From positions 1 to 39,368 of IMG/VR virus record IMGVR_UViG_3300038701_002076: a DNA stretch of 39,368 nt. One strand, given 5' to 3'. Under the pieces are notes generated by a model that searched no databases, had not been told where the DNA came from, and worked only from the letters and a program-made list of their open reading frames with translations. The translations under genes were made by a program, and so were the position numbers. Shown here piece by piece: positions 1 to 39,368 of this stretch (the first letter of the stretch is position 1; each line of letters starts with the position of its first letter). This stretch comes from a virus.

Positions 1-396
1 GACTAACGCCTCTTTGTAGGCCGTGCTGCGCTTGTCCATGCGAAACGAATCCGGCACAACAAAAAAATCCGTATCAAGTCGCTCAGGATGTAATCGCGCA
101 ATGTCGTTTAGCGTCATTGGGTCGCTGGGTGGTGCGGTTGGGTCTGGCGCACTTCCTATCCGAAAATCATCAACAACAACGTAGTAATCTGTATCCAGCC
201 TTCCAGGCTCAGTCAGCGCAACATCAATCAAGCTGCCTTGCTTCATGGCACTGGTTTCTTTGCGAACGCCATGCTTGTAATGCGCAGGTGTGCGCAGTAT
301 GTCCTTAATGGCCGATTGCGATAAGCGGGGCAGGGCAAAATACTCGGCCTCTGGCATGCCGTTGATAATCATGCCGCTATTGGTGGCGCTATCCAT
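1..396 (-). CDS. RecE-like exonuclease (PD-(D/E)XK, exodeoxyribonuclease 8-type), N-terminal part
   Basis: The frame is open from an ATG at 396 to the window edge (132 codons), so the C-terminal nuclease core lies outside. The N-terminus has the signature of the phage exodeoxyribonuclease VIII PDDEXK-like family: 'LSQSAIKDILRTPAHYKHG' at about residues 25-43, then 'MKQGSLIDVALTEPGRLD' and a Tyr-Tyr pair, where the family normally reads S-x-S-x-K...P-x-x-Y...G-x-x-h-H...EP. The likely role is 5'-3' resection of double-stranded DNA for phage recombination by single-strand annealing; a partner annealing protein (RecT/Bet type) would be expected just beyond the left edge. The start codon overlaps the stop of the 34-residue gene upstream (TAATG), so the two are probably translationally coupled. 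It is the last visible gene of the leftward early operon, as in lambda-like phages. The family call is from motif recognition; catalytic residues are not visible. Confidence 0.72.
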   Translation of the reverse strand, partial: MDSATNSGMIINGMPEAEYFALPRLSQSAIKDILRTPAHYKHGVRKETSAMKQGSLIDVALTEPGRLDTDYYVVVDDFRIGSAPDPTAPPSDPMTLNDIARLHPERLDTDFFVVPDSFRMDKRSTAYKEALV

Positions 397-500
397 TACC
401 GCTTACCCCGCATTTTGCTTCTGTATAGCGACGACTGGCCGCGCAATTGGTAGTGATAGGCAAAGCCCAGCCATACGAAATGAATTTTGTTCATTCTCAT
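396..500 (-). CDS. 34-residue hypothetical basic peptide
   Basis: ATG at 500 has a good ribosome site (GTAGGAG, 8 nt spacing). The 34-residue product is rich in Arg and Lys at its C-terminus (ends KMRGKR). Its TAA stop overlaps the ATG of the RecE-like gene (TAATG), the same tight linkage seen elsewhere in this operon, which supports it being translated. No family is recognised. It may act mainly as a coupling leader for the exonuclease. Confidence 0.5.
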   Translation of the reverse strand: MRMNKIHFVWLGFAYHYQLRGQSSLYRSKMRGKR

Positions 501-511
501 GATTTAGACTC

Positions 512-703
512 CTACAGCGAAAACACCATTGACACAATCAGCCAACCCCACAGCAAACAGCACGCGCCAAAAACGAAGGTGCCGATAGTGGCGAGCACCT
601 CCAGCCTGTCGGCGCGTTTGCGCTGCCGGTAGACACGTTTGGGCCATGCGTCTTGCTTTAGCGTTGCCATTTGCTTGACGGGAAATTGGATTACGTTATT
701 CAC
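512..703 (-). CDS. Small single-span membrane protein
   Basis: I place the start at GTG 703, which gives an N-terminus of MNNVIQFPVKQ and has a near-perfect ribosome site GGAGGA at 8 nt. The GTG overlaps the TGA stop of the preceding gene (GTGA). The 63-residue product has a basic middle region (WPKRVYRQRKRADR) followed by one hydrophobic segment near the C-terminus (about residues 38-60, ATIGTFVFGACCLLWGWLIV), so it is probably an inner-membrane protein with its basic N-terminus in the cytoplasm. Small membrane proteins in leftward early operons often affect superinfection or host functions, but no function can be assigned here. Confidence 0.6.
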   Translation of the reverse strand: MNNVIQFPVKQMATLKQDAWPKRVYRQRKRADRLEVLATIGTFVFGACCLLWGWLIVSMVFSL

Positions 704-942
704 GGTTGATATCCTCCGCACTCGCTGATTGCCTGATTAACGCTTGCCTCATAGCGCCGCGCTGCTTCGATTTCGTTTGCTGCGTGCTGCAACAGGCTAA
801 CGTCCAGGTTGTCATCGCTGTCGCCCATTTCTGCCAGCAGCATTGCCCGTGCCCTGAGCCGAGCAACTATGTCGTTACTGGCGTCTTCGTAAAAATCAAA
901 TAGCTCGCCTGGATGCATTTTTTGCAAGGTTTCGTTATTCAT
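700..942 (-). CDS. Hypothetical early protein, acidic helical
   Basis: The start is chosen at ATG 942 (MNNETLQKMHPGELF) because it is preceded by AGGAGCGATAGCG and overlaps the end of the upstream gene by 8 nt; a longer reading would lack a ribosome site. The 80-residue product is predicted largely helical (DIVARLRARAMLLAEMG, LLQHAANEIEAARRYEASV). No enzyme motif or family is recognised. It belongs to the leftward early operon. Confidence 0.6.
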   Translation of the reverse strand: MNNETLQKMHPGELFDFYEDASNDIVARLRARAMLLAEMGDSDDNLDVSLLQHAANEIEAARRYEASVNQAISECGGYQP

Positions 943-1231
943 CGCTATCGCTCCTGTGTTGTAGCCACATCTGCTCATACGACGCTGCTTCCAGCCTGTC
1001 GTACTCGACATCTTCAGCCGACATTGGGCAGGCGTAGAGCGCAGTGCGTTTTTTTACTGCCCAGATTTTGTTGCCGGTGTCTCGGTACATTGAGAGCGCC
1101 GCGCCAAATCCACGCCACGTAATAATTAACCCCGTGTGGTACAGTGGAGTCTGCGCCAGGGCAGCGTTTGCTACGCGCAGGCCTCTGACGCGGGCCATGA
1201 GATAAAGCCAGAGGACGTATATTGTTTTCAT
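935..1231 (-). CDS. Hypothetical early protein with hydrophobic N-terminus
   Basis: ATG 1231 is preceded by CAGGAGCC at a proper distance. The 98-residue product starts MKTIYVLWLYLMARVRG, a short hydrophobic stretch that may be a membrane anchor or weak signal sequence, followed by a soluble part with a Tyr-rich C-terminal helix. No known family is recognised. The stop overlaps the next gene's start. Confidence 0.55.
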   Translation of the reverse strand: MKTIYVLWLYLMARVRGLRVANAALAQTPLYHTGLIITWRGFGAALSMYRDTGNKIWAVKKRTALYACPMSAEDVEYDRLEAASYEQMWLQHRSDSDE

Positions 1232-1248
1232 GTCCGGCTCCTGGCTGC

Positions 1249-1500
1249 CTACGCGGCAGCCTGTTGGTGATTGATCGTTACGGGGTAGAGCAGGGAGGCG
1301 TTATCCAGTGTTGCGGCTCGCGCATCCTCCCGCCGGTCATACGGTCCGGCGATCCAGACGCGGCCCGTTGCCGCTGCTGCCGGGTAGTGCTCCACCCAAA
1401 ACCGGATCTGCTGTTCTGCAGCGTGTCTGCTGCGGTACGGTGTGCGGTTCGGCGCTTTGCCCTGCACATCAGCGCTCAGAATTTTGTACCAGCGGTTCAT
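1249..1500 (-). CDS. Hypothetical early protein
   Basis: The start at ATG 1500 (MNRWYKILSADVQGK) follows GGGAG at 8 nt and overlaps the TGA of the upstream gene as ATGA. The 83-residue product reads as a small alpha/beta protein (RWYKILSADV, then a helix HAAEQQIRFWVEHYP, then GRVWIAGPYDRRED). No family is recognised. It is part of the leftward early operon. Confidence 0.55.
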   Translation of the reverse strand: MNRWYKILSADVQGKAPNRTPYRSRHAAEQQIRFWVEHYPAAAATGRVWIAGPYDRREDARAATLDNASLLYPVTINHQQAAA

Positions 1501-1733
1501 GCTGCACGCTCCCATCCGAGGTTCTGGCAAAACTGATCGCTCTCGTACCGCTCGCACAGATCGGTATCGCGCTGAAACTGCTGTTCTGATGCGGCCTGAG
1601 CCGCGCTGTCTACGTCGATTCCGTCCAGACGATCGCAGAGTTTGGCGATATCCATCATGCTGCCGTGCTCGGCTATCGCCTGCAGGAGCAGGCGCGGATT
1701 GCTCTTGATGTCTGTTGCGTACTGCTCTAACAT
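1497..1733 (-). CDS. Hypothetical early acidic protein
   Basis: ATG 1733 is preceded by AGAGGGC. The 78-residue product is acidic and probably all-helical (MLEQYATDIKSNPRLLLQAI). No domain is recognised. It overlaps the next gene by 4 nt and is separated from the gene upstream by about 80 nt that contain a perfect 8-bp hairpin. Confidence 0.55.
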   Translation of the reverse strand: MLEQYATDIKSNPRLLLQAIAEHGSMMDIAKLCDRLDGIDVDSAAQAASEQQFQRDTDLCERYESDQFCQNLGWERAA

Positions 1734-1779
1734 TGTTTAGCCCTCTTTCGGTTGGGGGTGTCTCATGTGTACCGGGCCG

Positions 1780-1801
1780 GTCGGATGTGCTCGCATCCGA
1801 C
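1780..1801 (-). other. Perfect 8-bp stem-loop in the leader of the early operon
   Basis: GTCGGATG and CATCCGAC are perfect inverted repeats separated by 6 nt, lying between the first two genes of the leftward early operon. No U-run follows on the minus strand, so it is not a typical terminator. A nut-like or RNA-processing element is possible but not shown. Confidence 0.4.
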
Positions 1802-1812
1802 TGCCCATCTAA

Positions 1813-1977
1813 TTAAACGCCGTGCTGGATGAAATCCGGTTCGCCGTACTTCTCCGTTAAAGCGTCCACCGCTTCATCCAAGCTCCCGGCAACTCCCGAA
1901 CTCCAGTACATCGTTGCCAGTACGGCATTGCTGGTACGGGCGTAAACCCGGTCGATTTGGATTTCGAGGTAGTACAT
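1813..1977 (-). CDS. Small hypothetical protein, first gene of leftward early transcript
   Basis: The start is ATG 1977 (MYYLEIQIDRVYART), with GGGAG 5 nt upstream. The longer in-frame reading would run through the promoter and operator, so it was discarded. The 54-residue product begins with a beta strand and ends with an acidic helix (SLDEAVDALTEKYGEPDF). No family is recognised. It is the first gene downstream of the operator-controlled leftward promoter. Confidence 0.6.
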   Translation of the reverse strand: MYYLEIQIDRVYARTSNAVLATMYWSSGVAGSLDEAVDALTEKYGEPDFIQHGV

Positions 1978-1998
1978 CGTGTCTCCCGTGTTGCGTTG

Positions 1999-2011
1999 AA
2001 TGTTTAGCATA
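1999..2011. promoter_or_regulatory. Putative repressor operator OL (TATG-N5-CATT)
   Basis: Read on the minus strand the site is TATGCTAAACATT. It shares 12 of 13 bases with the site at 2465-2477 in front of the Cro-like gene. It overlaps the -10/+1 part of the leftward promoter, as expected for a repressor that blocks early transcription. Confidence 0.6.
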
Positions 2012-2039
2012 CTGTACAAAAATAACAAAGCTTTGTAAA
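2011..2039 (-). promoter_or_regulatory. Leftward early promoter (PL-like)
   Basis: On the minus strand TTTACA (2039-2034) is followed after exactly 17 nt by TACAGT (2016-2011), a fair sigma-70 promoter. The operator at 1999-2011 overlaps its start region, and the first early gene begins at 1977. Confidence 0.6.
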
Positions 2040-2052
2040 GCATGCTTAACAA
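2025..2052. repeat. Two overlapping palindromes upstream of the leftward promoter
   Basis: ACAAAGCTTTGT at 2025-2036 is a perfect 12-bp palindrome. TTGTAAAGCATGCTTAACAA at 2033-2052 is a 20-bp palindrome broken by one symmetric mismatch pair. They share TTGT and cover the -35 region of the leftward promoter, so they may bind a second dimeric regulator. Confidence 0.45.
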
Positions 2053-2067
2053 ATAAGGTAAAAAATT

Positions 2068-2388
2068 TTATGCGGCGTTATTATCCATTGTCGCAATTTG
2101 GAGAATTATCTGCTTGGTTTTCGAGTCGCAGTCTCTGAACGCTAAAATTAACTCATATTCTTCTTCTGATAGAACTACCCGTTTTTTGCTCCCTTTGCCA
2201 GTGATTAGCCAGTCGGTTGATACGCCGAAAAATACAGCCAGACGGTGAACGTGCGTTGCCTTTGGTTCTTTTGTTAATCCGGATTCTATCTGAGAGATCG
2301 CGGACTTTGTTATGCCAATCCTCCTCCCTAACTCAGTAACCCGTAGGCCGCTGCTCTCCCGGAGCTGTCGAATACGGTCCTTAATCAT
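2068..2388 (-). CDS. XRE-family phage repressor (CI-like)
   Basis: The 106-residue product has a classical helix-turn-helix of the XRE/Cro-CI family in its N-terminal 65 residues: IRQLRESSGLRVTELGRRIG followed by the recognition helix ITKSAISQIESGLT (about residues 25-38) and LAVFFGVSTDWLITGKG. The remaining 40 residues are a short helical tail; there is no S24/LexA-type peptidase domain. ATG 2388 is preceded by TTGAGGATGCAG. It sits between the leftward promoter and the divergent Cro-like gene, with TATG-N5-CATA/T operators on both sides, which is the arrangement of a lambda-type immunity region. It should maintain lysogeny by binding these operators. The missing peptidase domain suggests that induction does not use RecA-stimulated self-cleavage. 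Confidence 0.85.
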   Translation of the reverse strand: MIKDRIRQLRESSGLRVTELGRRIGITKSAISQIESGLTKEPKATHVHRLAVFFGVSTDWLITGKGSKKRVVLSEEEYELILAFRDCDSKTKQIILQIATMDNNAA

Positions 2389-2440
2389 GTTACTGCATCC
2401 TCAAGTAAGACCCGGATAATCTACCAAGGCGGGAGTAAAG

Positions 2441-2477
2441 TATGTTTGACATTAAAACGTTCAGTATGCTAAACATA
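2441..2477 (+). promoter_or_regulatory. Rightward promoter (PR-like) with two operators
   Basis: TTGACA at 2446-2451 is a consensus -35. The -10 is less clear (TAAACA at 2470-2475 with 18 nt spacing). Two operator-like sites, TATGTTTGACATT (2441-2453) and TATGCTAAACATA (2465-2477), overlap the -35 and -10 boxes with centres 24 bp apart. The Cro-like ATG at 2483 is only about 8 nt past the -10 and has no Shine-Dalgarno sequence, so the transcript may be leaderless. Confidence 0.6.
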
Positions 2478-2482
2478 TAGCC

Positions 2483-2668
2483 ATGACATACGAACAGGTA
2501 ATTAATCATTTTGGTGGCGTAACCGCTGCGGCCAATGCACTAAACGTGAGCAAATCGGCTGTCTCGCAGTGGCGCAAGGACGGGATAACAATCCCGCGCC
2601 AGTGCCATATCGAGCTTGTGACAGGTGGCGCGCTGAAAGCGGATAAACGCGAGGAACAAGCCGCATGA
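2483..2668 (+). CDS. Cro-like helix-turn-helix protein (YdaS-type)
   Basis: The 61-residue product, MTYEQVINHFGGVTAAANAL..., is typical of small Cro/YdaS antirepressors: a helix, GGVTAAANALNVSKSAVSQW as the helix-turn-helix (residues 11-30), then 'RKDGITIPRQCHIELVTGG'. It is the first gene of the rightward transcript, divergent from the repressor, and likely competes for the same operators to favour lytic growth. No ribosome site precedes the ATG, which lies where transcription is expected to start. Confidence 0.85.
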   Translation: MTYEQVINHFGGVTAAANALNVSKSAVSQWRKDGITIPRQCHIELVTGGALKADKREEQAA

Positions 2669-2757
2669 CCTGGATACTCCTATGGCTGGCAGTTTCATTC
2701 ATCGCGGCCCTGATCGTCGGCAGATTCATTGCTGCCGGTCGTGGTGGGGATGACTGA
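2665..2757 (+). CDS. 30-residue membrane microprotein
   Basis: ATG 2665 overlaps the TGA of the Cro-like gene (ATGA) and is preceded by GAGGAACAAG. The product MTWILLWLAVSFIAALIVGR (first 20 residues) is almost entirely one transmembrane helix, followed by a short Arg/Gly/Asp tail. Its function is unknown. The overlap and ribosome site make translation likely. Confidence 0.5.
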   Translation: MTWILLWLAVSFIAALIVGRFIAAGRGGDD

Positions 2758-2950
2758 CATGGAGCTGTTCTCCCTGATTATCGGCGGCATCACGGGTGCC
2801 GTAATCTGCTTTGTGGTTATAGCCAACAAATTAGATGACCTGAAATTAACCTTGGCTCTTACAAAGTCCAACCTAGCCCAAAGCCAGCGCGATTTAAAAA
2901 AAGCCGAGGGCAAACTGGCCGCAATCCGGCAACTGCTGGACGAGTCCTGA
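2750..2950 (+). CDS. Membrane-anchored coiled-coil protein
   Basis: The 66-residue product has an N-terminal transmembrane helix (about residues 5-26, FSLIIGGITGAVICFVVIAN) followed by a charged coiled coil (LALTKSNLAQSQRDLKKAEG). Start ATG 2750 follows GGTGGGG; ATG 2759 is an alternative. It overlaps the microprotein upstream. The topology resembles small phage membrane proteins of the superinfection-exclusion or spanin type, but no family is recognised. Confidence 0.55.
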   Translation: MTDMELFSLIIGGITGAVICFVVIANKLDDLKLTLALTKSNLAQSQRDLKKAEGKLAAIRQLLDES

Positions 2951-3179
2951 TCAATGGACGGCTGCACGTCATGATTTCGACGTCACGAGAGGCACAAACC
3001 CTGAGTGCTGTGCAGTCGTCCACTTTTTTCCTGGCAACATGGAGGCACCATCCCTTAAACAGCGATCAAAAATTGACGGGAAACGCGCCCCACTCCGGTG
3101 GGGCAACTCCATGCCACGACTCCACGGGCTGGCCGTTTGCCCATCCCCAAAAAAACGGTAACCCCTCCTTTGGTGGCTT

Positions 3180-3206
3180 GCCCGGCACCCCTAGCCGGGC
3201 CTTTTT
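3180..3206 (+). terminator. Rho-independent terminator
   Basis: GCCCGGC and GCCGGGC form a perfect 7-bp GC stem around a 7-nt loop, followed by CTTTTT. It would end the rightward Cro-like transcript. Confidence 0.8.
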
Positions 3207-3285
3207 CTCGGAGTGCATTGCGACAGTGTGCTCCGCGAAGAAGGTTGATATTACTGGCTTCTTCAAAATCTCCTACTCCTGTTTT

Positions 3286-3322
3286 CCGGTCAGTGGCGGA
3301 CATAGCGCTGGCCGGGTTTTTT
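3286..3322 (+). terminator. Second rho-independent terminator
   Basis: CCGGTCAG pairs with CTGGCCGG (one G-U pair) across a 14-nt loop and is followed by GTTTTTT. The long loop makes it weaker than the terminator at 3180. Confidence 0.55.
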
Positions 3323-3331
3323 ACGGCTCCG

Positions 3332-3407
3332 CAGCATGCTGATTCGCACCAATGCAAAACCTTCACTTTCATCGGACTGCTTCCCGATGCCGCGAGTCAG
3401 CATGCTG
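3332..3407. repeat. Pair of identical CAGCATGCTG palindromes
   Basis: The 10-bp palindrome occurs at 3332-3341 and 3398-3407, 66 bp apart (close to six helical turns), upstream of the replication operon. It is a candidate binding site for a dimeric regulator, possibly one of the ribbon-helix-helix-like proteins encoded just downstream. Confidence 0.35.
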
Positions 3408-3451
3408 GGGCGTCGTACCCCACGGATACTAACAACGGAGAGTAACTAACC

Positions 3452-3661
3452 ATGCCACGTACTGGGCGACCTAGAAAATCAAAAATTGAGCAGCAAACCA
3501 TGATTGCTCGCGTGTACCTCAATGAGAAAACGTTTGAAGAGTTTTTACAGATTGCCGCCGAGCGAAACATATCGCTGTCGGCATTATTCAAGTTGGCGCT
3601 ATACGAATATAAAAAACGCGAAGAATCCGAGCACCAACAGGACAGTAATGTAGCCGCTTAG
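3452..3661 (+). CDS. Small ribbon-helix-helix-like DNA-binding protein
   Basis: ATG 3452 follows GGAGAG. The 69-residue product starts with a basic arm (MPRTGRPRKSK), then a beta strand (QTMIARVYLN) and two helices (EKTFEEFLQIAAERN, SLSALFKLALYEYKKR), which is the order of Arc/CopG ribbon-helix-helix proteins. These bind DNA as dimers or tetramers and often autoregulate. It is the first gene of the plus-strand early operon, so it may control that operon. The call rests on secondary-structure pattern rather than a family signature. Confidence 0.6.
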   Translation: MPRTGRPRKSKIEQQTMIARVYLNEKTFEEFLQIAAERNISLSALFKLALYEYKKREESEHQQDSNVAA

Positions 3662-3689
3662 CGGCATCAAAAGAAGAGCGTAAAAGAGG

Positions 3690-3920
3690 ATGAAAAGAGA
3701 CTTTAAAAAGGCCAAAAAAGTAAAAACGGCCATTCAATGCGAAGTAACTCAAAACTTTTTCAACGGGCTGTGCCGGATTGCCGCACTGCATGGCGAGTCT
3801 GTGCAGGATGTTATGGAGCACGCTGTTTGTGAATTGACAGAGAAAGAAAAAGGCTGGACACCAGAGCAGCTACAGGCCCGGCTGGATGCGATAACAGCGG
3901 AGCATGGCAACCATGAATAA
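3690..3920 (+). CDS. Second small ribbon-helix-helix-like protein
   Basis: The 76-residue product has a lysine-rich N-terminus (MKRDFKKAKKVK), a short strand (TAIQCEVTQ) and two helices (FFNGLCRIAALHGES, QDVMEHAVCELTEKE), again fitting a ribbon-helix-helix plan, with a C-terminal extension. GAAGAG lies about 12 nt upstream of the ATG. Its function is not known. It is encoded directly before the tandem winged-helix gene. Confidence 0.5.
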   Translation: MKRDFKKAKKVKTAIQCEVTQNFFNGLCRIAALHGESVQDVMEHAVCELTEKEKGWTPEQLQARLDAITAEHGNHE

Positions 3921-4821
3921 CTCACACACTGAAACCGTAGCCCGCTTCAAAATCGAAGCATTGCGAGCCGAACGTGAGCTGGAAAAGGAGATTAACGGCC
4001 CATTGATGGTTGTTGACGAAAAGCCAAAGCCAGCCACCGTTCAACCTATTAAGCCGCACAACAAAAAGAAAGATATTTCGTGGGATGCTGTGCTTAAAAC
4101 TCTGGAGATATGCCAGCCCGCAGCACCCGCCCAGCTACGCAAGCAATTGCGCGATAGCGGCTATTATCTGCGCACCGGCACCGAAGTCGCCCGGCTTAGC
4201 GACATGGTTTACAAGCTGAAAAAGCAGGGCCGGATTAAGCAGCTTGAGGATGGCATGCTGATACTGCCTGACTACTCTCTTGAGGCAATCGAAACGCCGC
4301 CAAAGCCGACTGTGATGCTACAGCGCGATGCAGTTATCGCTGCATTAGCAGCCGTCCAGCCTGCTCAGTTTGAAGAAATCAAGGCGCATTTATTCGATGC
4401 CGGGTTTGATGTTGCCTCATACCGTGGCCGTAAACGGCTATCCAGCACATTAGCCCAGCTCAAGGTGCAGGGCATGGTCGATTTAGATAACAAGACATGG
4501 CGACTGACTGATACCACTAAGCAGCCAGCACAGCCCGCAGACGCCAAGCCGGTTGCAAAGGCAATCCCAAGCACCAAGCCTGCGCCACCCGTAAAGCCTA
4601 CACCCACACCGATAGATACCTACTCAACGCAGTGCATAGCGTTAGAAGCCTCTATTAAGTTATCCAATAAACAAATTATTCATGCATCAATAGCCGCGAA
4701 TGGCATCGCGGTATTGCGCCCAACAAACTCATCCATTGCCACCACGCTGGATGAACTCAACGAAATTACCGAGCGACTGCGCAATTTGAGCGCGTTGCTT
4801 GATGCGTCTGAGCCGGACTGA
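3913..4821 (+). CDS. Tandem winged-helix protein, putative replication or regulatory DNA-binding protein
   Basis: The 302-residue product contains two similar winged-helix-like modules: about residues 55-115 (WDAVLKTLEICQPAAPAQLR... LSDMVYKLKKQGRIKQLEDG) and about 140-200 (RDAVIAALAAVQPAQFEEIK... LSSTLAQLKVQGMVDLDNKT). Each has the pattern helix, helix, recognition helix and a two-stranded wing. A Pro/Ala/Lys-rich linker (about 205-235) leads to a C-terminal helical domain (LDELNEITERLRNLSALLDA). ATG 3913 has GGAG at 10 nt; ATG 3904 is also possible but too close to it. The protein probably binds DNA, perhaps at repeated sites. I know no named family for this combination. Confidence 0.6.
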   Translation: MNNSHTETVARFKIEALRAERELEKEINGPLMVVDEKPKPATVQPIKPHNKKKDISWDAVLKTLEICQPAAPAQLRKQLRDSGYYLRTGTEVARLSDMVYKLKKQGRIKQLEDGMLILPDYSLEAIETPPKPTVMLQRDAVIAALAAVQPAQFEEIKAHLFDAGFDVASYRGRKRLSSTLAQLKVQGMVDLDNKTWRLTDTTKQPAQPADAKPVAKAIPSTKPAPPVKPTPTPIDTYSTQCIALEASIKLSNKQIIHASIAANGIAVLRPTNSSIATTLDELNEITERLRNLSALLDASEPD

Positions 4822-4822
4822 A

Positions 4823-5029
4823 ATGAGACTGCCGCATCTGTTGGGCGCTATCGCCGTGGTTACGTTTCTGATTATTGCGGTGGTAGCGGAGTATGCCGAG
4901 CGCAAGCAGCGGGCAGAGCAGGTTAGGTATGAGCGGGTGCTGATTGGTGAGGTTTCGCCCGCGCAGATTGTTGGTAGCAATCGGCGCGGACTTTACATAT
5001 TTAAATCAAAGGATACAAATGAGCAGTAA
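4823..5029 (+). CDS. Small single-span membrane protein
   Basis: ATG 4823 follows the stop of the previous gene by one base. The 68-residue product has one transmembrane helix (about residues 5-22, LLGAIAVVTFLIIAVVAEYA) then a charged cytoplasmic or periplasmic tail ending GLYIFKSKDTNEQ. No family is recognised. It overlaps the start of the TcmP-like gene by 11 nt. Confidence 0.5.
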   Translation: MRLPHLLGAIAVVTFLIIAVVAEYAERKQRAEQVRYERVLIGEVSPAQIVGSNRRGLYIFKSKDTNEQ

Positions 5030-5828
5030 AAAACCGACACAAGGTCAAAGCGAATATACACCTTTCAAGCAGCTTGGTCTAGCCAACGTGCTAGGCATGA
5101 ACATGAAGCTGGTACAAAAGGTTTTCGATAAATACCCGCGCTGCCAGCAGAAATACTTTCATATTGATTTAACGGCTGGCAGCGGTTTTAACGCGGACTG
5201 CAACACAGATGGCTCGCCGCTGATATTCAAAAGCGTAGTCGCCAGCAAGATGGATTACAGAGCGTTTTTCTGCGACATAAGGAAAGACAGTTGCGGCAGG
5301 CTAAAGAGAAAGCTTGCTGGTGATCGTAACTCATTCGTTTTCTATGGCGATTACGCGTCATTATTAACGGTTGCGCCCGATCTGATAGCAAGCCCGCAAG
5401 TAATCGGCTTCAAGCAAAACCCAGAATATGCATACGGCACAGTTTATTTAGACCCGAATGGGCCAAAACTGATATCGGATGGCATGCCTCAACTGGCCGA
5501 TTTTTTTGCCGCCTGTCCGCGCATGGATTTTGTGGTGAATATCTCCGCGACTGCTCTAAAGCGCACCAGTCACTTCAACTGGAGTTACACGCTGCAAGAC
5601 CTGATGCAGAACGCCAATAAAGCACATTGGCAAATCAAAGCCGTAAATCCCGGCGATAAATGGCAGTGGACAATCCTTATTGGGCGGAATCGCCGTTTTT
5701 CAGGATGGCAGCGTGAAGGGTTTTATGAAGTCAATAGCCCAACTGGCGCTTTAATTCTTGACGGGCTTAGTAAGAGAGGCGGCCCGATGTTTATTCAACC
5801 GCAGCAGACGGAGTTGGCGCTTATATGA
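5019..5828 (+). CDS. TcmP-like protein (three-Cys-motif partner; methyltransferase-like fold)
   Basis: Start ATG 5019 (MSSKKPTQGQ) has AAAGGA at 5 nt. The 269-residue product carries 'YFHIDLTAGSGFN' at about residues 46-58, a Rossmann glycine motif like motif I of SAM methyltransferases, followed by 'GSPLIF', a short acidic strand 'FFCDI' and 'TVYLDPNGP' where methyltransferases have their DPPY-like motif IV. This pattern matches the TcmP family, named for being found beside phage Gp37/Gp68 proteins that bear a three-Cys motif; such a gene lies two positions downstream (6079-7443). The pairing is itself strong support. The biochemical function of TcmP is, to my knowledge, not established. Nucleic-acid modification is an inference from the fold. 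Confidence 0.65.
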   Translation: MSSKKPTQGQSEYTPFKQLGLANVLGMNMKLVQKVFDKYPRCQQKYFHIDLTAGSGFNADCNTDGSPLIFKSVVASKMDYRAFFCDIRKDSCGRLKRKLAGDRNSFVFYGDYASLLTVAPDLIASPQVIGFKQNPEYAYGTVYLDPNGPKLISDGMPQLADFFAACPRMDFVVNISATALKRTSHFNWSYTLQDLMQNANKAHWQIKAVNPGDKWQWTILIGRNRRFSGWQREGFYEVNSPTGALILDGLSKRGGPMFIQPQQTELALI

Positions 5829-6082
5829 TTCAGCATTATCTAGGTTACGCCAAACAGCAACAAAGCGGCAGACTGCCAAATTATTTGAATCACCCTATTT
5901 TCCGAATCGTCAGAGCTGCCCGTTTGCGAGAGCAGCCGTATTGCCAGTTTTGTGGCGAACCCGCATCGGAAGTCCACCACGAAGATTGCGACTATCCACC
6001 CTGGGACACTTTTGATGTGCCATCCAACTTGACGCCAATCTGCCACAACTGCCATTGCAAAGCGCATGGGAAAGAGTCATGA
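5825..6082 (+). CDS. HNH-type endonuclease-like protein
   Basis: The 85-residue product has the small-HNH plan: C-x2-C zinc knuckle (YCQFCG, about residues 40-45), the central 'EVHHEDCDY' (about 49-57), 'NLTPICHNCHCKAHG' with a second C-x2-C and the last His (about 68-82). These are the zinc ligands and the metal-binding His pair of HNH nucleases. The ATG overlaps the stop of the TcmP-like gene (ATGA), and its own stop overlaps the next gene, so the three genes form one translational unit. It could nick or cut DNA, or act with the flanking proteins. Confidence 0.7.
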   Translation: MIQHYLGYAKQQQSGRLPNYLNHPIFRIVRAARLREQPYCQFCGEPASEVHHEDCDYPPWDTFDVPSNLTPICHNCHCKAHGKES

Positions 6083-7443
6083 ACGCTATCGTTAAGCCAA
6101 TCACTCAGCACTACATACCGCGCAATGAGCGCACGCTTGAGGATGTAGAGCGCGAAATCAAAAATGTAATGACTTCCAGCTTCGTGGATCTTGGCCGCGA
6201 ATTCAAGCGAATCAAGGATGACGAGTTGTGGCGCAACGCGGATGTGGAATATGGCAGCTTCACTTGGTACTGCGAGAAACGGTGGGGATTAAAGAAGACT
6301 GCGGTATACAGATTTATAAGTGCTTGTGAAACTTATGATTTGCTTTCCCCGATCGGGGAAAATCTCCCTACACACGAAACCCAAATACGCCCGCTCACCC
6401 GCCTCAAAAACGACGATGACGTGATTGAAGCTTGGAATCGGGCGGTATTAGCTGCTGGCGATAGCGCCCCCACTGAGCAGCTTGTGAAGGATGTCGTCAA
6501 GCAGATGTTTGACGAACGCAAGGATAAAGCCGTGGATGAAGAGCCAGAACCGCTGACGCTGGATGGTGGCGCAGATGGCTCAGGCGTGCCGGAATTTATC
6601 AAAATCAATCAGTGGACAGCCTTACCGCAAGATGAGCGTGAGCGGTATCTGTCTGGCGTTGAAACCGGCAAGGTTTTTAATAAGCAGAAAACAGACAGCA
6701 TTGAATGGGCGCAATGGTCTTGGAACCCGATAACCGGGTGCAAGCATGATTGCCCGTACTGCTACGCCAGAGACATTGCGGAACGATTTTACAAACAAGG
6801 ATTCGAGCCAGCGTTTCTTCCTGATCGGCTGAAAGCGCCCGCCAACACGAAAGTACCGGCAGAGGCCGCTAATGATATTGCTTTCAAGAATGTCTTTACC
6901 TGCTCTATGGCTGACCTGTTTGGGCGTTGGGTGCCTGCCGAATGGATTGAAGCCGTACTTAATCAAGTCCGCGCAAACCCGCAATGGAATTTCTTGTTTC
7001 TGACTAAATTTCCCAAGCGCATGGCTGAGTTTGATATTCCCAAAAACGCCTGGATGGGGACAAGCGTGGATTGCCAAGCTCGCGTAAAAAACGCAGAGCG
7101 GGCCTTTGAGAAAGTTAATTGCGATGTGAAATGGCTATCGGTCGAGCCTTTGATCGAACCGCTTACGTTTAATTCGCTTGATATGTTTCAGTGGGTGGTT
7201 ATCGGTGGGGCCAGCTCATCTAACAGAACCCCAGCCTTTGTGCCGTCAATGGATGCTATCGCGTCGCTACACCAGCAAGCCCGCCAGTCTGGTTGCAGTA
7301 TTTACTACAAGACTAATTGCGGCATGAGCGACGAACTAAGACTTAAAGAATTCCCTTGGCAGAAACGTACTCAGAGGAGAGCGCCAGCGGTATTTAATTA
7401 TCTCGGCAAAGCCAAAACAGAAAATCAGCAGATCGAATCGTAA
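6079..7443 (+). CDS. Phage Gp37/Gp68-like (DUF5131) radical-SAM-type protein with N-terminal DNA-binding domain
   Basis: The 454-residue protein has two parts. Residues 1-150 contain a helical domain often seen in phage and plasmid DNA-binding or ParB/KorB-like proteins (RTLEDVEREIKNVMTSSFVD... LKKTAVYRFISACETYDLL... 'THETQIRPLTRL'). Residues 195-440 are the DUF5131 domain: 'WSWNPITGCKHDCPYCYA' with Cys221, Cys225 and Cys228 in the C-x3-C-x2-C spacing of radical SAM enzymes, then 'NVFTCSMADLFGRWVP', 'FLFLTKFPKRM', 'WMGTSVDCQARV', 'WLSVEPLIEPL', 'VVIGGASSS' and 'IYYKTNCG'. A [4Fe-4S] cluster and SAM chemistry are likely. The substrate is unknown, but the neighbouring TcmP-like and HNH genes suggest nucleic-acid modification. 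Start ATG 6079 overlaps the HNH stop (ATGA). Confidence 0.8.
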   Translation: MNAIVKPITQHYIPRNERTLEDVEREIKNVMTSSFVDLGREFKRIKDDELWRNADVEYGSFTWYCEKRWGLKKTAVYRFISACETYDLLSPIGENLPTHETQIRPLTRLKNDDDVIEAWNRAVLAAGDSAPTEQLVKDVVKQMFDERKDKAVDEEPEPLTLDGGADGSGVPEFIKINQWTALPQDERERYLSGVETGKVFNKQKTDSIEWAQWSWNPITGCKHDCPYCYARDIAERFYKQGFEPAFLPDRLKAPANTKVPAEAANDIAFKNVFTCSMADLFGRWVPAEWIEAVLNQVRANPQWNFLFLTKFPKRMAEFDIPKNAWMGTSVDCQARVKNAERAFEKVNCDVKWLSVEPLIEPLTFNSLDMFQWVVIGGASSSNRTPAFVPSMDAIASLHQQARQSGCSIYYKTNCGMSDELRLKEFPWQKRTQRRAPAVFNYLGKAKTENQQIES

Positions 7444-7583
7444 TGACAGCCTGGGCCAAAGCAATGCGCCAAGCGCGGCGCATCAAAACCAGTACACGTA
7501 AACGGCAGTCTGTTGGCGCATGGACAAAGCATGTGCTGACAGCGCTCAAAAAATCGCCCGCGAAATCTGCGGCTAACAGATAA
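7443..7583 (+). CDS. 46-residue basic hypothetical protein
   Basis: ATG 7443 overlaps the TAA of the DUF5131 gene (TAATG). The product (MTAWAKAMRQARRIKTSTRK...) is strongly basic and helical. No family is recognised. The start overlap supports coupling. Its 3' end contains half of a 7-bp inverted repeat (GCCCGCG 7556-7562 with CGCGGGC 7584-7590) with only a short T-run, a weak terminator candidate. Confidence 0.45.
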   Translation: MTAWAKAMRQARRIKTSTRKRQSVGAWTKHVLTALKKSPAKSAANR

Positions 7584-7625
7584 CGCGGGCTTTCACTGTG
7601 ACTACAGATTTAGAGGACAGCCACA

Positions 7626-8522
7626 ATGAGATATGAAAATAGTAATACACGAGCAGCAGCTTGCCAAGTTGTTTCGATAGCCGAGCATACCGAAAAGCGA
7701 AGAGGCTACGATTTGGAAGACGGCTATACACGAATCGCTAACCAAGTCCTTGAGGACATTATCTCAGCGCCAATCACAGACCGACAGCGGCGCGTATTGC
7801 TTACCGTGGTGCGGTTGACCTATGGCTTTAATTGCAAGTCAGCACGAATCACCGTAAGCCAGCTTGCGCGAATCACTAGCATGCCACGGCAACATTGCTC
7901 AGCGGCGCTGAATGACCTCATCGGCATGAATATAGTTTCTCGCCAAGGTGAGCGCGGCAACGTCGCATACAACAAATATCAAGACACTTGGCGTACCGCG
8001 GGGCGGCGCATGAAAAATGCAAATAAGGCCGCAAAAGTGCGGTGTAACCGATTTAGTGACACTGGCGCTGAGTGTCACCAAAACGGTGTCACTGAGTGTC
8101 ACCAAAACGGGCACACTATAAAGACAAAAGACAAAGTAAATGCATCTACTGACGTAGATGCATCGTCAACAGCAGCAATCGCTACGCGCAAAAAAACGGA
8201 TTGTCCGTACCAGAAATTACTTGAGCTGTATCAGCAGCATTTTCCTGCCAAGCAACAACCTCGCACGCTTGGCGACAGACGCAAGCGGATTATCAAGCAA
8301 GGCTGGATGTACGCCATGCGCCTTACGCACAGTGAAACCGGATTGCCGCTGTATACCGACACCGAGAGCGGTATCGAATGGTGGGATAGGTTTATGGCCT
8401 GGATTGTGCGCAAAGCTGAATTTTGCATGAAGCAGCAGCACAACTTTTCGATTGACTGGTTATTTACGGCTAAAGCAATCGAAGGCTTGATTGATGGCAA
8501 ATACAACACGGTGAAAGGCTAA
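7626..8522 (+). CDS. Replication initiator, lambda O-like
   Basis: The 298-residue protein opens its conserved part with 'LEDGYTRIANQVLEDIISAP', 'ITDRQRRVLLTVVRLTYGFN' and 'RITVSQLARITSM' (about residues 27-90), the winged-helix origin-binding domain of the phage replication protein O family. The middle (about 140-190) is a low-conservation linker encoded by repeated DNA, and the C-terminal part (about 195-298) would contact the helicase. It should bind iterons inside its own gene and recruit the DnaB-like helicase encoded immediately downstream. The ATG follows GAGGAC. Stop and next start overlap (TAATG). Length is close to lambda O (299 residues). Confidence 0.82.
   Translation: MRYENSNTRAAACQVVSIAEHTEKRRGYDLEDGYTRIANQVLEDIISAPITDRQRRVLLTVVRLTYGFNCKSARITVSQLARITSMPRQHCSAALNDLIGMNIVSRQGERGNVAYNKYQDTWRTAGRRMKNANKAAKVRCNRFSDTGAECHQNGVTECHQNGHTIKTKDKVNASTDVDASSTAAIATRKKTDCPYQKLLELYQQHFPAKQQPRTLGDRRKRIIKQGWMYAMRLTHSETGLPLYTDTESGIEWWDRFMAWIVRKAEFCMKQQHNFSIDWLFTAKAIEGLIDGKYNTVKG
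8056..8163 (+). repeat. Putative replication origin: iterons and inverted repeat within the initiator gene
   Basis: The 19-bp sequence CTGAGTGTCACCAAAACGG occurs twice as an exact direct repeat (8068-8086 and 8092-8110, 24-bp period). The core GTGTCAC recurs at 8086-8092 and its reverse complement GTGACAC at 8056-8062. Downstream comes an A-rich stretch (8117-8140) and a perfect 10-bp inverted repeat with a 4-nt loop (8140-8163). Iterons plus adjoining AT-rich DNA in the middle of an O-type gene is the layout of lambda ori. Confidence 0.7.
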
Positions 8523-9853
8523 TGACTGAGCAGCTCTACAGCCTAGACGCCGAGCAAGCCGTATTGGGTGGCTGCCTATTTGATGGCACCGCTTACGACA
8601 GAATAGCCGACATTATCAGCGCTGACGATTTTGCGTTACGCCAGCACAAGCTGATTTGGGGCGCTATCGAGCGGTTAGCCAGAGACAACACCAGCATAGA
8701 CATTATTACCGTTGAAGAAACACTGCAAGACGCGGCGGACGATGCGGGCGGACTGGCCTATCTGGGCAAACTCGCACGCGACGTGCCGAGCGCGGCGAAT
8801 GTCGAAGCCTACGCCAAAATCATGGCTGAGTACCGGATTCGGCGCGGGCTGCAAGCAGCGGGCCACAAAATCGCAGCATTAGCGAATGCCGAGAGCGAAA
8901 ACCGGATTGCTGACGCCTATCGCGAATTAGAAGCGCTGCACGACGAGCGCAAGCAAGCGCCTGTGAAAGCAGACGACGCCATGACAGAGTTGGTGGACGA
9001 GCTAGACAGGCGTTTCAACCTGACGGACGCGCTATTGGGTATACCAACCGGCGTTGGTGATTTGGACGATTTTATCAACGGATTGTGTAATGGCCGGTTG
9101 TATGTCATAGCGGGCCGTCCTGGTATGGGCAAATCAGTGCTGGGCCTGCAAGCGGCGTTGACTGCCGCCAAAACCAATAACCCGGCCCTGCTGTGCAGCT
9201 TAGAAATGGGCCGCAATGAGTTGATGATGCGTGCTGCGGCCAGCCTGGGCCATATCCCACTCAATCGGATAGAGCACATCAATCAATTTGATGACGACGA
9301 CTGGACGAAGCTCACCGCATTCACCGCCAGCACCAAAAATTTACCGTTTTGGATAGACGACAGCGCCAGTCTGCACATCACCGATATCGTAGTGAGAGCC
9401 AGACGCCATAAGCGCCAATTTGGTTTGGATCTACTGGTTATCGATTACCTGCAGCTCGTCAATGGCACAGGTGAAAACCGCACGAAAGAGATTGGCAGTA
9501 TCAGCCGGGCTTGCAAGCAATTGGCGAAAGAATTGGATATCCCGGTGGTGCTGCTGAGCCAGCTAAACCGCTCGGTTGAGCAGCGCGGCAATAAACGGCC
9601 AATCATGTCTGATTTACGTGAATCTGGCGAGATCGAGCAGGACAGCGACGTGGTTATTTTTCTCTACCGCGACGAGGTGTATCACCCCGATAGCATGGAT
9701 ATCGGCACCGTGGAGCTTATTGTGAGCAAGCAACGTAATGGGCCGATCGGCACAGTAAAAGCCGCGTGGCTGGGTCAGTACGCACGCATTGACAATCTTG
9801 CATTTGAGGCTATGCGAAACCGCACAGCGCCAGAACGGGAGTATTTCGCGTGA
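8522..9853 (+). CDS. Replicative DNA helicase, DnaB family
   Basis: The 443-residue protein has the N-terminal DnaB domain (YSLDAEQAVLGGCLFDGTAY, residues 6-25) and a RecA-like helicase domain with Walker A 'AGRPGMGKS' (about 197-205), 'LLCSLEMGRNELMMR' (motif 1a region), Walker B 'LLVIDYLQL' and 'VVLLSQLNRSVEQR', 'MSDLRESGEIEQDSDVVIFL', all standard for DnaB. It is the hexameric helicase that would unwind at the phage origin. Start overlaps the stop of the O-like initiator, so the phage carries its own initiator-helicase pair, as in P22, rather than a helicase loader as in lambda. Confidence 0.93.
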   Translation: MTEQLYSLDAEQAVLGGCLFDGTAYDRIADIISADDFALRQHKLIWGAIERLARDNTSIDIITVEETLQDAADDAGGLAYLGKLARDVPSAANVEAYAKIMAEYRIRRGLQAAGHKIAALANAESENRIADAYRELEALHDERKQAPVKADDAMTELVDELDRRFNLTDALLGIPTGVGDLDDFINGLCNGRLYVIAGRPGMGKSVLGLQAALTAAKTNNPALLCSLEMGRNELMMRAAASLGHIPLNRIEHINQFDDDDWTKLTAFTASTKNLPFWIDDSASLHITDIVVRARRHKRQFGLDLLVIDYLQLVNGTGENRTKEIGSISRACKQLAKELDIPVVLLSQLNRSVEQRGNKRPIMSDLRESGEIEQDSDVVIFLYRDEVYHPDSMDIGTVELIVSKQRNGPIGTVKAAWLGQYARIDNLAFEAMRNRTAPEREYFA

Positions 9854-10065
9854 TGACCAGCCCGCCCATATCAAGCCAGCACAGCCCGCTTGAGGGCGCA
9901 ACTGATCCAGACGATACCCGCGTACGCTGCCGCAACTGCCAGCACCTGCAGCGGGTGGCGCATGGTGGGATGCAGTGCGGTAAAACCCGGCACCGGATGC
10001 ATCAACACCTGCTGCGCAACTGCCTGGAGTTTTACGCGATCCAGGGGCGGAGGCCGCATGACTGA
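9853..10065 (+). CDS. Small zinc-finger-like protein
   Basis: The 70-residue product has 'CRNCQHLQRV' and 'MQCGKTRHRMHQHLLRNCLE', giving four cysteines (C-x2-C ... C ... C) able to hold one zinc. ATG 9853 overlaps the helicase stop (TGATG); a GTG at 9850 is an alternative. Small proteins of this kind are common between helicase and methyltransferase genes in phages; the function is not known. The last 8 nt overlap the methyltransferase start. Confidence 0.6.
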   Translation: MTSPPISSQHSPLEGATDPDDTRVRCRNCQHLQRVAHGGMQCGKTRHRMHQHLLRNCLEFYAIQGRRPHD

Positions 10066-11014
10066 CCCCAGAGCCTACTACAACGAATTTGAGCCGTACT
10101 GCGCGCAGTGGCTGCGCAATCTGATAGACGCCGGCCTGCTGCCGCCAGGCGACGTAGATGACAGGAGTATCGAGGATGTTCGAGCAGACGACCTTACCGG
10201 GTATACCCAGTGCCATTTCTTCGCCGGACTCGGCGGCTGGGGGTATGCGCTCAGACTCGCAGGCTGGCCCGACGACCGGCCAATCTGGACAGGCTCGCCC
10301 CCGTGCCAACCGTTCAGCGCGGCAGGCAAAGGCGCAGGCTACGCTGATCGGCGGGATTTATGGCCCCATTTTTATGGACTCATCAATGCAGTCCGCCCGC
10401 CTGTCGTCATGGGAGAACAGGTTGATGCAGCGGTTAGGTATGGCTGGCTCGACCGAGCGCGCATTGATTTGGAAGCAAGCGGTTACACCTGCCGGGCTGC
10501 CATTGTCCCGGCTTGCAGTGTCAATGCGCCGCACAAGCGCAACCGGCTGTGGTTTGTGGCCGACGCCACAAGCGAGAGACGGGACACCAAGAGGGGCGCA
10601 GGCGAAACGGTTTCTCAATCCAGCCAGGAGCAACGATTTGCCGGATGCGGTGGCCGCAGCATTTTGGCCGACACCAGCGGCGCGGAACTGGAAGGACGGC
10701 AGTTATTGCCCGAACGTGCCTGTGAATGGCCTGCTGGGCAGGGCGGTATGGGGAACACCGACAGCGCCGGACGCGAACCGGGGCGTGAAGCCGCCACGCC
10801 CGCGCGATACCGGGGTGCCATTGAGTCAGCAGGTTTCTGGGACGACTCAACCTGGCTCGAATGCGGAGACGGCAAACAGCGGCGCGTTAAACCCGGCGTT
10901 CGTTTGCTGGCTTATGGGGTACCCGCCAGAGTGGGAAAGTTGCGCGCCTTCGGTAATGCCATCGTCCCACAAGTCGCGGCAGAAGTAGTGCGGGCGTATA
11001 TGGAGGCCGCATGA
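10058..11014 (+). CDS. DNA (cytosine-5) methyltransferase
   Basis: Start ATG 10058 has GGAGG at 5 nt. The 318-residue protein shows C5-methyltransferase motif I 'FFAGLGGWGYAL' (about 54-65), motif IV 'TGSPPCQPFSAAGKG' with catalytic Cys83, a motif VI variant 'GEQV' (119-122), motif VIII-like 'APHKRNRLWFVADA', and motif X 'AFGNAIVPQVAAEV' near the end. It transfers a methyl group from SAM to C5 of cytosine, probably protecting phage DNA from restriction. The target-recognition region (about 175-260) is short. Its 3' 813 nt are shared with a second frame (10176-10988) encoding another recognisable phage protein, an unusually long same-strand overlap. Confidence 0.88.
   Translation: MTDPRAYYNEFEPYCAQWLRNLIDAGLLPPGDVDDRSIEDVRADDLTGYTQCHFFAGLGGWGYALRLAGWPDDRPIWTGSPPCQPFSAAGKGAGYADRRDLWPHFYGLINAVRPPVVMGEQVDAAVRYGWLDRARIDLEASGYTCRAAIVPACSVNAPHKRNRLWFVADATSERRDTKRGAGETVSQSSQEQRFAGCGGRSILADTSGAELEGRQLLPERACEWPAGQGGMGNTDSAGREPGREAATPARYRGAIESAGFWDDSTWLECGDGKQRRVKPGVRLLAYGVPARVGKLRAFGNAIVPQVAAEVVRAYMEAA
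10176..10988 (+). CDS. Conserved phage protein encoded in an alternative frame inside the methyltransferase gene
   Basis: This frame, +1 relative to the methyltransferase, encodes 270 residues from ATG 10176, which has AGGAG at 8 nt. It matches, by my recollection of the family, a widespread but unnamed phage protein: N-terminus 'MFEQTTLPGIPSAISSPDSA', 'GPTTGQSG', 'SARLSSWENRLMQRL', 'ALIWKQAVTPAGLP', tandem 'WPTPQARDG' and 'WPTPAARNWKDG' motifs, and C-terminus 'LNPAFVCWLMGYPPEWESC' followed by 'SSHKSRQK'. WPTP repeats and the 'NP-x5-WLMG-x-P-x-W' ending recur in phage proteins next to C5 methyltransferases. The function is unknown. Two conserved families on one stretch make this a real dual-coding region rather than a chance open frame. 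Confidence 0.7.
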   Translation: MFEQTTLPGIPSAISSPDSAAGGMRSDSQAGPTTGQSGQARPRANRSARQAKAQATLIGGIYGPIFMDSSMQSARLSSWENRLMQRLGMAGSTERALIWKQAVTPAGLPLSRLAVSMRRTSATGCGLWPTPQARDGTPRGAQAKRFLNPARSNDLPDAVAAAFWPTPAARNWKDGSYCPNVPVNGLLGRAVWGTPTAPDANRGVKPPRPRDTGVPLSQQVSGTTQPGSNAETANSGALNPAFVCWLMGYPPEWESCAPSVMPSSHKSRQK

Positions 11015-11241
11015 CTGAGCAACAACGTAAATGGCTGCAAAACATGACAGAACAGCTTATGGAGCACATCGCCAGACAGACAGCAGACGGCATAGCAGAG
11101 CGCACCGCCGTAGCACGAGCGTGGGAGGGGCTAATGATTCCTGGCCGCTCTCCGACAGACGTGGAGTATTCGCGCCTGCTGAGCGCTGATCCTGCGGCAG
11201 TGGCGCGGGTGATTTGGGCGATTAGCAGAGAGGCAGCATGA
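11011..11241 (+). CDS. Hypothetical protein
   Basis: ATG 11011 overlaps the methyltransferase stop (ATGA). The 76-residue product is mainly helical (LQNMTEQLMEHIARQTADGI, PAAVARVIWAISREAA). No domain is recognised. Its stop overlaps the next start. Confidence 0.6.
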   Translation: MTEQQRKWLQNMTEQLMEHIARQTADGIAERTAVARAWEGLMIPGRSPTDVEYSRLLSADPAAVARVIWAISREAA

Positions 11242-11627
11242 CGCCAGCCGAAACCCGCAAATCCGCCACGCAGCATATCCGCACGGCAGTTGCGGAGTTG
11301 CACCGGGTAGGTGTGCCAAACGAGCGAATCATTAACACGTTGCTGGGTTGTGCGCGGCGTTATTTGCAGCGGGATTTAAAAGTACCTACCCGCTATCAGT
11401 ATCGCATTTTGCAAACGCTATCCCGTATCGAGCCAGCTACCGCCAATGATTTAGCGCCAGCCGCCAATATCTGCCCAACGAGCGCCCGGCGAAATCTAGT
11501 TAAGCTGCAAAAGCTGGGGCTGGTGGACGCTGTTACTAAGCGGTGCAAATACAGCAGAGGGCATTATAACGAGCGAGTCTGGCATGTAACCGAATCTGGA
11601 CTTAACGCAATGAGGACTGAGCAATGA
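11238..11627 (+). CDS. Winged-helix (MarR-like) DNA-binding protein
   Basis: In the 129-residue product the segment from about residue 50 reads 'RYQYRILQTLSRIEPATAND', 'LAPAANICPTSARRNLVKLQ', 'KLGLVDAV' and 'ERVWHVTESGLNAM', the helix-helix-recognition helix-wing order of MarR-type winged helices. The N-terminal 45 residues are a separate helical segment. It may regulate accessory genes of this operon. It has ATGA overlaps at both ends. Confidence 0.65.
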   Translation: MTPAETRKSATQHIRTAVAELHRVGVPNERIINTLLGCARRYLQRDLKVPTRYQYRILQTLSRIEPATANDLAPAANICPTSARRNLVKLQKLGLVDAVTKRCKYSRGHYNERVWHVTESGLNAMRTEQ

Positions 11628-11887
11628 AATACCTATTGTTAATCCTGCCGCTGGCCGTAATGGCCGCTGAAAATCCGCTGGATTGCATGAATAACGCGCC
11701 CGCCAGTGCAAATCAATGCAAACCGGGCGAAGCGCCAAGAGCCAGCGTGCGAATAGAGGTGAAATCCTATTACGGCGAGATGTACGGCAGCGATACAACA
11801 GAGTATTGCGAAGTGCAACACGCCTGGGTTGTCGGTGGCGTGTGCAATTACTGCCGCGTCACAGATGAGCAATGCGGCGAAACCTAG
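11624..11887 (+). CDS. Small secreted cysteine-rich protein
   Basis: The 87-residue product begins MKYLLLILPLAVMAAENPLD, a signal peptide with likely cleavage after Ala-Val-Met-Ala-Ala. The mature part has seven Cys residues, including 'CNYC' near the end, so it is probably a disulfide-bonded periplasmic protein. No family is recognised. A secreted protein in an early/replication operon is unexpected. Confidence 0.6.
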   Translation: MKYLLLILPLAVMAAENPLDCMNNAPASANQCKPGEAPRASVRIEVKSYYGEMYGSDTTEYCEVQHAWVVGGVCNYCRVTDEQCGET

Positions 11888-11908
11888 CCGCGAAACACTG
11901 AGGTAATT

Positions 11909-12247
11909 ATGAAATACGTAACAGCAGTAATCATGGCTCTCATGCTGTCAGGGGTAGCCCTGGCTGAGAGCAAATACACGTACAAGGTTGACAGGTTTAC
12001 GGTAGTCGATCAGGTGAGCGGCGATAGAGTATCGTGCGTCAACACAACGGTAGTTATCCGGTTAAACCCGCAGGATAGCAATTTTGATGGTGTTGGCAGT
12101 GCTCGCGCAGATTGGGGCTGCACTATCACCGGCAAACCAGACGGCCCCGATACCGACCCCGACACGGGCGAGCCACCAGAGCCAGCACCGCCGCGCCCGT
12201 GCGATCCCGACAAGCCCTACGCTGGCCCGGCGCCGTGTCAGCCGTAA
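11909..12247 (+). CDS. Small secreted protein with Pro/Asp-rich tail
   Basis: The 112-residue product has a signal peptide (MKYVTAVIMALMLSGVALAE, cleavage after ALA), a beta-rich domain of about 60 residues with two Cys, and a low-complexity tail (DGPDTDPDTGEPPEPAPPRP) ending CQP. The ribosome site is GAGGTAATT. It would be periplasmic. It is adjacent to another exported protein, suggesting a pair with an envelope role; no function can be assigned. Confidence 0.6.
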   Translation: MKYVTAVIMALMLSGVALAESKYTYKVDRFTVVDQVSGDRVSCVNTTVVIRLNPQDSNFDGVGSARADWGCTITGKPDGPDTDPDTGEPPEPAPPRPCDPDKPYAGPAPCQP

Positions 12248-12573
12248 TGGCTAAACGCAAAACCAAATTGCCCGTCACGCGCACGCTGGAGTATCTGCAA
12301 GCGCGTGGCTGGGCTGCTGGCCGGGTGGACAGGCAGGCAGGGAAAGTATCGTTTGATTATTTGGGCGTTGCCGATGTGTTGGGCATTGGCCCGGAAGGCG
12401 CGCTGCTGGCCGTGCAGTGTACGAGTGCCAGCAATGTATCGGCCCGCATCAGGAAGCTGGAGGGCGCAGATTTGTTTGACAGCATGAGCGCATTACGGCG
12501 GGCCAATATTGCGGTGCAGGTTTGGGGCTGGTATCCAGATCGTGATACGCCGCGCATTGTGGATCTGAGTTGA
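12247..12573 (+). CDS. PD-(D/E)XK-like small nuclease-related protein
   Basis: ATG 12247 overlaps the previous stop (TAATG). The 108-residue product contains 'TLEYLQARGWAAGRVDRQAG', 'DYLGVADVLGIGPEGALLAV', 'QCTSASNVSARIRKLEG' and 'IAVQVWGWYP', the strand order of small restriction-fold nucleases: D in 'GVADVLG', then a Q-x-T in place of E-x-K. Many phages carry related proteins at this place. The altered active site leaves it unclear whether it is an active nuclease. Confidence 0.6.
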   Translation: MAKRKTKLPVTRTLEYLQARGWAAGRVDRQAGKVSFDYLGVADVLGIGPEGALLAVQCTSASNVSARIRKLEGADLFDSMSALRRANIAVQVWGWYPDRDTPRIVDLS

Positions 12574-12580
12574 GGGCGAT

Positions 12581-12835
12581 ATGAGCAAAGCAAAACAGTA
12601 CCGAAAAAAGCCAGTGGTGATTGAGGCTATTGAATATACAGACAGCAATGAGGACGCTGTTATAGCGTTTATTGGCAGAGGGGCTTGGATGCCTAGCTCT
12701 AACGAAATCATTATCAACACGCTAGAGGGGCAGATGAGCGCTACGCCGGGCTGTTTCGTTATTCGTGGCGTAGCGGGCGAATACTACCCATGCGACGGTG
12801 ATATTTTCCGCCAAACGTATGAAGCGGTTGAGTGA
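12581..12835 (+). CDS. Conserved phage protein (PGDYG-like)
   Basis: The 84-residue product follows a pattern common in phage accessory regions: 'KQYRKKPVVIEAIEY' at the N-terminus, 'IIINTLEGQMSATPGCFVIR' and 'GVAGEYYPCDGDIFRQTYEA' at the end. The family occurs in many phages and has no established function. Confidence 0.7.
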   Translation: MSKAKQYRKKPVVIEAIEYTDSNEDAVIAFIGRGAWMPSSNEIIINTLEGQMSATPGCFVIRGVAGEYYPCDGDIFRQTYEAVE

Positions 12836-12841
12836 GTTGGC

Positions 12842-12970
12842 ATGAATACGAATCCAGAATTAGCAGTGCTTATCATTTTGGCGGTGGGCGCGTTTGGGTA
12901 TATGGCGCTTAAGCTGCTGGCTCAGATAGGCGTAGAGCTGTACGGGGCTGTAGCGTGGCTATTCGGTTGA
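12842..12970 (+). CDS. 42-residue membrane microprotein
   Basis: ATG 12842 lies 7 nt after the previous stop. The product has one or two hydrophobic segments (LAVLIILAVGAFGYMALKLL, then GAVAWLF). No family is recognised. It is part of the dense run of small genes 12247-14574. Confidence 0.45.
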   Translation: MNTNPELAVLIILAVGAFGYMALKLLAQIGVELYGAVAWLFG

Positions 12971-13071
12971 TAGCGCTGCTGCTCATGCTCATAGCCGGGT
13001 GTGCAGCCCCATGCCCGTGCAATTGGTTGGAGCCGTGCGTGTGTGCAGCAGACGGAGGTGGTAATGATTGA
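12967..13071 (+). CDS. 34-residue putative lipoprotein
   Basis: From TTG 12967 (overlapping the preceding TGA) the frame reads a short hydrophobic signal followed by 'LIAGC', a good lipobox, and then a Cys-rich tail (CAAPCPCNWLEPCVC). If translated it would be a lipidated peptide in the envelope. ATG 12985 is an alternative start. The lack of a clear ribosome site keeps confidence low. Confidence 0.4.
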   Translation: MIALLLMLIAGCAAPCPCNWLEPCVCAADGGGND

Positions 13072-13426
13072 AACTAACGAGCACCGCGTCTGCAAAAAAA
13101 TCCACCAGCGGCGCGAGCTGGGCTTGAGTAAATACGGCGTAGGCGTCGAGCGCACGGATTTGGATTTGTACCGATGGCTACAGCACGCGCAAGACGAGAT
13201 GATGGACGCTGCGATTTATCTTGAGCGCGCTATGGCTGAGCTACACGGCGGCGATGTCGAAGTCACGAGGGCGGGCGACATGCTCACAATCAAGCTAGAC
13301 GGCACGCTGCTGTTTAGTGTGCCAGCAGATTGGCGACGGGCAAGCGAGCGCTGGCAGCCGGTGCATTTGGCGCTGTCGGCTTTGGCGGGTGAGGTTTTGC
13401 GGTTGAGGGGCGAGAGTGATGGCTAA
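13064..13426 (+). CDS. Conserved phage protein, MazG-like helical segment
   Basis: ATG 13064 has GGAGG at 6 nt. The 120-residue product has 'KIHQRRELGLSKYGVGVERT', then 'DLYRWLQHAQDEMMDAAIYLERAM', a pattern common in phage proteins where E-x2-D-A-x2-Y-x-E resembles the metal-binding helix of MazG-type nucleotide pyrophosphohydrolases. Hydrolysis of nucleoside triphosphates is therefore possible but unproven. It overlaps the next gene by 8 nt. Confidence 0.55.
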   Translation: MIETNEHRVCKKIHQRRELGLSKYGVGVERTDLDLYRWLQHAQDEMMDAAIYLERAMAELHGGDVEVTRAGDMLTIKLDGTLLFSVPADWRRASERWQPVHLALSALAGEVLRLRGESDG

Positions 13427-13754
13427 CTTTACCGGCACCTGCAAAGCCTGTGGCGCGGTATTCGAGGGCGAGAGCCGGGCAGCCGTAATGGATGCGTTCT
13501 ACATGCACACGAAAGGCGCAGATACGTGCGAAAACCCGGTTGTGGCGCATAGCATCTGGCGACACAAGCGCACGGGCGACGAATACACGGTAATCATGCT
13601 AACAAACGAGCACGCAGATGCGGCGCGGCGGGATGACTACCCGGTGACAGTGGTTTATTCGCGCGCATGGCCAAGCGGTGGGCCGGTATGGAGTAGGCCG
13701 TTAAGCCGCTGGCATGAAGGTTTTGAATTTGTTGGTATGGCGCATACGGAGTGA
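13419..13754 (+). CDS. Zinc-finger plus DUF1653-like protein
   Basis: The 111-residue product has an N-terminal C-x2-C (TCKACGAVFEG) with a later His/Cys pair (HTKGADTCEN) that could bind zinc, then a beta-rich domain 'IWRHKRTGDEYTVIMLTNEH' and 'VYSRAWPSGGPVWSRPLSRW' resembling the DUF1653 fold, which often reads 'Y-R-H-x-K-G ... W-x-R-P-x-x-x-F'. The function is unknown. Start ATG 13419 has GAGGGGCGAGAGTG upstream. Confidence 0.6.
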   Translation: MANFTGTCKACGAVFEGESRAAVMDAFYMHTKGADTCENPVVAHSIWRHKRTGDEYTVIMLTNEHADAARRDDYPVTVVYSRAWPSGGPVWSRPLSRWHEGFEFVGMAHTE

Positions 13755-13827
13755 GCGATGCAAACACCAGCTAAATGCCGTGGACAAGGTTGCTGAGTTT
13801 TTGCGGGCAGCGGCGAGAGCGGGGTAA
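13732..13827 (+). CDS. Possible 31-residue peptide (uncertain)
   Basis: From TTG 13732 an open frame reads 'SERCKHQLNAVDKVAEFLRA' then AARAG. It looks protein-like but has no good ribosome site and overlaps the previous gene. It fills the 77-nt gap before 13832. It may be a remnant or a real short helical peptide. Confidence 0.2.
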   Translation: MVWRIRSERCKHQLNAVDKVAEFLRAAARAG

Positions 13828-13831
13828 GCGG

Positions 13832-14203
13832 ATGCTTGACAGAAACCACTTGATAGAGCGCGTGCAGTCATTTGCCAGCTATCCGCAAAACTGGGATGGC
13901 GCGGGCGCTGGGCCGCCGATACCAGCAGCGATTAGCGACGCCGAGAAATTCATTCAGCTACTGCCGGACAATATCGCTAGGCCGCATGTGTCACTCGCTG
14001 CTGATGGGGAGATTAATATCAAATGGATGGTGTCAGCCGCCAATTTTGGCGTGAGTCTTTATGGTGACAGCACGTATTTTTATTACGGCGAAGTGACTGC
14101 TGTTGAGCCAGCGCTAACATTTGCGAATGATTCAACGCCATGCGATGAGCCGCTACCGGATAGTGTTTTGCAGTGGCTGGCAGATACAGAGGGCAACCAT
14201 TGA
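13832..14203 (+). CDS. Conserved hypothetical protein ('NWDG' family)
   Basis: The 123-residue product begins with a helix, then 'YPQNWDGAGAGPPIPAAISD' followed by 'AEKFIQLLPDN' and a beta-rich half ('VSLAADGEINIKWMV', 'VSLYGDSTYFYYGEV'). This arrangement (NWDG-x-G-A/G ... P ... A-x-x-F-x-x-L-P ... DG-E-x-x-x-x-W) occurs in many short phage, plasmid and genomic-island proteins of unknown function. ATG 13832 follows GGGG. Confidence 0.55.
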   Translation: MLDRNHLIERVQSFASYPQNWDGAGAGPPIPAAISDAEKFIQLLPDNIARPHVSLAADGEINIKWMVSAANFGVSLYGDSTYFYYGEVTAVEPALTFANDSTPCDEPLPDSVLQWLADTEGNH

Positions 14204-14574
14204 ACGCAGCAGTTAACGAAGATGATGGCTTAGAGTGGCTACGCACGCTTCTGGATAAATGGGCGGCATGCGTAGCGGGTAATCCATACCGCTCGCTATG
14301 GTATCCCTCGCAAAACATGCTGTACCGGGCGGGCAAAGGCGATCCCGGCATGGTTGCCGAATGGGATGCCGAAACACTGCGGATTGAAAACGCACTGACT
14401 ATGCTGGGCATGGAGAATAAGCGCGGGCTGGATATTATCAAATCGGCGTACATCTTCGACCAGGGCTATGCGCAAATAGCCAAAGCGCATAACGTTGATT
14501 GGCGCACGATAAAGAAGTGGCAATTGCAGGCCGAGCGGCAGACGGCTGAATACTATTCGCAGCTACAGAATTGA
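14200..14574 (+). CDS. Q-like late antiterminator
   Basis: Start TTG 14200 overlaps the previous TGA and has AGAGGGC upstream. The 124-residue product shows the plan of phage antitermination Q-type proteins (Phage_antitermQ/RinA-like): 'LDKWAACVAGNPYRSLWYPS' N-terminally, 'ETLRIENALTMLGMENKRGL' in the middle, and a C-terminal helix-turn-helix 'GYAQIAKAHNVDWRTIKKWQ'. It is the last gene of the early operon and sits just upstream of the lysis and virion genes, as Q does. It would modify RNA polymerase at a late promoter to read through terminators such as 14993-15017. The family assignment is by pattern and position. Confidence 0.68.
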   Translation: MNAAVNEDDGLEWLRTLLDKWAACVAGNPYRSLWYPSQNMLYRAGKGDPGMVAEWDAETLRIENALTMLGMENKRGLDIIKSAYIFDQGYAQIAKAHNVDWRTIKKWQLQAERQTAEYYSQLQN

Positions 14575-14579
14575 TACTA

Positions 14580-14608
14580 TTGCGGTTTATGTATGGTTTT
14601 GCTACTAT
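14580..14608 (+). promoter_or_regulatory. Possible promoter of the PadR-like gene
   Basis: TTGCGG (14580-14585), a 17-nt spacer, then TACTAT (14603-14608). Together with the terminator at 14993-15017 it would make the PadR-like gene an independent unit. Confidence 0.4.
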
Positions 14609-14928
14609 CTATGGCAGAATTGCAAATCATAGACTTTTACCTAATGCTTGAGCTTTCAGTTCTATCAGCAGTACTCCAATTAGGCAGCAATGCCTACGGC
14701 GTCACAATCAGAGACGCTGTTAATTCTGCGCAAGGTCGAGACATCTCTTTGTCGCGCATCTATTCAGCGCTTGAGCGGCTAGAAGATGCTGGCTTCGTCA
14801 CTTCTCATGTGGGTGAAGCAACAGCCGAGCGCGGCAACAGGCCAAAACGCTATTACATGATTACCAGCAGAGGCAGTTCGCGGCTGTTAAGCGATGTTTC
14901 TGTGAATGATTATTTAGTACCAGCTTGA
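14593..14928 (+). CDS. PadR-like transcriptional regulator
   Basis: The 111-residue product matches the PadR winged-helix pattern: 'LSVLSAVLQLGSNAYGVTIR' then 'ISLSRIYSALERLEDAGFVT', 'SHVGEATAERGNRPKRYYMI' and 'TSRG'. PadR proteins are dimeric repressors, often of stress genes, and are rare in phages. It is short, lacking the usual C-terminal dimerisation helix bundle. None of the three possible starts (14593, 14611, 14644) has a clear ribosome site. The predicted promoter overlaps the first start, which favours 14644 or a leaderless 14611. The gene is flanked by its own promoter and terminator, so it is probably a moron expressed in lysogeny. Confidence 0.75.
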   Translation: MVLLLSMAELQIIDFYLMLELSVLSAVLQLGSNAYGVTIRDAVNSAQGRDISLSRIYSALERLEDAGFVTSHVGEATAERGNRPKRYYMITSRGSSRLLSDVSVNDYLVPA

Positions 14929-14992
14929 GTCTGCCCCAAGCGCGACTTGGCAGTAGGACTCACCGGGCCACGCGGCCCCTTTGCAAGCACCC

Positions 14993-15017
14993 AGCCCGCC
15001 ACCCCAGCGGGCTTTTT
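14993..15017 (+). terminator. Rho-independent terminator
   Basis: AGCCCGC/GCGGGCT 7-bp stem with 7-nt loop and a T5 run. It ends the PadR-like gene and separates early from late regions. A smaller hairpin GGGCC-ACGC-GGCCC with CTTT lies just upstream (about 14965-14981). Confidence 0.8.
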
Positions 15018-15050
15018 GCGTTTGGGCGTATGTGATTAGCCATATCAGCT

Positions 15051-15227
15051 ATGAATCCTGAAATTTGCCGAAAGCTGCCGTATAAGTATCGCGCTCAAGC
15101 CAGCCGAGAAATGAAGCGGCAACGCCGCACCTGCTCACAACCTTACACGCGCTATCGGTTTAGCGTCATGCTGCGTTCTGGCGGCGGGCTTCGTGGTTAT
15201 CGGTTGTGGGGTGACGCGAGTGCTTAA
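15051..15227 (+). CDS. 58-residue basic hypothetical protein
   Basis: ATG 15051 begins a frame of 58 codons (MNPEICRKLPYKYRAQASRE...) rich in Arg and Tyr. No ribosome site is obvious, and the 3' end overlaps the next gene. It may be a real small DNA-binding peptide at the start of the late transcript. Evidence is limited to frame length and position. Confidence 0.3.
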   Translation: MNPEICRKLPYKYRAQASREMKRQRRTCSQPYTRYRFSVMLRSGGGLRGYRLWGDASA

Positions 15228-15444
15228 CGGCTGGCGCAAGCATCCAGAAAATCCAGTCTGGGTACACAACCACCTCGGCACGATTCAAATGGTTGAAGTG
15301 CCAACCGGAGATAACTCCACCGTGCAGCGCTTCGATTGGTACGACACCAGAGGCCGCAAGCGCTATCGGTTTGAAACGCTGGAGCAAGCGCGACTGACAG
15401 CGCGGCGCATTATGCCGCCTGCTGCGCATCCTGAGTTCGCATGA
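15220..15444 (+). CDS. Hypothetical late protein
   Basis: The 74-residue product (from GTG 15220; GTG 15193 and 15211 are alternatives) reads LNGWRKHPENPVWVHNHLGT and 'WYDTRGRKRYRFETLEQARL', an alpha/beta protein of unknown function. GGGGTG lies upstream of GTG 15220. Its stop overlaps the next start (ATGA). Confidence 0.5.
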   Translation: MLNGWRKHPENPVWVHNHLGTIQMVEVPTGDNSTVQRFDWYDTRGRKRYRFETLEQARLTARRIMPPAAHPEFA

Positions 15445-15590
15445 TTCTCTGGCTCGCTATCATCGTCGCCAACACGCTGGCTATAACCGGCTATTACATA
15501 GCTGACATGCGGCTGACGCTGGGCGGGTTGCTGCTTGCCGGTATCTGTTTTGTGTATACCCTGATGTCCGACAATGGGCCACCGGAATGA
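15441..15590 (+). CDS. 49-residue two-span membrane microprotein
   Basis: ATG 15441 overlaps the previous stop. Two hydrophobic segments (MILWLAIIVANTLAITGYY and LTLGGLLLAGICFVYTLM) flank a short charged loop, giving a helical hairpin. It lies upstream of the holin and endolysin genes, so it may belong to the lysis cassette (holin or antiholin-like). No family is recognised. Confidence 0.5.
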   Translation: MILWLAIIVANTLAITGYYIADMRLTLGGLLLAGICFVYTLMSDNGPPE

Positions 15591-15724
15591 TCATCGCCCG
15601 ATGCGTCCTGCTGGCGCTGCTTATGCCGCTACTGCTGTTTGCGGTGCTACTGATGCTGTTTGCGTATCCGTTTCAATCTGAGGTGAGTTATGTCCGAAAC
15701 ACTAACCCCAAAAACATTGTATAA
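15587..15724 (+). CDS. 45-residue single-span membrane microprotein
   Basis: ATG 15587 overlaps the TGA of the preceding gene. The hydrophobic helix (CVLLALLMPLLLFAVLLMLF) takes most of the N-terminal half. The last 35 nt overlap the next gene in another frame. Its function is unknown. Confidence 0.45.
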   Translation: MIIARCVLLALLMPLLLFAVLLMLFAYPFQSEVSYVRNTNPKNIV

Positions 15725-15953
15725 CTCTGATGTCAGCGGGGCGCGCAAAAACGTGCCTGATATTAAAATCGTTGGCGATGGCGATACATTCAAGCTGATC
15801 TGCAAAGCATCCAGCCAGAATGAGGGCTGGATGAAAAGCACAAAGGCAATGCAGATTTCAAGCGGGTGTGTGGTACAGGTTACGACGCAGCAGCGCAATC
15901 CCGACGGTAGCTATGCCGTTGCTGAGGCGCTGGCGTTTGTGCCGGGGCTGTGA
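15690..15953 (+). CDS. Conserved hypothetical phage protein
   Basis: ATG 15690 has GAGG at 8 nt. The 87-residue product (MSETLTPKTLYNSDVSGARK...) has a beta-rich core 'TFKLICKASSQNEGWMKSTK' and 'GCVVQVTTQQRNPDGSYAVA'. Similar short proteins precede lysis genes in several phages, but the role is unknown. Confidence 0.6.
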   Translation: MSETLTPKTLYNSDVSGARKNVPDIKIVGDGDTFKLICKASSQNEGWMKSTKAMQISSGCVVQVTTQQRNPDGSYAVAEALAFVPGL

Positions 15954-15987
15954 TTGTCGAGGCAAACGACGGCACGCGGCGGATAGA

Positions 15988-16260
15988 ATGACTTTAACCA
16001 GATCGCCCTTGTGGCTAGCCGTCACCGTGGCGCTGTTGGGCGGCATTGCTGCATTCTATCCGCACCAGCTCAGCACCTACGGCTGGAAAATGGCGCTGGT
16101 CACGGGCGGCATGCTGCTGGGATTGTGGGGCTGGAAATTATTGATAGCACCGCATCTGCCTAATACCGAAACATTAAATATTGATCAGCGGCTAAAAATG
16201 CTGCTGGCGCGTGCCGTGTTCGTCGGTGCCTGCATTATTGGGATGTGCTGGGCAGGTTGA
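15988..16260 (+). CDS. Putative holin (three membrane spans)
   Basis: The 90-residue product has three hydrophobic segments: about residues 8-24 (LWLAVTVALLGGIAAFY), 35-52 (ALVTGGMLLGLWGWKLL) and 73-89 (ARAVFVGACIIGMCWAG). This is the size and topology of class I holins. It sits directly before the endolysin gene, with start and stop overlapping (TGATG). It would form the inner-membrane lesion that triggers lysis. The call is by topology and context. Confidence 0.65.
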   Translation: MTLTRSPLWLAVTVALLGGIAAFYPHQLSTYGWKMALVTGGMLLGLWGWKLLIAPHLPNTETLNIDQRLKMLLARAVFVGACIIGMCWAG

Positions 16261-16985
16261 TGGATCTCTGCGCTGTGTTCGCCGCGCTCGGATTAACGTT
16301 AGCACTGTGCGCAACGGCAGCACCTGAGCCTGAACCAGCCGTCGTTATCGAGCCGCCTGTTATTGTTGAGCCTGAGCCAGCCCAGACAGTCAACTGTCCA
16401 AGCGCAAAATCAACGGATCGAATCCCAGGCAATGCAGCCCGCTACCGGCAACAACTGATCCAGGCTGCGCAATCGGTCATGGGCCTAGATGCACCGATAG
16501 CTGTACTAGCTGGGCAAATACATCAGGAGTCTGCCTGGCGCCCTGATGTATGCAGTAAATACGCCTGTGGACTGACGCAGTTTACAAAAGATACGGCCGA
16601 CTGGATCAGCGGGAAATACGCTGATCTATCCGCCAATAACCGTATGTCGCCACGTTGGGCGATCATGGCGTTAGTACGCTACGACGATTATCTGTTTGGC
16701 TTGGCCGATTTTGCCGCGACTGACTTTGATCGCTGGGCATTTGCATTGTCCGGCTATAACGGCGGCTGGGGCTGGGTCGGGCGTGATCGTAAAATCTGCA
16801 AGGCCGCGCCCGGCTGTGATTCTACACGCTGGTTTGGTCACGTCGAAAATCATACGCGTCGGGCCGATTGGGCGAAAAAGGAAAACCGGCACTATCCTGA
16901 CGCGATCCTGAGGCGCTGGCAGCCCCTTTATGCGGAGGGCTGGATGATCGACGGCATGGTTTGCCAGATTGAAGTGAGGTTTTAA
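16260..16985 (+). CDS. Endolysin, lytic transglycosylase type, with N-terminal signal/anchor
   Basis: The 241-residue protein starts MDLCAVFAALGLTLALCATA, a signal or signal-anchor sequence, then a Pro/Glu-rich linker (PEPEPAVVIEPPVIVEPEPA). The catalytic domain has the SLT pattern: 'LAGQIHQESAWRPDVCSKYA' (catalytic Glu at about 91), 'CGLTQFTKDTADWISG', 'RWAIMALVRYDDYLFG' and 'ALSGYNGGWGWVGRD'. It cleaves the glycan strand of peptidoglycan. The N-terminal hydrophobic segment suggests a Sec-exported or SAR-type endolysin, in which the holin only depolarises the membrane. Cys-rich surroundings could hold disulfides. Confidence 0.82.
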   Translation: MDLCAVFAALGLTLALCATAAPEPEPAVVIEPPVIVEPEPAQTVNCPSAKSTDRIPGNAARYRQQLIQAAQSVMGLDAPIAVLAGQIHQESAWRPDVCSKYACGLTQFTKDTADWISGKYADLSANNRMSPRWAIMALVRYDDYLFGLADFAATDFDRWAFALSGYNGGWGWVGRDRKICKAAPGCDSTRWFGHVENHTRRADWAKKENRHYPDAILRRWQPLYAEGWMIDGMVCQIEVRF

Positions 16986-17215
16986 TGACTATCCTGAAAA
17001 ACAAATTCGCAATGGGCGGCGGTATTATCGTGGCCGTCCTAGCCGCGCTCTATCTGTTTATCGTCCAGATCGCAGCAGACAATCCTGAGATTATCGCCAT
17101 AGCCGTTAATGAATACTGCACCGTTGATGCGGATGCCCGCCAGCAATTACGCGATGCGGTTAACGCGTTGACGGGGGAGCAGGGTAATAGTGTGCTGATT
17201 ACGTGCAGTGAGTGA
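16985..17215 (+). CDS. Small membrane protein downstream of endolysin
   Basis: The 76-residue product has one transmembrane helix (about residues 10-30, MGGGIIVAVLAALYLFIVQI) and a 45-residue outer part with two Cys (EYCTVDAD and LITCSE). Its place between endolysin and a lipoprotein fits an inner-membrane spanin partner, but the outer part is too short to cross the periplasm, so this is speculative. Start and stop overlap with the endolysin gene (TAATG). Confidence 0.5.
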   Translation: MTILKNKFAMGGGIIVAVLAALYLFIVQIAADNPEIIAIAVNEYCTVDADARQQLRDAVNALTGEQGNSVLITCSE

Positions 17216-17216
17216 C

Positions 17217-17759
17217 ATGAAGCGCATCGCCCCACTGCTCGCCCTGCTACTGGCGGCCTGCACGACTGCTGAGATTGGCTCAACCGAGCGCCTCAGCAAT
17301 CCGACACGCCAACAGATGATTGTCGAGGCCATCGATGGCCTGGACTGGATAGGGCGTGATGATGAATACCTGCAGATTTTAGAGGCGGTTGAAGCGGTGC
17401 AGGCGCTCAGCGCTGTCTACAAACAGATTCGCGACTCAGCACTGAGCCTGCAATTTAATCCGGTGCAGTTTGATCTGCTGCAGTCCAACTATCTGGCGGC
17501 AGCCAGAGAGTACCGCCAGGCGCGCGAGGTGATTAAAGCGCGCTGGCCTGAATTTGCGCCAGAGGTGCAATGGCTGCTACAGGGATGGGATAACGACGCC
17601 AGGCTGTTCGGTGACGCCATGAATAAACGGTTTCTACAGATTAGCGCCGCAGAGGATGGATACACACAGCAAAGACTGTGGCAGGACACACTGGCACTGA
17701 TGCCGACGATTCTGGCAGGCGCTGAAATTCTGCTGCCGTTGGCTAAAACTGTGTTTTGA
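17217..17759 (+). CDS. Lipoprotein, mostly helical
   Basis: ATG 17217 gives MKRIAPLLALLLAAC, an ideal lipoprotein signal with lipobox LAAC (Cys15). The 165-residue mature part is helical, with segments such as 'YLQILEAVEAVQALSAVYKQ' and 'AREYRQAREVIKARWPEFAP'. It lies after the endolysin, where outer-membrane spanin components are found, although it is longer than usual o-spanins. GTG 17208 is an alternative start. Function is unproven. Confidence 0.6.
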   Translation: MKRIAPLLALLLAACTTAEIGSTERLSNPTRQQMIVEAIDGLDWIGRDDEYLQILEAVEAVQALSAVYKQIRDSALSLQFNPVQFDLLQSNYLAAAREYRQAREVIKARWPEFAPEVQWLLQGWDNDARLFGDAMNKRFLQISAAEDGYTQQRLWQDTLALMPTILAGAEILLPLAKTVF

Positions 17760-17766
17760 GGGCCAA

Positions 17767-17874
17767 ATGAAACGAAACCGCATAACCCCCCAGTTTAAGT
17801 TCGATAGCGACGGGCTGACCCGTGATGTTGTTTTTGCCGTCGCCATGATTGCGTTGTTCATTCTGTGGACATAG
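17767..17874 (+). CDS. 35-residue membrane microprotein
   Basis: ATG 17767 follows GAGGGCCAA. MKRNRITPQFKFDSDGLTRD leads into one hydrophobic helix (VVFAVAMIALFILW). It overlaps the next gene by 10 nt. No family is recognised. Confidence 0.5.
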   Translation: MKRNRITPQFKFDSDGLTRDVVFAVAMIALFILWT

Positions 17875-18194
17875 AGCCGCTCATTGATAAATGGATCGGC
17901 TACGGCGAGGGGGCGGTGATTGCGGTTATCGGCCAGCTAGGCATGCAGGCGTACTATTGGGCGAGCGACAAGCCCACGGGCTGCACCGTTCGCCGGGTTA
18001 TCGGCTGGATTGTCGTCGCGGGGGTGCTGGGGATGATGGTTAAAGCGGCCGCCCCAGACTGGTTTCCGGGGACTGACCCGCTGCTGTTTGCCGTGGGCAT
18101 GTTTGCGATGGTGCTATTCGCACGACTCCGCGTCACGATGCCCGCTTGGATTATTCGCGTTGTGCGGGGGGCGGGCAATCCGCTGGATGATTAA
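17865..18194 (+). CDS. Multi-span membrane protein, holin-like
   Basis: Start GTG 17865 overlaps the preceding microprotein; there is no in-frame ATG before the first helix. The 109-residue product has three hydrophobic segments (GAVIAVIGQLGMQAYYWA, VIGWIVVAGVLGMMVKAA, LLFAVGMFAMVLFARL). Topology and place at the end of the lysis cluster allow a second holin or antiholin. Its stop overlaps the stop of the convergent gene (TTAA). Confidence 0.55.
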   Translation: MDIEPLIDKWIGYGEGAVIAVIGQLGMQAYYWASDKPTGCTVRRVIGWIVVAGVLGMMVKAAAPDWFPGTDPLLFAVGMFAMVLFARLRVTMPAWIIRVVRGAGNPLDD

Positions 18195-18412
18195 ACCAGC
18201 CCGGCCTCAGTTAACAGCAACCGCCACGCGGCATAAGGTATTGACCGCTCGCCGCCCGTCCAGCGGCGGATTGTGCGGCTGTCTACGCCTGCAATTGCAG
18301 CGGCGTCAGCACCTGTCCAGCCCTGCTCACTCAGCAGGGCGCGGATTTCACCCGGTGTGGGCGATTGGTATTGCCCGGTATCCCACCGGGCTAGGGTTTG
18401 GGGTCTAATCAC
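18191..18412 (-). CDS. Small helix-turn-helix regulator of the minus-strand cassette
   Basis: Start GTG 18412 overlaps the upstream stop (TAGTG). The 73-residue product has 'TPGEIRALLSEQGWTGADAA' and 'AIAGVDSRTIRRWTGGERSI' then 'PYAAWRLLLTEAG', a Cro/XRE-like helix-turn-helix with Arg-rich recognition helix. It is the last gene of a three-gene minus-strand unit whose promoter contains a palindromic operator (19090-19106), so it is a good candidate for the autoregulator. Confidence 0.65.
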   Translation of the reverse strand: MIRPQTLARWDTGQYQSPTPGEIRALLSEQGWTGADAAAIAGVDSRTIRRWTGGERSIPYAAWRLLLTEAGLV

Positions 18413-18696
18413 TACCTATCCCAGTCGGTTGGGTAATTCTCATAACTGTCCGTGTCTGGTTCGCCCTCTGGGATATCTGGATACCATGCCATAGCCCTAC
18501 GGCCCTGTCGGGTAACACGCCCGCCATCCTGGGTTGTCGCTGATACGCTCATTGTCCCGTGGTCGTTGTCCAGGTATCCGCCGTCTAGCGCCTGTTTCAC
18601 GGTCATTTCTGATGTATTGCGCGGCTGGTTGATGTGCGCGGTCACGGGGGTACGGGTGATGCTGATAATGGTTTGGCCGTTGAGGTATTTATTCAC
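18412..18696 (-). CDS. Hypothetical protein of the minus-strand cassette
   Basis: I place the start at GTG 18696 because AGGAG lies 7 nt upstream; the longer frame would run into the preceding gene. The 94-residue product (VNKYLNGQTIISITRTPVTA...) has a mixed N-terminal half, 'MTVKQALDGGYLDNDHGTMS' and 'GGRVTRQGRRAMAWYPDIPE', and an acidic tail. No family is recognised. Confidence 0.55.
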   Translation of the reverse strand: MNKYLNGQTIISITRTPVTAHINQPRNTSEMTVKQALDGGYLDNDHGTMSVSATTQDGGRVTRQGRRAMAWYPDIPEGEPDTDSYENYPTDWDR

Positions 18697-18712
18697 AATT
18701 AGTCTCCTGTGA

Positions 18713-19039
18713 TTATGATTGCAGAGCGGCAATGATGGATTGATTACAAAGGATTGTCGGCAGACGGCGGCGGGCCGGTTTGCCTGCATCGATGCTGGCT
18801 TGCAGTTCGGCGTTTTCTTGCTGCAGCCGGGCGATTTCTTCGGCTACTGTAGCGGCCAGCAATTCATGCTCACGAGTATAACCGTCGTGAACGTATTTGA
18901 TTTTCTTGGGGGCTTGGTAGGTCATGGCCCGGTAAACGGCTTTCAGGCACAGGCCGAATGTGGCGGCGTATGAATCGCCAGTTTGCACGGTGGCACGGGT
19001 CAGGGCGTGGGCTTTGGTGAATAATTCTGATTTGGTCAT
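18713..19039 (-). CDS. Conserved hypothetical protein, first gene of minus-strand cassette
   Basis: The 108-residue product begins 'MTKSELFTKAHALTRATVQT' and 'GDSYAATFGLCLKAVYRAM', a short motif seen at the start of several phage and plasmid proteins, and ends with a coiled coil (EEIARLQQENAELQASID). The ribosome site is CCGGAGAAG. It is transcribed from a near-consensus promoter at 19086-19113. The function is unknown. Confidence 0.65.
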   Translation of the reverse strand: MTKSELFTKAHALTRATVQTGDSYAATFGLCLKAVYRAMTYQAPKKIKYVHDGYTREHELLAATVAEEIARLQQENAELQASIDAGKPARRRLPTILCNQSIIAALQS

Positions 19040-19085
19040 CGGGCTTCTCCGGTTTTGCCCTGCAGTTGTTGCGGGCTTGAGTGTT

Positions 19086-19113
19086 ATTATAGGGCAATTG
19101 GCCCTAATGTCAA
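19086..19113 (-). promoter_or_regulatory. Strong sigma-70 promoter with operator in the spacer
   Basis: On the minus strand TTGACA (19113-19108), 16 nt, then TATAAT (19091-19086): both boxes are perfect consensus. Between them lies TAGGGC-N5-GCCCTA (19090-19106), a palindrome that exactly fills the spacer and would block polymerase when bound. Confidence 0.85.
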
Positions 19114-19144
19114 CACCTAATTTTAAATTATTTGGAGATTTTTT

Positions 19145-19456
19145 ATGAAAACGCTATCCGCCGCGTTGATCGCGGTTTTTTTGTGCCTGCCGGTTTATGC
19201 GCAGGATGACCCTGATGTAGTGCAGTATTTACGGCATGACGCTGCGCACGGTTGGGTGCGGTATCTGCAGTTAGACGCGGCCTGTTTGGCCGATGCCGGT
19301 CAGCCGGTTGCCAGTGACGTTATCCTAGCCCCGTCGAAAGATCGCGACGATTGGGAGCAGATGCTGATTCTATCCGGCCTGCACTGCCTGATCCGATTGC
19401 AGCGCGAGGGCAATCAACTGCAAATGGATCTGCTCGACGCACTGACGGCAGAATGA
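19145..19456 (+). CDS. Secreted hypothetical protein
   Basis: ATG 19145 has TTGGAGA upstream. The 103-residue product has a signal peptide (MKTLSAALIAVFLCLPVYAQ, cleavage after VYA) and a helical mature part with two Cys (DAACLADAG, SGLHCLIRLQ). No family is recognised. The DNA of its signal peptide contains a terminator-like hairpin and T7 run. Confidence 0.6.
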   Translation: MKTLSAALIAVFLCLPVYAQDDPDVVQYLRHDAAHGWVRYLQLDAACLADAGQPVASDVILAPSKDRDDWEQMLILSGLHCLIRLQREGNQLQMDLLDALTAE

Positions 19457-19507
19457 CATGCGATTAATCAAACTTAAGTTTCTAACCGCCGCCCTGGCGG
19501 TTTTTTT
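19161..19507 (+). repeat. Two intragenic terminator-like hairpins in consecutive signal-peptide sequences
   Basis: CCGCG-N5-CGCGG followed by T7 (19161-19182) and ACCGCC-N5-GGCGGT followed by a T-run (19485-19507). Each lies 17-30 nt inside a gene, over the codons for Ala-x-x-Ala-Val-Phe-Leu-Cys. Both have the form of rho-independent terminators. Confidence 0.55.
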
Positions 19508-19829
19508 GTGTGTCCCATTTGCGGCCCAGGCCGCGCCCTGGAATCAGGATTTTGCGGTCAGCGCCACTGACCCCAACGGCGGGCAGGCCGACAGCCACGA
19601 ATTCCAGGCGCGGGTAGACGGCGGCGCATGGTCTGCCGTACAGTCCGAGGCCGTTGCCAGTACGACATTTACGTTAAGCGTCGATCATGGCTCAGTCGTT
19701 GACGTGCAAGCGCGCCCCTGCGAAGCGGGGTTGTGTGCGGATTGGGTTAGCCAGAGCTACATCGTACCGTCCGGGCTGTTGCCGTATAGCACGATCATTA
19801 TCACGGTCCCGGCCTGGACTAAGCCGTAA
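19458..19829 (+). CDS. Secreted fibronectin-like domain protein
   Basis: The 123-residue product has a signal peptide (KFLTAALAVFLCVPFAAQAA) and one beta-sandwich-like domain: 'FAVSATDPNGGQADSHEFQA', 'RVDGGAWSAVQSEAVASTTF' and 'VVDVQARPCEAGLCADWVSQ'. The strand pattern and the 'R-V-D-G-G-x-W' turn resemble fibronectin type III modules of phage surface proteins. The next gene starts with a similar module, so the two may be related. Confidence 0.55.
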   Translation: MRLIKLKFLTAALAVFLCVPFAAQAAPWNQDFAVSATDPNGGQADSHEFQARVDGGAWSAVQSEAVASTTFTLSVDHGSVVDVQARPCEAGLCADWVSQSYIVPSGLLPYSTIIITVPAWTKP

Positions 19830-19838
19830 ATTGCGGCA

Positions 19839-22184
19839 ATGCGCTATGTTTGGCTCGCATTACTCCCGCTGCTCGCCTGTGCCGGTGTCCGGCAGTGGGA
19901 TAACCCCGGCTGGGAAAATCCCGTTGAAATCGTTATTGAAACGAGCAGCGACGCGCAATCATGGGCTGTCGCGGGTTGCCAGCCTGACGGCCAATCACTT
20001 TCTGTCACTGTCCCCGATGCCAACTATTACCGCGCCCGCGCTATCGAGCGCGGCCCAGCAGCGACAGGCGATTGCGATATTGCCAATGCCGCCGCGATTA
20101 GTGAGTACAGCAATGTTTTTGCCGATGTTGCGGAGTTACTGCCGTACAGTGCTGTCGCGGTTGCGCCTGTCCTGCCGTGGACAACTGAGAAGGAGCCGGT
20201 TATGGCGGTAACGATTGACCATATTTCGGCACTACACCAGACCGACGGCGGCAGCTCTGTATCCGGCAGTCTCGGCGCATCTGTCGCTAGTGGCGATATT
20301 GTTGTTGTGGGTGTGGCAAATTGGGATAGCGCGCCTACGGCATCGTTTAATGACAGTCTCGGCAATAGCTATACGCGTGTTGATATTGATGACGATGGCA
20401 GTGGGGATAATGTCGCAATTTATGCCAGCGATATAGCAAATAGCGGCACACCGACCATTACCGTTAGCACCAGCGGCGGTGATTATTCGAGTATGCAGGC
20501 GTTCAAAATTACCGGCGGCGATTATGACGGCATTGAAACCGGCACCGACGACGGCAACAGCAACACGATAACTGCGACCGGGCTGCCTGCGACGACTGTT
20601 GATGATTCATTGGTGATCGGTATTGCATGGCGAAACCTCACTGCTCGCACAATGACAGCCGGTACGGGCTGGACGCAGGCAGGCGAGGAGGAGGATAACG
20701 ACAACCACATGGCGTTTAGTGCCATTTACCGGATTGCTGGCACGGCGGGCAGTTATGACCCTACGTGGAATCTATCCAGTAACGCAGTATGGGTCGCTGC
20801 CGGGATTATTATTCCGCCAGCGGCGGGCGGCACGACCGAAACGGTCAGTACGTCACTGGATGCGATCGTGCAAAAACAGCAGGCGATTACTGCATCGCTC
20901 GACGGCTATCTGTCTAAGCCGGATTCTGAATCAGTCAGTATTGACGCACTGCTGCAAAAAACGCAGAGCGTGCAGGCTGCACTCGATGCCGCGATACAGA
21001 AATCACTGACGCGCACGACTGATCTCGATGGCCTGCTTCAATCTGCCGAAACACTGACCACGGCGCTCGATGCCCTGTTGGCACAGCAGCGCACGGCATC
21101 AGTATCGATAGATGCGTACCTATCGCAACGCCAGATCGCCGGCATATCACTGGATGCGGCGGTACAAGCTGCACGCACACTAACCGCAGCACTTGACGCG
21201 GCGATCCAGCAGCAGAAAACCGGCGTCGTTTCACTCGATAGCGTTTTATCTGCAGCGCAATCATTAACGGCATCGCTCGATGCCAATCTGCAAAAACGCG
21301 GTAGTATCAGCACGTCGATTGATGCGATATTGGCGGCTACTGCTGCACAAACGATCAGCGCCAGTCTGGACGCGAATCTGCAGAAACAGCAGACGGCCAG
21401 CGTGTTGGCTGATGCCTTGATACAGCAGTTTGGCACGCTTGAGGCCGCACTGGATGCGTTGATCAGACAGGCTCAAACAGCAACGGCATCGCTCGATGCC
21501 AATCTGCAAAAATCGCAGACGGCCAGCGTTTCACTTGACGGCTACATCCAGCAATCTGGCACGATCAGCGCAGTGTTAGATGCACTGCTCAGACAAGCCC
21601 AGTCCGGCACTGTCTCGCTCGATGCGAATCTGCAAAAACAACAGGCTATCACTACGGCATTGGATGCGGTGTTATTGGCATCCGGCGAGGCCGTTGTAAC
21701 GCTGGCACTCGATGCCGTTATCCAGGCCACACAAACGAAATCCGTTTCGCTCGATGCGCTGCTCGCGCAATCCGGCGCGGTAACGCTATCGCTGGATGCG
21801 AATTTACAGCAGACGCGCATGGTATCCACCGCCCTGGATGCCGCCGTTAGAGCACTGCAAACCGAATCGATCAGCCTGGATGCGTTATTGCGACAGGCGA
21901 AAACCGCCGCCACCAGCTTGGATGGCATTATCGGCTTGCGGGGTACGTTGGCGCTTGCACTGGATGCGCTGGCACGAAAAACACTCACGCGCACCGCCAG
22001 TCTCGATGCCAATCTCCGTAAAGCGCTGACCACCTCGCTGTCATTTGACGCGATTTTAGTGGCGGCTGGCGATCTGGTGCAGGCGTATTTAGTCGTAACA
22101 GCGGTCGGATTAGAGCCTGTCGTTTCAGGCGTCGGGTTAGAACCTGTGGTGTCAGGTGTCGGCTATGAACCAGTTATCAATTGA
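19839..22184 (+). CDS. Large surface protein with 29 LDA-type 14-residue repeats, putative tail fibre or adhesin
   Basis: The 781-residue product has a hydrophobic N-terminus (MRYVWLALLPLLACAGVRQW, signal or lipoprotein-like with LLAC), a fibronectin-like segment (about 25-110), a beta-rich domain with Asp-rich turns (about 120-335, e.g. 'TRVDIDDDGSGDNVAIYAS'), then about 29 tandem repeats of consensus x-S-L-D-A-x-L-Q-x-x-x-T-x-T (about 338-744) and a C-terminal tail with VGLEPVVSG repeats. Strict 14-residue periodicity suggests a rigid solenoid or coiled stalk. Its place among structural genes suggests a fibre or host-binding protein; the export-like N-terminus instead allows a bacterial-surface protein. 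Function is inferred only. Confidence 0.65.
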   Translation: MRYVWLALLPLLACAGVRQWDNPGWENPVEIVIETSSDAQSWAVAGCQPDGQSLSVTVPDANYYRARAIERGPAATGDCDIANAAAISEYSNVFADVAELLPYSAVAVAPVLPWTTEKEPVMAVTIDHISALHQTDGGSSVSGSLGASVASGDIVVVGVANWDSAPTASFNDSLGNSYTRVDIDDDGSGDNVAIYASDIANSGTPTITVSTSGGDYSSMQAFKITGGDYDGIETGTDDGNSNTITATGLPATTVDDSLVIGIAWRNLTARTMTAGTGWTQAGEEEDNDNHMAFSAIYRIAGTAGSYDPTWNLSSNAVWVAAGIIIPPAAGGTTETVSTSLDAIVQKQQAITASLDGYLSKPDSESVSIDALLQKTQSVQAALDAAIQKSLTRTTDLDGLLQSAETLTTALDALLAQQRTASVSIDAYLSQRQIAGISLDAAVQAARTLTAALDAAIQQQKTGVVSLDSVLSAAQSLTASLDANLQKRGSISTSIDAILAATAAQTISASLDANLQKQQTASVLADALIQQFGTLEAALDALIRQAQTATASLDANLQKSQTASVSLDGYIQQSGTISAVLDALLRQAQSGTVSLDANLQKQQAITTALDAVLLASGEAVVTLALDAVIQATQTKSVSLDALLAQSGAVTLSLDANLQQTRMVSTALDAAVRALQTESISLDALLRQAKTAATSLDGIIGLRGTLALALDALARKTLTRTASLDANLRKALTTSLSFDAILVAAGDLVQAYLVVTAVGLEPVVSGVGLEPVVSGVGYEPVIN
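20850..22070 (+). repeat. 29 tandem 42-bp protein-coding repeats
   Basis: The 42-bp period encodes 14-residue units starting at T/A-S-L-D-A. Units vary at third positions and in length by up to two codons (e.g. units 12 and 20), so selection acts on the protein rather than the DNA. A subset carrying S-L-D-A-N-L-Q-K alternates with other types about every third unit. Confidence 0.85.
22104..22181 (+). repeat. 27-bp tandem repeat, 2.9 copies, at the 3' end of the repeat protein
   Basis: Units at 22104-22130 and 22131-22157 encode V-G-L-E-P-V-V-S-G, followed by a partial variant V-G-Y-E-P-V-I-N before the stop. Confidence 0.8.
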
Positions 22185-22194
22185 GGGCTAGAGT

Positions 22195-22722
22195 ATGGCA
22201 GCAACAGTATTAATTAGAGAGCTTAACGGCACAGGCGAAAACGCGACTGATAAAACATCCGGTACTGTGCGGTTTAAATCCGCCGATAACGCCACCGTGG
22301 ATACCAACAACCGGCTAACGGTGCCAACCGCTGGCACATCGTACAGCTATCGCAAAGTGCTGCGGCTAAACGTGTCCGTCGCCCCTGACGTTGATATCGA
22401 CGATCTGGAGGCGTACACCGATGGCAGCAGCGGGTTCGGTTCGGGCGTCAAGGTTTGGTACGCGGTGACAAGTTCGTACACCCAGCCAAGCGTGCCGAGT
22501 ACGTCGAACGATCCACCGGAGTTTCCCGGCACAACCGCAATGGCCGATCTGTTTGCCGCAACGACCGCAACACCGATTGACATGGATGGCAACAACACCG
22601 GGCCATTCACGGGTACGGGCGATATTGGGGATTATCTCAATCTGGTGATGGAAGTCGAAACGGGCGCAAGTCCTGGCACGCTAAGCGCCGAGACATTGAC
22701 GCTGAGTTTCCTCGAAACCTGA
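22195..22722 (+). CDS. Putative virion structural protein (beta-rich)
   Basis: The 175-residue product (MAATVLIRELNGTGENATDK...) is beta-rich and Thr/Gly/Asp-rich, with 'GTVRFKSADNATVDTNNRLT', 'KVLRLNVSVAPDVDIDDLEA' and 'LNLVMEVETGASPGTLSAET'. This composition is typical of phage capsid-decoration or tail-surface proteins. GAGGGC precedes the ATG. There is a TGATG-type overlap with the next gene. No family name can be given. Confidence 0.55.
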   Translation: MAATVLIRELNGTGENATDKTSGTVRFKSADNATVDTNNRLTVPTAGTSYSYRKVLRLNVSVAPDVDIDDLEAYTDGSSGFGSGVKVWYAVTSSYTQPSVPSTSNDPPEFPGTTAMADLFAATTATPIDMDGNNTGPFTGTGDIGDYLNLVMEVETGASPGTLSAETLTLSFLET

Positions 22723-23168
22723 TGCAATTTCAGGCGTCACCGCCGTTTGAACTCAGCAAAGATTCGGACGGCGCGCAGCATGCCGTGCGTGATGGGCTGG
22801 CAATCACCGTCACCGCTGACCTACCCGCCACGATCAACCACCGTTTCGCGCAACAGCCCCAGACCGGCAACAGCGCCCGTTGGCTGCAGATCGAGCTGGA
22901 AAACGGCACGCATATTTACGTTGACGGCCAGCACGTCATTGTGACCGGTAAAGACTACCGGCCTACGTTTGATTTATTTACGGACGAGGAATGGCTGGAT
23001 CGTGCATTTAAGCACATGAAGGCCGAAAGAGACGAGCGGGGCCGCTATGTGGTGGACACTGACAACAATCGGCGTGTCCTGCAGCAGCTATTCGAGCGGG
23101 TGGAATTAGCGCAGAAAAATCGACTGCTGGCGTGGTGTCGGCATGCGATGGCCCGGTTCTGTGACTAA
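22722..23168 (+). CDS. Hypothetical protein beside the fibre genes
   Basis: The 148-residue product has a beta-rich N-terminal half ('GLAITVTADLPATINHRFAQ', 'RWLQIELENGTHIYVDGQHV') and a helical C-terminal half ('EWLDRAFKHMKAERDERGRY', 'RVLQQLFERVELAQKNRLLA'). No family is recognised. It overlaps the sulfotransferase start by 8 nt. Confidence 0.5.
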   Translation: MQFQASPPFELSKDSDGAQHAVRDGLAITVTADLPATINHRFAQQPQTGNSARWLQIELENGTHIYVDGQHVIVTGKDYRPTFDLFTDEEWLDRAFKHMKAERDERGRYVVDTDNNRRVLQQLFERVELAQKNRLLAWCRHAMARFCD

Positions 23169-23979
23169 AATTTGGTGGCTGGCCAGTTACCCGAAATCGG
23201 GTAACACCTGGTTACGGTTGTTTTTATCCGCGTACCGCAACGGCGGTGAGGTGAATATCAACCGCCCATTGGATGCGGCAATGGATGACATACAAGATTA
23301 TTTTTATCAGTCCGTTTCACCTGTCGCGCTGGCTGATCTGAGCGATGAGCATCTGTCATTGTTGCGGCCCACTGCGTTGCTCAGTCTATGCGCGATTGCC
23401 CCAGAGTCCAAGCCGCTGCTGGTAAAAACCCACACTGCCCGCTGTGCGGTGGATGGCATCGATACGATACCGATCAGCCTGACGCACGGTGCGGTTTATC
23501 TGATTCGCGATCCGCGCGACGTGGCCGTGAGCTATGCCGCGCATCGGGGCGTGAGTATTGATGAACTCATTAAACAAATGCAATCACCAACTGCCGTAGG
23601 TCGCCGTGATCGGTTGTATCACGTTCTCAGTGGTTGGTCGGAGCATGTTAAATCATGGGTAGCTGATTCGCGCTATCCGGTGCTTGCGGTGCGCTACGAA
23701 GATTTGTGCGAAAAGCCCGAATATTGTTTCAAGCAAATTCTGACCTTCTTGCGCCACGAAATCGACAACACCCGACTGCAGCAGGCAGTAGACGCAACCC
23801 GTTTTGATGTGCTGCAAGCCCAAGAGCAGGCCAGCGGATTTCGCGAAGCAACCAAGCACGGCGCGTTCTTTCGCAGTGGCCAGCCGGGCAACTGGCGCGA
23901 GGCGCTGACCCAGGCGCAAGCGGCACAGATTACTGAGACGCACGGCGCGATGATGCGGGAGTTTGGCTATGGCGATTGA
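23161..23979 (+). CDS. PAPS-dependent sulfotransferase
   Basis: From GTG 23161 (MTKIWWLASYPKSGNTWLRL) the 272-residue protein has all the hallmarks of cytosolic-type sulfotransferases: 5'-phosphosulfate-binding loop 'YPKSGNTW' (residues 10-17), a catalytic-type 'VKTHTA' (about 88-93), the 3'-phosphate site 'YLIRDPRDVAVSY' with Arg116 and Ser124, and the C-terminal 'RSGQPGNWREALT' equivalent of the R-K-G-x-x-G-x-W loop. It should transfer sulfate from PAPS to a hydroxyl or amine. The acceptor is unknown; neighbours are surface proteins, so a virion glycan or a host cell-envelope sugar is possible. Active-site elements look intact, so it is probably functional. Confidence 0.85.
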   Translation: MTKIWWLASYPKSGNTWLRLFLSAYRNGGEVNINRPLDAAMDDIQDYFYQSVSPVALADLSDEHLSLLRPTALLSLCAIAPESKPLLVKTHTARCAVDGIDTIPISLTHGAVYLIRDPRDVAVSYAAHRGVSIDELIKQMQSPTAVGRRDRLYHVLSGWSEHVKSWVADSRYPVLAVRYEDLCEKPEYCFKQILTFLRHEIDNTRLQQAVDATRFDVLQAQEQASGFREATKHGAFFRSGQPGNWREALTQAQAAQITETHGAMMREFGYGD

Positions 23980-24310
23980 TGTCGGTACGGCGAATGAGCA
24001 GGGTACGAAAATCATTGCCGTATCGTTTTTTGAGCCAAACGGCACAACGGCAGTCACGCCGAATACCGTTACCTGGACACTGCGGACAGCCAGCGGGACT
24101 GTGATTAATAGCCGTACAGCGGAAAGCGAAACGCCAGCCACGACGATCAATGTCGTGCTAACGGGCGATGATCTGGCTATCAGTTCGTATGGCACTAAAC
24201 GCTATGTGCGGGTTTACGGCACCTACGACAGCGCAACCTATGGCAGCAACCTGAATTATCAGCAGGAATTCACGTTCAAGATTATTAACTTGCGGACGTT
24301 GGATAATTAA
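23969..24310 (+). CDS. Putative structural protein, Ig-like beta sandwich
   Basis: ATG 23969 has GGGAG at 8 nt. The 113-residue product alternates strands as in phage Ig-like accessory domains: 'QGTKIIAVSFFEPNGTTAVT', 'TVTWTLRTASGTVINSRTAE' and 'RYVRVYGTYDSATYGSNLNY'. It lies just before the terminase genes. TAATG overlap with terS. Confidence 0.55.
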   Translation: MAIDVGTANEQGTKIIAVSFFEPNGTTAVTPNTVTWTLRTASGTVINSRTAESETPATTINVVLTGDDLAISSYGTKRYVRVYGTYDSATYGSNLNYQQEFTFKIINLRTLDN

Positions 24311-24780
24311 TGGCCCGCCCCAGTAAATACAAGCCGGAATTCTGCGAGCAGGCTCAAAAGCTATGCATGCTGGGCGCAACTAATCTGGATATCGCCAAGT
24401 TTTTCGGTGTAGCAGAGTCCACGATTGATAAATGGCTGGCAGAAAAGCCCGAATTTTCGGGGGCCATAAAAGAAGGCAGGGTTATGGCTGATGCCAATGT
24501 CGCCAGCCGGTTATACGCACGGGCGATGGGCTACACGCACAAAGAAGAGAAGTTATTCCACTATCAGGGCGAGGTGATCCGCGCTGAGACTATCGCGCAT
24601 TATCCGCCAGAAACTGCTGCGGCTATTTTTTGGCTGAAAAACCGCCGACCTGATTTATGGCGCGATAAGCCGACCGCTGAGGATGACGACACACCGCCGC
24701 CAGTACGGGTGATTATTGAGCAACGTAGTGCGGACGCAGATGAATCGGACGCAGGTCCGGTTTCTGCAGATACCGAATAA
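24310..24780 (+). CDS. terS: Terminase small subunit
   Basis: The 156-residue product has the N-terminal helix-turn-helix of phage small terminases: 'RPSKYKPEFCEQAQKLCMLG', 'ATNLDIAKFFGVAESTIDKW' then 'LAEKPEFSGAIKEGRVMADA' and 'AAAIFWLKNRRPDLWRDK'. It recognises the packaging site and feeds DNA to the large subunit, whose gene overlaps its 3' end by about 40 nt. Confidence 0.85.
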   Translation: MARPSKYKPEFCEQAQKLCMLGATNLDIAKFFGVAESTIDKWLAEKPEFSGAIKEGRVMADANVASRLYARAMGYTHKEEKLFHYQGEVIRAETIAHYPPETAAAIFWLKNRRPDLWRDKPTAEDDDTPPPVRVIIEQRSADADESDAGPVSADTE

Positions 24781-25972
24781 ATTTAGCGCCTACGTTGGCG
24801 GTTTTGGTTCCGGCAAAACATGGTCGGGCTGCACCAAACTGGCTATTCACGCGCTACAGAATCCCGGTATCACACAAGGCTATTTTGCACCGACTTACCC
24901 GCTTATCCGTGACATTTTCTACCCGACGATAGAAGAAGTGGCGCAAACAGTAGGGATGCGCTCGGTTGCCAGAGTTGGGAATCACGAGGTTGATTTATAT
25001 TTGGGGCGGCGGCTGTATAGCACAGTGATTTGCCGCACGATGGACAAGCCGGAGAATATCGTCGGGTTCAAGATCGGGAATGCCGTAATCGACGAAATCG
25101 ACATACTCGATAAAGCCAAAGCGGAACGGGCCTGGAATAAGGTGATTGCCCGCATGCGCTTCAAAGGCATGGCCAATCGCATTGGCGTTACCACAACGCC
25201 AGAGGGTTTCCGGTTTACGTATCAGCGATTTAAGCGCGATCCAAGCGACAGCTACGGCATGGTGCAGGCCAGCACCTACGAAAACGAGCACAACTTGCCG
25301 GATGATTACATCGATTCGCTGCTGGAATCGTACCCCGACAACCTGATTGCGGCATACATCGATGGCGAATTCACAAACCTGCAGTCGGGCAGTGTGTACC
25401 CGATGTTCGACCGGTTCGAGAACCGATCAACCGCAACCCTGGAATTTAACGAGCCGCTGCATATTGGCATGGATTTCAACGTGCTGAAAATGGCCGCAGT
25501 CGTGCATGTGATCCGCGACGGGCTACCGATTGCGGTGGACGAGATCACCGACGGGCGCGACACACCGTACATGATCGACCTGTTTGAGCAGCGCTACAAA
25601 GGGCACCACATTACTGTGTATCCAGACGCCAGCGGTGGCAGCACGTCCAGCAAGGGTGCGTCATTGTCCGATATTTCCCTGCTGCGCACTGCCGGGTATT
25701 CGATCAGCGCACCCAAAGCAAACCCGCCGATCCGCAACCGGGTCATCGCCATGAATGCGATGTTTTGTAATGCAGTCGATCAGCGTCGGTACAAGATCAA
25801 CTCTGAGAAATGCCCGCATTACACCGAGGCGCTGGAGCAACAGGCGTATGACAAAAACGGCGAGCCGGATAAATCGACAGGCCATGACCATATTGCAGAT
25901 GCCGGCGGTTATTTCATCCATCAGCGCTACCCGTTAAAACCGCGCATGCGATCCAGAGAACTAGCAATCTAA
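24740..25972 (+). CDS. terL: Terminase large subunit
   Basis: From ATG 24740 the 410-residue protein shows the ATPase motifs of large terminases: Walker A 'GGFGSGKTW' (residues 20-28), 'YFAPTYPLIRDIFYPTI', Walker B 'AVIDEID' (115-121), coupling motif 'GVTTTPEG' (about 149-156), and a C-terminal RNase H-like nuclease starting 'HIGMDFNVLKMAAVV' with Asp245, later 'VYPDASGGSTSSKG' and 'HDHIADAGGYFI'. It is the packaging motor and nuclease. Earlier TTG/GTG starts (24716, 24728) are possible. Start overlaps terS; stop overlaps the portal gene. Confidence 0.92.
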   Translation: MNRTQVRFLQIPNKFSAYVGGFGSGKTWSGCTKLAIHALQNPGITQGYFAPTYPLIRDIFYPTIEEVAQTVGMRSVARVGNHEVDLYLGRRLYSTVICRTMDKPENIVGFKIGNAVIDEIDILDKAKAERAWNKVIARMRFKGMANRIGVTTTPEGFRFTYQRFKRDPSDSYGMVQASTYENEHNLPDDYIDSLLESYPDNLIAAYIDGEFTNLQSGSVYPMFDRFENRSTATLEFNEPLHIGMDFNVLKMAAVVHVIRDGLPIAVDEITDGRDTPYMIDLFEQRYKGHHITVYPDASGGSTSSKGASLSDISLLRTAGYSISAPKANPPIRNRVIAMNAMFCNAVDQRRYKINSEKCPHYTEALEQQAYDKNGEPDKSTGHDHIADAGGYFIHQRYPLKPRMRSRELAI

Positions 25973-27453
25973 TGACAGCCAGTATTAATACACCTATCGC
26001 GTTCTACGATGAAATGGCCGAACTGTGGGCGCTACCCGAAGCCCTGATGGGCGGCACTCGCGCCATGCGCCAGGCCGGCACCATCTATCTGCCGAAGGAA
26101 GGTGCATACCAGGAAAACGCGGCGGGGGTAGCGACAAGCACTTGGATTGGTGAATCCAACCAAGCGTATCAGCGGCGGCTAAATCGTACGGTGCTGTATA
26201 ACGCCTACCGCAAAGCAATATATGGTTTGCGCGGCAAAGTATTCTCAAAGCCGATTACATGGGAAGGCCCGAAGCGCTTTGAGCCGTGGCTGGATGATGT
26301 GGACATGCAGGGGCGTGACCTCACAGCATTTGCGTTCGATGCGTTCGGCGCGGCGCTGAACTACGGCATCACCTACATCTTGGTAGACAGCACCCGGCTT
26401 CCCGAAGGCGCGACCGAGGCCGATGCGCGGCGAGCTGGCGCGCGGCCTTATCTGATTCATGTTCCGGCTAAGCGTCTGATCGGTTGGCGCTTTGATGATA
26501 ATGGCTTGGAGCAAGTTCGTATCCGTGAATACGACACCGTACCCGAGGGTGATTACGATATTAACAGCGTGATTCGTGTTCGGGTGCTCTATCGCGATCA
26601 TTGGGAGCTGCACGAGGCTAAACTAGCCAAGGACGCTGGCCCGCTGAACAGCGAGCGGTTGCTAGTCAACCAGACCGCAACAACCGTGGATCAAGGCGGA
26701 TCGTTCGATCTGGTGGACGAAGGACCGAATGCGCTAGGCGAGATTGCGCTGGTACCGGTTTATACCGGGCGCGCCGGTGAGTTTCAGGCAGAGCCGCCAT
26801 TGATGGATCTGGCTTATAAGAATTTGGAGCACTGGCAGTCATCGAGTGATCAGCGGCACATTCTGCACGTTGCGCGGGTGCCGTTGCTGTTCGGTAAGGG
26901 CGTGAGCGGTGATGACACGTTTGAGATCGGCCCGAATCGGTTGATTACGTCAACCTCGTCGGACGCTGACCTGAAATACGTTGAGCACACCGGCGCCAGT
27001 ATTGACGCAGGCCGTGAAGATTTGGAGCGGATCGAACTGCAGATGCGGGCGTTATCGCTTGAACCGATGCTGCCAAAATCCGGTGACATTACCGCCACCC
27101 GTAGCGCAATCGATAAAGCCGAAGCGGACAGCAGCTTGCAAGCATGGGCGCTGAATTTGCAGGACTCGCTGGACATGGCGCTGTATTACATGGACAGATA
27201 TACAGGCCGCGACGAAGGCGCAAAAACGAAAGTCAATTCTAATTTCGGCTTGTCGCTCGAATCTGATGAGGATGTTAAATCTCTGTTGCAGCTTTGGTTA
27301 AGCGATGGCTTAAGCCTGGAAACGCTGTGGGCTGAATTGAAGCGACGCGGCAAGCTGGATGAAGATTTCGACGCCGGAGAAGAAGCGGACAAAATCGGCA
27401 CGCAAGAGCCGCGCTTGCCGATGCGACAACCAGCCACGAGTAACGCAGCATGA
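25972..27453 (+). CDS. Portal protein (DUF4055 family)
   Basis: The 493-residue protein follows TerL directly and shows the DUF4055 pattern: 'YQRRLNRTVLYNAYRKAIYG', 'LRGKVFSKPITWEGP', 'YGITYILVDSTRLP', 'GARPYLIHVPAKRLIGWRFD', 'LVPVYTGRAGEFQAEPPLMD', 'LEHWQSSSDQRHILHVARVP' and 'LEPMLPKSGDITATRSAIDK'. It forms the dodecameric ring at the capsid vertex. The gene's last bases carry the first copy of a 25-bp repeat that brackets the following gene. Confidence 0.88.
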   Translation: MTASINTPIAFYDEMAELWALPEALMGGTRAMRQAGTIYLPKEGAYQENAAGVATSTWIGESNQAYQRRLNRTVLYNAYRKAIYGLRGKVFSKPITWEGPKRFEPWLDDVDMQGRDLTAFAFDAFGAALNYGITYILVDSTRLPEGATEADARRAGARPYLIHVPAKRLIGWRFDDNGLEQVRIREYDTVPEGDYDINSVIRVRVLYRDHWELHEAKLAKDAGPLNSERLLVNQTATTVDQGGSFDLVDEGPNALGEIALVPVYTGRAGEFQAEPPLMDLAYKNLEHWQSSSDQRHILHVARVPLLFGKGVSGDDTFEIGPNRLITSTSSDADLKYVEHTGASIDAGREDLERIELQMRALSLEPMLPKSGDITATRSAIDKAEADSSLQAWALNLQDSLDMALYYMDRYTGRDEGAKTKVNSNFGLSLESDEDVKSLLQLWLSDGLSLETLWAELKRRGKLDEDFDAGEEADKIGTQEPRLPMRQPATSNAA

Positions 27454-27777
27454 CAACGATTTTGAATATCGAAACAGCAATCACAGCAGCAGCAATCGTT
27501 GGAGCAATTGTCATCGTGTGGGGCTTGGTAAGGCTAATTAAGCGCTGGCCTTATGAGTGTCTTTTGGCAATGGAGTTATGCGCGTTTGCTGTAACGCCGG
27601 CGTTCTGGATGTTTATCTATACGCGATATTTCGACGGCAACGCTACCGCGCTCGACTTTATAAAGGACGCTGTTGCTGCCACGTTTATCGCCATCATTGC
27701 CGGTTTCACTATAACGCTTATGAGATTCCACAAAAACGCGGCAAGAGAGAATGAGTAACGCAGCATGACAACGATTT
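27438..27777 (+). repeat. 25-bp direct repeats bracketing the membrane gene
   Basis: The 25 bases beginning GAGTAACGCAGCATGACAAC occur exactly at 27438-27462 and 27753-27777, 315 bp apart. Each copy contains an ATG start: the first starts the membrane protein and the second starts the HslV-like peptidase. Removing one unit would restore a direct portal-peptidase junction. Confidence 0.85.
27450..27758 (+). CDS. Three-span membrane protein inserted between portal and peptidase genes
   Basis: The 102-residue product has three hydrophobic segments (TAITAAAIVGAIVIVWGLVR, LLAMELCAFAVTPAFWMFIY, AVAATFIAIIAGFTITLMRF). It shares its first five codons (MTTI plus) and upstream sequence with the following gene because of the 25-bp direct repeat. 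Membrane proteins are out of place in a head-gene cluster, so it is probably a late insertion with its own role, such as superinfection exclusion; that is inference. Confidence 0.65.
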   Translation: MTTILNIETAITAAAIVGAIVIVWGLVRLIKRWPYECLLAMELCAFAVTPAFWMFIYTRYFDGNATALDFIKDAVAATFIAIIAGFTITLMRFHKNAARENE

Positions 27778-28202
27778 GCACTGATGGCAAAACAATGGCC
27801 GCCGATTCTATGCAGGTAGGTGATTATATCGACCCGCATCCACTGCCGAAGTTGCGTTTTTGCGGGGCAGGGGCGCTGGTTGGCGCGGCGGGTGATTTGG
27901 AAAATGGCGAGCTGTTTCGTCAATGGCTCGGTATTGGCGCGCCCGCTGATGAAAAGCCAAATGTAGGCGACCATTTTCAAGCGCTTGTACTGCGGCCTTC
28001 GGGTGAAGTCATATATTACGGGCCGAAGCTGACGCCGATTGAGGTTGGCGCTCCCGCCGCTATTGGCTCAGGCTCGGTTGCGGCAATGGCCGCTTTAATG
28101 TGCGGCAAGTCTCCGGCGGAGGCTATTGAGATTGCAATCGAGCTTGATGCAAGCTCACGCGGCCCGGTGCGGGTGGTCGATTTAGCCAATGCCAGCCGAT
28201 GA
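27765..28202 (+). CDS. HslV/proteasome-like Ntn-hydrolase peptidase
   Basis: The 145-residue protein starts MTTICTDGKTMAADSMQVGD, closely following the N-terminus of HslV-like peptidases, where Thr after the processed Met is the nucleophile and 'D-G-x-T-x-A-A-D' follows. Later 'CGAGALVGAAGDLENGELFR', 'FQALVLRPSGEVIYY', 'AAIGSGSVAAMAALMCGKSP' and 'AEAIEIAIELD' match the fold's core, including the conserved G-S-G. No ATPase partner gene is nearby. Position next to portal and MuF genes suggests a role in head maturation, perhaps proteolysis of scaffold or of host proteins. Confidence 0.75.
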   Translation: MTTICTDGKTMAADSMQVGDYIDPHPLPKLRFCGAGALVGAAGDLENGELFRQWLGIGAPADEKPNVGDHFQALVLRPSGEVIYYGPKLTPIEVGAPAAIGSGSVAAMAALMCGKSPAEAIEIAIELDASSRGPVRVVDLANASR

Positions 28203-29553
28203 CGCTAGCACCCAAATAGCCGATCACGCCATTACCCGCGCTATATTTCTGGAGCGTTGGGGCGGGCGGATTGCCAGCCGTATGGCTGGGGTGATTGATG
28301 CGGTGCTGGCCGATATTCTCGCAAGATTGCGCCAGGACGATATCAGCACGTTTACCCGCGCCCGGCTGGAAGCGCTGCTGGTCGAGCTGGACACGATAGC
28401 CGAGGGGCTGGATGCGCGGCTGCTGACCGATCTGGAGCCGGAATTGCGCGAGATGGTTGCCGCTGAAATCGCCTCAAACAACGAGGCTATGCTGGCCGCT
28501 GATATTGCCGCCGCTGTGGATAGTTTGACGCCTGAGCAGATTTACGCCGCAGCGCTGGCCGATCCGATGCGTGGCCGATTTCTGTCGGAGTGGTTCGAGT
28601 CGCTGGAGGACAGCCTTAAGCAGAAAGTCCGCGACGCCATCCGCATTGGCTATATCGAAGGCGAAACAACCGACCAGATTGCAGCACACCTACTTGATTT
28701 GGTTGATGCCCGATCAAAACGCGATGCACAGACGATTGTGCGAACTGCGATTACGCATTTTCAAAGTCGCGCGCTGATTGAGGCGTACAAGGGCAGTCCA
28801 GACGTGGCGCAGCAGTACCGCTGGCTCTCGGTGCTCGACTCCAGAACCTGCGTGACAGCAGATACGCCAGTCATGACCCCTGATGGCGAGCGGCCTATTA
28901 TTGATATAGCGGCTGGTGATTGGGTTATCGGTGGTAGCGGCCAACCGCGGCAAGTAACAGCTATTTACGAAGCAGAGGCTTGCGAACTGATCAGAGTCAC
29001 CCTGAGCAACGGCAAGACCGTCACCTGTACCGCGGATCACGATTGGCTGACAAACCGCGGTTGGATAGCGGCGGGACAGTTGATTGAAGGTGAAGAATTG
29101 GCAGGCGGGTGTGCTGTCGCGCAAATCGAGCGCATTCAATCTGCAGATCCTGTGCCGACTTATGACATCACTGTAGCTGAGGATGAATCCTTTATCGTGT
29201 ATGGTGCGGTGCTGCATAACTCCACTATTTGCAGGGCACGCAGCAATCGCGTTTACAAGATCGACCAAGGTCCGTTGCCACCCGCGCATTTCGGGTGCCG
29301 GTCAACGATTACGCCGCTGCTCAAAAATCTGCCGAATCCGGAATTTACCAGCTACAGTGAATGGCTAGAGCGCCAACCGCACACACTGCAGGACGATATT
29401 TTGGGGCCAACACGCGCCAAGCTGTTTCGAGACGGCGGATTGCCGCTGGATAAATTCGTCAACGACCGCAACGGCCATGTCTACACGCTGGAAGAATTGG
29501 CCCGCCGTGAGCGCGAAGCGTGGCGTCGTGCAGGGCTTGACGAGGCTGCATAA
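28189..29553 (+). CDS. MuF-like head morphogenesis protein interrupted by a mini-intein
   Basis: The 454-residue precursor has an N-terminal helical region (about 1-150), then the MuF domain: 'DQIAAHLLDLVDARSKRDAQ', 'TIVRTAITHFQSRALIEAYK', 'RWLSVLDSRT' (ending at residue 220). A 124-residue intein follows (221-344), and the MuF domain resumes with 'STICRARSNRVYKIDQGPLP' and 'PAHFGCRSTITPL'. Without the intein the join reads L-D-S-R-T-S-T-I-C-R-A-R, the expected unbroken MuF signature. The spliced protein would have 330 residues. MuF proteins associate with the portal inside the head and are needed for assembly or ejected with DNA. ATG 28189 overlaps the peptidase gene by 14 nt. Confidence 0.85.
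   Translation: MPADDASTQIADHAITRAIFLERWGGRIASRMAGVIDAVLADILARLRQDDISTFTRARLEALLVELDTIAEGLDARLLTDLEPELREMVAAEIASNNEAMLAADIAAAVDSLTPEQIYAAALADPMRGRFLSEWFESLEDSLKQKVRDAIRIGYIEGETTDQIAAHLLDLVDARSKRDAQTIVRTAITHFQSRALIEAYKGSPDVAQQYRWLSVLDSRTCVTADTPVMTPDGERPIIDIAAGDWVIGGSGQPRQVTAIYEAEACELIRVTLSNGKTVTCTADHDWLTNRGWIAAGQLIEGEELAGGCAVAQIERIQSADPVPTYDITVAEDESFIVYGAVLHNSTICRARSNRVYKIDQGPLPPAHFGCRSTITPLLKNLPNPEFTSYSEWLERQPHTLQDDILGPTRAKLFRDGGLPLDKFVNDRNGHVYTLEELARREREAWRRAGLDEAA
28849..29220 (+). other. 124-residue mini-intein coding segment
   Basis: The segment starts with Cys1 and block A 'CVTADTPVMTPDGERPIIDI', has block B 'TCTADHDWLTNRGWIAAGQL' with T-x-x-H, block F 'VPTYDITVAEDESFIVYG' and block G 'VLHN' followed by Ser+1. 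All four splicing blocks and key residues (Cys1, block-B His, penultimate His, terminal Asn, Ser+1) are present. No homing-endonuclease domain is inserted; the spacing between blocks B and F is minimal. It sits at the most conserved point of the MuF domain, the usual place for inteins. Confidence 0.88.
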
Positions 29554-29568
29554 CGTGCTGTTCCGGCG

Positions 29569-29574
29569 TATAAT
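29569..29574 (+). promoter_or_regulatory. Possible -10 box of a separate promoter
   Basis: TATAAT at 29569-29574 lies in the 51-nt gap after the MuF gene. The best -35 at 17 nt (CTGCAT) is poor, so the promoter would be weak or activator-dependent. Confidence 0.35.
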
Positions 29575-29604
29575 ATTGGCTACTCAATGAGTAGAGGGTA
29601 GAGC

Positions 29605-30663
29605 ATGACAGAGCAACAGCATACCGATGAATGCGAATTCTTAAGATTGAGCATTACGACCGACGCACCAGAACAATCGTTGTGCGTTGGTGGACAGAAC
29701 GAAATGACAGACACAGACTGGCAAGATTTAAAGCGCCGCAGAGGGCATGTCCGCTTGGCTGATGAAGAACTGCTTACGTTTTGGCGCGATTTTCAAACCA
29801 ATTTGGATTGGCAGATTGTTATTTTTTCGATTGAGCCGGACAGACGCCCCGGCGTAAATATTATATCCGGGTATTCAAGGCTTTTTCGGCCTATTAGCGC
29901 GCATGAATCTGCTCCATATTATTATCTGGAGATGAACGATTCAGACGAGGGCATGTATTTTACGGCAGAAGAGTGCCCGTACAACCCCGATGACAGATTA
30001 GGCGTGAAGCTCGATAAATTGATGGCTAGCCCAGCCGCCACCCATGGAACTGGCGGCAATATCCCGACTTACCCGATAACGGGCAAAATGAGCGCCAAGG
30101 AGGCAGCAGATAAGCTGGCCGAATTCGACACAAAAGATGCCACTATCAGCCGTATATACGATTTACTTAAAGAGGCTGGCCATTCGTCAAACCCGTTTAG
30201 CATGGACGATATGCTTATGGCTTATGGTTATATAACCACCGATATTGCTGGCCGCACAGTTGCGACGGACGATTTAACAGACGCAGCTTACGGTGTGATA
30301 GGGTTTCTGTTCGCGCATTACGCCCACCCGCCTAGCACGGTAAAGCAGTGGGCGGACAAATTTGACGAGGCGTTTCCACAGTGCGCTGTAGCGAACAAAT
30401 CTCTTGAATTTATCGAACCTGACATTCAAACAAAAGACCTGCATGACGCGATGGTGACTTTCGGCAAGGCATGTGCTGAGTCTGCTTCCCTGCCGGATTG
30501 GATGCTGGGCAAGCGCACGGCAACCGACCATATCGATGGCCTGCTAGAGCCAATAGGTAATTTAGACGAATTGGCTAAAGCAGTAGAAAGTTTCAGTGGA
30601 AGAGCTGCCCAAGCAATGCCCGCGCCCGACCCGCTCGCTATCACCAGGCGCTTATTACGATAA
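29605..30663 (+). CDS. Unknown 352-residue protein, likely moron
   Basis: ATG 29605 follows GAGGGTAGAGC. The protein has an acidic N-terminal half ('EMTDTDWQDLKRRRGHVRLA', 'WQIVIFSIEPDRRPGVNIIS') and a helical C-terminal half ('AKEAADKLAEFDTKDATISR', 'DLHDAMVTFGKACAESASLP'). No known domain is recognised. It breaks the usual MuF-scaffold gene order and has its own TATAAT box upstream and a terminator immediately downstream, the layout of a moron. It may serve lysogeny or host takeover rather than the virion. Confidence 0.6.
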   Translation: MTEQQHTDECEFLRLSITTDAPEQSLCVGGQNEMTDTDWQDLKRRRGHVRLADEELLTFWRDFQTNLDWQIVIFSIEPDRRPGVNIISGYSRLFRPISAHESAPYYYLEMNDSDEGMYFTAEECPYNPDDRLGVKLDKLMASPAATHGTGGNIPTYPITGKMSAKEAADKLAEFDTKDATISRIYDLLKEAGHSSNPFSMDDMLMAYGYITTDIAGRTVATDDLTDAAYGVIGFLFAHYAHPPSTVKQWADKFDEAFPQCAVANKSLEFIEPDIQTKDLHDAMVTFGKACAESASLPDWMLGKRTATDHIDGLLEPIGNLDELAKAVESFSGRAAQAMPAPDPLAITRRLLR

Positions 30664-30682
30664 CCTGAACCATTTCAACCAA

Positions 30683-30703
30683 ACCGCCTAAGGGCGGTTT
30701 TTT
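30683..30703 (+). terminator. Rho-independent terminator
   Basis: ACCGCC-TAAG-GGCGGT followed by T6: a 6-bp stem with tetraloop directly after the unknown gene at 29605-30663. Confidence 0.85.
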
Positions 30704-30725
30704 ATTGCCTGCAAGGCAGGCTAAC

Positions 30726-30739
30726 GCGTTGTGAGACGC
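30726..30739 (+). other. Small stem-loop upstream of the scaffold gene (GCGT-N6-ACGC)
   Basis: GCGTTGTGAGACGC. A near copy, GCGTCGAGAGACGC, occurs at 31622-31635 in front of the major capsid gene, at a similar distance from the start codon. It is a possible shared RNA element for these two highly expressed genes. Confidence 0.4.
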
Positions 30740-30762
30740 ACCGTCCCAAGGGGAAACTGTAA

Positions 30763-31536
30763 ATGTCTGATCCAACCAACACCCCGGCCAACGAACCGGC
30801 CAACGAACCGCAAATCAAGCTCGACGCGCCCGAAATCCAAGAGGCTATCCGCAAAGCGGTGGACTCCGAAGTTTCAGGTCTGAAAAACAAAAACCAAGAG
30901 CTGCTTGGCAAGCTGAAAGATTACAGCGAACGTGCCAAAGCTATCGACGCGCTAGGCGGCGAGGATGGCATAAAGCAGCTCATGGAGATGCGGCAGCGGC
31001 TTGAGCAGGACGAAGACCTGAAACTATTCGCGACTGGCAAACGCGAGGAATATAACGAGCGGATTACCCGCCGCGCCAAGGCTGATTTGCAAAAACAACT
31101 CGAAGCCCGAGATAAAGTTATTGAGGAGTCCCAGCAAAAAGCCAAAACGTTGGAACAAAAATTGCAGCGGCAGGTTGTTACCGAGCAGGTACGCCAGGCT
31201 GCTGCCAAAGCTGAGCTATTTCACGGTGCGGTAGAAGATGCACTATTGCATGCCAGTAATGTGTTTTCACTGGATGAAAACGGCAATCTGATCGCCCGCA
31301 ACGCTGATGGCGAACTGGAAACCGGCAAGGATGGCAAAACGCTTACTATTGGTGAATGGCTCGAATCCATGCGAGAGAGCCGCCCGCATTGGTGGCCGGC
31401 ACAGTCCGGCATGGGAACAAAGGCTGGTGGCAATAACGGCACGCAGCGCGGCCCGAAATCATACAGCGAAGCCAAAACGATAGACGAAAAGCGAGCGTTT
31501 CTGGCCAACAAGTACAAACTTGAAACGACACAGTAA
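30763..31536 (+). CDS. Putative scaffold protein
   Basis: The 257-residue product is charged and mainly coiled-coil: 'EVSGLKNKNQELLGKLKDYS', 'GIKQLMEMRQRLEQDEDLKL', 'RRAKADLQKQLEARDKVIEE' and 'SQQKAKTLEQKLQRQVVTEQ', with a C-terminal part 'NVFSLDENGNLIARNADGEL'. Size, composition and location immediately before the major capsid gene are those of phage scaffolding proteins, which guide procapsid assembly. The ribosome site is AAGGGGAAAC. The N-terminus has a short A-N-E-P duplication. Confidence 0.72.
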   Translation: MSDPTNTPANEPANEPQIKLDAPEIQEAIRKAVDSEVSGLKNKNQELLGKLKDYSERAKAIDALGGEDGIKQLMEMRQRLEQDEDLKLFATGKREEYNERITRRAKADLQKQLEARDKVIEESQQKAKTLEQKLQRQVVTEQVRQAAAKAELFHGAVEDALLHASNVFSLDENGNLIARNADGELETGKDGKTLTIGEWLESMRESRPHWWPAQSGMGTKAGGNNGTQRGPKSYSEAKTIDEKRAFLANKYKLETTQ

Positions 31537-31537
31537 A

Positions 31538-31596
31538 GCTACCCGGCAGCGGGTAGCGACCCGAATCAATATACGCCCGCTCAATGCGGGCTTTTT
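31538..31596 (+). terminator. Hairpin plus terminator between scaffold and capsid genes
   Basis: A perfect 8-bp hairpin GCTACCCG-GCAG-CGGGTAGC (31538-31557) is followed by a typical terminator GCCCGC-TCAAT-GCGGGC with T5 (31575-31596). This may attenuate or be overridden by the Q-like antiterminator, and may set scaffold and capsid transcript levels. Confidence 0.75.
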
Positions 31597-31621
31597 CATG
31601 CCCATTACGGGTGTTTCCTCC

Positions 31622-31635
31622 GCGTCGAGAGACGC
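31622..31635 (+). other. Small stem-loop upstream of the capsid gene (GCGT-N6-ACGC)
   Basis: GCGTCGAGAGACGC, a near copy of 30726-30739, sharing 11 of 14 bases including both arms. It lies 28 nt before the major capsid ATG. Confidence 0.4.
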
Positions 31636-31662
31636 TATTCCCGCAAGCCGGAGATTTAAATC

Positions 31663-32652
31663 ATGGCATTAAGCAATATGCAGGTGTTTTCGCAATTCGC
31701 GTATTCATCTATGACCGAAACCGTCGCCCAGCAGATCGACTTGTTCAACGCTGCTAGTCGCGGCGCTATTCAACTTCGCCAAGCCGCGAACGTCGGTGAT
31801 TACACCCATGAGGCGATGTTCCAGGAGCTTTCTGGTCTGGTTCGTCGTCGCGACGCCTACGGCAGCGGCAGTGTGAATGCCGTCAGTCTGGCGCAACTTG
31901 ACCATATCGGCGTGAAAGTCGCTGCCGGCACACCGCCGATCAAATACGAGCAGCAGCAGTTTCGCTGGATTCAGCAAAACCCTGATACAGCCGGTACGGT
32001 ATACGGCGAACAGCTTGCGGAGGCCATGATCCAAGATATGGTGAATGCGGCTATTCGTAGCCTAAAAGCGGCGATGGTCGGCAATAAAACCAGTGGCGGT
32101 TATACCGGTGTTCTGTATGAGTCCGTGGCGGCCAATTTAACCCTGAACGCCCTGAACCGGGGCGCGGCGCTATTCGGCGATCGCGCCAATAGTATTCGCA
32201 CCTGGGTCATTCATTCAACACCTATGACCGACCTCGTTGACAACGTGCTAACCAATAGTTCACGGCTGTTTGAGTTCGGCACCGTCAATATTATGGAAGA
32301 CGGGTTTGGTCGTCGGTTTATCGTGACCGACTCTGCCCCGCTGTATCTGGACGGTGGTACCGCACCAGACACTTATTTCACACTGGGGCTGGTTGAAGGT
32401 GCTGCCGTTGTCGAGGACAACGACGATCTGTTTACCAACGACGACACAAGTAATGGTACGGAAAACATCATTACCACCATTCAAAGCGAGTGGACCTACA
32501 ATCTTAAACTTAAAGGCTACCAGTTCAACACTGCCACCAGCGCTGAAAGCCCGACTGATACCGAACTAGGTACTAGTACTAACTGGGTGAAATTTGTCAG
32601 TGACAACAAAAACACGGCAGGCGTTGCTGTGCAGACACTGGGTGGTTCCTGA
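31663..32652 (+). CDS. Major capsid protein
   Basis: The 329-residue product follows the scaffold gene and has the composition of a HK97-fold capsid subunit. Recognisable segments are 'TETVAQQIDLFNAASRGAIQ' near the N-terminus, 'GDYTHEAMFQELSGLVRRRD', 'YGEQLAEAMIQDMVNAAIRS' and 'RTWVIHSTPMTDLVDNVLTN' in the core, and 'FGRRFIVTDSAPLYLDGG' towards the end. This pattern matches phage major capsid proteins of the portal-DUF4055/MuF type. GGAG lies 9 nt before the ATG. It forms the icosahedral shell. Confidence 0.82.
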   Translation: MALSNMQVFSQFAYSSMTETVAQQIDLFNAASRGAIQLRQAANVGDYTHEAMFQELSGLVRRRDAYGSGSVNAVSLAQLDHIGVKVAAGTPPIKYEQQQFRWIQQNPDTAGTVYGEQLAEAMIQDMVNAAIRSLKAAMVGNKTSGGYTGVLYESVAANLTLNALNRGAALFGDRANSIRTWVIHSTPMTDLVDNVLTNSSRLFEFGTVNIMEDGFGRRFIVTDSAPLYLDGGTAPDTYFTLGLVEGAAVVEDNDDLFTNDDTSNGTENIITTIQSEWTYNLKLKGYQFNTATSAESPTDTELGTSTNWVKFVSDNKNTAGVAVQTLGGS

Positions 32653-32669
32653 TAACTGAGGGCTAGTCA

Positions 32670-33068
32670 ATGCAAGGCAAAGACAGAACCATTTATTTTT
32701 ACCGTAACTCACCGCGACCCGAGGACATCCGCAAGCGGGATGAATTGGGCGCGGTATTTCTGGATGCCGCCGCTTGGTCTCCCGGTGACCCGATAAAGTC
32801 GAACGTCACCGCCGTTGCCGGGTACGTCCCGCCAGGCTATCAGCATCTGCCGAGGGCGGATGCGGTAGTCGCCCCAAAGGAATCAGCCCCGGCACCTGGT
32901 GCGGAGACATCGCTGTCTGCCTCGCGTCGGGGCCGTCGCTCCACCCGGACGACATCGCGGAGATCGACCATTGCCGCACCGACTGCACCAGTCCCGGCAG
33001 CAGAGCCGGAATCCGCTGCATCTACGTTAACAGCAGCATCCGACGAGCCAACTACCGAGCCGACCTAG
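32670..33068 (+). CDS. Small head protein with disordered tail; probable upstream partner of a -1 frameshift
   Basis: The 132-residue product has a conserved-looking N-terminal domain (about 1-62: MQGKDRTIYFYRNSPRPEDI, 'RKRDELGAVFLDAAAWSPGD', 'VAGYVPPGYQHLP') and a low-complexity Ser/Thr/Arg/Pro/Ala tail (70-132). Its place directly after the capsid gene suggests a head accessory protein. At codons 69-70 lies the slippery heptamer C-CCA-AAG; a -1 shift there would join residues 1-70 to the 203-residue domain encoded in the overlapping frame (32879-33490), giving a 273-residue fusion. The zero-frame tail and the other domain share about 190 nt. Confidence 0.65.
   Translation: MQGKDRTIYFYRNSPRPEDIRKRDELGAVFLDAAAWSPGDPIKSNVTAVAGYVPPGYQHLPRADAVVAPKESAPAPGAETSLSASRRGRRSTRTTSRRSTIAAPTAPVPAAEPESAASTLTAASDEPTTEPT
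32873..32904 (+). promoter_or_regulatory. Candidate programmed -1 ribosomal frameshift signal
   Basis: The heptamer CCCAAAG (32873-32879) is in register as X-XXY-YYZ with zero-frame codons CCA and AAG. Nine nt later comes a stem-loop (32889-32904): CCG plus CAC pair with GTG plus CGG around a CTG loop, with one bulged G. Spacing and structure fit known bacterial and phage -1 frameshift sites. Confidence 0.6.
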
Positions 33069-33490
33069 GCGTATGGCCGGATGCCTGTTTTGCTGCCGAC
33101 CCCGATTGGTGGTGGTATGAGGGGTGCCACGTACCGCCCGAGACTGCCCAATGGACATCATCGCAAGCGGCTGCCGGGGCGCTGGGGCTGCATTGGTTGC
33201 CGGGCGTATCGGCGGCGATCAATAGCGGCGCGGGCGCTATCCTGCTGGCGCAATACCTGGGGGCGTCGAACGTAATTTTGCTGGGCTATGACTGCCAGCG
33301 CACTAACGGTGAGTCCCATTGGCATGGCGATCATCAGCAGCCGTTATCGCAATCTCTGCGGTTCTACGTATGGCGGCAGCAATTCGCTGCTATCGCCAAG
33401 AAACACAGCAACATTATTAACTGTAGTCGGGAGACGGCATTGACCTGTTTCCCGCGTAGGAGTCTGGCCGATGGCCTATGCTACACCTAG
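32879..33490 (+). CDS. DUF115-like sugar-transferase-type domain with no usual start codon, -1 frame
   Basis: This frame is open from 32789 to the TAG at 33490. The domain starts at once with 'WCGDIAVCLASGPSLHPDDI' and continues 'IRCIYVNSSIRRANYRADLG', 'VWPDACFAADPDWWWYEG', 'VILLGYDCQRTNGESHWHGD' and 'SNIINCSRETALTCF'. It is a paralogue of 34811-35386, sharing C-I/L-A-S/T-G-P-S-L, L-L-G-Y-D-C-Q and I-I-N-C-S-R-E-T-A. No ATG, GTG or TTG occurs in frame before the domain; the first TTG (33197) would remove its N-terminal half. It is most likely made as a -1 frameshift fusion with the gene at 32670. Start coordinate given is the first codon after the slip. A frame-disrupted relic is the alternative. 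Confidence 0.6.
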   Translation, partial: GISPGTWCGDIAVCLASGPSLHPDDIAEIDHCRTDCTSPGSRAGIRCIYVNSSIRRANYRADLGVWPDACFAADPDWWWYEGCHVPPETAQWTSSQAAAGALGLHWLPGVSAAINSGAGAILLAQYLGASNVILLGYDCQRTNGESHWHGDHQQPLSQSLRFYVWRQQFAAIAKKHSNIINCSRETALTCFPRRSLADGLCYT

Positions 33491-33932
33491 CGATATGCTG
33501 CGTTATTTCGGTGAAACCGAATTGGCGCAAATCGCCGCGCCCGAAGATGAAACCGTCACGGCCAGCGACATTACGGACATAATCCGAGGCGACGAGTCCG
33601 GTTACAGCAGCAGCGAGGCGGATGCCGACCCGCTGGTACGGCTACAAGAGGCGTTGGACGATGCCAGCATGCTGATTGATTCATATCTGGCTGGTCGGTA
33701 TGCCACCCCGGCAACTGATACCAACGCGACGGAGGTTTTGCGCCGCCCGTGCGCTGAACTGGCGCGGTGTGATTTATACGTCAACGGCGCGCCCGAGGAC
33801 ATGGTTAAGCGCTGCGACGATATAAAAGCGTGGTTGCGTGATATTTCCAAAGGGCTGGTGTCGCTGCCGTTCACTGACAACGATGACGAAAAGGGCAGCC
33901 TGTCATCCCGGCCCATGCTGCGGGTGTCGTAA
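33471..33932 (+). CDS. gp36-like head-tail connector (DUF1320-type)
   Basis: ATG 33471 has AGGAG at 8 nt. The 153-residue product starts MAYATPSDMLRYFGETELAQ, the typical opening of Mu gp36/DUF1320 proteins, with 'LVRLQEALDDASMLIDSYLA', 'GRYATPATD', 'VLRRPCAELARCDLYVNGAP' and 'CDDIKAWLRDISKGLVSL'. It would bind under the portal as a head-completion adaptor. Its start overlaps the end of the DUF115-like frame by 20 nt. Confidence 0.82.
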   Translation: MAYATPSDMLRYFGETELAQIAAPEDETVTASDITDIIRGDESGYSSSEADADPLVRLQEALDDASMLIDSYLAGRYATPATDTNATEVLRRPCAELARCDLYVNGAPEDMVKRCDDIKAWLRDISKGLVSLPFTDNDDEKGSLSSRPMLRVS

Positions 33933-34375
33933 TGGCGGTATCAATCAAAATTCAGGGTATTAACGACGCCCGTAATAAAATAGCGAAGTTGGCCACCGTG
34001 GCGGGTGATCTTGCGCCGATCATGCAGGAAATTTCGCTGTATCTGGATGCGGTAAACAAAAAACGCTATCAAGATCAGGTATCGCCAGAGGGTACGGCAT
34101 GGCGCCCTCTTAGCCCGGTGACCATTGCGCGACGCAAGAACAAAGCGGGCGATCCCGGCAGGATACTGATTGATACCGGGCGGTTATTTGGCTCCATCAA
34201 GCCAAGTCATAACAATCGACAAGCCAAAGTATCTAGCGGGCCGCTGGTTTATGCGGGCGTGCATCAGATTGGCACAGCCAAGACACCGGCAAGGCCGTAT
34301 ATCGGTATCAATAATGATGAACTGCAAGATATTTTGCGGCTGATCGATAAGCGCTTAGAGGCCGCATTCAAATAA
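33932..34375 (+). CDS. Phage virion morphogenesis protein (Mu gpG-like)
   Basis: The 147-residue product shows the virion-morphogenesis pattern: 'IAKLATVAGDLAPIMQEISL', 'VSPEGTAWRPLSPVTIARRK', 'RILIDTGRLFGSIKPSH', 'LVYAGVHQIGTAKTPARPYI' and 'GINNDELQDILRLIDKRL'. Family members are tail-completion or head-tail joining proteins. TAATG overlap with the next gene. Confidence 0.85.
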   Translation: MAVSIKIQGINDARNKIAKLATVAGDLAPIMQEISLYLDAVNKKRYQDQVSPEGTAWRPLSPVTIARRKNKAGDPGRILIDTGRLFGSIKPSHNNRQAKVSSGPLVYAGVHQIGTAKTPARPYIGINNDELQDILRLIDKRLEAAFK

Positions 34376-34821
34376 TGCCGACGAACTACTTTGCCGCCGG
34401 CGAGGCCATTGCCACGCAGATCAATACCACGGTTTCGGATTTTGCCTATGTCGGGCCGCTGAACGTCGAGCAGGACGTATTCAGTCAAGGCGCCCGATTG
34501 CCCGCGTGTTTTATCCGGCTGGCCTCAAACAATCCACCGGACCGACCGAGCGCTGACCTGCAATGGACGCAGGATTGGGATATTGTCATTGTCTGCCGCA
34601 ATCCTGCCGACGGGCGCGGCGGTTGGCGCGGCTTCAACGAAGCGGGCGCGTTGCTGTATAGCGTTGCCGAGACCGCACTGGCCGATTTCAGGCCCGCAAC
34701 CGGGTTTTCGCGGCTGGAGTTCGTGGATTCCCCGTTTGAAACCGTGAACCGGCCCGGCGGGTATCTGGCAGCATTTCTGCGCGTTAGAACCAAATTCGAC
34801 AGCGGCATAGATGACGAATAA
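34375..34821 (+). CDS. gp37-like tail terminator or joining protein (DUF1834-type)
   Basis: The 148-residue product follows the gp36-gpG order and matches the size and pattern of gp37-type proteins: 'FAAGEAIATQINTTVSDFAY', 'LPACFIRLASNNPP', 'WTQDWDIVIVCRNPADGRGG' and 'GALLYSVAETALADFRPATG'. Such proteins cap the tail tube, indicating a long-tailed phage. The ribosome site region is AT-rich. It overlaps the next gene by 11 nt. Confidence 0.68.
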   Translation: MPTNYFAAGEAIATQINTTVSDFAYVGPLNVEQDVFSQGARLPACFIRLASNNPPDRPSADLQWTQDWDIVIVCRNPADGRGGWRGFNEAGALLYSVAETALADFRPATGFSRLEFVDSPFETVNRPGGYLAAFLRVRTKFDSGIDDE

Positions 34822-35386
34822 CCCGGTCATCTGTATCGCCACCGGCCCCAGCCTGACCCTGGCTGATGTGAACTACGTCAAGGGCAAACTGCCGGTTATC
34901 ACCATTAACAACGCCTGCCATCTGGCGCCGTGGGCAGATTATCACTATGCCTGCGATCTAAAATGGTGGCGCGCCTATGTTGACACAATAGGCGCGGGGC
35001 AGTGCTGGACAATTGACAAGCGAGCGGCCAAAGAATTCGAATTGAATTTACTTAAACATAAAGGCCTTGGCACCGGTTTATGCACCGCGCCCGGCTATAT
35101 TTATCATGGTGGCAATAGCGGCTATCAGGCTATCGGACTGGCGTATGTGCTGGGCTATAATCCGATTTATTTGCTGGGCTATGACTGCCAAGCCACTAGC
35201 GGTAAAAAACATTACCATCCAGACCACCCTGGTCGGCTGGACTGCCCCCATAATTATCGCCGCTGGCGACGACGTTTTAATGCCTTGGCACGAGATGCTA
35301 AGCAGGCCGGCTTGGAAATCATCAACTGCAGCCGAGAAACGGCAATTGCCGACATACCGAGAGCGAATCTATGCGACGTGCTGTAA
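34811..35386 (+). CDS. DUF115-like sugar-transferase-type protein
   Basis: The 191-residue product shows the pattern 'VICIATGPSLTLADVNYVKG', 'VITINNACHLAPWADYHYAC', 'DLKWWRAYV', 'IYHGGNSGYQAIGLAYVLGY', 'IYLLGYDCQATSGKKHYHPD' and 'LEIINCSRETAIADIP'. The G-P-S-L and G-Y-D motifs resemble DUF115/MptE-like and bacterial motility-associated glycosyl-transfer proteins; the chemistry is unproven. It is a complete paralogue of the start-less domain at 32879-33490 and opens the carbohydrate-like cassette. Confidence 0.65.
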   Translation: MTNNPVICIATGPSLTLADVNYVKGKLPVITINNACHLAPWADYHYACDLKWWRAYVDTIGAGQCWTIDKRAAKEFELNLLKHKGLGTGLCTAPGYIYHGGNSGYQAIGLAYVLGYNPIYLLGYDCQATSGKKHYHPDHPGRLDCPHNYRRWRRRFNALARDAKQAGLEIINCSRETAIADIPRANLCDVL

Positions 35387-36144
35387 TTGCACTCCTACGT
35401 AATGATCCCAAATTTGCACACCCTGAGCTGATCTACGGGCTGGAGAAACGCCGTTTCAAAGTGGTCGACCGGCCTGTTATGGATCTGACTCGCGATGATG
35501 TGCTGGTGGTCTGGAACCGGCAGAGTCGCACTGCAGCACTCTGTGCGGCGGCTGAACGTGCCGAGGCGCGGATTATCGTGATCGAAAATGGTTACTTCGG
35601 GCGTGAATGGCGCGGCGGGCGCTGGTATGCGTTGAGCCTGGAGCATCACTACACCACCCCGATTCGCCATCTACCGGAGCGCTGGCCATTGTTCGGCGTG
35701 GATCTGAAACCGTGGCAACCGGTGCAGGTTAACCGGGTGCTGCTGCTGCCTCAGCGGGGTATCGGTGAGCCGGGTATCGGCATGCCGCAAGGCTGGGCGC
35801 AAAAGGCGTGGCGCTATTTCGATGAGCGCGGTTGGGCAACCGACGAGCGCGGTCATCCCGGCGCGGTTGGGCAGACTGCTGCGGATGATTTAGAAGACGC
35901 CATTCGTGGGTATTACGCGGTGGCGACCTGGGCCAGCAGTGCCGGTATTAAAGCGCTGGTTGAAGGGGTGCCGGTGATTAACTGGTATCCCGATTGGCTG
36001 ATGCGCGCTGGTTGCGTCCCGTTCGACAGATGGGACGGCGGCACGCGACCCAAAACCGACCGGCTACCGGCGTTTGAGCGCATGGCAGGGGGCTTGTGGT
36101 CGGCTGCTGAAATTGCCAGCGGCGAGCCATTTGACGAACTATAG
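35371..36144 (+). CDS. Glycosyltransferase-like protein (capsule-synthesis type, tentative)
   Basis: The 257-residue product has two alternating alpha/beta halves: an N-terminal half 'VIALLRNDPKFAHPELIYGL' to 'ARIIVIENGYFGREWRGGRW' and a C-terminal half with 'GYYAVATWASSAGIKALVEG' then 'VPVINWYPDWLMRAG'. The last motif (W-A/N-S-S/T-x-G-x-x-A-L-x-x-G-V-P-V-I) is the nucleotide-sugar side signature found in KpsS/KpsC-type capsule transferases. A GT-B-like enzyme is likely. The acceptor is unknown. Confidence 0.55.
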   Translation: MRRAVIALLRNDPKFAHPELIYGLEKRRFKVVDRPVMDLTRDDVLVVWNRQSRTAALCAAAERAEARIIVIENGYFGREWRGGRWYALSLEHHYTTPIRHLPERWPLFGVDLKPWQPVQVNRVLLLPQRGIGEPGIGMPQGWAQKAWRYFDERGWATDERGHPGAVGQTAADDLEDAIRGYYAVATWASSAGIKALVEGVPVINWYPDWLMRAGCVPFDRWDGGTRPKTDRLPAFERMAGGLWSAAEIASGEPFDEL

Positions 36145-36164
36145 CAAGCGAGTGAACTACATAT

Positions 36165-37001
36165 ATGAGCAAAGATAGTCTTGAGGTGTTGGTTAATGTC
36201 CCTGATAAATGGGGTAAGTACCTGGATGCACTGGCCGCGACGTTCCCCGGAAAATCTGTTGAAACCAAACGATACAAGGGCGGCAGCGACATTCTGATCT
36301 GCTGGGGGTTGGGTGGCGCTGAGCAGTGGCGCGCATTCCGAGCGCAGCGGGCAGCAGGTAAAACCGTGATCGGGATCGACCTGCCGTACTGGCGGCGCGA
36401 TGCTGGTTTAGGTGCTGATCGACACGTCAAAATATCAATCAACGCACAGCAACCGATTGCCAACAAATTACCACCGGCCAGTATCGACCGGTTTATGAGT
36501 TTCGGCGTCAATCTGCGCGAAACCTACGACCCATCCGGCCCGGTAGTGTTGGGTGGACTGGGCGCAAAATCCCGCGCATGGCTGGGCTACAAAGGGCCGC
36601 AGTGGGAGTTAAAACGAGCGCAGGAAATCCGCGCCCGGTTCCCCGACAAACAGATCATCTATCGCCCGAAAAATATGCGCCACGAGCGGTTGCCCGTCGA
36701 TAACTGTGTCACCCAAGGCACCGGGCCGATTGAATCCGTGCTATCCGGTGCGTCACTGGTCGTCGTGCGACATAGCAATGTCGCTGTCGATTGCGTCATC
36801 AACGGTGTCCCGTGTGTCTGTGAGCACAACGCCGCGAATTATTTATGGCCCGATACGCTGAACGGTGAGCATGCATTACCGGACAGAGAAGCCCGGCTGG
36901 AGTTTTTAGGCCGTTTGGCACATTGGCAGTATTCACTGAAAGAGTTGCGGGCTGGAATTTGGCCTTGGCTATTCGAGAGAATCAAAGATTGCGAATCCTA
37001 A
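36165..37001 (+). CDS. Second glycosyltransferase-like protein
   Basis: The 278-residue product carries 'DILICWGLGGAEQWRAFRAQ', 'KTVIGIDLPYWRRDAG', 'KQIIYRPKNMRHERLPVDNC', and 'SGASLVVVRHSNVAVDCVIN' then 'GVPCVCEHNAANYLW', the last resembling the H-S-N-x-x-V-D-x-x-x-x-G-V-P acceptor/donor motif of its upstream neighbour. It is probably a GT-B-like enzyme. No ribosome site stronger than AAAG precedes the ATG. Confidence 0.5.
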   Translation: MSKDSLEVLVNVPDKWGKYLDALAATFPGKSVETKRYKGGSDILICWGLGGAEQWRAFRAQRAAGKTVIGIDLPYWRRDAGLGADRHVKISINAQQPIANKLPPASIDRFMSFGVNLRETYDPSGPVVLGGLGAKSRAWLGYKGPQWELKRAQEIRARFPDKQIIYRPKNMRHERLPVDNCVTQGTGPIESVLSGASLVVVRHSNVAVDCVINGVPCVCEHNAANYLWPDTLNGEHALPDREARLEFLGRLAHWQYSLKELRAGIWPWLFERIKDCES

Positions 37002-37837
37002 TCACAGGCAAAGGCGGCAAAGCTGGGTCATGGGCCTGCCGTGCTGTGCAGCTTGGCGATGCACTTGGCGCGACGGTTAAACCGTTTGCGACCGCTAAAG
37101 ACATTAAGAAGCACGACATCACGATTTTGGTCAAACGCACGCCAACCGACACCGTTAAAGCGTTGCAAGATTCGGTGCGTCCGTGGGTTTACGATGTTGT
37201 TGATGCATGGCCGCAGCCAGCCGGTAATCGGTGGGGCGCAACACAATCAGCGCAGTGGCTACGCGAGCATATCCGACGATTGAAACCCACGGCTTGCGCC
37301 TATGTCACCAAGAAGCAGCAGCAGGACGCTGGATACACAGGCGAGGTTATCCCGCACCATGCACGAAGTAGGCAGACCGTAAACCCGATTCGCCAGCATG
37401 CCGCAAACGTCGGCTACGAAGGCCGCGAGCAGTACATTCTGCCGGTTCTGCCGCAACTGCGCAGCATGATAGACGGCATGGGCATGAGACTGCATATCAA
37501 TCCGGCTGAATTGGCCGATATGGATATTCTGTTGGCTGTACGATTCGGTCAGTGGTGCGGCTATGCGCCCGTACATTGGAAATCTCACGTCAAGCTGGCA
37601 AACGCGCACGCTACCGGCACACCGATAATCTGCGGACGGGAGGCCAGCTATATTGAGTTTTCCGCTAGTGGCGAAGTGTACGCGGATGATTTGGACGGCA
37701 TCCGCACTGGATTGAATCTATTGCGCGATTACGGACACCGAAAAAACATCCAGCGCCGATTTTTAGATGCCTCAAGGCAGTGGGTCGTGAATGTGATTGC
37801 GAAACAGTATAGGCAATGGTTGGAGACACTGATCTAA
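36989..37837 (+). CDS. Third glycosyltransferase-like protein
   Basis: Start TTG 36989 gives LRILITGKGGKAGSWACRAV, a good GT-B opening, and has GAGAG upstream; it overlaps the previous stop by 13 nt. The 282-residue product includes 'ITILVKRTPTDTVKALQDSV', 'RPWVYDVVDAWPQPAGNRWG', 'VIPHHARSR', 'ADMDILLAVRFGQWCGYAPV' and 'KLANAHATGTPIICGREASY', where 'K-x-x-N-A-x-A-x-G-T-P-I-I' is a typical GT-B donor-binding element. Nucleotide-sugar transfer is likely. Donor and acceptor are unknown. Confidence 0.58.
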   Translation: MRILITGKGGKAGSWACRAVQLGDALGATVKPFATAKDIKKHDITILVKRTPTDTVKALQDSVRPWVYDVVDAWPQPAGNRWGATQSAQWLREHIRRLKPTACAYVTKKQQQDAGYTGEVIPHHARSRQTVNPIRQHAANVGYEGREQYILPVLPQLRSMIDGMGMRLHINPAELADMDILLAVRFGQWCGYAPVHWKSHVKLANAHATGTPIICGREASYIEFSASGEVYADDLDGIRTGLNLLRDYGHRKNIQRRFLDASRQWVVNVIAKQYRQWLETLI

Positions 37838-38301
37838 CCGACGACCGCTACGCCGAGCTGCGAGAGCAGAAGAAGGTTGAGCAGCTTATTCGCAGCTACC
37901 GCGAACAGCTTGCGGTCGGTAGCTGGGTGGACATGCTGTGGCAGTTGCGCTATGTGTCCAAAGATTGCCCGCACATTGACCCCGGTGATTGCCAAGCGTT
38001 TTTTGATTGGATTCATGACCGTGAATATGCCCTGGATATCGGCGGCGGCAGAGCACCACAGCTACGGCACACCAACAGCACTTTAGAGATCGTTGCCCGC
38101 AACGCCAACCAGCTCACCGCGATGATGCCCAGCCGACACCGCAAAGAGCGCCGACCCCGCACCACCGACAGCCACCCGATCTTCGTGCGGCATGGCGACC
38201 GGTACGTACTGATCGACGGGCGACGGCGCGTGAATACGTTTATCACGTCCTGCCCTGATCAAAAACTCCCGATCTATCTGATAACACCAAATATTGCATG
38301 A
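37816..38301 (+). CDS. ParB-like nuclease-domain protein
   Basis: The 161-residue product has a helical N-terminal half and a C-terminal half reading 'TLEIVARNANQLTAMMPSRH', 'SHPIFVRHGDRYVLIDGRRR' then 'VNTFITSC' and 'KLPIYLI'. 'D-G-R-R-R' corresponds to the G-x-x-R box of ParB/Srx-fold proteins, which bind CTP or ATP. In phages, genes of this type often sit next to methyltransferase and glycosyltransferase genes. It may act as a nucleotide-dependent switch or kinase. Confidence 0.55.
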   Translation: MVGDTDLTDDRYAELREQKKVEQLIRSYREQLAVGSWVDMLWQLRYVSKDCPHIDPGDCQAFFDWIHDREYALDIGGGRAPQLRHTNSTLEIVARNANQLTAMMPSRHRKERRPRTTDSHPIFVRHGDRYVLIDGRRRVNTFITSCPDQKLPIYLITPNIA

Positions 38302-38948
38302 AATATAAACACGGGATTGCATTTCCTGATATGGATAATTACCTGTATGACCGGCTGCCAGAATCCGGCATCTGGCAACAGGACGCGCTAGAGGCTGGGC
38401 TGATGTACGTGCAGCAGTGGCGTACCGCTATCGATGGCGGCGCACATGTCGGCACCTGGTCCAGACAACTGGCGCCCCAGTTCAGCCGGGTGATTGCGTT
38501 CGAGCCAGCCGCCGATACGTTCCAGTGCCTGATCGAAAACACATTGCCGCTGGGCGTTGAATGTCATCAGCAGGCGCTTGGCGCGACGCCGGGTATTGTC
38601 ACGATCCAGCGCGATCTGCGTGATATGCAGCGACGGCATACCGGGGCACGGTACTGTGTAGGCAGCGATGCCAAAGACCCTGACGCGGTGCGGCGGGTAA
38701 CAATTGATAGCCTGGAATTGCAGGATCTGGATTTTTTGAAGCTGGACCTTGAGGGCGGCGAACCGGACGCGCTCAAGGGCGCACTGGAAACCCTGCAGCG
38801 TTGCCGGCCTGTCGTGGTCTTCGAGCGCGGTAAATTTTGCTGCCGGTACTGCTACGAGAAAAACGCCAGCGAGAAAATACTGGAACGCATCGGCGCAAAA
38901 CCGCTGGCCGATCTGGGTTTAAATCTGGTTTGGGGGTGGGATGGCTGA
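38298..38948 (+). CDS. FkbM-type SAM methyltransferase
   Basis: The 216-residue product has motif I-like 'TAIDGGAHVGTWSRQLAPQF' (about 43-62), 'VIAFEPAADTFQCLIENT' (FEP, motif II of FkbM proteins), 'VTIDSLELQDLDFLKLDLEG' and 'GEPDALKGALETLQRCRPVV' then 'VFERG'. D-F-L-K-L-D-L-E-G is the hallmark of FkbM methyltransferases, which O-methylate sugars and secondary metabolites. This supports the view that the cassette makes or decorates a glycan. ATGA overlap with the previous gene. Confidence 0.85.
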   Translation: MKYKHGIAFPDMDNYLYDRLPESGIWQQDALEAGLMYVQQWRTAIDGGAHVGTWSRQLAPQFSRVIAFEPAADTFQCLIENTLPLGVECHQQALGATPGIVTIQRDLRDMQRRHTGARYCVGSDAKDPDAVRRVTIDSLELQDLDFLKLDLEGGEPDALKGALETLQRCRPVVVFERGKFCCRYCYEKNASEKILERIGAKPLADLGLNLVWGWDG

Positions 38949-39368
38949 GGAAAAAACGCCGAACGATATTTATCCGGGCGCGGTGATTACTGAGGGACTG
39001 GCGCTGGTAGTAGGTTCAAAATTATACGAAACCAGCACAGACGCCCGCAAAATGTATCCGAACGCTATCGGCATGGACATTGAGCCGGGGCCGGGCGTTG
39101 ATTTTTTCCACGATATTGAACAGCCGCTACCGCAAACCTACGCGCATATACACTGTTATTCGGTGCTGGAACATATTAAACGCCCGTGGGTGGCCGCACA
39201 GGTTATGCAGGACGCGTTACAACCGGGTGGCACGATTGCAATACTGACGCCGTTTGTCTGGCGCATCCACGGTTACCCCGACGACTACTGGCGATTCACG
39301 CCAAACTGCATCCGCGAGCTATTCCCTCGAATCCATTTTGAGGCTTTAGGGCTGTACACAGTGGACTC
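38941..39368 (+). CDS. Class I SAM methyltransferase, N-terminal part (cut by the window end)
   Basis: ATG 38941 overlaps the preceding stop by 8 nt. The 142 visible codons read 'LVVGSKLYETSTDARKMYPN', 'AIGMDIEPGPGVDFFHDIEQ', 'PLPQTYAHIHCYSVLEHIKR' and 'MQDALQPGGTIAILTPFVWR', the order of Methyltransf_11-type enzymes (acidic D-I-E at the SAM ribose site, 'C-Y-S-V-L-E-H-I', 'L-x-P-G-G'). The usual first glycine motif is weak (VVGSKLY). The 3' end is outside the window. Confidence 0.72.
   Translation, partial: MAEEKTPNDIYPGAVITEGLALVVGSKLYETSTDARKMYPNAIGMDIEPGPGVDFFHDIEQPLPQTYAHIHCYSVLEHIKRPWVAAQVMQDALQPGGTIAILTPFVWRIHGYPDDYWRFTPNCIRELFPRIHFEALGLYTVD

Follow-up and report, generated by a model that had tools for sequence, protein, structure and literature searches.

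The gene for a head protein of the MuF type in the window, a virus record of 39,368 bases to which positions refer here unless another locus is named, contains a stretch of 124 codons that reads like an intein. Does this stretch leave the protein by splicing, is it a domain that belongs there, and by what route did it enter the gene? Judged from sequence and a structure model, it is very probably a class 1 mini-intein, predicted to splice so as to leave a MuF protein of 330 residues, and it probably homed into the gene by way of a nuclease in an ancestor. Here we present the anatomy of this intein, its fold, its empty-site homologues and its relatives at the same site. The features of the locus are as follows.

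28189..29553, plus strand: gene for the MuF (minor head) protein precursor, 454 codons and stop; PF04233, phrog_241
28189..28848, plus strand: N-extein, 220 residues, ending in ..WLSVLDSRT
28834..28848, plus strand: LDSRT, conserved MuF block just 5' of the insertion point; its L, D and T do not vary among 48 MuF proteins
28849..29220, plus strand: mini-intein, 124 residues, Cys1 to Asn124, assigned from its residues, profile matches and predicted fold
28849..28851, plus strand: Cys1, in block A CVTADTPVMTPDG, nucleophile of the N-S acyl shift (role by homology)
29029..29040, plus strand: block B, T61-A-D-H64, aligned with solved inteins
29164..29166, plus strand: block F Asp106, equivalent of gp41-1 Asp107
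29215..29220, plus strand: block G, His123-Asn124
29221..29550, plus strand: C-extein, 110 residues, starting at Ser+1: STICRARSNRVYKIDQGPLPPAHFGCRST..
29230..29298, plus strand: remainder of the conserved MuF block, with Cys 29230-29232, PPAH (His 29287-29289) and Cys 29296-29298

A Pfam profile search places PF04233 (Phage_Mu_F, 39.4 bits) at residues 145-221 of the open reading frame 28189-29553, and the same frame matches phrog_241 (head morphogenesis) with an E value of 1e-90. The gene lies within a head module: upstream are the large terminase (TerL, 24716-25972) and a DUF4055 portal (25972-27453), followed by a small ORF and an HslV-family peptidase-like ORF, and downstream are the scaffold (30763-31536) and the major capsid protein (MCP, 31663-32652). 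The domain and the location beside the portal and head genes together identify the host as a MuF head protein, the name already given to it in the preliminary description. It is unusual for a head module to include an ORF such as that between portal and MuF, which matches phrog_1040 ('peptidase HslV family', 27765-28202, E 7e-29).

The insert comprises residues 221-344 of the 454-residue ORF, or 372 nt in frame, from the codon TGC (Cys, 28849-28851) to the codon AAC (Asn, 29218-29220), with Ser+1 at 29221. All residues expected of a class 1 intein are present, namely Cys1, the TxxH motif as T61-A-D-H64, D106, H123-N124 and S+1. Profile search and predicted fold gave only Hint matches and no endonuclease domain within the 124 residues, so that the insert, which is also too short to hold such a domain, classifies as a mini-intein. 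It is encoded in a single open frame and is neither a split intein nor part of a fractured gene. The preliminary description had given the limits 28849-29220, blocks A, B, F and G with their catalytic residues, the absence of an endonuclease and a product of about 330 residues after excision; the limits are exact to the codon, the blocks and residues were all recovered, and the computed product has 330 residues. These same residues bear on whether splicing has survived. The window comes from a metagenome-derived virus contig and could represent a remnant prophage, which would leave room for a former intein that no longer splices or does no more than cleave, with a MuF protein that is defective or works in pieces; but with all catalytic residues intact, the frame open over 454 codons, and the neighbouring TerL, portal, scaffold and MCP genes intact by domain, this is very unlikely.

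The rejoined flanks read LDSRT-STICR, as had been claimed, and align without a gap at the junction with uninterrupted MuF proteins, among them those of Caulobacter phage DMCA, Aeromonas phage pAEv1818, phage phiES15 and Pseudomonas phage PaMx74. Regarding the 124 uninterrupted loci (100 distinct junction sequences, selected by a Cys at +4 and not by the residue at +1), the +1 residue is Ser in 70 and Thr in 54, and nothing else. Because +1 is Ser or Thr in every one of them, Ser+1 belongs to MuF itself and the insert lies exactly before it; the segment is thus an in-frame addition that is missing from the homologues. Had the segment been intrinsic to the homologues, the intein assignment would have failed, but they run straight through the junction. 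That the domain belongs to this branch of MuF, with no removable insert, has next to no chance of being correct: apart from the absence of a known close homologue of the exact protein nothing speaks for it, the homologues from the 124 loci lack the segment and show no junction gap, and inteins of unrelated length occupy the same residue in other phages. This reading is refuted by the alignment.

To assess conservation, 48 MuF proteins free of inserts were aligned, and the columns of this alignment give the numbering used below. Invariant columns include W217, L221, D222, T225, C229, P246, H248, C251, R252 and S253, of which C229, H248 and C251 could be metal ligands. Sequence and structure searches of the PDB gave no sequence match and no clear fold match for MuF. 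The intein sits after T225, here called site a, and so divides the most conserved block of the protein. Since W217-T225 and C229-S253 are kept 124 residues apart in the precursor, MuF is unlikely to function before splicing.

Searched alone against Pfam profiles, the insert scored 33.4 bits with PT-HINT (cut-off 27.7), 33.6 bits with Intein_splicing (E 4e-8, slightly below the cut-off of 35.8) and 26.4 bits with Hint_2 (below the cut-off of 28.4). With phmmer it matched inteins in the PDB at E values of 7e-8 to 7e-7 (MtuRecA, gp41-1), DnaB also being matched at about 1e-7. On these scores the resemblance to inteins and Hint domains is not a matter of chance. An AlphaFold2 model built from an alignment of nine inteins has a pLDDT of 97, and the structures ranked highest for it by Foldseek and VIA-align are all inteins or Hint domains (Z 18.8-20.3, rmsd 1.0-1.7 Å, 119-123 of the 124 residues aligned). 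By structure, Z was 20.3 for BIL4, 20.1 for the class 3 DnaB intein, 19.1 for MtuRecA and 18.8 for gp41-1. The modelled insert thus has the Hint fold of solved inteins, at an identity to any known active intein that is low (about 25%).

The Hint fold also raises the question whether the domain might, in the manner of pretoxin Hint or bacterial intein-like (BIL) domains, cut MuF and free its C-terminal part with no joining of the flanks. PT-HINT is the best Pfam match over its cut-off, and the top VIA-align match, 2LWY, is BIL4 of C. thermocellum, which has the same fold (rmsd 1.0) and ties with true inteins; moreover, MuF proteins with toxin C-termini exist (PMC5576092, PMC5512222), and toxin domains are often carried by proteins of this type. 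A pretoxin domain would be followed by a variable C-terminal toxin, but here the insert is followed by CRARS..PPAHFGCRST and a normal MuF C-terminus, continuous with the uninterrupted homologues. BIL domains sit in variable secreted proteins, at non-conserved sites and often with a +1 residue that is no nucleophile; the domain in the window, unlike BIL4, is inserted at a conserved site of a phage head protein, between the invariant T225 and C229, and has Ser+1. Insertion in the most conserved stretch is typical of inteins, and the Ser+1 and His-Asn end that ligation requires are both present. A cleaving domain of either kind is highly improbable, and both versions were rejected on the conserved MuF sequence on both sides, Ser+1 and the His-Asn end.

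For a class 1 mini-intein we infer the following course of splicing and history. The host would be a portal-associated MuF protein of the SPP1 gp7 type, in which the insert folds as a Hint domain after translation. Cys1 would take over the N-extein by an N-S acyl shift, Ser+1 of the C-extein would attack to give a branched intermediate, and Asn124, aided by His123, would cyclise; an S-N/O-N shift would then yield the 330-residue MuF with a native bond at LDSRT-STICR. The intein probably entered MuF by nuclease-driven homing in an ancestor, the homing nuclease having since been lost, and may now be retained because exact excision alone restores MuF. The family at site a would include split inteins, and in two of these (L103 and L104, below) the halves are separated by a free-standing HNH gene. 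The intein could plausibly delay or condition head assembly, as the preliminary description suggested, since the insert splits the block that MuF conserves most. Each capsid of SPP1 contains one or two copies of MuF (gp7), bound to the portal (PMC5576092); if splicing were slow or conditional, it would give control over a portal-sitting protein of such low copy number.

Regarding its size, the intein was right to be called close to the lower limit, which is extreme but not unique. In a 2025 paper gp41-1, with 125 residues and Asp107 as its block F residue, is called the smallest intein (PMC12245125), and the TerL gene of another locus (L023, 484-4227) carries three inteins of 347, 326 and 124 residues, the third being equal in length to that of the window but different in sequence; databases beyond those covered here may contain smaller ones. 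The intein of the window shares with gp41-1 (PDB 6QAZ) its size (124 versus 125), the class 1-type Cys1, the block F Asp, the HN end and Ser+1, and the two folds match from end to end (Z 18.8, rmsd 1.7, 26% identity). The cyanophage-like gp41-1 is naturally split and resides in a helicase, whereas the present intein is one chain and resides in MuF. The window would thus add a natural cis mini-intein with Ser+1 that is on a par in size with the smallest reported and could be useful as a compact splicing tool.

Inteins in MuF are already known, published or annotated, at two sites adjoining that of the window: site b, directly before C229, in Kagunavirus, and site c, directly before C251, in Jerseyvirus and Vibrio phages. 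The Kagunavirus protein is annotated as 'minor head protein with inserted intein' (vB-Eco-KMB36, fEg-Eco06; PMC11162368). These inteins share the host protein and conserved block with that of the window but differ in insertion point, in length (272-397 residues), in having Cys+1 and, by length and the spacing of blocks A and B, in lineage. The conserved MuF block thus has three insertion points for inteins in a span of some 30 residues (after T225, before C229 and before C251). No earlier report of an intein at site a of MuF was found in the literature searched; the window holds a very small mini-intein, in a known intein-carrying host protein, at an insertion point for which no earlier report was found.

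Relatives at site a were found by junction-directed scans of IMG/VR. L017 has a split intein with halves of 87 and 40 residues on genes separated by a 12-nt gap: the MuF-IntN gene stops at TAG 2177-2179, and after AGAGG an ATG at 2191 opens the IntC-MuF gene. The presence of a Shine-Dalgarno-like AGAGG and an ATG immediately behind the stop speaks against a simple frameshift error. Additional copies of L017 and of L103 were sought, but only the same contigs were recovered, so that the split state of L017 is known from one contig. The MuF of L017 (1322-3621) carries two inteins, the split one at site a and one of 327 residues at site c. In L103 (2314-4509) MuF is fractured into two genes, each with a split-intein half, and an HNH gene (PF01844, 44 bits) lies between them; it overlaps the MuF-IntN stop as ATGA, and the IntC-MuF gene begins with GTG inside its 3' end. 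The IntC of L103 ends in VLSN, with Ser replacing the usual penultimate His. L104 (2305-4739) has the same gene order of MuF-IntN, HNH (38 bits) and IntC-MuF. Both HNH nucleases have a zinc-finger-like N-terminus. Contiguous inteins of 395 residues occupy site a in L018 and L097-L099, and in L035 the intein is cut by the contig end. The 395-residue intein of L018 has no recognised nuclease domain, and a free-standing GIY-YIG nuclease with NUMOD3 is encoded downstream of its MuF gene (3790-4509).

In a tree of N-halves the inteins of the window, L103, L104, L017, L018 and L035 group together with a support of 80/93, short of the 95 mark, and none of 500 shuffles of the site labels gave a value as low as that observed for clustering by site. 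With this moderate support the site-a inteins look like one family. L105, with an intein of 144 residues inserted at the same residue, was rejected as a member by its Cys+1 and its place elsewhere in the tree, and is best read as a separate invasion; a further candidate (L223) turned out to be RecA-like.

Fractured genes, in which a split intein is accompanied by a free-standing nuclease gene, were described by Dassa et al. 2009 in the account given in PMC6892783, and in PolB of phage MIJ3 an HNH gene separates the two parts of a split intein that resembles the PolB mini-intein of phage SCTP-2 (PMC6892783). The same arrangement occurs in MuF of L103 and L104 at the insertion point of the window, a new host gene and site with an HNH nuclease as in MIJ3; the window, which has no nuclease, corresponds to them as a one-piece form in the way that SCTP-2 corresponds to MIJ3. 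By analogy, the HNH genes of L103 and L104 may offer a means of intein movement. The inteins of the window and L103 are identical at 38 of 88 positions in the N-half (43% global) and 16 of 38 in the C-half, and at 50% over the segment found by tblastn, whereas the identity is 28% and 32% for the MuF exteins and 22% for the portals; since the inteins are closer than their host genes, lateral movement is suggested. The GC3 of the intein (0.51 versus 0.60 ± 0.06 for the phage, 5th percentile of its 372-nt windows) weakly suggests an outside origin. It is conceivable, if rather unlikely, that the one-piece forms, the split form with a 12-nt gap and the split forms with HNH make up one site-a family in which the intein of the window was re-joined from a split state after loss of the nuclease gene, its removal now gating MuF in head assembly. 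Together the one-piece, split and nuclease-accompanied forms at site a provide a small natural series on the origin or loss of split inteins, in which the split forms with HNH that are related to the intein of the window are the more interesting part.

Searches of IMG/VR with the intein and with the spliced MuF gave only distant relatives, a plasmid collection held no MuF with this intein, and the intein part of the query was matched in none of the 25 MuF loci reported from GTDB species genomes. A nucleotide search of phages gave TerL matches at 64-74% or short pieces only, with no near relative of the whole phage. Elsewhere, three loci (L029, L044 and L080) encode MuF proteins with long C-terminal extensions (622 to 1191 residues) beyond the normal end, possibly injected effector domains. 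In the window, a DUF5131 gene (6055-7443, 138 bits) with a weak radical-SAM match lies directly before the genes for replication protein O and DnaB helicase. A sulfotransferase (23143-23979, 94 bits), a weak MptE-like match (34811-35386) and an FkbM methyltransferase (38298-38948, 50 bits) point to possible glycan or surface modification by this 39-kb phage.

Follow-up and report, generated by a model that had tools for sequence, protein, structure and literature searches.

How is a protein domain expressed when its reading frame offers no start codon? The question is raised by the IMG/VR virus record IMGVR_UViG_3300038701_002076, a viral contig of 39,368 bases that was analysed over its whole length (hereafter, the window). 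Behind its capsid gene a small ORF is overlapped, in the -1 frame, by an enzyme-like domain, and a sequence-only reading of the locus had proposed that a -1 frameshift fuses the two. The features concerned are the following.

31663..32652, + strand: major capsid protein, Gp13-like (PF20036, Pfam E-value 5.5e-111), directly 5' of the small-protein ORF
32670..33068, + strand: small post-capsid protein in frame 0, 132 aa, the unshifted product of an ORF with ATG
32852..32856, + strand: SD-like GAGGG, a putative upstream stimulator, ending 16 nt 5' of the slippery site (anti-SD duplex -6.4 kcal/mol)
32873..32879, + strand: slippery heptamer C_CCA_AAG, as read in the sequence
32886..32933, + strand: downstream stem-loop after a 6-nt spacer (ViennaRNA -25.8 kcal/mol), outer 8-bp stem GCCCCGGC/GUCGGGGC
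32879..33490, + strand: start-less -1-frame domain, 203 aa, PHROG 4603, with a Maf/MptE/GT42-like fold (profile match and predicted structure)
32670-32879 joined to 32879-33490, + strand: predicted fusion, 273 aa, the sole predicted form of the start-less domain
32880..33068, + strand: dual-coded stretch, in which the frame-0 C-terminal tail lies over the start of the -1 domain

The start-less domain and its homologues

The open -1 frame spans 32789 to 33490 and, as the sequence-only reading stated, has no ATG, GTG or TTG (nor CTG) ahead of the GPSL motif; the earliest such codons, CTG at 33182 and TTG at 33197, both lie deep inside the domain. The domain is also intact from its first residues, as had been claimed: the AlphaFold model is ordered from its start (pLDDT 86.8, pTM 0.87), and the domain matches PHROG 4603 (E-value 2e-37) over profile positions 2-174 of 178. 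The earlier label “DUF115-like” holds at the level of the fold and fails at the level of the family, the score against Pfam PF01973 being 15 bits against a cut-off of 34.6. The best solved matches to the fold, found with VIA-align, were the Maf flagellin glycosyltransferase (5mu5, Z 14.7), an MptE-type HPPK (12.4) and the CstII sialyltransferase (11.5), with SteA also among them; the superpositions on Maf 5mu5 and CstII span 173-174 residues. Foldseek alone gave no match in the PDB at E <= 1e-3 for the window domain, so that the fold assignment rests on VIA-align, and a sequence search of the PDB with the domain was empty.

Relatives of the domain were found by tblastn in phages, including D3, PMG1, Psp6, P1 and PAJU2. 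Single-sequence searches of IMG/VR with the window domain and with the window small protein returned no close relatives; alignment-based IMG/VR searches did recover relatives of the domain, and three such scans plus one genome scan (the latter with two loci only) yielded 98 domain clusters. In about 82 non-redundant clusters, comprising D3, IMG/VR contigs and a Pandoraea contig, a small ORF carries the start-less domain in its -1 frame, in most cases after an HK97 capsid gene; D3 and Psp6 have this arrangement, and the directly upstream gene was an HK97-type capsid gene in 10 of the 10 loci tested. This post-capsid start-less set has, by construction, no -1-frame ATG within 30 codons of the domain, and in most of its members the whole stretch back to the -1 stop is free of ATG, GTG and TTG. 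About a dozen homologues stand alone with their own ATG, mostly without the CCC described below and without excess structure. The frameshift proposal stood up in these relatives: comparison shows that the lack of start codons, the frame order, the slippery site and the downstream stem are kept across dozens of divergent phages, as is the upkeep of both frames. None of six relatives by capsid has the domain adjoining the capsid gene in the sequence available, which for one of them ends right after that gene.

Several neighbouring features were observed. Another PHROG 4603 paralogue in the window, which the sequence-only reading did not mention, is intact and starts at an ATG (34811-35386); after it come a weakly Capsule_synth-like ORF (35371-36144) and, farther 3', an FkbM methyltransferase (38298-38948); these three are possible glycan genes among the tail genes. 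The two copies in the window recall L027, in which the start-less domain (2634-3197) is followed at once by a stand-alone ATG copy from 3197. In L015 (3077-4591) and L030 (3959-5461) the -1 frame extends over about 500 codons, and thus the shifted product would hold more than the transferase-like domain. A 275-aa gene and a methyltransferase lie beside the domain in D3, PAJU2, Psp6 and Mulvp2 (L003, L004, L007 and L008); this glycan cassette was considered as a general partner and rejected, as the pair accompanies just 17 of 63 start-less loci and does not occur in the window. Elsewhere in the window, a Mu F-like head protein (28189-29553) matches a PT-HINT/intein-type domain (Pfam E-values 1e-9 and 7e-7), and by these matches bears a predicted self-splicing or pretoxin-type part.

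The slippery site and its putative stimulators

The heptamer CCCAAAG lies in the X_XXY_YYZ register (GCC CCA AAG), and a shift there joins 70 to 203 residues, both as originally read. It occurs three times in the window (4.7 expected); the heptamer alone is common, and what counts is therefore where it stands and in which register. In E. coli, C_CCA_AAG is reported to be highly shift-prone (PMC5009743). The same heptamer in the same register is found in D3 and five more clusters; the window falls outside the D3 clade on the domain tree, in which many forks are weak. On the same weakly supported tree the slippery classes switch many times, with 12 changes for CCCTTT.

Across the family the main conserved element is a single proline codon. 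The -1 codon CCC stands exactly five codons 5' of a conserved Trp in 69 of the 76 clusters that have the Trp, and the proline at the slip place is always encoded by CCC in the -1 frame, compared with 24% of the proline codons of the domain. The frame-0 proline codon at the site (n = 70) is CCT in 42 cases, CCC in 21, CCA in 7 and CCG in none, against an expectation, taken from the upstream capsid ORF, of 55% CCG. With CCC fixed and CCG excluded, the constraint acts on nucleotides and not on amino acids, and the CCC rule fits a re-pairing of a tRNA-Pro able to read CCC. In L108, L115 and L127 a -1-frame TGA stands directly 5' of the CCC, so that there the shift must occur at or after CCC. In more than half of the clusters the proline codon can re-pair but its neighbour cannot; these sites are therefore not textbook heptamers. 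Other lineages have A_AAA_AAG (L129), G_GGA_AAA (L223, L225) or A_AAT_TTC (L116, L130) near the same place, and Psp6 (L007, 2440-2520), with the same architecture, has no CCC, canonical heptamer or strong stem.

The stem-loop of the sequence-only reading is present, with a spacer of 6 nt according to ViennaRNA instead of the 9 nt first given. Its z-score is -2.0 in a 51-nt folding window but -0.3 in a 90-nt one, and its energy is in the lowest 3% of nearby folding windows; its pairing differs from that of the family stem, which occupies about the same position, and it is only modestly unusual. The D3 stem is no stronger than that of shuffled sequences. Because dinucleotide z-scores of single stems are weak, family-wide and codon-preserving tests were used. 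The mean folding energy of the family, computed in 45-nt folding windows, drops deeply at one point only, +6 nt from CCC (-20.5 vs. about -11.5 elsewhere; residual -6.3 +- 0.43). The family stem pairs GGC CGC TGG CGA with TC GCC AGC GGC C, that is, the GRWR codons with the IASGP codons; the idea that the Trp is conserved for the protein alone was dropped, its codon being also part of the stem. In the start-less class the stem is stronger than a synonymous-codon null (mean z -1.44), whereas 11 stand-alone homologues gave a mean z of +0.24 in the same test (Mann-Whitney P 2.6e-5 for the class difference; the clusters are not independent, and count-based P values are therefore too small). The two stem arms match better within than between clusters, none of 2000 arm permutations scoring as high, with relatedness left in. 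Upstream, anti-SD pairing in the family has a mean peak of -3.6 for 8-mers ending 10 nt 5' of CCC and is not strong in all members. Such an SD-like element is common in bacterial -1 frameshift signals without being obligatory; the GAGGG of the window had gone unmentioned in the sequence-only reading.

Predicted products of the gene and alternative explanations

Frame 0 remains open for at least 25 codons past the domain Cys codon in 82 of 82 clusters, compared with a mean of 14 codons when the -1 protein is recoded at random. As it is open past the site in all homologues, both products seem to be maintained. The frame-0 tail is basic (mean net charge +3.8 over the last 15 residues); the recoded null yields about the same charge, and so the charge itself may be a by-product. 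The usual small protein is folded over residues 1-41, followed by a disordered tail, with the slip-site proline at residue 47. Its model (from L100) superposes on the C-terminal domain of lambda gpFI (1.2 A across 41 residues, Z 5.7), but unrelated tiny folds match equally well, and a sequence search of the PDB with the small protein gave no match. Lambda gpFI is a small protein whose gene is close behind the capsid gene; it is an assembly factor, and its C-terminal domain is the head-binding domain. The usual small protein, likewise encoded close behind the capsid gene, weakly resembles this domain; the small protein of the window is from another family. The latter has a weak counterpart among the post-capsid proteins of its capsid relatives (motif FxxxxxP...VAGxxPxxY, 15-23% identity). 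In two of six capsid relatives (the Gp13-capsid phages L226, 1151-1672, and L227, 5048-5569) a Big_2 Ig-like domain is present in frame within the post-capsid protein of this family, suggesting that this head protein is accessory and modular.

The comparisons support the predicted -1 fusion of the start-less domain to the small post-capsid protein. We put at about 0.9 the probability that, in the window, the gene behind the capsid gene yields two proteins through a conserved programmed -1 frameshift; for the domain family as a whole such a frameshift appears nearly certain, and our confidence is lower for the window because its relatives are distant. Most ribosomes would presumably complete the short frame-0 product, in which a small folded domain is followed by a disordered tail, basic in most cases. 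Some, detained by the stem 3' of the site and by the SD-like element 5' of it, would slip back one base at C_CCN (in the window, at C_CCA_AAG), the proline tRNA re-pairing with CCC in the family, and would enter the -1 frame, so that the tail is exchanged for the Maf/GT42/MptE-like transferase domain.

Other routes to the same arrangement were weighed. A separate gene with a non-standard start codon might be read from an ATC at 32882 in the window or, in D3-like phages, from a single GTG or TTG 18 codons 5' of the domain Cys, and the D3 record begins orf7 at an ATC codon (locus position 2627). Annotation of D3 and Psp6 places the domain start inside the domain or at odd codons, and in three further D3-like records the annotated protein starts 60 codons into the domain, beyond the GPSL motif. 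However, no candidate start is common to the clusters, L108, L115 and L127 have no ATG, GTG, TTG, CTG or ATH between the -1 stop and the Cys, and a separate gene, which we consider very unlikely, would leave the CCC, the exclusion of CCG, the stem and the open frame 0 unexplained. Slippage of RNA polymerase on the transcript would result in the same fusion; yet most members have no long A/T run at the site, and a stem near +6 and an SD-like element fit ribosomes, which makes this route very unlikely indeed. It is extremely improbable that a sequencing error or gene decay has detached a domain that was formerly part of an in-frame fusion or had a start codon to itself. The window is a single contig and its domain sits on a long branch, but about 82 clusters share the same architecture, as do isolated phages, D3 and PMG1 among them, and the window domain keeps all residues invariant in the 24-row alignment and gives a confidently folded model; an error of sequencing is excluded by the many independent cases.

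As to what the fusion does, in the most likely case the small domain would tether a sub-stoichiometric amount of the enzyme to the capsid or procapsid, and the enzyme, presumed to be catalytic, would modify the virion or travel with it. In the boldest reading, somewhat less likely than not, a widespread and so far overlooked C_CCN frameshift, with CCG excluded and a stem about 6 nt from CCC, would tether an enzyme of nonulosonate- or sugar-transferase type to the capsid, so that these phages glycosylate their own heads or carry the enzyme; the module would have moved between at least two families of capsid and small protein. A competing account accepts the frameshift and contests solely the virion part: the fusion could be an assembly-time product or a procapsid-bound enzyme lost before maturation, which we consider a real possibility, somewhat short of an even chance. 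The assembly role of gpFI, to whose fold the usual small domain may be related, points in that direction. So do the absence of lambda gpG/gpGT from mature virions (PMC5009743) and the glycosylation of mycobacteriophage capsids by the phages' own glycosyltransferases (PMC12363180). On the other side, the PAJU2 and Eowyn records label stand-alone homologues “structural protein”, although these are labels only. No enzymatic activity of this phage family was reported in the literature searched; the stand-alone P1 homologue pmgO is non-essential (PMC10695390), and the enzyme may thus be an accessory function. Taken together, the folds of the domain and of the usual small protein, the Ig-like modules and the mycobacteriophage precedent make capsid-tethered modification our first guess for function, a little short of an even bet.

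Comparison with known systems and biological meaning

The analogy drawn earlier with frameshifted virion proteins is apt. Ig-like domains are appended by frameshifting to the coat proteins of T3 and A2 and to the SPP1 tail protein, and the carbohydrate-binding TpeX extensions to the tails of lactococcal 936 phages (PMC5009743, PMC6669499). In all of these, and by prediction in the present case, the frameshift adds an accessory domain to part of an abundant structural protein; here the base is a small post-capsid protein, a candidate virion component, and the added domain has a transferase fold instead of being Ig-like or carbohydrate-binding. E. coli dnaX combines an upstream SD-like element, a slippery site and a downstream hairpin (PMC3711429), an order repeated in the window, and, as in lambda G-T, two overlapping frames of a phage morphogenesis gene are predicted to be fused by a -1 shift. 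Unlike in dnaX and lambda G-T, conservation centres here on one isolated proline codon, C_CCN with CCG excluded, both arms of the stem fall within the coding sequence of the added domain, and that domain is encoded in full by the -1 frame. The domain is of the same protein family as PHROG 4603, “alpha-2,3-sialyltransferase” (P1 PmgO, PAJU2 ORF010), and has the fold of the Maf and GT42 enzymes; in contrast to the start-less domain of the window, those of P1 and PAJU2 begin at an ATG and are not directly behind a capsid gene in the annotated stretches inspected. No published description of this case was found in the literature searched, which covered few subscription papers.

The finding exposes, in familiar phages of which D3 is one, a gene that had been overlooked: in the records inspected its domain is missed or truncated. 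Enzyme-like domains would thereby join the set of parts that phage structural proteins acquire through frameshifting. With their roughly 80 natural sites, the homologues allow -1 slippage at one proline codon to be studied, and as CCG is so strikingly missing from them, the rule for the tRNA can be put directly to the test. A fusion on the capsid, if there is one, would point to phage heads being modified enzymatically.
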